The notes beneath the pieces were generated by a model that did not search any database, was not told the DNA's origin, and saw nothing but the letters and a program-made list of their open reading frames with translations. This document shows positions 1-25,645 of a stretch of 25,645 bases of DNA, piece after piece. Source of the DNA: a virus. A program made the translations under genes and the position numbers. The stretch is from IMG/VR virus record IMGVR_UViG_3300028837_002278, positions 1-25,645 of that record, one strand, 5' to 3'. How positions within the stretch are numbered: position 1 is the first letter of the stretch; the number at the start of each line of letters is the position of its first letter.

Positions 1-11
1 ATATTATTTTA

Positions 12-383
12 ATGTTTGACACTTGGCATCAAGCATGTCAAATATTTCTTATAAGTAGTATTATTATATTAATAATGACAACTTCGGCTTGGTTTATAGT
101 TGCGGATTGTTGCGAGATTGAAAATACAAGAGAATTACTCTATAAATTCTTAAAAAAGATATATAAAATAGTATCTGTTTTTTTAATTTTTTTGATTATT
201 TTTCTGACTTTTTGCCCATCTACAAAACAGGCCGCTACAATTTATTTACTTCCTAAAATAACGTCAAATAAAAGTATGCAGCAGTTACCTTCAAAAACGG
301 CACAGCTATTATTAACGGAGGTAAAAAAGGAAATAAACACGTTAAACAATGTTGTACCGTCAAATATTGAGATTAAAAAATGA
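12..383 (+). CDS. Small phage protein with two transmembrane segments
   Basis: This 123-residue protein has two hydrophobic helices, roughly residues 10-32 and 52-68, joined by a polar loop and followed by a soluble tail of about 55 residues. The junction after the second helix, PSTKQAATIYLLPKI, resembles a motif I know from small two-helix membrane proteins in early regions of many phages, whose function is not established. It probably sits in the host inner membrane. The ATG lies only 11 bases from the window edge, so no ribosome site can be judged and the gene could start earlier. Its TGA overlaps the next ATG as ATGA, so it belongs to the same plus-strand operon. The membrane topology is clear from the sequence; no function is assigned. 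Confidence 0.7.
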   Translation: MFDTWHQACQIFLISSIIILIMTTSAWFIVADCCEIENTRELLYKFLKKIYKIVSVFLIFLIIFLTFCPSTKQAATIYLLPKITSNKSMQQLPSKTAQLLLTEVKKEINTLNNVVPSNIEIKK

Positions 384-598
384 TTACTAATGAACTAAGG
401 AATCAATTGTATTATAGAGAAAATTGGATAGAAATATATTGGCAGGGGGAATATAACCTATATTTTGTTATGATCGATTGGCGATTTTTATATATGGAAA
501 ATTTTTGCTCATTATCAGAAGTTAGCAATTGGATGCAGACATATAATTTGGCTATAAAGAGCACAGAAAATAGGATAACTCATGAAAAAATTAAATAA
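380..598 (+). CDS. Hypothetical protein, aromatic-rich, 72 aa
   Basis: I do not recognise this family. The protein is rich in Tyr and Trp (WIEIYWQ, LYFVMIDWRFLYM), which suggests a small compact beta-rich fold rather than a membrane helix. Its start overlaps the upstream stop as ATGA, and its own last 17 bases overlap the next gene. That spacing indicates translational coupling within the early operon. There is no strong Shine-Dalgarno, only the GAGATT of the preceding coding end. The evidence for a real gene is the open frame and the tight coupling on both sides; the function is unknown. Confidence 0.6.
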   Translation: MITNELRNQLYYRENWIEIYWQGEYNLYFVMIDWRFLYMENFCSLSEVSNWMQTYNLAIKSTENRITHEKIK

Positions 599-836
599 AA
601 AATATTGTGCCAAAGAATATGCAATTTATTCTATCCAATTTTATAAGAATAAATCTGATACATTAAGTTGTTTGGAGACAGCTAATAATCAATCACTTTT
701 AGAAAATGAAACACTAAATCTATATATGTTTGGTAGCAAGATTGCAAAGGGCAGTTTGCTTAACACAAAACAAAAAAAAGCTTTTTCAAGTTTTTGTCAG
801 GCTTTTTTGGATAATTATAAAGGGGATAAATCATGA
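582..836 (+). CDS. Hypothetical protein, 84 aa
   Basis: This basic, asparagine- and lysine-rich protein is unrecognised. It contains no membrane segment or catalytic motif that I can see. The ATG is preceded by AGGAT at a sensible distance inside the end of the upstream gene, and the two coding frames overlap by 17 bases. Its stop overlaps the next ATG as ATGA. It sits in a run of small coupled early genes, so it is probably a phage accessory or host-takeover protein, but that is inferred only from position. Confidence 0.55.
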   Translation: MKKLNKKYCAKEYAIYSIQFYKNKSDTLSCLETANNQSLLENETLNLYMFGSKIAKGSLLNTKQKKAFSSFCQAFLDNYKGDKS

Positions 837-1249
837 AAACGATAGGTATTGAAATAGCTAAAAAACTGAAAAAATTGGGTGTTAACCAATCTATAGCTTA
901 TATGCATTGGGTTAAAGAAATCGAGGTAGAACAAGAAAAAATTTATCAATTACCTTTTCAACAATTTTGTTATAAAGGATCAATAAAAGATAGTTTTGCT
1001 GCCTTAACTCTCGATGAGATTTTGGATATGTTGTCAGTAATAAAAAAAGAAAGTGTAAATTATCATCCATTAATTCAGAAAGTATTCGATAATTTATATT
1101 GTGCTTTTTATGCTGATTGTAATATTAATCGACATTTATATATAGAACCACAATGGGGTAAGAACCCAGCCGAAGCCACCGGTCAGCTTTTGATGTGGTG
1201 TATTGAAAATGAGTATGTTAAACCGGAGGAATTAAATGCAACTTTATAA
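833..1249 (+). CDS. Hypothetical early phage protein, 138 aa
   Basis: The protein starts with a basic helix-like segment (IAKKLKKLGVNQSIAYMHW). It ends with a region, EPQWGKNPAEATGQLLMWCIEN, whose style (NPAEA followed by a hydrophobic helix) recurs in small uncharacterised phage proteins. I cannot name a Pfam family for it. A GGGGAT ribosome site precedes the ATG, which overlaps the upstream stop as ATGA. The 3' end overlaps the Gp157-like gene by 14 bases, so the two are probably co-translated. No enzyme motif is visible. A DNA-binding role is possible given the basic N-terminus but is not supported further. Confidence 0.6.
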   Translation: MKTIGIEIAKKLKKLGVNQSIAYMHWVKEIEVEQEKIYQLPFQQFCYKGSIKDSFAALTLDEILDMLSVIKKESVNYHPLIQKVFDNLYCAFYADCNINRHLYIEPQWGKNPAEATGQLLMWCIENEYVKPEELNATL

Positions 1250-1712
1250 AATAGCGCACGAATATGAGCAAGCCTTAACAGTTATGCAAGAGGACGAATC
1301 TTTAACACCAGAAATTATTGAAGATTCGCTTGCTGTCATTAAAGACGACTTTGATACTAAAGTTATCAATATCTCATATGCTATTAAAAATCTTGAGGCA
1401 GAAGCTAATGCGATCCGAGAAGCTGAAAGAAATATGTCGGCCAGACGACAATCTATTGAAAAACATGTAGTTGGCATCAAAAATTACCTATTAACTAACA
1501 TGGAAAAAATGCTTGAGCCAAAAGAGATAAAGTGTCCTCATTTTGCGGTTAAAGTTAAGAAATGTCCGCCAAGTATTAAAATTCTTGATGAGACAAAACT
1601 TAAAGCAAAATATATCCGTACTAAAATTGAAAAAAGTCCCGATAAAACAAAAATGAAAATGGATCTAGAAGGTGCTGAATTAGTCCAAAAAAATAGATTG
1701 GAGATAAAATAA
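1236..1712 (+). CDS. Gp157-like (Siphovirus Gp157 family) protein
   Basis: The layout matches the Siphovirus Gp157 family: an N-terminal helix beginning LYKIAHEYEQAL, a long central coiled coil (about residues 35-95), then a beta-rich C-terminal part. The C-terminal part contains HFAVKVKKCPPSIKI and AKYIRTKIEKSPDKTKMK, equivalent to the family's L-K-NPPSV and KxxPDKxxIK signatures. The family is known from early regions of siphophages, often near single-strand annealing or replication genes, and one member has been linked to phage resistance; its biochemical role is not firmly known. A strong GGAGGAA precedes the ATG. The stop overlaps the next ATG as TAATG. At 158 residues the length is normal for the family. 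I am confident in the family, not in a function. Confidence 0.8.
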   Translation: MQLYKIAHEYEQALTVMQEDESLTPEIIEDSLAVIKDDFDTKVINISYAIKNLEAEANAIREAERNMSARRQSIEKHVVGIKNYLLTNMEKMLEPKEIKCPHFAVKVKKCPPSIKILDETKLKAKYIRTKIEKSPDKTKMKMDLEGAELVQKNRLEIK

Positions 1713-1879
1713 TGAAAACAATTAATTTAAACAATTATGACCATACTTGGCATCTTCGAAATGATGCTAATTGGGAAGCTTGTTATTTGGATATTTTATA
1801 TAATAGAATAATTTATCAGGAAAACTGGCCAAATTTTGGCCTTGAAATTTTAGATTACGCAGATATAAGAGGGAAATAA
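1712..1879 (+). CDS. Hypothetical small protein, 55 aa
   Basis: This short open frame starts with ATG in a TAATG overlap with the Gp157-like gene and ends one base before the csrA start, so it fills the gap exactly. The product begins MKTINLNNYDHTWHLR, contains WEACYLDILYNRIIYQENW, and ends DYADIRGK. It is rich in Trp, Tyr and Asn with no membrane helix or recognisable motif. The GAGAT of the preceding coding end serves as ribosome site. The tiling between two real genes, with overlap at the start, is the main evidence. No function can be assigned. Confidence 0.6.
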   Translation: MKTINLNNYDHTWHLRNDANWEACYLDILYNRIIYQENWPNFGLEILDYADIRGK

Positions 1880-1880
1880 A

Positions 1881-2084
1881 ATGTTAGTATTAACTAGAAA
1901 ACTCGGAGAAGTAATTTGTATTGGCGAAGATGCCAGTATAAAAATTCAGATATTAAATATTAGAAATAATCATGTTAAAATTGGAATTACTGCTCTTCCA
2001 GAAGTTCCAATACATCGAGAAGAAATATATAATAAAATACAGTTAGAAAATAAAAAACAATTTCCGCAAGGAGAAGAGGTATGA
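1881..2084 (+). CDS. csrA: CsrA/RsmA-family RNA-binding translational regulator
   Basis: The 67-residue product matches CsrA along its length: N-terminal MLVLTRKLGE with the RNA-binding L4 and R6, the central beta strands with VKIGITALPEV, and IHREEIY at residues 44-50, whose Arg46 corresponds to the essential Arg44 of E. coli CsrA. CsrA is a homodimer that binds GGA motifs in 5' leaders and alters translation or stability of the mRNA. A phage copy could redirect host metabolism or regulate phage messages. The ATG follows GAGGGA and lies one base after the upstream stop. The TGA overlaps the next start as ATGA, so it is an integral operon member. The short acidic C-terminal tail (QGEEV) is variable in the family. 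All expected RNA-contact residues are present. Confidence 0.93.
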   Translation: MLVLTRKLGEVICIGEDASIKIQILNIRNNHVKIGITALPEVPIHREEIYNKIQLENKKQFPQGEEV

Positions 2085-2365
2085 ATTACTCTATTGAAAC
2101 TTTTCTTTTTATTGCATATGTATGTTTAAATATACCGATAAACCATTATAATAGTTCAATTGATACAATACTTTGGGCGATAGAACAAGAACTTAAACAT
2201 TATCCTAAGACTTTTTTAAAAAAAGCCTTAACTGCTTATATAAACAATAGACCAAGAAGATCTTTATACTCGAACTCTATATATATAAGTAAAAAGATGC
2301 AAAGTCGCTTAGAAAAATTTATTGAAACAATCCCATATATTGAAACAAAAGAAGGAAAAGCATAA
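2081..2365 (+). CDS. Hypothetical protein, 94 aa
   Basis: I do not recognise this gene. It begins with a hydrophobic stretch (FLFIAYVCLNIPI, residues 8-20) that is too polar-flanked and short for a confident membrane anchor, followed by a basic helical region with LKKALTAYINNRPRRSLYSNSIY. There is a passing resemblance to FinO/ProQ chaperone segments in the LKKALTAY part, but the signature residues of that fold are not convincing. The ATG overlaps the csrA stop as ATGA, with GGAGAAGAGG immediately upstream. Co-translation with csrA suggests a linked role, which is inference only. Confidence 0.6.
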   Translation: MNYSIETFLFIAYVCLNIPINHYNSSIDTILWAIEQELKHYPKTFLKKALTAYINNRPRRSLYSNSIYISKKMQSRLEKFIETIPYIETKEGKA

Positions 2366-2368
2366 GAG

Positions 2369-2689
2369 ATGAAGATAGAACACTTATCAATCAATAAAAT
2401 ATTTTGGAAGTCTATAGGAATGCCACCACCAAAAGCTGAGTATAAATTTCATTCTACCCGAAAGTGGCGAATTGACTATGCTTGGCCAGATATTAAATTA
2501 GCTATAGAAATTGAAGGCGGTGTATTTAAGCGTAGCCATGGGCGACATACTAATCCTATGGGCTATATTAAAGATTTAGAAAAATACAATGCATTAACAG
2601 AAGCTGGGTGGGCTCTTCTTAGATATATTCCCGGCAAAATTAATTATAATCAAATTGTTAGAGTTTATAATGGAGCGGAGTTGAGATGA
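2369..2689 (+). CDS. PD-(D/E)XK endonuclease of the Vsr/DUF559-like fold, phage type
   Basis: The core reads FHSTRKWRIDYAWPDIKLAIEIEGG, then a GRHTNPMGYIKDLEKYNALTEAGWALLRYIPG tail (given here in short pieces: GRHTN, DLEKYN, GWALLRY). D36, E47, E49, H60, D69 and N74 are the conserved polar positions of the Vsr/DUF559-like nuclease fold, with E47-x-E49 forming the metal-binding signature. Small proteins of this type are common in phage replication and recombination regions, where they probably nick or process DNA. At 106 residues it is a single minimal catalytic domain. The ATG lies three bases after the preceding stop. The TGA overlaps the start of the first repeat gene as ATGA. The exact substrate is unknown. 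Confidence 0.85.
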   Translation: MKIEHLSINKIFWKSIGMPPPKAEYKFHSTRKWRIDYAWPDIKLAIEIEGGVFKRSHGRHTNPMGYIKDLEKYNALTEAGWALLRYIPGKINYNQIVRVYNGAELR

Positions 2690-2907
2690 ATCATAGTACT
2701 AAATTTTGGGTTATGGGTGGATCTAGGTCTGGGTCATCTAGGGCTGGGTCTAGGTCGTCTAGTTCTAGGTCTAGGTCTGGGTCGTCTAGTTCTAGGGCTA
2801 GGTCTTATAGGGCTTGGTCTAGGTCTTCTGGGTCTAGATCTAAGTCTAAATCTGGGATTTGGTCTGGATTTAGACCTGGGTCTTTGTCTGGATCTGGAAT
2901 TGAGTAA
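2686..2907 (+). CDS. Low-complexity Ser/Gly/Arg repeat ORF, copy 1 of 3
   Basis: The frame opens with MNHSTKFWVMGG and continues as alternating Ser with Gly, Arg or Lys for about 60 residues, encoded by TCT followed by GGG, AGG, GGA and similar codons. The start overlaps the endonuclease stop as ATGA. The first 46 bases are identical to copy 3 at 3369, and the start is also shared with copy 2 at 3180. A second forward frame is open across the same DNA (about 2690-2920, first good start GTG at 2717) and would give alternating Leu with Gly or Asp, ending LELSNTFY. In that frame most differences between repeat units are silent (CTG, CTA, CTT, TTA all Leu). Which frame is used, or whether ribosomes shift between them, cannot be settled from the sequence. 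The function is unknown. Confidence 0.4.
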   Translation: MNHSTKFWVMGGSRSGSSRAGSRSSSSRSRSGSSSSRARSYRAWSRSSGSRSKSKSGIWSGFRPGSLSGSGIE

Positions 2908-2940
2908 TACTTTTTATTAATTTAATCATAGGAGATTATT

Positions 2941-3180
2941 ATGCAAACATTAAATAATTTACAATCGTATTTAAATAAAAAAATTGTGATTTATTGTTGT
3001 CGGTATATTTATACCGGAACAGTAATAAGCATAGATGACTTTTCTTTACGATTAAAAGATGGTGGGATTATATATGAAACCGGAAGTCATAACGCCGATA
3101 ACTGGGAAAGTTTTGAGGCTATAAAAAAGGATCATTGTGTCGCTTTACAATCGATAGAAAGCTTCGGTGAATTTAAATAA
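2941..3180 (+). CDS. Conserved phage protein of unknown function, 79 aa
   Basis: The sequence LNKKIVIYCCRYIYTGTV, then YETGSHNADNWESFEAI, and a C-terminal IESFGEFK matches a small protein that I know from many phage early regions: KKVxIYCxRYxYTG, IVYETG and an AIExFG ending. No biochemical role is established for it. The beta-rich pattern with the G-x-x repeats suggests a small barrel-like fold. AGGAGA at 2931-2936 gives a good ribosome site, stronger than for its coupled neighbours, so it may be translated independently. It lies between repeat copies 1 and 2, and its TAA overlaps the ATG of copy 2 as TAATG. Confidence 0.75.
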   Translation: MQTLNNLQSYLNKKIVIYCCRYIYTGTVISIDDFSLRLKDGGIIYETGSHNADNWESFEAIKKDHCVALQSIESFGEFK

Positions 3181-3356
3181 TGAATCATAGTCCCAGATTT
3201 TGGATTATGGCTATGTCTGGGCTTTGGTCTATGTGTGGCTCTGGGTCTGGGCTTTGGTCTATGTGTGGCTCTGGGTCTGGGGTTAGATTTAGATCTAGGT
3301 CTTGGTCTGGATTTAAAGCTAGGTCTTTGTCTGAATCTAGATTTAGGCCTGAGTAA
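3180..3356 (+). CDS. Low-complexity repeat ORF, copy 2 of 3
   Basis: This frame encodes 58 residues starting MNHSPRFWIMAM and includes a perfect tandem duplication of GLWSMCGSGS (residues 14-33), then Ser/Arg/Phe-rich sequence ending RFRPE. It starts in a TAATG overlap with the upstream stop. Compared with copies 1 and 3 the N-terminal changes are T to P, K to R and V to I. The alternative frame reads through as Leu/Phe alternating with Gly, Cys, Asp or Lys and ends at a TAA that overlaps the ATG of copy 3 (3367-3371). That coupling is better than the 12-base gap left by this frame, so either frame may be the real one. Confidence 0.38.
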   Translation: MNHSPRFWIMAMSGLWSMCGSGSGLWSMCGSGSGVRFRSRSWSGFKARSLSESRFRPE

Positions 3357-3368
3357 TTTGTCATGCTA

Positions 3369-3521
3369 ATGAATCATAGTACTAAATTTTGGGTTATGGG
3401 TGGATCTAGGTCTGGATCTGGGTTGTCTAGATCTGGGTCTTGGTCTGGATCTGGGTCTAGGTCTGGGTCTTGGTCTGGATCTGGGTCTAGGTCTGGGTTT
3501 ATGTCTGAGGCTGGCTCTTGA
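3369..3521 (+). CDS. Low-complexity repeat ORF, copy 3 of 3
   Basis: The frame gives 50 residues: MNHSTKFWVMGG identical to copy 1, then Ser alternating with Gly, Arg and Trp, with GSWSGSGSRS duplicated at residues 23-42. It ends at TGA 3519-3521, leaving 45 bases before the AlpA-like gene. The alternative frame continues to a TGA that overlaps the ATG of that next gene as ATGA (3567-3570), the junction style used across this operon. This is further evidence that the Leu-alternating frame may be translated. No domain is recognisable in either product. Confidence 0.38.
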   Translation: MNHSTKFWVMGGSRSGSGLSRSGSWSGSGSRSGSWSGSGSRSGFMSEAGS

Positions 3522-3566
3522 GTGCAATGCTTTCATTATTGATTATAAAATTAATAGGAGAAAATT

Positions 3567-3794
3567 ATGATAAATTTAAAAATTCTTCGGTACAAACAGC
3601 TCTTCGAACTTGTCCCACTAAGCCGGTCAAGCCTTTGGCGTAGAATTAAAAATAAAACTTTTCCTAAACCGATCCCACTTGGCGGTATCTCTGTCGGCTG
3701 GGTGTATCAAGATATTGTTGATTGGATTAACCAGCAGAAAAAACAAAATATTCCTGATAAAGCCTTGGGAGGTGAGCCATGCAACGACAAATAA
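3567..3794 (+). CDS. AlpA-family helix-turn-helix regulator
   Basis: The 75-residue product has the AlpA (prophage CP4-57 regulator) layout: RYKQLFELVPLSRSSLWRRI at residues 8-27 is the helix-turn-helix with the SRSSLWR recognition helix, followed by KTFPKPIPLGG and the wing-like VGWVYQDIVDWINQ. Such proteins bind DNA to control excision or phage gene expression. AGGAG sits ten bases before the ATG. The last 16 bases overlap the DnaB-like gene, and a terminator-like hairpin begins right at its stop codon. The C-terminal tail after residue 58 is outside the conserved domain. The family call is firm; its target promoter is not visible. Confidence 0.88.
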   Translation: MINLKILRYKQLFELVPLSRSSLWRRIKNKTFPKPIPLGGISVGWVYQDIVDWINQQKKQNIPDKALGGEPCNDK

Positions 3795-4204
3795 AAAAGC
3801 CTGTCTCCTCACAGGATAAACAGGCTTTTTCTAAAAATTACGCCGAAGATAATATCATTTTTAACAACGTAAAGCAACCACATTCGGATGAAGCCGAGCA
3901 ATCTGTTTTAGGCGGTTTAATGTTGGATAATTCGGCATGGAATCGGATTGCTGGCCGTATTTGTGAGGCTGATTTTTACCGCACTGAGCATAAGTTAATT
4001 TTCCGTGCAATATCTGAACTAAGTAAAAGCAAAAAGCCTTTTGATATGGTTACGCTTTGCGAAGTATTAAAAGAACATAAAGCTTTTAATGAAAGTTATT
4101 TATTTGAATTAGCCAACAATACGCCTACTTCTGCTAATATTGATGCGTACTGCGATGTTGTTATAGAAAGGTTAAAGAAGAAAACTAATGGGGAAAACTT
4201 ATGA
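3779..4204 (+). CDS. Stand-alone DnaB N-terminal domain protein
   Basis: Residues 34-138 match the N-terminal domain of replicative helicase DnaB: PHSDEAEQSVLGGLMLDNSAW, DFYRTEHKLIF, PFDMVTLCEVLKEH and ELANNTPTSANIDAYCDVVIERL (in DnaB style throughout). The protein ends there: the linker and the RecA-type ATPase domain are absent, so at 141 residues it cannot unwind DNA. In DnaB this domain forms the collar that contacts primase and loaders. A free copy could act as a loader, an adaptor for host DnaB or primase, or an inhibitor; this is inference. GGAGG precedes the ATG, the only usable start before the domain. The first 33 residues are unlike DnaB and lie over a terminator-like hairpin. The next gene overlaps as ATGA. 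Confidence 0.85.
   Translation: MQRQIKKPVSSQDKQAFSKNYAEDNIIFNNVKQPHSDEAEQSVLGGLMLDNSAWNRIAGRICEADFYRTEHKLIFRAISELSKSKKPFDMVTLCEVLKEHKAFNESYLFELANNTPTSANIDAYCDVVIERLKKKTNGENL
3794..3833 (+). terminator. Intragenic terminator/attenuator-like hairpin
   Basis: AAAAAGCCTGT (3794-3804) and ACAGGCTTTTT (3820-3830) form a perfect 11-bp stem with a 15-base loop and a U-run on the 3' side. A smaller hairpin can use the same 5' arm: CCTGT (3800-3804) with ACAGG (3811-3815). The structure begins at the AlpA-like stop codon and lies inside codons 6-18 of the DnaB-like gene, so it would act before that gene is fully transcribed unless ribosomes open it. The two mutually exclusive pairings are typical of attenuators. 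Confidence 0.6.
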
Positions 4205-4539
4205 CTGATATTAAACAAAATTCAAAATTAGATTTGCAAGATAAAAATGGTAAAAACATCCGCGAAGGAGACGTTTTATTAATACCTGATGAATATACTG
4301 ATTCTATTAGTTCTATAGGCGGCCCCACTTACTCAGATAATCAAACATGTTCAGTAATTTTTCAGAAAGATAGAGCGGCTTATGGAGTAAATATTTTACA
4401 TTCTAGTTGGTTTACAAAAGGATTTCTTAGCTTTGATATGATGCTTGCAGACATGGGCGAAGATTTTGTTAAAGAAGAAGTGGAGATATTAGGGAATATC
4501 TATGATAATCCAGAATTAATTGAGGAATATGAATTATGA
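4201..4539 (+). CDS. YopX-like phage protein
   Basis: Two ends carry the YopX family signature: DKNGKNIREGDVL at residues 14-26 (family style LxDKNGKEIYEGDIV) and EILGNIYDNPELI at residues 95-107 (family style EVIGNIYENPELL). Between them is a beta-rich region. YopX proteins are common in phages of many hosts and have no established function. The usual N-terminal RAWD segment of the family is missing, so this is a short form of 112 residues. The ATG overlaps the DnaB-like stop as ATGA and its own stop overlaps the RNA ligase start in the same way. Confidence 0.75.
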   Translation: MTDIKQNSKLDLQDKNGKNIREGDVLLIPDEYTDSISSIGGPTYSDNQTCSVIFQKDRAAYGVNILHSSWFTKGFLSFDMMLADMGEDFVKEEVEILGNIYDNPELIEEYEL

Positions 4540-5174
4540 TTAAGTATCCTAAAATCCAATCAATTTTTAAACGTGACCAAAATACTCATTATTTCAGAGA
4601 GAATGAGTTCTCGTTGCCTGAATTTAGTTATTTGGCTGATAATGCTTGGCTTTTTACAGAAAAAATTGACGGAACTAATGTCAGAATTGACTGGAATCAT
4701 GAAACAAAACAAATCGAAATTGGTGGCCGTACTGATAATGCTCAAATGCCAATATTTCTATTAAAACGATTGAATGAATTATTTACTATTGATAAATTTA
4801 AAACTGTTTATCCTGATGTTTCAATGACATTGTTTGGTGAAGGATTTGGTAATAAAATTCAATCTCGAGGAAGTAAATATTTGCCAGATTCTGTTAATTT
4901 TGCACTATTTGATGTTTATATACATGACACATGGTTGGAAGCATCTAATATTATAGATGTTGCTGAAAAATTATCAATAATTTGTGTACCAAATATAGGG
5001 ATTGGATCAATAAAATATATTATTGATATAGTAAAATCTGGGTTAATTTCTAATTTTGGTAGTTTTGAAGCGGAAGGGATTGTCGCTAAACCTACCATTA
5101 ATTTGCTTACTAGAAGAGGACAAAGAATTATTACCAAAATTAAAAGTGCTGATTTTAAAATTAATCAAACTTAA
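4536..5174 (+). CDS. ATP-dependent RNA ligase (Rnl2-like)
   Basis: The nucleotidyltransferase motifs occur in order: motif I EKIDGTNVRI with the AMP-accepting Lys43, GGRTDN near 63-68, FGEGFGNKI at 100-108, motif IIIa FALFDVYI at 122-129, motif IV EAEGIVAKP at 178-186, and motif V TKIKSADFK with Lys201 and Lys203. This fits the RNA ligase/Rnl2-type Pfam family, which seals 3'-OH/5'-phosphate RNA ends through enzyme-AMP and RNA-AMP intermediates. Phage RNA ligases typically repair tRNAs cut by host anticodon nucleases. At 212 residues it is a minimal catalytic domain without the Rnl2 C-terminal domain. No polynucleotide kinase is seen nearby. It is the last large gene of the plus-strand operon. 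Confidence 0.9.
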   Translation: MIKYPKIQSIFKRDQNTHYFRENEFSLPEFSYLADNAWLFTEKIDGTNVRIDWNHETKQIEIGGRTDNAQMPIFLLKRLNELFTIDKFKTVYPDVSMTLFGEGFGNKIQSRGSKYLPDSVNFALFDVYIHDTWLEASNIIDVAEKLSIICVPNIGIGSIKYIIDIVKSGLISNFGSFEAEGIVAKPTINLLTRRGQRIITKIKSADFKINQT

Positions 5175-5178
5175 CATA

Positions 5179-5205
5179 GCCTGGCGCAGCATAGTGAAGC
5201 AAAAC
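5179..5205 (+). repeat. Short GCGCAGC...GAAGCAAAACG repeat, copy A
   Basis: Starting just after the RNA ligase stop, the DNA reads TAGCCTGGCGCAGC, five other bases, then GAAGCAAAACGCAG. A related sequence lies just after the portal stop on the minus strand (22103-22155), in the same orientation relative to the upstream gene, sharing GCGCAGC and the 11-base GAAGCAAAACG. Confidence 0.55.
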
Positions 5206-5234
5206 GCAGATTTATTAAGGGAAGGAAGCTAATT

Positions 5235-5318
5235 ATGATTTTAGCATTTATTCTCGTTTTTTTCTTAATTATAATATTAATTATATGTAATGATACAGAT
5301 GAAGACGGGAGAAATTGA
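5235..5318 (+). CDS. Putative 27-residue single-pass membrane microprotein
   Basis: The open frame gives MILAFILVFFLIIILIIC followed by a short polar tail NDTDEDGRN. It is therefore one transmembrane helix with an acidic C-terminus. A strong purine-rich ribosome site, GGGAAGGAAG (5219-5228), sits six bases before the ATG, which is the main reason to believe it. It is the last plus-strand gene before the convergent late operon. The size matches small phage membrane effectors or lysis regulators, but no function can be assigned. In AT-rich DNA a hydrophobic short frame can arise by chance, so confidence is moderate. Confidence 0.45.
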   Translation: MILAFILVFFLIIILIICNDTDEDGRN

Positions 5319-5345
5319 ATTAAATGCAGTCTAGCTTTGCGCATC

Positions 5346-5840
5346 TTAAACAATTCCCAAATGCTCTTTAACTGCACATTCAATGTTGCGGGTATTCTCT
5401 ACGATATTATGCACTTCGCTGTGAATTACTGGCTTGGGTTGAAAAAAATGATATCCCTTTTTCCCAAAGCCTAGCTTCTCAGCAAAATTTGAGATTAACA
5501 TCTTCAATGAGTGAATAAAAGAACTTTCAGTAGCTACATTTCGTAGTGGCATAAAAACAGTTTCGGTTAAAATATTCTTACTTTCGTTTAAAATCTGTGT
5601 AAATTTAATCGGGTTATATGCTGCCTCTTTTTGCTGTAAGTCTGTTACATCTTTAGCCTCAAAATTCTGACGATAGATGTCTTTTAAATTTGCTGATGCT
5701 TTCTCATATTGAGAAATAACAAATTTGTACTCATGTTCTACCGTATAAGCTGAATCATCATCTCTTCGTTTGGCTATTCTGTAAGCATCTGATTGATAAA
5801 GCTTAGGATATACAAAATGAGATTTTTGTTGAACAGGCAT
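5346..5840 (-). CDS. Moron-like gene of unknown function, 164 aa
   Basis: I do not recognise the product (starts MPVQQKSHFVYPKLYQSD). It is soluble, mixed charge, with a helical middle and a Tyr/Phe/His-rich segment (GKKGYHFFQPKPVIHSE) near the C-terminus. I chose the ATG at 5840 rather than a TTG 15 bases upstream, because the TTG lies just before and in frame with GAGGAGA, which is the ribosome site for the ATG. It has its own promoter at 5880-5908 and is the last minus-strand gene, facing the plus-strand operon. An independently expressed gene at the end of a late operon is typical of a moron, for example for superinfection exclusion or host fitness. That role is inferred from layout only. 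Confidence 0.7.
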   Translation of the reverse strand: MPVQQKSHFVYPKLYQSDAYRIAKRRDDDSAYTVEHEYKFVISQYEKASANLKDIYRQNFEAKDVTDLQQKEAAYNPIKFTQILNESKNILTETVFMPLRNVATESSFIHSLKMLISNFAEKLGFGKKGYHFFQPKPVIHSEVHNIVENTRNIECAVKEHLGIV

Positions 5841-5879
5841 AATAACTCTCCTCAAAAGATCTAAACATATTCAATTATG

Positions 5880-5908
5880 ATACTAACATAAATTTAATCA
5901 AAAGTCAA
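5880..5908 (-). promoter_or_regulatory. Sigma70-type promoter for the moron-like gene
   Basis: Read on the minus strand, TTGACT (5908-5903) and TAGTAT (5885-5880) are separated by exactly 17 bases. The -35 matches the consensus at five of six positions and the -10 at four of six. It lies 40 bases before the start codon, with the -35 overlapping the stop codon of the preceding gene. No other promoter is needed for the gene downstream, which makes the independent expression idea credible. Confidence 0.6.
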
Positions 5909-6144
5909 GTAATTATTGGATATTGCATAAGTTTGTCTGTCTTAAAATCAACATGACGAGTTTTAATATGCACGACAATTTCATTTTTCAAAAACATTAT
6001 ATCATCGACAATAATAGCTGACTGATCTTTCAAGAATTTTATATCTAACAGCATTTGTTCTTGTGTTTTTTGTATCTGATCTACCTTGTTATTTAACTGT
6101 TGTAGATTGCTATCTATTCGTTTTATGTAAGATTCATTATTCAT
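5905..6144 (-). CDS. Small coiled-coil protein, 79 aa
   Basis: Residues 5-55 form a continuous heptad-like coiled coil (IDSNLQQLNNKVDQIQKTQEQ and on through LLDIKFLKDQ in short pieces), with no membrane segment and no lipoprotein signal. The start overlaps the preceding gene by eight bases, with GGAGC as ribosome site. Located after the endolysin, in the lysis region, it could be a spanin-like or antiholin-like partner of the upstream single-helix membrane protein, but neither has a lipobox. This is inferred from position; no family is recognised. Confidence 0.55.
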   Translation of the reverse strand: MNNESYIKRIDSNLQQLNNKVDQIQKTQEQMLLDIKFLKDQSAIIVDDIMFLKNEIVVHIKTRHVDFKTDKLMQYPIIT

Positions 6145-6355
6145 GATTAGCTCCGCACTTTTGTAGAATAATCACTGATTTATCTAACCGGATAACGTCC
6201 TGTTGTAATATAATCAATCCGGCTAAAGCACGTGAAGCCATTTGAAAATTATCATAGGTAGCCTCTTCGTTTCTTACATAAGCGCGAATTGCACCATATA
6301 AAAAAACTGCTATAACAAATAAAGCCGCCCAATTTTGCCAATTATGCTTATTCAT
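6137..6355 (-). CDS. Single-pass membrane protein of the lysis region, 72 aa
   Basis: One N-terminal hydrophobic helix (about residues 8-26, NWAALFVIAVFLYGAIRAY) is followed by a 45-residue soluble part with a helix and one Cys near the end. The positive charges around the helix leave the C-terminal part most likely outside the cytoplasm. Location between the endolysin and the coiled-coil protein makes a holin-like or inner-membrane-spanin role plausible. The typical holin has two or three helices, and no Rz family motif is clear. It overlaps the next gene by eight bases. The ribosome site is weak (GAGAT). Confidence 0.55.
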   Translation of the reverse strand: MNKHNWQNWAALFVIAVFLYGAIRAYVRNEEATYDNFQMASRALAGLIILQQDVIRLDKSVIILQKCGANHE

Positions 6356-6382
6356 GCATTAATCTCAATTTCATCACAAACA

Positions 6383-6664
6383 CTATTTTTCATTTAAATC
6401 TAATGATCCAATTAGTTTTTGAATTGCAATTAAAAAAGATCTGATTTTTTCATCATTTCTATAGTTATTCCAATGCCTTATTAATAATTGCAATCCTTCT
6501 TCTAGTAGCTTCATTAACCCATCTTTGACGGTTAATTCGTGATTTATAACTCTTGAAATAATGGATTGCAAAAGATCAACAGCCATGTCATCTAATGTCG
6601 TAACGCTTTTAGCCGCCCATTTACGTAAATTTTTCCATAGAAAGAAATTAAGTAGATAATTCAT
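6383..6664 (-). CDS. Hypothetical helical protein next to the endolysin, 93 aa
   Basis: The product starts MNYLLNFFLWKNLRKWAAKS, an amphipathic hydrophobic-then-basic segment. It then has a helical region with TTLDDMAVDLLQSII and a second helix around LLEEGLQLLIRHW. There is no clear transmembrane helix, but the N-terminus could associate with the membrane. Adjacent position and similar size to phage holin-class proteins make a lysis role possible, although unproven. The ribosome site AGAGGAA overlaps the end of the endolysin gene, so the two are translationally linked. Confidence 0.5.
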   Translation of the reverse strand: MNYLLNFFLWKNLRKWAAKSVTTLDDMAVDLLQSIISRVINHELTVKDGLMKLLEEGLQLLIRHWNNYRNDEKIRSFLIAIQKLIGSLDLNEK

Positions 6665-6668
6665 AATA

Positions 6669-7091
6669 TTATTCCTCTATAAGTTCAAGGTGAGCATAAT
6701 CTAATAATCCTTTTTCATCACTATACAAACCATTCTTCCATAATCTACCCCACCGTATTTTATAAGTGATTAAATTTTTCTCATGTAATTCATCTGCAAT
6801 CTGTAAAAATCTACCAACCATCACGCAAAACTTATCTATATCAGCTTTCTTATTTTTCTCACGTGGATAAGGCGCAATATCAACAGCCATAGAAGGTTCT
6901 GAATTATGCTTGCCATTAGGAAATTTTAAATTGCTTTTTCCTTCTGCAAAAGCTTTATTTTGATCTTCTTTACCACGATGACCGCAAAGCACAGAATGAT
7001 CAAAATGTTTTAATAAACGATGACATATTAACTGTAAATCAATATGGCATGATGCTAATTGCAATTCTGAAGATTTGCTATATTTATACAT
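6669..7091 (-). CDS. Endolysin, M15-type L-Ala-D-Glu/D-Ala peptidase
   Basis: The product has the Peptidase M15 endolysin signatures: GHRGKEDQNKAFAEGKSNL (residues 37-55), the zinc motif GKHNSEPSMAVDIAPYP with His62 and Asp71, and a C-terminal DYAHLEL with Asp131 as likely catalytic base and His134 as third zinc ligand. This fold cleaves peptide cross-links in peptidoglycan and causes lysis once holin opens the membrane. At 140 residues it is a one-domain enzyme with no binding module and no signal peptide, as in many phages of Gram-negative hosts. The start overlaps the upstream stop as TAATG. All key residues are intact. Confidence 0.92.
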   Translation of the reverse strand: MYKYSKSSELQLASCHIDLQLICHRLLKHFDHSVLCGHRGKEDQNKAFAEGKSNLKFPNGKHNSEPSMAVDIAPYPREKNKKADIDKFCVMVGRFLQIADELHEKNLITYKIRWGRLWKNGLYSDEKGLLDYAHLELIEE

Positions 7092-7399
7092 TATTCTTGT
7101 TTTAATAATGGTAAAATAATTTCTAAAAATTGCCCTTTTAATAAATCAGGTATATCAGGTGATGGCGGTTCATTTGCTCCAGGAATTCTTGTCAGACGAT
7201 CGTGAATAAAGATTAAATCAGCTTTATCTATTTCTATGTCGCCATTTTTACCCAAAGCCATTACAAGATTGCATGATTTTAATGCTTTCTCACGCGAGAA
7301 ATTAGCAGATAAAAAATCAGCCAAATAATCGGCCATTGTTAAACCTTTAGTTTCACAACCTTTTTTATCTTTAAATTGACGATTTAAGTTTAATTTCAT
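7091..7399 (-). CDS. Conserved phage protein of unknown function, 102 aa
   Basis: The layout of an N-terminal MKLNLNRQFKDKKG, a middle ALGKNGDIEIDKADLIFI and a C-terminal LLKGQFLEIL matches a small protein seen in late regions of many phages (style LNkpxkDLxGk, xLDKaDxxxL, xKaQILExL). Its role is unknown. It is the first gene of the lysis cluster, preceded by AGGAG and by a promoter with an overlapping inverted repeat. A proline-rich insertion (GANEPPSPDIPD) separates the last two motifs. It is translationally coupled to the endolysin, so a lysis-related or host-range role is conceivable but not shown. Confidence 0.65.
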   Translation of the reverse strand: MKLNLNRQFKDKKGCETKGLTMADYLADFLSANFSREKALKSCNLVMALGKNGDIEIDKADLIFIHDRLTRIPGANEPPSPDIPDLLKGQFLEIILPLLKQE

Positions 7400-7428
7400 A
7401 ACAAACTCCTAATTAATTAAAAAAATGT

Positions 7429-7467
7429 ATTATACAGCGTATAAGGCTATATAGTAAAGGCTGTATA
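7429..7467 (-). promoter_or_regulatory. Promoter with overlapping inverted repeat before lysis genes
   Basis: On the minus strand TTTACT (7458-7453) and a perfect TATAAT (7434-7429) are 18 bases apart, 30 bases before the lysis-region start codon. The same stretch carries a perfect 8-bp inverted repeat, TATACAGC (7431-7438) and GCTGTATA (7460-7467), that overlaps the -10 and flanks the -35. This geometry suits an operator for a dimeric regulator. Alternatively it is a hairpin at the end of the tail-fibre transcript. Confidence 0.5.
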
Positions 7468-7470
7468 TTA

Positions 7471-9939
7471 TTACGGTATATTTGCATGTAATGCTATCAT
7501 ATAAGGTACACCATTTAATTCTACTCTAACACTCGCTACAGAGTTAACTGTACTTGTTGGTACTGATCCTTTGCCAGTTCCGACAAAATTAATAAATCCT
7601 TCTGAAACATCTGTCTGTTCTAATTCTAAAACAGGTATTGCAGCATCATTAATAGGTTGTTTAATATAAAATTGTCCATCTGGTTCGGCTACCGGTTCTG
7701 CTTTAACATTAAATGCTACTTTACCACTGTGCCATATTTTCATCGGTATTAAAACAGGATCCCAGCCAGATTCTAGTTTAAATACTCCAGTATATTCGTC
7801 CATAGAATCATTTATTTTACATCTCATATCAACTGGACTAGTTACAAAAAACGTATTAGTATTCCATCCTAAAAATCTATTACCATCTATTCCTATATTT
7901 GTAAAAGCGCTTGTTGTGCCAGTCAATGTAATAGCAAAACCACTATTAAGACTTAATGCCGTTATTTTATTAAAAGTTGGACTGCTGCTACTAGTTAAAC
8001 TTTGATTCAGATTTCCCACAATTTCCCACTGACCACTAGAAATCGTAGTCGTTTCGCCTATATTAAGCAGTTGAGTAATTTCTTCTGTAGTTAAAAGGTT
8101 TAACGTATCGTTCCATTTTGAGACGTCAAATATATGAACATTAGCTGTTGCCTCAATTTCATCAGCACCGGCGCCGGTTCGTTCTCCAACAACCATTCTG
8201 ACATTACTATTTGCTCCAGCGATTAATTTACCTGTCCATACACAACTTATTGATGTTCCTATACCAGCTCCTGCTCCAAGTGTTACATCTCCTTTCAATT
8301 CTCCATAAGTCAAGTTCGCATAACCACCAGCAAGAAGAGAAACATTACCGTCGTGGCTGCCAGCATATAAATAGACATCACTGCCATTGCCAACAATTAA
8401 ATTTCCGACCAACTCAGATGCTACTTGCATGCCAAAGGAAGCATCTTCTTCAATAGTTATGCTACCGCAGTCATAATATAATGTGTTAATGGCCGTATAT
8501 GAGTTGTTAGCAGCTTCAATATCTCCATCAAATTCATTTGCATATATAGCTACATAACTATTATTAATTAATGTGCCATCTATCCATTGACTATTATTAA
8601 ATAAAGCTGTACCGGCATTAGTAATGTTACCACTTTGCAATCCTGTATGAATATAACACTCACTTCCTGTTCCGATTGTTAAATCACCAATAAATGCACT
8701 AGTAACTTTCATTCCATAATTACTACCTGTCCCCACAGTAACATTTCCAGAATAATATTGTGTATCAATAGTAGGATGTGATGTAAAATTATTGCCTACT
8801 TCTATATCTCCATCTATTTCTTGCGCAATAATTTTACCGCCACCAGCATCTGTCGCAAAAGTTATCTTACCGGTTAGCCACTGACTATAATCAAATAGAT
8901 AACCACCGCTTACTTTAATTGCTTCATCAGTAATAACCTGCGGTTTAAAATAATCAACTTTTGAAAATAAAACACCATTATCTACTTCTAATAATCTAGC
9001 ACCTTCTCCAACTGTTTGATAAAGTTTATTGGCGCTAAAAAAAGACTGTCCCGAACCTAATTTAGTCCATAAAATATCTGTTCCACTTTGCAATCTAGAT
9101 GTTCCAATATTAACAATATTGTCATCACCTATAATATTACTACCACCGCGAATAAACGCTGTTGGTGCATCAATATTAATCCATGGTTTAGCAGATAACG
9201 AAAAACTACCAAACGGCGCGCCGTCTAACAGCTCAACTTTAACTTGAGTAGTTTCAGTCGCTGTTGGTGTATCAGCAGCCGTAATTGCTGCCGTATCAGT
9301 TAAAAATGGATATGCTACATTTTTACCCGTATTTCCATCATTCCCTGCCGTAGCGGCATAAAAAACATTAGATTGCTCTAATAAATTTGCTACAGGATGA
9401 TCATCTACATATTTTTTAGTTGCAGCTTCATTATCTACATCAGGTTCGGTACTTAAAGTAACTTGAGCAAATGTTGGTTGTGCTGTAGATGCAACATCTT
9501 GATTCATTGCACCAAGATAACCCCACTGAGTACTAGATATTGTTGTTGTTCCAATATTCGCTAATTGAGTGACTTCTGTACTTGTTAAATCTAGCACACC
9601 ATTAGCATTTATGGATGTACCACCAACAGTAGGCATGTTTGTTGATTCGATATCTGTAAACCAGCCTTTTGTAATTCTTGCTGCCGTTGCGCCTATATCA
9701 TCAGCTATTGTATGTGGAATCACATAATTAGGCGTACCTGTTACTCTATCCCAAACTAAATTATTATGTAATTCATTTATTGAGCCCATTATAGTTTTGC
9801 TACTTGTAGCAAAAGTCTCAGCCGGATTATCACCTAATAAAAGTCTATTAGGTGTAATACCGCCGATATCTGTTTCGATCTGCATATTCCCAGTTGGATT
9901 TGCTTGCAGAGCCAAGTCATTTATTTTTTTATTAGCCAT
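7471..9939 (-). CDS. Tail fibre or tailspike with beta-helical middle, 822 aa
   Basis: The N-terminus (MANKKINDLAL) leads into modular fibre sequence: LTSTEVTQLANIGTTTISS at about 118-136, NEAATKKYVDDH at 170-181 (a common tail-fibre motif), then a long region of G-D/N-hydrophobic rungs (DGDIEAANN, VGNLIVGNGSD, KGDVTLGAGAG) typical of a right-handed beta-helix. The ITQLLNIGETTTISSGQW motif returns near residue 630, so the fibre module is duplicated around the helix. The C-terminus VNSVASVRVELNGVPYMIAL is the ending seen in many phage fibres. It probably binds host surface glycans as a trimer. GAGGGA gives the ribosome site. It lies between the small RITADGD gene and the lysis genes. No enzymatic residues are evident. 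Confidence 0.85.
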   Translation of the reverse strand: MANKKINDLALQANPTGNMQIETDIGGITPNRLLLGDNPAETFATSSKTIMGSINELHNNLVWDRVTGTPNYVIPHTIADDIGATAARITKGWFTDIESTNMPTVGGTSINANGVLDLTSTEVTQLANIGTTTISSTQWGYLGAMNQDVASTAQPTFAQVTLSTEPDVDNEAATKKYVDDHPVANLLEQSNVFYAATAGNDGNTGKNVAYPFLTDTAAITAADTPTATETTQVKVELLDGAPFGSFSLSAKPWINIDAPTAFIRGGSNIIGDDNIVNIGTSRLQSGTDILWTKLGSGQSFFSANKLYQTVGEGARLLEVDNGVLFSKVDYFKPQVITDEAIKVSGGYLFDYSQWLTGKITFATDAGGGKIIAQEIDGDIEVGNNFTSHPTIDTQYYSGNVTVGTGSNYGMKVTSAFIGDLTIGTGSECYIHTGLQSGNITNAGTALFNNSQWIDGTLINNSYVAIYANEFDGDIEAANNSYTAINTLYYDCGSITIEEDASFGMQVASELVGNLIVGNGSDVYLYAGSHDGNVSLLAGGYANLTYGELKGDVTLGAGAGIGTSISCVWTGKLIAGANSNVRMVVGERTGAGADEIEATANVHIFDVSKWNDTLNLLTTEEITQLLNIGETTTISSGQWEIVGNLNQSLTSSSSPTFNKITALSLNSGFAITLTGTTSAFTNIGIDGNRFLGWNTNTFFVTSPVDMRCKINDSMDEYTGVFKLESGWDPVLIPMKIWHSGKVAFNVKAEPVAEPDGQFYIKQPINDAAIPVLELEQTDVSEGFINFVGTGKGSVPTSTVNSVASVRVELNGVPYMIALHANIP

Positions 9940-9954
9940 TTTATTCCCTCTTTC

Positions 9955-10116
9955 TTAATAATCTGAATCGGCAGTTATTCTCGAATCACCATCTGCTGTA
10001 ATTCGTTTATCACCATCTGCCGTAATTCTAAATAAATTTTGCACAATGTGTTGATAAAGCTTATGCATCATGAACCACCATTTAGGTGCACTTCTCATTT
10101 TATGTGGACTTTTCAT
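9955..10116 (-). CDS. 53-residue protein with three RITADGD-type octapeptides
   Basis: This short frame begins MKSPHKMRSAPKWWFMMHK with a basic/aromatic N-terminus and ends with three consecutive octapeptides: RITADGDK (30-37), RITADGDS (38-45) and RITADSDY (46-53). The repeat units differ mainly at silent positions (AGA/CGA, ACG/ACA/ACT, GCA/GCC), which indicates selection on the protein. GGGGAAATC lies just before the ATG and the gene fits exactly between two structural genes. RIT-[AE]-[DE]-G repeats occur in small proteins next to tail genes in other phages; they look like short beta-strand repeats and may be virion parts or fibre adaptors. Function is unknown. Confidence 0.7.
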   Translation of the reverse strand: MKSPHKMRSAPKWWFMMHKLYQHIVQNLFRITADGDKRITADGDSRITADSDY

Positions 10117-10133
10117 TATTGATTTCCCCTATT

Positions 10134-10451
10134 TTATGTCGGCGCTAATGAAGGATTAGTAATCCCCCAAATTAAATTAGTGGCACCAGTTGTTTCTAAA
10201 ACACCATCTACAGTACCATTAACCAAGATTCTGTCACAAATTAATAATTGTGTTTCGCCGGCTTCGAAATTAGTAACATTTAATCGTCCCGCTGAACCAT
10301 TTTGCCAAACAACATCGCCAGCCGTACCAGCCTTAATAGCAGTGGCCATTCCTAACGGAAATGGTGTACCAATTCCAACACGTCCTGTTGCAGTAAGGAA
10401 AATTCCCATTTCATTATTGGGAATTAATTGATTTATTGCATCATCAGCCAT
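10134..10451 (-). CDS. Small beta-rich virion protein, 105 aa
   Basis: The protein is Gly/Thr/Val-rich with a beta pattern: GRVGIGTPFPLG, GDVVWQNGSAGRLNVTNF, then LLICDRILVNGTVDGVL, and a tail TGATNLIWGITNP. The sequence style (DVVWQN, ILVNGT, ATNLIWG) is that of small phage head- or tail-decoration proteins, although no definite family is recognised. AGGAGA precedes the ATG. It lies between the collar-type fibre and the RITADGD gene, so a tail-associated role is more likely than a capsid role. Confidence 0.6.
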   Translation of the reverse strand: MADDAINQLIPNNEMGIFLTATGRVGIGTPFPLGMATAIKAGTAGDVVWQNGSAGRLNVTNFEAGETQLLICDRILVNGTVDGVLETTGATNLIWGITNPSLAPT

Positions 10452-10471
10452 TTTATTTCTCCTATATTAAT

Positions 10472-12802
10472 TTAATATCTCACAGCAAAAAGAACGTATG
10501 CATTAAGCATTCTTGTTTCACTGCCGCCTGAAGTATTAATCATATTGCTTGCCATGTAACCACTATACGAATCCATCCAAGGAGCACCAACCGTATCTTT
10601 CCCGGGATAATGTCCGCACGGACTATTTTGAGTGCCCGCAGTGCAATGTGCATTTACAGTATGTAAATGCTCTCTACCTTCATCAGTTTGTGCCGTTCCC
10701 ACATGATCACCGCTAATGACATTTCCGTTAATTCCTATTCTCGAATTTCTATTAGGATCATTTGTCGAACCATTAGCCCAGTTTCTTAAAATAAATCCTC
10801 GCCAATCAGGCACAACAAAATAATAGCTACTAATAGCTTTAGATGTTTTTTGTGCAAGTTGCACATCTGTATCTGTAGACAAAACAGCAACTTTTATTCC
10901 TGTTTTACCTATTACAGCCGGATCAACTCCAACCCCATCTATTTCATACCATACATAAAACGGAACAGCTACCGAATTAGCAAAAAAATAGTCACCAGGT
11001 GTTAAAGTAGAGGCGGCATTGCAGACCACTTTGCTTATTTCATGGCCATTTAAGGCATCTATAGTACGATGAGCTACAAAAGAAGCATTATCTGTCCCCT
11101 CTAATTCAATTAATATTCCGGTTCTTCCTCCTATAGCCGGATCAGTACCTACTCCATCAACTTTATACCAAGGATAATAATTGGCAGTAGTTGAACTAAT
11201 TAAAAAATGTTCCCCTCCTGATAAAGTAGATGCTGCTTTTGTTTGAATATCTGATATTTCAGGTTTTCCCGCATCTCCATCTTGAACTTTTGTAACGGTA
11301 AAACCTGAATCACCCGCAGACGTATCTGTTACATCACCATTTGCAGTATTAGTTACCCGAAGAGTATCAATAGAATATAATTGCCTATAAGGCTTAAATA
11401 CCACAGAAAAACCTTTTGTTCCGGATTGTTGGGTAGTAGTTATTGTAAAACCAGTATTAAAATCAGCCCAATCCGTGACAGTTCCAGAATTTGTATTAGT
11501 AAAAATAGCCGTATTAGTATATAAAGTTGGGAAAAATCCATCTCCTCCATATCCAAAAGCATTTCCATTTGCTAAATCAGAATCGTTATCCCATTTTTGG
11601 TACAATCTATCATAGGTAATTGGGGTATTTGGAATAAGCGCTGTTCTTATATATGTAAGATTATTGAACGGTAATGTATATTTAGGTTGATCTCCTAATA
11701 CATACTGTTCAACTTGCCCAGTTAAATCTTCAAAATTATATTCTGTTCCATTCCAGATTAAAGGATAACCATATTTTTCGGGAGTTGGATCAGGTAACTC
11801 ATAAGCTTTTTTCTTTAAATTTTCTTCTTCGCTACTTGTATAATTAAAATCATAGATAACTTCGCTTATATTTAATTGACCATTAACAATTCCAATTATT
11901 GCAATTTGATTTAATGGCAAACGTAAGCAATATTCAAATCTATCGTCCCCTTCACTTCCAATGGTTTTTCCAACAACTGATGGAATCGTATAATTTTCTA
12001 AAGCTATTTGTGACCAACTTGTGGTAACAACAAAAGTGTCTAAAACTGTTTCAACAAATGAACTGCCCCCAGCTCCAAAAATCTGCCTAACAACTAATTG
12101 AATAGTAGAATTTAAACCGGTTTCACTCCGTACCCACCATGCATGACTTGTCGCTTGTCCTGAGAAAGAAATTACATCACGAAAAGGCAAGCAAAGATCT
12201 TTTCTAGCTTCTGCGCCAGCAACCGAACAATTAAATTTTAAATAATATCTCGGATTATAGGGAACATCAGTTTGTCCAGCAGCAAATTCTACAAAAGATA
12301 TTTCATTAGTACTATTTGCTGTATCACGATAAAAAAACCATCCTTCTTCTGCCAGTGAAACCTCGCTACCAGAAACTAAATCAGAATCGCTTAATTGCTG
12401 TTTTTGAAAAAATCTAAATTGAGGATTAAGAACATAATTAGTTAAATTACTCGTTTCAATCGAAGGAATAGGAAAATCTGCCAGCGGTGAATTAAAATCA
12501 GATACAGTTTGTACAGGTGTGGCAGGTGGTGATTCGCCAAGCCTATAGGCTTCAATATAATAATCTTCATCATCTGCATAATAAATAGGGCGAGGTGTCC
12601 CGCTCGCATCTGAAATAATACCTGCATCGTTAAGAGGAACAGGATTAGGCAATGGAGTACCGAATTTATCTTGATAAACTGCTTTTAATGTAACTTTATC
12701 TGAATTTTTGTAAAAATATACACTACCCCCTTTTAAAGGGACGCCTGTTTCATCTCTAAATACCACCTGAAAATGTGGTGTTAAATAATAATTAATTGCC
12801 AT
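10472..12802 (-). CDS. Tail fibre with podovirus N-terminus and collar-type C-terminus
   Basis: Residues 10-90 carry the N-terminal module of many podovirus fibres: FRDETGVPLKGGSVYFYKNS, TLKAVYQDKFGTPLPNPVPLN, and RPIYYADDEDYYIEAY. The middle is beta-rich. Residues 523-584 and 597-656 are a tandem duplication (ASTLSGGEHFLI/ASTLTPGDYFFA and WYKVDGVGTDPAIGGRTGI/WYEIDGVGVDPAVIGKTGI). The C-terminus has PDWRGFILRNWANG (665-678), DEGREHLHTVNAH and GGSETRMLNAYVLFAVRY, which are typical of phage tail-collar/short fibre tips in which His residues bind metal. It probably attaches to the tail by its N-terminus and binds the receptor at the tip. GGGGGAT precedes the ATG. At 776 residues its length is normal for such fibres. 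Confidence 0.88.
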   Translation of the reverse strand: MAINYYLTPHFQVVFRDETGVPLKGGSVYFYKNSDKVTLKAVYQDKFGTPLPNPVPLNDAGIISDASGTPRPIYYADDEDYYIEAYRLGESPPATPVQTVSDFNSPLADFPIPSIETSNLTNYVLNPQFRFFQKQQLSDSDLVSGSEVSLAEEGWFFYRDTANSTNEISFVEFAAGQTDVPYNPRYYLKFNCSVAGAEARKDLCLPFRDVISFSGQATSHAWWVRSETGLNSTIQLVVRQIFGAGGSSFVETVLDTFVVTTSWSQIALENYTIPSVVGKTIGSEGDDRFEYCLRLPLNQIAIIGIVNGQLNISEVIYDFNYTSSEEENLKKKAYELPDPTPEKYGYPLIWNGTEYNFEDLTGQVEQYVLGDQPKYTLPFNNLTYIRTALIPNTPITYDRLYQKWDNDSDLANGNAFGYGGDGFFPTLYTNTAIFTNTNSGTVTDWADFNTGFTITTTQQSGTKGFSVVFKPYRQLYSIDTLRVTNTANGDVTDTSAGDSGFTVTKVQDGDAGKPEISDIQTKAASTLSGGEHFLISSTTANYYPWYKVDGVGTDPAIGGRTGILIELEGTDNASFVAHRTIDALNGHEISKVVCNAASTLTPGDYFFANSVAVPFYVWYEIDGVGVDPAVIGKTGIKVAVLSTDTDVQLAQKTSKAISSYYFVVPDWRGFILRNWANGSTNDPNRNSRIGINGNVISGDHVGTAQTDEGREHLHTVNAHCTAGTQNSPCGHYPGKDTVGAPWMDSYSGYMASNMINTSGGSETRMLNAYVLFAVRY

Positions 12803-14500
12803 TTATTCTATCCCCCGTCTTTTTAATTCAGCTATAGCTTCAGCTTGTGTAATTGGTTTAGTTGGTTCTTCTTCTGGTCGTTGTCCTAATAATGTAGCAA
12901 TAGCACTTTTGCTTAACCATGGATATGCACGACCAATTCCTTTTGAAATTTGTTGAACAGGAATTCCTCGTGTTAAAGTTCTCATAATAGTTGGTGCAAG
13001 AGTTGCACCTCCTGCCCCGGCTAAAATTTCAGCAGTAATTCCAGCATGTGGAGCTAAAGCTAACCCTACTCCCGCTCCTGCTCCTGCAATTCTTTCTACC
13101 CCTTCTTTAGTTAATATTCTTGTTTTGATTTGTTCTATATCTTCCTTCATGGCCGGAGTTAAATAACTTTGTAATCTTTTATCATCTAAAGTGTTTATTC
13201 TGTTTATAAATTTATTAGCATCTTTAATATCACCCCGCCCTAATTCATCATATAAAATTCTACGATTTGCTTCTGAACCCATATCATTAACGATTTTGTT
13301 AGTATCAATATCTGGACTTTTAAATATTGTTTTTATATTAGAAGGATTTGTCTCATGTCCTTTTGCAATTTCCGCTATATTTTTTTCGCTTATATAAGGC
13401 ACAGCTTCTTTTCGAAAAGTCTCACCGGCATGTAGATATCTATTTGTTAAATCACCGGTAGGATCTTTAAAGTCTAAAAAATGATGGATATCCATTTGTA
13501 AGTTTTTTCGCGTATCTTCATAACCTGTAGCTTTATCTCGTTCTGAAATTTTTGAAAATGGATCACGTCTAATCGTTCTTGCTTCTGTACCTAATTCACT
13601 TTGTAAATCATGAGCATTTTGTAAAGTTGGGTTTTTTTCGAAAGCAGAATGTAATTTTTTTAAGCCACGTGTATAAGTATCGAATAACCCCACATCTTCT
13701 TCGTGCCTTAAAATGGGATCAAACATCGTTTTATATAATTCGGGAGATTTTACTCTGCTCCAATAAATAGAATTATTACGAATAGGATCAAGAATAGGAT
13801 TGTATAAATCATTGCTAATGTCCTCTATTTTATTATTATACGTGTTTTTTAAAAGTTTAGCAAAATTTTGACTATTTTCCTCTAAATTTTCACCTCCACT
13901 TAATTTATTCATAAAATTTTTAATCAAAGTCATTGGTTTTATATATTTTGATACTGCACCTATACCTTTTCCAATAGCAGGTATAGCTTCTGCACCAGCT
14001 CCAAAAGCAGCTCCTTTCTCTGCTCCTCGTAATCTATCAGGGCTAACTGCTTCTCCATATAAAGCAGTGCCTGCTATACGTCCAGGTGCTCCTCGTAAAG
14101 CTCTAATTAATCTTGCTGCTGCGGGGCCTGCTTCTTCGGCAGCAGGTAATGCTGCTCTTGCTGCCCCTCCTGCTGCACCTGCACCTAAAAACCCTAAAAT
14201 ATCACCAAAAGTTCGACCAATCTTAGCTTGTGGTGTAGGGGCTTCTTCAGGAAATGTTGGTCGCTTAGGCATGATAGCTGCCAAAGGTGGCAATTCTTTG
14301 GTTGCGGGAATTGCAGGCATTTTAGGTATTAACCTTAATAATTGATCTCTTAATTCCTCGATAGTGCCACGCCCAATTTGAGCCGCCGTACCTAATTCTC
14401 CTCTAACAAACTGGCCAGAAGTTAAATCTTTAGCTGGCTCTTCTATAGATTCGCCCCGTCTTTTTAATTCTTCTCTTGCTTCTTCTGGTGTAATTGCCAT
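12803..14500 (-). CDS. Probable DNA ejection (internal virion) protein, 565 aa
   Basis: The protein is mostly helical with two Ala/Gly-rich hydrophobic stretches (about residues 97-150 and 480-515: GAGAAGGAARAAL, GAGAGVGLALAPHAG) that could insert into a membrane. The two ends carry nearly the same motif: TPEEAREELKRRGE at 4-17 and TQAEAIAELKRRGI at 551-564. Position downstream of the gp4/gp10-like genes and two other Gln/Ala/Gly-rich virion proteins matches the P22 gp7/gp20/gp16 ejection-protein block. In P22 these proteins leave the virion before DNA and form a path across the envelope. It starts in a TAATG overlap with the upstream gene, with GGGAGGTGG as ribosome site. The ejection role is inferred from position and composition; sequence identity to P22 proteins is not obvious. 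Confidence 0.65.
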   Translation of the reverse strand: MAITPEEAREELKRRGESIEEPAKDLTSGQFVRGELGTAAQIGRGTIEELRDQLLRLIPKMPAIPATKELPPLAAIMPKRPTFPEEAPTPQAKIGRTFGDILGFLGAGAAGGAARAALPAAEEAGPAAARLIRALRGAPGRIAGTALYGEAVSPDRLRGAEKGAAFGAGAEAIPAIGKGIGAVSKYIKPMTLIKNFMNKLSGGENLEENSQNFAKLLKNTYNNKIEDISNDLYNPILDPIRNNSIYWSRVKSPELYKTMFDPILRHEEDVGLFDTYTRGLKKLHSAFEKNPTLQNAHDLQSELGTEARTIRRDPFSKISERDKATGYEDTRKNLQMDIHHFLDFKDPTGDLTNRYLHAGETFRKEAVPYISEKNIAEIAKGHETNPSNIKTIFKSPDIDTNKIVNDMGSEANRRILYDELGRGDIKDANKFINRINTLDDKRLQSYLTPAMKEDIEQIKTRILTKEGVERIAGAGAGVGLALAPHAGITAEILAGAGGATLAPTIMRTLTRGIPVQQISKGIGRAYPWLSKSAIATLLGQRPEEEPTKPITQAEAIAELKRRGIE

Positions 14501-15231
14501 TATCCACCTCCCGCCGCAATCTTTCTCAATTCAGTAGGTGACATTTTGCTTATATCTTCTTCTGGCCGGGCTTCTTTTATAGGTTCTTTTTTAGTAAATG
14601 GTTTATACAATGGTTTTTCTCCGACAGTTTTTAACCATTTATTTGCTGCTTCTAAACTGCTTCTTCCTCCTTGATTTATATATTGATTATAAAATTGTTG
14701 TTTTGCTAAATCTTGATTGCTTTGCGCTAATTGTCGATTAAATATTGCTTTTAAACCAGAACTATATGTTGTACCACCTCCAACCGCCGAACGTAATAAA
14801 TCAAATTCTCGTTGTGTCATTCGCCCTAGGTGGAAATTTTTAATATATTTACCTTGCGCTCTAGTTAATAAACTTTTTAAATATTGGCCTTGCGGTGTTG
14901 CCCATAAAATTTGTCCTCGTATGGGACCAGTTCCAAGTGGAACATTTTCCACTGCTGCTTTTAATTGATTAAACAATGGAATATCTTCCTCTTTAGTATC
15001 CGCTGCTTTCTGATTGATTTTATTCATATCTTCAAGTAAATGTGCGGTATCAGCAGTTTGAAATTGGTCTGGCTGTTGCTGCGGTGCTTGCATTTGTCTG
15101 ATTTTTTCTTGCAAAAATCCGGTTTGAGCTCCTTGCAAAGCTTGTGTAGATTGCTCCTGTTTTTTCTGACTAAGAACATCAAATAATGTTCTTACAGAGG
15201 GTGGAGCTATGGGAATGTTTATACCTTGCAT
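14500..15231 (-). CDS. Probable virion internal/ejection protein, 243 aa
   Basis: The N-terminal 60 residues are Gln-rich (SQKKQEQSTQALQGAQTG, QAPQQQPDQFQ). The middle is helical (LLTRAQGKYIKNFHLGRMTQ) with REFDLLRSAVGGGTTYSSGL resembling sequences at the surface of phage internal proteins. The C-terminus is SPTELRKIAAGGG. It has no transmembrane helix. It is one of three consecutive Ala/Gln/Gly-rich genes after the tail closure genes, which fits the ejection-protein block of P22-like phages. AAGAGGAT gives a good ribosome site, and its stop overlaps the next gene as TAATG. No family is recognised with certainty. Confidence 0.55.
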   Translation of the reverse strand: MQGINIPIAPPSVRTLFDVLSQKKQEQSTQALQGAQTGFLQEKIRQMQAPQQQPDQFQTADTAHLLEDMNKINQKAADTKEEDIPLFNQLKAAVENVPLGTGPIRGQILWATPQGQYLKSLLTRAQGKYIKNFHLGRMTQREFDLLRSAVGGGTTYSSGLKAIFNRQLAQSNQDLAKQQFYNQYINQGGRSSLEAANKWLKTVGEKPLYKPFTKKEPIKEARPEEDISKMSPTELRKIAAGGG

Positions 15232-15246
15232 AAATTAATCCTCTTG

Positions 15247-15972
15247 TTAATAACCACCAGACCCTCCAGGCCAACCACCAATTTTTTTACCTTTGGAAGT
15301 ATATCCTGGCAAAACCGTACCAAAATAACCACCAAATGCTCCAGGCCAACCGCCAGTACCATAACCTTTAAATCCAGGCATTATTCCGCTTAATAATGTG
15401 CCAATTAAACCAGCCTGTGTTCCACCCTTTGCTATATCAATGCCAGCTTCAGCTGCACCTATTTGAGAAATGATATCAGCTAATGATTGTGCGCCTTTAA
15501 AAACCCCTCCGGCTGCTTCGCCAGTAGCACCAGCACCTATTCGACCAATGCCTAATAAATCACTTAATTTTGCTTGGCCAGCTTTTCCCACTTCTCCTAA
15601 ATATTGCTGTTCTTGTCCTCCTAAAATATCACCAACTGTTTGAGTTAATGCCTGTTGCTGGGCTCCACTTCCGCTAATTCCCATGGCTTGCATTGCATTA
15701 TTGACAGCATCTATAGCTTGTTGCGTTTGAAATTGCTGAGAGGGTGTTTGAGCAAATTGCGATTCTGCCCTACCCACGGCTTCTGTCGGAGTTCCCATTC
15801 CAGTAATTCCAGACAGTGCTTGTTGTAATGCGCTTGTTCCCATTTTCATTTCAGGAGCTAACATACCAACACCAACTTTTAATCCTCGTTTTTCCATATC
15901 CTCAGCTTGTTCTAGCATTTTTTGCAAATCATCAAAAGCCTGTTCTTCGCCTCCGCTCATTATATTACCCAT
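15247..15972 (-). CDS. Gp7-like DNA transfer (ejection) protein, 241 aa
   Basis: The central region, SQFAQTPSQQFQTQQAIDAV followed by NNAMQAMGISGSGAQQQAL, follows a known pattern of phage DNA-transfer proteins related to P22 gp7 (SPGYQF-x-LQQG-x-xA-x-xN, G-x-x-SGG-x-x-KAL). Around it are Gly/Ala-rich, weakly hydrophobic helices (GLIGTLLSGIMPGF) and a C-terminal glycine-rich tail with GGWPGAFGGY and GGWPGGSGGY repeats. Such proteins are packed in the head and ejected with the DNA. It starts with ATGGGTAA overlapping the GNAT stop, with GGGAGAA as ribosome site; an in-frame ATG four codons later is less well placed. The tail repeat is unusual and may be flexible. Confidence 0.7.
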   Translation of the reverse strand: MGNIMSGGEEQAFDDLQKMLEQAEDMEKRGLKVGVGMLAPEMKMGTSALQQALSGITGMGTPTEAVGRAESQFAQTPSQQFQTQQAIDAVNNAMQAMGISGSGAQQQALTQTVGDILGGQEQQYLGEVGKAGQAKLSDLLGIGRIGAGATGEAAGGVFKGAQSLADIISQIGAAEAGIDIAKGGTQAGLIGTLLSGIMPGFKGYGTGGWPGAFGGYFGTVLPGYTSKGKKIGGWPGGSGGY

Positions 15973-16408
15973 AATTTTTCTCCCAGATTAATTGATCTTT
16001 ACTATTCCCAAAAAATTGAAAACCAAATCGTTTAACAACATAAATCGCGGCTTTATTCGTAGCATTAATTGGAGCAACAATTTTCTTATAATTTAATTTT
16101 TTGGAAATCATATTTGATAATTGTTGCATTACTTTATATGCAATTTTTCCACGAAACTTTTTTAAAATCCCAATATGGAGCATGACGCAATTAATAGTCA
16201 TCTTATATAAAATACTTAAACCAATAGGAATGGAATCACAAATAAGAATATAAAAATTATATCGTTCAGCAAAATCACTATTAATAAATTTCTTAAATTT
16301 ATTTTTAGAAATACTTTTATCCGGAACAAATCCATGATGAATATCTGGATGAAAAAATAATTCAATTATTTCCTTTAACTCTGTAATTTTTTTAATTTCA
16401 ATATTCAA
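15965..16408 (-). CDS. GNAT-family N-acetyltransferase in the tail module
   Basis: The fold is recognisable: beta4 and motif A at residues 75-96 (VMLHIGILKKFRGKIAYKVM) and motif B at 110-130 (IVAPINATNKAAIYVVKRFGF). The acetyl-CoA pyrophosphate loop reads RGKIA, where the family usually has R-G-x-G-x-A/G, so one glycine is lost and cofactor binding may be weaker. GNAT enzymes transfer acetyl from acetyl-CoA to an amine; genes of this kind recur in podovirus structural regions and may modify a virion or host protein. Translation starts at TTG in a TTGA overlap with the upstream stop, with GAGATCG upstream. Its product is Lys/Ile-rich compared with neighbouring virion proteins, which suggests separate acquisition. 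The substrate is unknown. Confidence 0.78.
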   Translation of the reverse strand: MNIEIKKITELKEIIELFFHPDIHHGFVPDKSISKNKFKKFINSDFAERYNFYILICDSIPIGLSILYKMTINCVMLHIGILKKFRGKIAYKVMQQLSNMISKKLNYKKIVAPINATNKAAIYVVKRFGFQFFGNSKDQLIWEKNYG

Positions 16409-16836
16409 TTTTGCGATCTCGTATTTTCAATCCACAAATCTTTATTGCCATTGTAATGAAGTGTTATTACATCGTTATCACTAAGTGTAAAAGATGCTCC
16501 ACCTGCTAATTTAAGGCCGTTTCCATCATCTAATTGCACAGTATTTGTGTCATCCATACCTTCTAATGTAACTGTTTGACCATCGAAACCAGAAGAGATT
16601 TGCGGATTTGCCGTAATATTAATTGCGCCGCCATCTCCATCAATTCTCATTATTAAATTATTTACCGGAGAAGGGATTTGAATACCTACAGTAGCCGCAA
16701 TTGATTGTGTGGCGTGAGGAGGCTCACCTTGGTTAACCTCATCTGTTAAATCTAACAACCATGAATTATAAACCTGATTAAACTGTTGATTAGTTTCATT
16801 TAATACATTTACATTTTTCGGATGATTTCTAAGCAT
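16405..16836 (-). CDS. Small tail-associated protein with repeated beta module, 143 aa
   Basis: I set the start at the ATG at 16836, which overlaps the gp10-like stop as TAATG and follows AGGAGAAGG; a frame that begins 42 bases upstream would overlap the previous gene and lacks a better site. The C-terminal half, SGFDGQTVTLEGMDDTNTVQ then DGNGLKLAGGASFTLSDNDV, matches a beta module common in phage tail and virion proteins (GxDGQxVTLxG, LxGxxxFTLxxxDxITL). The N-terminal 55 residues are helical and Asn-rich. It occupies the place of the tail needle (gp26) in P22 order, but no needle features are visible. The next gene starts inside its stop codon. Confidence 0.65.
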   Translation of the reverse strand: MLRNHPKNVNVLNETNQQFNQVYNSWLLDLTDEVNQGEPPHATQSIAATVGIQIPSPVNNLIMRIDGDGGAINITANPQISSGFDGQTVTLEGMDDTNTVQLDDGNGLKLAGGASFTLSDNDVITLHYNGNKDLWIENTRSQN

Positions 16837-18287
16837 TATCCTTCTCCTACATTTCCCATAGCACCTAAAATCACACAAGGAGTGCGGTTATAATGTTCTA
16901 ATTTAAAAACAAATGAATTAGCTATACCTAATGTATTCCAAACTGTTTGAGTTAATGATTCTCCAATCTTGCCAATTTCAGATTTTCGATCATTTCCATA
17001 TCTAAGCCCTCCATCATAAGAAACTGATAACATTAAATATGGATCTTCATCATTTCCATTTTCTTTTCCCGTTCCTTGTTTAAGAAATACCTGAAATTCA
17101 TTAAGTGAAACCTGATTAGGATTCATAAAAACAGGGGAAATAACTTGCCTTTTTATAGCTTTTCCAGCCTCATCAAAATAATCTTTAGACATTTCATACA
17201 TATGAGGGTTTTGATAATCAAAAATATAATGATGGCTTTTATAATATTGATATGTATTTCCTGTGTACCTATTGGAATCGTTAGACTCTAATCTACTCCA
17301 TCTTTTCGTATTAAAATCAAACATCCAAGATACATCATCAATAGTGAAATTGATCACATACATAACATGGCCAACATCATTTTTAAATAAATAAGAGGTT
17401 GCATCTTCTATTGCTGTATATGTATCTAACATTGTGTCAATTGCTTCATTACTAATCGGAACGGGATTGCTTCCAGTTGTCATTAAAATTGAACCAACAC
17501 CTCTGTTTGTTCTACTTAACCATATCATCATCCCAAAACCAATGGCCACACTACCAATCGCAGAGCATCCAAATTCTAAAGTTGGCTTTTGAGGACGATA
17601 CGGAAGAGTTGGAGAACTAACCTCATACCAGATTTCAGTTGATTTTCGCCCCATAACATATAACTGCCCATTTAAAGTAGAATATGCCACGACAATATCC
17701 GGATAAGAAGTCATCGAAAAAAAATCATTTAATCCCCAACTCAAACCATCCCCTTGCGCGGAAAAAAAAGACTCTTTTGTTTCACCCTTGTTAGCAATAA
17801 ATCTATTACCTAAAATAGCAATATCAGTAGGAGATGTAGGAAAACCCGGTGAAGTAATTACGCTAAAATTATCACTAATTGAATCATATAAATAGCCCTT
17901 TATTCCATCAACAAAAATTATCTGTGTTCCATTATCGGCAATTCCAACATATCCAGTTTGAGTATCAATTACACCAATAATAGAATGGCTAAATGTAGGT
18001 TTACTATTAATATAATTAGCAGTCACCCTAAAAATTGTATCTTTAATAATAACAAACATTATCTCGTTAAAATAATAAGTTTGTCTAACTCCCCGATTTT
18101 CCCCTCCAACATTAAAGATTAAACCATTATCTAAACTTAAACCTTCTGTTGGGAAAAGAGCTTTTTTTTGCAGTCCTTCAGAATGAAAAACCATAAACAT
18201 ATTAACAATTAATTGAGGCGAAAAAATACTATATTCAGATTTCTCTGTTCCTCCAATAATATCAAATGTTTTATTTAAATTTGGCAT
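16836..18287 (-). CDS. P22 gp10-like tail closure / packaged-DNA stabilisation protein
   Basis: The 483-residue protein resembles P22 gp10. The N-terminus (IIGGTEKSEYSIFSPQLIVNM) has the Cys-less version of the 'xQxCxNMY' opening. The middle holds beta-propeller-like repeats (GYVGIADNGTQIIFVDGIKG, DIAILGNRFIA, QLYVMGRKSTEIWYEV). The C-terminus has LSVSYDGGLRYGNDR and IGKIGESLTQTVWNTLG, in the family style 'SDDGGxTWG' and 'IGkxGxYxxRxxWxxLG'. In P22, gp10 hexamers follow gp4 below the portal and seal DNA in the head. It is two bases from the gp4-like gene with no clear ribosome site, so translation is probably coupled. Length is the family's usual size. Confidence 0.88.
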   Translation of the reverse strand: MPNLNKTFDIIGGTEKSEYSIFSPQLIVNMFMVFHSEGLQKKALFPTEGLSLDNGLIFNVGGENRGVRQTYYFNEIMFVIIKDTIFRVTANYINSKPTFSHSIIGVIDTQTGYVGIADNGTQIIFVDGIKGYLYDSISDNFSVITSPGFPTSPTDIAILGNRFIANKGETKESFFSAQGDGLSWGLNDFFSMTSYPDIVVAYSTLNGQLYVMGRKSTEIWYEVSSPTLPYRPQKPTLEFGCSAIGSVAIGFGMMIWLSRTNRGVGSILMTTGSNPVPISNEAIDTMLDTYTAIEDATSYLFKNDVGHVMYVINFTIDDVSWMFDFNTKRWSRLESNDSNRYTGNTYQYYKSHHYIFDYQNPHMYEMSKDYFDEAGKAIKRQVISPVFMNPNQVSLNEFQVFLKQGTGKENGNDEDPYLMLSVSYDGGLRYGNDRKSEIGKIGESLTQTVWNTLGIANSFVFKLEHYNRTPCVILGAMGNVGEG

Positions 18288-18288
18288 A

Positions 18289-19008
18289 TTAAATCACATT
18301 TAACGTGTTTTCATATTCTCCTCTAACTACAAAAAGACTATCAGGCTTTAATTCAATATCCTTATCATTAGTGCTAGTTAGATTTTTTAAAGCATCTTGA
18401 TAGTTAGCTTCAGCTTCTACATTCCAATTTGACCCATTTAAACCAGCCTTTAATTCTCGTCCTAATGCATATTTTAAAAATCGATGATATCCAATTGGCA
18501 AAGTACTGATATCACTATTTAAATCAAGATGCTCAAGAATAAATTTACCTTTTACGATGCAAGTATAAGCCTTATCGGGTTTTCCGATAAAAGTTAGAAT
18601 TGATCCACCTACTTCCAATTGCAAAAAACAATAAGTAGGACGGCTTTTATTTGTTTCATCTCGATTAAATCTATAGAAAAGCGTGTCATTCTCAACCCTT
18701 ACCGGATAACGATCAGTTCCATCAAGTAAGTTAACATATTTCAAATTAATCAATCTTCTGTTTGTTACATCAGAAGTTATTTGGTCTGATATAACATACG
18801 ATTCCTGACCAATTACTAACGGAAATTGCAATGTTGTATCATACGGAATAAGATTAGGAGCTGTCGAATAATGATCTAACAACATATTGAGTTCATATAA
18901 ACCATCTATAACAAAATCTTGCGGCAAATTACGGTCTTTACTTTTATAACCAATAAGTTTATATGCGCCTTTAATAATATCATCGGCAGTTCGCTTAGTA
19001 ATAGCCAT
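18289..19008 (-). CDS. P22 gp4-like tail accessory factor
   Basis: The protein begins TADDIIKGAYKLIGYKSKDR, a helical start typical of the gp4 family, then has YELNMLLDHYSTAPNLIPYD, beta strands with GQESYVI and YPVRVENDTLF, and a C-terminal helix LPIGYHRFLKYALGRELKAG and EAEANYQDALKNL. In P22, gp4 is the first tail protein added below the portal ring and is needed to stop DNA leaking. At 239 residues it is longer than P22 gp4 (166) but typical of the family's longer members. GGGGAA precedes the ATG. It follows the coat gene after a short hairpin-bearing gap. Confidence 0.87.
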   Translation of the reverse strand: MAITKRTADDIIKGAYKLIGYKSKDRNLPQDFVIDGLYELNMLLDHYSTAPNLIPYDTTLQFPLVIGQESYVISDQITSDVTNRRLINLKYVNLLDGTDRYPVRVENDTLFYRFNRDETNKSRPTYCFLQLEVGGSILTFIGKPDKAYTCIVKGKFILEHLDLNSDISTLPIGYHRFLKYALGRELKAGLNGSNWNVEAEANYQDALKNLTSTNDKDIELKPDSLFVVRGEYENTLNVI

Positions 19009-19025
19009 CTAATTCCCCTAAAATT

Positions 19026-19060
19026 AAAGGAAAAGAACAAAATGTCCTTTCCCTTTTATA
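19026..19060 (-). terminator. Weak hairpin after the coat gene
   Basis: Between coat stop and the gp4-like start, the minus-strand transcript can pair GGAAAGGA with TTCTTTTCC (eight pairs, one wobble, around 19054-19029), then continues TTTAATTTTAG. It could be a leaky terminator that reduces transcription of the tail genes relative to coat, which is needed in far greater amounts. The orientation is uncertain: the same bases, read as AAAGGA (19026-19031) and TCCTTT (19045-19050), also form a hairpin on the plus strand. Confidence 0.35.
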
Positions 19061-19062
19061 TT

Positions 19063-20298
19063 TTATGACATATGCCGTACAACCTGACTAGCTATCCATC
19101 GATACCCTGCTAATAAATCAATTCTCATGGTATTAGTATTGGATAAAACGGTGGACGTTTTACTTACTCGTAAAGATAATCCACTTGTAGGATCTTTAAA
19201 TACACTACTTTCAGGAGAATCAAGAGGAGCTAGCGGAGGGGTTACAAGATGTAAAGCATTTATGCTATACGCTAAATTTACTTTATGCGCCACCTGTGTA
19301 ACTGTTCCATCAACACCATTGACTTTAACAACCCCATCTTCTGGCACTTTCCCAGTAACATTTCGGTTTGGGTCGTCTACATCAGTAATAATTTCAGGAT
19401 AAATTGATAGCGTTGCTAAAGCCCCAACAGAATTAGCATCAGCAGTTACTACAAATTGCATATCTTGACCTGTGGTTGCTCGCGTAATACGATTTACACT
19501 TTGAACTCCAGTTATTTCTAAAACATCTCCAGCTTTAAATATTGCCGTTTTGTCTGCTGTTAATCCTTTCAATACAATAGTTGATCCAGATGTAACATCA
19601 GCATTAACCTGTATACTACTTGCCGTCATTACACCAGCAGTATATGGAGTATGAACTGCAATGCTTTGATCCATCATCATATCAAAATATGACAATCGGC
19701 CTAATTCTGATCTTAAACTAATTTCTTTATTCAAGGTTGTATTAAACGCATTTTGCAATGCTGCTTTTAATGCGCTTCCATCACGAGGATTGATTGCATA
19801 ATACCATGGTTGAGCTGGGCTTATTCCACGTTCAAATAAAATTGTGCCGTCTAAATCAACAGCCGCAAAAGTATTAATTGCGGTGCCGGGAACTCCACTA
19901 TGAATATGTGTCTGTGTAGCAGCCAGAAGAGCAAGATCTTTATTTACATCTCCAACTAGACTTCTTACTGCAGGATAAAAAACTCTTTCTTTCCATGAAT
20001 CTGCTCGTAATTTAGTAGAGAGATCTGTAGTAGAATATGTAACAGGAACACTATATAACGGTTGTAGTTGTAAAGCCTCATATGTTTCTTTTACATCTCC
20101 CGCAGTGACCGTATCTCCACGCTGAACCAAATATTGATTATCTAGGCGGATATTTACATATGTACCAGGATCGTAGGTATTATCACTAAACATTCCCTCA
20201 TATTTGCGATTCGCAGTTGCAAAAAAGGTATTTGCAAGTCTGAATTCAACAGCAGCCTCTTTCGATAAGAGTGTACTGTTAATAAATTGATTAGGCAT
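19063..20298 (-). CDS. P22-type major coat protein
   Basis: The N-terminal part (PNQFINSTLLSKEAAVEFR, FFATANRKYEGMF, TYDPGTYVNIRLDNQYLVQRG) and the segment VTYSTTDLSTKLRADSWKER with VFYPAVRSLVGDVNKDLALL match the P22 coat protein family with the HK97 fold. The middle has a beta-rich insertion region (VTSGSTIVLKGLTADKTAIF) and the C-terminus SKTSTVLSNTNTMRIDLLAG with YRWIASQVV closes the fold, as in related coat proteins. At 411 residues the length fits P22's 430. The gene directly follows the scaffold gene, with GGAGAT before the ATG. This coat should need the upstream scaffold for correct assembly. Confidence 0.92.
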   Translation of the reverse strand: MPNQFINSTLLSKEAAVEFRLANTFFATANRKYEGMFSDNTYDPGTYVNIRLDNQYLVQRGDTVTAGDVKETYEALQLQPLYSVPVTYSTTDLSTKLRADSWKERVFYPAVRSLVGDVNKDLALLAATQTHIHSGVPGTAINTFAAVDLDGTILFERGISPAQPWYYAINPRDGSALKAALQNAFNTTLNKEISLRSELGRLSYFDMMMDQSIAVHTPYTAGVMTASSIQVNADVTSGSTIVLKGLTADKTAIFKAGDVLEITGVQSVNRITRATTGQDMQFVVTADANSVGALATLSIYPEIITDVDDPNRNVTGKVPEDGVVKVNGVDGTVTQVAHKVNLAYSINALHLVTPPLAPLDSPESSVFKDPTSGLSLRVSKTSTVLSNTNTMRIDLLAGYRWIASQVVRHMS

Positions 20299-20314
20299 TT
20301 TTTAATCTCCAAAA

Positions 20315-21208
20315 TCATCGGCCACCCTCCTCTTTTCGGCGTACCTGATATAATTCTTCATAAGACATTTTACTTCTGTCTTTTTGAATATATCCTGTAC
20401 TCTTCATAGCGGTGGGTGGTGGCGCAACGGACTTTACAACAGGTTTTTGATTCCTGAATTTATATTCCAATAACACCATTTCCCGAAATTGTTCTTTTGG
20501 TGATAAACTTACAATACGATCTACTTCCTCTCGATTATATTTACCTAATTGATAAATAAATTCATCAGCTTTATCGCTCATACTGGCTGCTTCCAGCATC
20601 ACTTGCGTAAAAGGCAAATCCTCAACAACTTCTTGATAATCATCAAACTTTTCATATCCTTTTGATAACTTTTGCTTTAAAGTTCGCTGTTCTTCAGCTT
20701 TTTTAGCGTTTTTATCTTGTTGCTCTTGAATAACAGCAGCTTGTTGTAATTTAATTACAACCTGCCCCTCTACACTCGCAATATCAACAGCTTGTCCGGT
20801 AAATGGATCTATAATCTGAGTATTAGGATCATATTTCACCTGCTCAGATTTAGAACTCCCACCATCGGCATTTTGAACATTCAGCAATTTTTGCTGAGTA
20901 TCAGTCAATTGCTCCTGTAACCGGTCTTGCTGCCGTTTACTTCTTGCAAGACGCTTTTTCAGCCAAACAGGCAATTCCTCTGGTTCGATATCAGTAGTTT
21001 CAGTACTAGTTTTATCACCACCTGTTTCATCCTCAGAATCATCAACTGAGTCATCCGAAGAATCGGTTTTTTTCTCAATTGCCGCCTGAGAAGCGTCTTG
21101 AAGGTTTTCATCTTCTGCCGGTTTTTCATTGGTTTGCAATTCTTCTTGATCTTTTTGCTGATCTTCAGAATTCACCAATGAATTAACCGTAGTTATTTCA
21201 TCATTCAT
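20315..21208 (-). CDS. Capsid scaffolding protein
   Basis: Position immediately before the coat gene and composition identify the scaffold. The first 80 residues are extremely acidic and Ser/Thr-rich (DSSDDSVDDSEDETGGD), residues 82-120 form a basic coiled coil (VWLKKRLARSKRQQDRLQEQ), the middle is helical, and the C-terminus (GYIQKDRSKMSYEELYQVR then RKEEGGR) is basic, as needed to bind the coat. In P22 the basic C-terminal helix-loop-helix contacts the coat; the same arrangement is likely here. The ATG has no clear Shine-Dalgarno, and a 110-base leader from the predicted promoter precedes it. The length of 297 is close to the P22 scaffold (303). Confidence 0.85.
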   Translation of the reverse strand: MNDEITTVNSLVNSEDQQKDQEELQTNEKPAEDENLQDASQAAIEKKTDSSDDSVDDSEDETGGDKTSTETTDIEPEELPVWLKKRLARSKRQQDRLQEQLTDTQQKLLNVQNADGGSSKSEQVKYDPNTQIIDPFTGQAVDIASVEGQVVIKLQQAAVIQEQQDKNAKKAEEQRTLKQKLSKGYEKFDDYQEVVEDLPFTQVMLEAASMSDKADEFIYQLGKYNREEVDRIVSLSPKEQFREMVLLEYKFRNQKPVVKSVAPPPTAMKSTGYIQKDRSKMSYEELYQVRRKEEGGR

Positions 21209-21249
21209 AAAACATTTAATTTTTTCGATTAACCTGCTATCGCAGTAAT

Positions 21250-21323
21250 GACTATACGTTTTTCCGCCGTATATTTACGTGAATGGCTATGCATTTAAAG
21301 ACTACATATTTGTCTGTATAGTC
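21250..21323. promoter_or_regulatory. Paired GACTATAC operator-like sites
   Basis: GACTATAC at 21250-21257 and its exact complement GTATAGTC at 21316-21323 form an inverted pair 58 bases apart, with a second overlapping pair AGACTA (21299-21304) and TAGTCT (21319-21324). The right site covers the predicted transcription start of the scaffold promoter. This arrangement is expected of an operator bound by a dimeric or looping regulator, for which the neighbouring helix-turn-helix protein is an obvious candidate. Confidence 0.45.
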
Positions 21324-21324
21324 T

Positions 21325-21352
21325 ATAATACCACTAAAATTAGAAATGTCAA
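21325..21352 (-). promoter_or_regulatory. Sigma70 promoter for the scaffold/coat genes
   Basis: Read on the minus strand, a perfect -35 TTGACA (21352-21347) and TATTAT (21330-21325, five of six consensus matches) are 16 bases apart. The start point would be near 21318, leaving a leader of about 110 bases before the scaffold ATG. It lies downstream of the hairpin-rich insert, so it would restore transcription of the head genes. Confidence 0.65.
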
Positions 21353-21410
21353 CATAAATTTATTGCAAAACGCCATACTATCATTGGTAACGTCATTTTA
21401 TGAATTATGA

Positions 21411-21434
21411 TGCTAGCAATGACGCTAGCAATGA
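21411..21434 (+). repeat. 12-bp tandem direct repeat with GCTAGC cores
   Basis: TGCTAGCAATGA (21411-21422) is followed immediately by CGCTAGCAATGA (21423-21434). The two units are identical except for the first base, and each holds the palindrome GCTAGC. They lie between the helix-turn-helix gene and the scaffold promoter and could be regulator sites. Confidence 0.55.
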
Positions 21435-21470
21435 AAATTTTCTATAAATATTTTGATTTTTATCCGAATT

Positions 21471-21692
21471 TTACAAATTGGCATTGCCGCGCTCCATATC
21501 TTTGCGCCATTGCGCAGCTGCCTCGTGGGAAATGAGAGTCCGGCGCCCAATTTTCATAATTTTTGGCGCAAGCCCCTCGTTGAGCAAAAGATAAAATTTT
21601 GAGCGGCTTATGCCATGAAGCCTGCAAAAATTTTCAATACTAAAAGCTAAGTTTTCTTCTACATTATTTTTTAATAGATCATTTGTTTTCAT
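21471..21692 (-). CDS. AlpA/excisionase-like helix-turn-helix protein between portal and scaffold
   Basis: I start the gene at the ATG at 21692, preceded by AGAGGAAAT; a longer frame exists upstream but adds a hydrophobic stretch and no ribosome site. The 73 residues carry a helix-turn-helix, AFSIENFCRLHGISRSKFYL, and a following GLAPKIMKIGRRTLISHEAA and QWRKDME, in the style of AlpA/excisionase-type DNA-binding proteins of gammaproteobacterial prophages. The coding DNA (for example around 21480-21560) is visibly more GC-rich than the genes around it. Such a gene is not part of the P22 head block, so it looks inserted. It may regulate the promoter just downstream. Alternatively it is a remnant of an element that entered here. 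Confidence 0.8.
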   Translation of the reverse strand: MKTNDLLKNNVEENLAFSIENFCRLHGISRSKFYLLLNEGLAPKIMKIGRRTLISHEAAAQWRKDMERGNANL

Positions 21693-21763
21693 TTTTATTT
21701 CCTCTTTGATAGTTAATAAGTATCTAGCGAGATATATTAAAACATTTATAGATAATCGTGTAT

Positions 21764-21808
21764 AAGGAGGCATTAGGGTTCAAAAAAAACACCTAATGCC
21801 TCCTTTTT
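21764..21808 (+). terminator. Strong hairpin with T-run on the plus strand
   Basis: AAGGAGGCATTAGG (21764-21777) pairs perfectly over 14 bp with CCTAATGCCTCCTT (21792-21805), and the plus strand then continues TTT. The 14-base loop contains eight consecutive A. It has the form of a rho-independent terminator for plus-strand transcription, although no plus-strand gene precedes it. On the minus strand the loop has eight T and there is no trailing T-run. Confidence 0.65.
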
Positions 21809-21837
21809 AAGGCGAAAGGGCAAAAGCCGCCTTTTTT
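21809..21837 (+). terminator. Second plus-strand hairpin with T-run
   Basis: AAGGCG (21809-21814) pairs with CGCCTT (21828-21833), and TTTTTT (21832-21837) begins within the end of the stem. It lies directly after the first hairpin, giving a tandem terminator-like pair on the plus strand. The stem is short, so function is less certain. Confidence 0.45.
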
Positions 21838-21896
21838 ATTCAGAAAAATCATTGCCTCTATATCCTAGACTAGAGATTTCTAGATTAATGTGCCGG

Positions 21897-21943
21897 GGTT
21901 AAATTAGGTTAAATTAGGTTAAATTAGGTTAAATTAGGTTAAA
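21897..21943. repeat. 10-bp tandem repeat GGTTAAATTA, 4.7 copies
   Basis: Four perfect copies of GGTTAAATTA (from 21897) are followed by a partial fifth, GGTTAAA. The period equals about one helical turn, so the AAATT tracts are in phase and the DNA is likely to be curved. This kind of array serves as iterons, packaging or regulator sites in other replicons. No function is evident here. Confidence 0.8.
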
Positions 21944-21977
21944 ACAGAATTTATTATGGAGGTTTAAAAAAAGAAAT

Positions 21978-22028
21978 CACGGGACAATAGTCCAGTTTTT
22001 TTTGAGGTGTTTATTGTCCCCGTGTTTT
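21978..22028. terminator. Long hairpin downstream of the terminase-portal genes
   Basis: CACGGGACAATA (21978-21989) pairs with TATTGTCCCCGTG (22012-22024) with one bulged G. TTTT follows on the plus strand; on the minus strand the stem is followed by ATTTC and a run of seven T. It could therefore end the minus-strand terminase-portal transcript, or act in both directions. The left arm can also form GGAC-AATA-GTCC on its own. Confidence 0.55.
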
Positions 22029-22045
22029 ATATGTGCATTATGGTA

Positions 22046-22064
22046 TAAATCCCAAAGGGATTTA
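22046..22064. repeat. Perfect short hairpin TAAATCCC-AAA-GGGATTTA
   Basis: An 8-bp perfect stem with a three-base loop sits about 95 bases after the portal stop on the minus strand. It has no T-run. It may protect the 3' end of the message or be a protein-binding site. Confidence 0.55.
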
Positions 22065-22102
22065 TTTGGGTTTGTTTATAACAGAAATTGGTTTTCTGTG
22101 CT

Positions 22103-22155
22103 TTGCTTTGCTGAGCTTCGCTGCACTTCGTTTTGCTTCGTTGCGCTGCGCTACG
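22103..22155 (-). repeat. Degenerate GCGAAGC/GCAAAACG repeat after the portal stop, copy B
   Basis: On the minus strand, three bases past the portal TAA, the DNA reads GTAGCGCAGCGCAACGAAGC, then AAAACGAAGTGCAGCGAAGC and similar short units. It shares GCGCAGC and GAAGCAAAACG with the copy that follows the RNA ligase stop at 5179-5205, in the same orientation relative to the upstream gene. Confidence 0.6.
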
Positions 22156-22157
22156 TT

Positions 22158-24221
22158 TTATCTAACTTCTTTCAAAGTTTTAATAATTGCAGTTTGTTCT
22201 TCTCTGGCTGCCTTATCTTCTTCTGCCTGCAATCTTGCCGCCTCAATAACTCCTTTAGTTTGTGCTTCCTCTCTATTTGTTTGAGCATCCATCATTTTGG
22301 CTAAAGCAGTAATTTGATCAGATATCGCTACAATCTTATTATCTTGGATTTGCTGAGTTGCAGCCATTTGCTGTAGTTGAACACTCTGTTGCTGCATTTG
22401 CTGCTGCTTTTGTAATTCTTGTTGTCCTTGCTTTGCCAGTTCAGGATTATCTTTTAAAGTTGCTTTAATTATCGGAGGTAATGTTAACTGAGCCCGTTTA
22501 CCTACATCGGCTGAAATGTCAGAAGTAAGTTTTTTAGCCGCTAAATCTTGTACAGCATTTTGCATAACAGGAAATGCTTGCGCATAATTTAACAATTTTT
22601 GATATTCCGCATCACGTTGTGCTGCAAAGGCACTCGACGCGCTCACAGAAACCTCATAAGACCCTTCAGTAATATTATTTAAAAGTTTTCCTGCTAAATT
22701 AGGAATATTAATCTCATTGCTTGTAAAACTTCCATCTTCTCCAATTCCAGGAATCATAACATGCTGTTCTTTATTTAAATTTGCAAATAGTGAAATAACA
22801 CATTTGCCTGTTTGCTCAATAGCTCGATTAAGATTATCAATCCATGTAAAATTACTTAGATTACCTTGATTAATTCGTATATTTTCGGCTTTCCCTGATA
22901 AATCTGTTCCGTTTGCTCCTTGACTAGAATCAAAAATACCCAATGTCGCCTTTATATCTTCTTCAGCTATTGTTCCAAGCCCCAATAATTGAGGATTAAT
23001 TTGAGAGGGAGGCTGTTTTAATGGCATTTGCTTTGTTATTGGATCAGGCTTAGCAATCAATATACCCTTTCTGCGCCTTTTGTCTTTCCATTGATTTTCA
23101 TTGCCCGCGATGTTAGCCTCCGTCCCTATATAATCTTCTTTTGTTGAATCTTTAATATTTTGTACTGTTTCTGATTTTATATAATTTTCGAATTTTTGAG
23201 AATCAATAGCATCTTTAATAAATGCCTGTATATGTTGATCCCCCTCTAAGCGATAAGAATTACCGTCTACATAAATAAACCTTAACTCTTTCCCCGCCCA
23301 TTTTTCCCTTTTGAGAATTTTGTTTGCAATAATTTCATAGTTATAAATATCGTATTCTTGCGCTTTTCTTTTTTGGACAATTTCTAATTGTTCCATTAGA
23401 TCGGGATGTTTGAACTGGGGATTTTCTTCTAAATAATCTAACATTTTTTTATATTTTTTGGCTTTAATTGTTTTCCCATTTTTTAATTTATAAAGCTCCA
23501 CATTAAAATATTCTTTTTCATAATAATCAATCACTGTTACATTATTAGTATCAGCCCATGCAAAATGATTATTTTCATAGAGAATGTCCTCCGTGGTTGG
23601 AGGTTCAAATCCGTAAATCTTTTCAAATTTTTTCTTCGAGATTGTATTGTATTTGAAACAATAATCACCGTCTGATTTGGTTGGTTCTGTTGCAGCTGGA
23701 TCAAAACCATAACGTTCTGGTTCATCTCCCGAAACAATTTTTATTTCTTGATCAAAAGAAACTGTATCTTTATATTCATTCAAAACCTCAATAACCCCGA
23801 AACCTCCAATTGTAGAATTGTCGAATGCAATTTGAAACGCCCGTTTTGCATCAGAACTTAAAAAAACTTTTCTTAAATATGCCTCCCAAATGTTGGCATT
23901 ATTTTCATTCTGTTCTGTCCGTTCTCCAGTAGGATTAACTTCTAATGCTGGAGTTGCCGCCCGTACCTCCGCACTCATTCTACGTTGATTAGCAGCCAAT
24001 TTATTCACTGTAAGCATAACCTTACCTAATGCTGCATAATCGGATTTAACCATATCATCCCATTGGTCACCATATAAAAAAATCTTTGATTCTCGGGCAC
24101 TATCAAGATTATCACCCCAAAAGCTAAAATGTTGATCAATATTATATTTAATATCTTCCAATCGCTCTTGATCTTTTGAATTTTCTATTACGGCTATTTC
24201 ATTGTTCATAATTATGTCCAT
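22158..24221 (-). CDS. P22-type portal protein
   Basis: The protein matches the P22 gp1 portal family: an N-terminal helix, FLYGDQWDDMVKSDYAALGK near residue 48-67, NKLAANQRRMSAEVR at 73-87 and AFDNSTIGGFGVIEV at 132-146. After the central wing region, the C-terminal 100 residues are Gln-rich coiled coil (GQQELQKQQQMQQQ and AEEDKAAREEQ), corresponding to the alpha-helical barrel of long P22-type portals. Twelve copies form the DNA channel at one head vertex. It overlaps the terminase gene by 10 bases. A second in-frame ATG four codons on follows GGATGG and could be the true start. At 687 residues it is close to P22's 725. Confidence 0.93.
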   Translation of the reverse strand: MDIIMNNEIAVIENSKDQERLEDIKYNIDQHFSFWGDNLDSARESKIFLYGDQWDDMVKSDYAALGKVMLTVNKLAANQRRMSAEVRAATPALEVNPTGERTEQNENNANIWEAYLRKVFLSSDAKRAFQIAFDNSTIGGFGVIEVLNEYKDTVSFDQEIKIVSGDEPERYGFDPAATEPTKSDGDYCFKYNTISKKKFEKIYGFEPPTTEDILYENNHFAWADTNNVTVIDYYEKEYFNVELYKLKNGKTIKAKKYKKMLDYLEENPQFKHPDLMEQLEIVQKRKAQEYDIYNYEIIANKILKREKWAGKELRFIYVDGNSYRLEGDQHIQAFIKDAIDSQKFENYIKSETVQNIKDSTKEDYIGTEANIAGNENQWKDKRRRKGILIAKPDPITKQMPLKQPPSQINPQLLGLGTIAEEDIKATLGIFDSSQGANGTDLSGKAENIRINQGNLSNFTWIDNLNRAIEQTGKCVISLFANLNKEQHVMIPGIGEDGSFTSNEINIPNLAGKLLNNITEGSYEVSVSASSAFAAQRDAEYQKLLNYAQAFPVMQNAVQDLAAKKLTSDISADVGKRAQLTLPPIIKATLKDNPELAKQGQQELQKQQQMQQQSVQLQQMAATQQIQDNKIVAISDQITALAKMMDAQTNREEAQTKGVIEAARLQAEEDKAAREEQTAIIKTLKEVR

Positions 24222-25645
24222 CCGCTACTTAAGTGCGCTTCGGTAAATTGGGCAGTATCAACTTCTGATTTTTTTAACATATTTCCGCCAAAATGTAAAG
24301 CCCCATATTGGCCACAATCATGAATATCTGAAATAGGATGTGTTTTGTTCGGCTTGTCTTTCTCGATTTCATCAGTTATTTTTCGCAATTTTTTGAATTT
24401 ATACTCGCCATTAAAACCCTCCCGCAAAATAGGACATCCCACTTTTGAAAGCAAAAAAGCAGGGTCACCAAAGACCATTTTATTTAAAAACGCAATCATC
24501 GCTTGTACTCGAGGCTCAATGTTATTGGTTAAAGCCTTTATTAAAGTAATTCCTAATTCATCTACCGCCATTACCTCTCTTTCTGTAATTGCCGGATCAC
24601 AAACCCATATAATCTCATAATCTTTTAATGTAGTTGTTGCATAGGGCAAAATTACATTCTTTATCAGCTCATCAAAATACATGCGCTCAGTTGTAAATTC
24701 TTTAATTGCCCGCAATTGCCCATTAATACATTGCTGCACAAGACCTGCAGGAGTGAAGCCTCCGTCAAGTGTAATTAAAATAGGTTCGTCTTTATTATAT
24801 TGTATATCTTCAATTGCGTGAATATCATCATTGTATTGAGGATATATCGGCAAACCTTCGGAAAGTGTGCCATATTGACCCAAACAATAAACTTTTATAA
24901 ATTCTTGAGTTGCTCCTTGCGCCTGTTTAATATAATAATCCTTTGGCAATCCTATCCCGTAATTATCACATTCTATGTTTGGATAATACTGCCCATTTTC
25001 TTTTATTACGTTTCCATCATCTCCTACCAATAACCCCGGTGGTTGCTTGAAAAGTTTATAACTCGACGGTCGCTCTTTTTCAAAAATAGTATATATGAAA
25101 TGTTTTAGTGGTGGCGGGTTTGTATCTGCAATAATTCCATGCCAATATGGGCATTCTAATATTTCAGTTTTTCCATTTGGCAAAACAATTTCAGTATCAT
25201 ATTTTTTTGTAATATATTTTGGATCAATAGTATCTTTTTTCGGATAGCGCCCTAAACGCGCAGGCAAATGCTCGAGCACTGAGCGCGGTAGTTCGCTTAA
25301 CTCATTCAAGATGGCATTGGTAGCATTGAAAGATTTAAGCTTTTCAATATCATCAATCGAGTCTAACGGGATAAACCATAACTCCAGTTCGACCAATCCA
25401 TAACCATCATTAAAAAGATGTTTAGCCAATAATTGATTGCCGCTTGTTTTTCTTACGTGGCCTAGATTATCACACCATGAACACCATACATCAAAAATCC
25501 CCTTTTTCAATTGATCAAATGTATTTCGTAAAATTATCGTCCTAGCTCTCCTGACACCATCTAAACATGGCGGCATTTGGCATGCTCTAAATATAATATC
25601 CATGCAGCACATTGAAGTTTTGCCGCTTCCATATGGCCCCATGAT
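24212..25645 (-). CDS. Terminase large subunit (5' end beyond the window)
   Basis: The ATPase Walker A GPYGSGKTS stands at the very start of the visible part, followed by RARTIILRNTFDQLKK, a Walker B ending in ILNELSELP with catalytic Glu, and the coupling motif ADTNPPP. The nuclease domain shows LITLDGGFTPAG (Asp293 of the visible frame), WVCDPAITER and HPISDIHDCGQYGALH with the last metal-binding Asp residues. The enzyme pumps DNA into the capsid and cuts it. The frame stays open to the window edge (an Ile codon precedes the first visible Met) and the Walker A is normally some 30-60 residues inside the protein, so the true start lies outside. The small subunit is not in the window. Confidence 0.93.
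   Translation of the reverse strand: MMGPYGSGKTSMCCMDIIFRACQMPPCLDGVRRARTIILRNTFDQLKKGIFDVWCSWCDNLGHVRKTSGNQLLAKHLFNDGYGLVELELWFIPLDSIDDIEKLKSFNATNAILNELSELPRSVLEHLPARLGRYPKKDTIDPKYITKKYDTEIVLPNGKTEILECPYWHGIIADTNPPPLKHFIYTIFEKERPSSYKLFKQPPGLLVGDDGNVIKENGQYYPNIECDNYGIGLPKDYYIKQAQGATQEFIKVYCLGQYGTLSEGLPIYPQYNDDIHAIEDIQYNKDEPILITLDGGFTPAGLVQQCINGQLRAIKEFTTERMYFDELIKNVILPYATTTLKDYEIIWVCDPAITEREVMAVDELGITLIKALTNNIEPRVQAMIAFLNKMVFGDPAFLLSKVGCPILREGFNGEYKFKKLRKITDEIEKDKPNKTHPISDIHDCGQYGALHFGGNMLKKSEVDTAQFTEAHLSSGWT

Follow-up and report, generated by a model that had tools for sequence, protein, structure and literature searches.

A two-gene phage module of an Sm-like protein and a separate serine-arginine/glycine/tryptophan repeat tail

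Introduction

Sm proteins bind RNA and are known above all from splicing. Three of them, SmD1, SmD3 and SmB, carry RG-rich tails that are disordered and arginine-methylated (PMC8765754). In bacteria, the Sm-fold RNA chaperone Hfq is tuned by a disordered C-terminal tail (PMC5606850), and the LSm domain of Edc3 recognises short motifs and brings about phase separation (PMC4320757).

Here we describe a phage locus that resembles each of these systems in part. It lies in a 25,645-nt stretch of viral DNA (IMG/VR record IMGVR_UViG_3300028837_002278, positions 1 to 25,645), which we call the window. The phage Sm-like protein has the same predicted fold as the Sm/LSm/SmAP/Hfq superfamily, with Z scores of about 10-11 to archaeal SmAP and to spliceosomal Sm/Lsm chains, but its sequence match is below the family thresholds. 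As in SmD1, SmD3 and SmB, a disordered, Arg-rich tail of dipeptide type goes together with the Sm protein. The tails of those proteins are covalent, however, whereas in the phage the Sm-like ORF stops at 3180 and a separate ORF encodes the tail. The phage repeat is also different, Ser-(R/G/W) with much Trp and a variable copy number, and methylation of it is not expected. The Hfq tail is acidic and covalently attached (PMC5606850), the phage tail basic and separate. In P-bodies, the LSm domains of Edc3 and LSM14 dock short peptides and build condensates, but they belong to the eukaryotic mRNA decay machinery, their helical leucine-rich motif is unlike the phage leaders, and docking in the phage is only inferred. 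The Sm fold itself is already known, and the action that we propose resembles that of known Sm tails. What our searches suggest to be new is the tail family, which has no match in the libraries tried, and its pairing with an Sm-like gene; in the literature we found no description of phage Sm-like proteins with such repeat partners.

Results and Discussion

The gene cluster in the window

An earlier reading, made from the letters of the window alone (the sequence-only reading), had described the interval 2686-3521 as a family of three short genes with a common leader and a TCTNGG hexamer repeat. The leader pattern ATGAATCATAGT..TTTTGG.TTATGG matches the window only at 2686, 3180 and 3369 (shuffles expect 0.00), which limits the family to three copies here. 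The interval also contains a gene which that reading had not singled out, and which encodes the Sm-like protein (Table 1). Copies 1 and 3 are identical at their start as had been stated, over 47 nt and not 46. That all copies have the same leader holds for the peptide, MNHS[T/P][K/R]FW[V/I]M followed by a (Ser-X)n tail in all three ORFs, but not for the DNA, since copy 2 is identical only over the first 12 nt and retains the MNHSxxFWxM motif. The ATGA and TAATG overlaps with real genes are as had been described, at copy 1 with the gene 2369-2689 and at copy 2 with the gene 2941-3180. Copy 3 starts 13 nt past the stop of copy 2, and an alternative start at 3363 would give it 52 aa.

On the plus strand of the 25.6 kb window TCTNGG occurs 34 times, 29 of them inside the 552 bp of the three copies, and on the opposite strand 9 times. 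The in-frame Ser-NGG (TCT-NGG) pairs number 11, 7 and 11 in copies 1, 2 and 3, and the tracts are more irregular than those of most relatives. The absence of a named family with this make-up was borne out as far as we could search: the three tail ORFs had no family match in Pfam or PHROGs, and the defence-system models of PADLOC gave no match for copies 1 and 3.

Table 1. Genes of the cluster and their positions in the window.
Feature	Position	Strand	Remarks
Upstream gene	2369..2689	+	phrog_503, unknown function, E 1.9e-26; ATGA overlap with copy 1
Tail gene copy 1, 73 aa	2686..2907	+	leader MNHSTKFWVMGG and Ser/Arg/Gly-rich tail
Sm-like protein (predicted LSm fold), 79 aa, subtype A	2941..3180	+	AGGAG upstream of start
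Tail gene copy 2, 58 aa	3180..3356	+	leader MNHSPRFWIMAM and (SG/SR/SW) tail; TAATG-coupled to the Sm-like gene
Tail gene copy 3, 50 aa	3369..3521	+	leader MNHSTKFWVMGG and (SG/SR/SW) tail

Fold and family of the Sm-like protein

The structure of the window protein (2941-3177) was predicted by AlphaFold2 with a pLDDT of 90.6, as a helix (H3-10) and then strands. The predicted structure meets the criterion for an Sm fold, an N-terminal helix and a five-stranded bent beta barrel. In Foldseek the top 50 solved chains were almost all Sm/LSm, the best being 4m75_K of Lsm1-7 (E 4.8e-4, TM 0.72), and VIA-align with the SmAP chain 1jri_A gave a Z of 11.1 over 70 residues. PDB 3BY7, a cyanophage-derived Sm-like structure, was not among the structural matches listed. 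Among the relatives there is a second subtype, B (RTVT..SWVADTGRF), which is related to the subtype A of the window (hhalign 96.5%, E 7.7e-10). Its predicted structure is also an Sm fold (pLDDT 88, Z 9.9), and its top Foldseek matches include the LSm domains of LSM14, Tral and Edc3.

The similarity is weak at the sequence level. Pfam LSM was seen in 3 of 32 subtype-A members (best E 0.032) and was not found in the window protein, which does not meet the curated cut-off. Weak profile links led to DUF6897 (3e-4) and NF041655, the MM0924 family (1e-4), and the PADLOC models had no convincing match to the Sm-like proteins. Since the sequence match is below the family thresholds, we claim an Sm-like fold and not membership of a named Sm, LSm or Hfq family. 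The gene 2941-3180 is, by its predicted structure, that of an Sm/LSm-fold protein, of which neither the ring state nor RNA binding has been shown.

Pairing of the Sm-like gene with the tail ORF

A search for ATGAAY with three TCTNGR units nearby found 81 viral stretches with more than 40 ORFs for short proteins, each with a leader and an in-frame (S[R/G/W])n tail. Several copies with one leader per phage were frequent among these relatives, and six TCTNGG units alone were found in more than 120 viral stretches among the matches listed. A stricter list holds 205 ORFs in 112 records, and for one contig (L093) 14 tail ORFs with related leaders are listed. The sequence-only reading would have been refuted by relatives without the repeat and without a conserved leader, and this did not occur.

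When the genes at the array loci were clustered, one family stood next to them in 71 contigs, mostly at a distance of 0-14 nt, and its member in the window is the Sm-like gene. Searches of whole records found subtype A in 13 further records and subtype B in 7 further, in which the gene had been missed at first because of its overlap with antisense ORFs. For a reciprocal test, independent of the repeat, the Sm-like proteins were used as the sole query. The Sm-like relatives among the pattern hits, on uncultured viral contigs, were 223 of subtype A and 155 of subtype B. A locus was scored as paired when an array ORF started between -15 and +160 nt from the Sm-like stop. Among the best 80 of the 223 subtype-A relatives, 79 loci had enough sequence, and a tail ORF was directly downstream of the Sm-like gene in 75 of them; for subtype B it was so in 57 of 78 loci. 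The most frequent start offset was -4, an ATGA overlap, in both subtypes, and comparable windows elsewhere in the subtype-A loci were positive in only 13 of 769 cases. Among the subtype-A loci scored as array-less, one (L232) has a leader with a one-unit tail and another (L246) many TCTNGG units elsewhere in the locus. No adjoining array was recognised for 21 of the 78 subtype-B genes, but at least one of these (L315) does have an array, whose start was not recognised.

In the window itself, the tail ORF begins at or just after the Sm-like stop (copy 2, by its TAATG overlap), and in each of copies 1-3 a short leader runs into a tail where Ser alternates with R, G or W, encoded by NGG. That the Sm-like gene and the tail ORF form a two-gene phage module is well supported by these observations.

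In the records of some array carriers neither Sm-like subtype was found, for example in L011, L037 and L075, whose arrays have window-type MNH leaders; perhaps these records are fragmentary, or the arrays are orphans.

The repeat unit and selection on the protein

About half of the subtype-A loci seemed to be repeat-less as long as the repeat was defined by TCT, but their downstream DNA showed TCGNGG, TCANGG, AGCNGG and AGTNGG. TCTNGG as a conserved DNA or RNA motif was overturned by these arrays. Across the relatives the serine codon is TCT, TCG, TCA, AGC or AGT, with a mean purity of 0.97 within an array. The subtype-A arrays were divided into TCT 33, TCG 25, AGC 6, TCA 5 and AGT 1, and those of subtype B into TCG 20, TCT 16, AGC 13, TCA 6 and AGT 2. 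The hexamer make-up given in the sequence-only reading is true of the window, but it is only one of five serine-codon versions, and what is conserved is the dipeptide Ser-(R/G/W). In every serine-codon class the residue encoded by NGG is R at about 0.3-0.4, G at about 0.3-0.45 and W at about 0.25-0.33, with AGG as the arginine codon in some lineages and CGG in others. Five serine codons are used and the other residue stays R, G or W, which implies selection on a protein in which Ser alternates with one of the three.

The composition of 206 arrays was near binomial, with variance ratios of 1.5 for R, 1.9 for G and 1.1 for W, and only 5 of the 206 miss one of the three residues. The order was near random and adjacent pairs were near expectation. 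The first base of NGG looks almost like independent draws among three codon types, a behaviour that is not usual where arrays grow by slippage. Since one base per hexamer varies, the target of a diversity-generating retroelement, with a reverse transcriptase and a template repeat nearby, was a conceivable reading.

A test blind to the frame was made on the 92 arrays preceded by an ATG at the Sm-like stop, and 87 of them were in the Ser-NGG frame, in agreement with the earlier claim that the copies are genes which behave as operon members. Antisense coding of Pro-Arg (CCN AGA, where the variable base is silent) was rejected, since leaders, overlapping starts and reading frame all belong to the sense strand, and units such as TCA would introduce stop codons if the other strand were read. 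NGG codons can act as early-codon translation inhibitors via peptidyl-tRNA drop-off (PMC12204400). As a role for the arrays this is no more than a side idea, as their NGG codons mostly begin after codon 8-10, outside the early positions.

GGG makes up 94% of the glycine codons in the arrays as compared to 13% in the Sm-like genes, NGG is retained even where synonymous codons exist, and in TCT arrays the synonymous third serine base is as conserved as the first two. Codon usage so far from that of the Sm-like genes implies a strong homogenisation by repeat recombination. An explanation can also be sought in the RNA: the Sm-like protein would bind the repetitive transcript, and the array would be an autoregulatory or sponge RNA that is incidentally translatable. 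The codon bias, the conserved third base, the GG at every 6 nt regardless of serine codon and the RNA-binding-type fold of the neighbouring protein all speak for such an element. We still find it unlikely, because serine is retained although its codons come from two separate boxes (TCN and AGY), nearly all of the arrays tested are in the right frame, the leaders are conserved as peptides and the R:G:W balance is maintained. Furthermore, TGG is the sole Trp codon and has GGG (Gly) and AGG/CGG (Arg) as its one-step neighbours, so that, as we infer, the NGG form is expected if Trp is required. The constancy of NGG is explained in purely protein terms only together with homogenisation of the units, and an extra RNA-level role of the array is not excluded.

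The tails have a median length of 53 aa, a net charge of about +7, about 13% Trp and about 14% Arg. Short multi-copy genes for such proteins could be thought to encode cationic, Arg/Trp-rich effectors, membrane-active or host-inhibiting, with the Sm-like protein as carrier or antidote. This appears very unlikely to us: half of the residues are Ser, the defence-system models gave neither a convincing Sm-like match nor any match for copies 1 and 3, and the neighbours are replication, recombination and DNA-modification genes and not a lysis cassette.

Leaders

The leader before the tail is 8-14 residues long. Subtype-A leaders are basic with an aromatic residue near the end (RGKKQKW, TKRTKYR, HSTKFW) and have a mean net charge of +3.6, whereas those of subtype B are mostly uncharged and hydrophobic (IGNVNTLWW, NIVILEIG), with a mean of +0.4. 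Leaders are more alike where the Sm-like proteins are more alike, both in the full set of pairs (Mantel r 0.51, p 0.001) and within subtype A (r 0.30, p 0.001), and the correlation is absent within subtype B (r 0.014, p 0.4). Co-inheritance alone could be enough for the agreement between leader and subtype. The leader variation is mainly synonymous (pN/pS 0.15), with the caveat that the pairs were picked for similarity. Leaders of the window type, MNH[S/N/I/L]xx[F/Y]W, were also found in other contigs with different serine codons (AGT or TCA).

The peptide MNHSTKFWVM has an exact match in the YgjP/DUF45 metallopeptidase (motif NHSxxFW) of one genome, and a plasmid match is inside an M48 peptidase. 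The leader could from this be taken as a scrap of the metallopeptidase motif, and the copies as decayed gene fragments. We find such an origin hardly credible and judged the match to be a coincidence, the only one found in one contig scan of cellular genomes with the window-type leader. No HExxH was found before the leader in the three window ORFs, all of which start with the Met of MNHS. In relatives this position is taken by MNHN, MNHI, MNHL or MNLN, or by basic leaders of an unrelated kind, and the arrays come after Sm-like genes.

Turnover of the arrays

In the locus pairs L210/L211, L272/L275, L252/L256 and L018/L067 the Sm-like DNA is identical over 240 nt and the arrays differ, mostly by multiples of six; the lengths are 165 as compared to 81 nt in the first pair and 228 as compared to 102 nt in the last. 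Identical arrays recur in different contigs (34 pairs, some possibly from related samples), which argues against a gross assembly artefact, but short-read collapse of arrays cannot be excluded in single cases. Length changes that are nearly always multiples of 6 between phages with identical Sm-like DNA, and serine codons homogenised within arrays, are also features of a selfish or passive repeat, whose hexamers multiply through slippage and recombination and are carried along after the Sm-like gene, having hardly any function or none. Drift would, however, fix one unit type, and arrays that miss R, G or W are rare. The pairing is also specific to one gene family, the leader is conserved and the start codons overlap the Sm-like stop, and we regard a passive repeat as quite unlikely.

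A possible mechanism

The reading that we prefer, and to which we give no more than an even chance, is that of a two-gene phage ribonucleoprotein module, with the Sm-like protein as the docking site of the leader and a disordered R/W tail for binding or condensing RNA. The Sm-like protein and its tail partner would be produced together via translational coupling, and the leader would dock on the Sm-like protein, the leaders of the two Sm subtypes differing accordingly. The cationic, Trp-rich and unstructured tail may then lead to multivalent RNA binding or condensation of the complex. The tail would play a part similar to that of the RG tails of SmD1/SmD3, or of the contacts between peptides and LSm domains in P-bodies, but it is supplied in trans from a separate, multi-copy and fast-changing gene. 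The genes, their pairing and reading frame, the R:G:W composition and the leader-subtype correlation are observed, and the fold is that of the predicted structures. Physical docking, RNA binding, condensation and a benefit to the phage are inferred only, and against the mechanism stands that there are no data for a contact between the two proteins or for RNA binding by either. The lack of a leader correlation within subtype B, the subtype-B genes without a recognised array and the array carriers without an Sm-like gene also count against it.

It is conceivable, although we hold it as a doubtful extension, that phages of uncultured hosts build their own P-body-like RNA condensates. The Sm-like protein would recruit interchangeable tails via subtype-specific leaders, and the tails would be diversified by shuffling of hexamer units with the R:G:W balance fixed. 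Such condensates could shield phage transcripts or keep them in compartments, or they could silence those of the host.

An Sm-fold protein beside a purpose-made low-complexity partner would offer a small genetic system in which to study the use that Sm proteins make of disordered, Arg-rich tails. Evolution has tested these natural tail sequences, in which the sticker/spacer composition (Ser/Gly with Arg/Trp) is fixed and the length varies, and they can be useful for condensate physics. The module is also a warning that repeat-like ORFs dropped by gene callers can be conserved genes.

Distribution and genomic setting

The module is present in hundreds of uncultured viral contigs and is unnamed in the libraries searched. 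Of 50,697 phage records nearly all lack the Sm-like gene, and no plasmid was found to carry subtype A, from which we infer that the hosts are probably uncultured. BLAST of the tail ORFs against phages and plasmids was uninformative, the repeats being of low complexity, and the phage match, in Synechococcus phage S-SCSM1, was rejected as it is antisense to a long gene. In the circular record MW202825.1 from Manatee Spring, flagged UNVERIFIED_CONTAM, we found the Sm-like gene and two tail ORFs (L202:2744-3355). The Sm-like gene and the first tail ORF are unannotated there, and the second tail ORF is UOF82383.1, a 'hypothetical protein'.

The window genes around the module have Pfam matches to CsrA, Gp157, AlpA, the DnaB N-terminal domain and RNA ligase, and the portal, terminase and major head genes are on the other strand. 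In the relatives the neighbours varied and include DNA methyltransferases, ERF/RecT, PD-(D/E)XK nucleases and deaminases. Such neighbours fit early expression but name no function.

Some further features of the window were observed. A csrA gene at 1881-2084 (Pfam CsrA, E 8.6e-21), 0.6 kb upstream of copy 1, is a second gene of RNA-regulator type in the same early region. At 3779-4204 there is a stand-alone DnaB N-terminal domain of 141 aa without the helicase domain, and an unrelated gene follows its stop at 4204. The RNA ligase (PF09414, E 1.9e-12) lies at 4536-5174, about 1 kb downstream of the module. Two ten-base tandem arrays are found in a gap between structural genes, GGTTAAATTA at 21897-21943 with 4.7 perfect copies, and GCTTCGCTGA at 22105-22152 with 4.8 copies and 71% matches.
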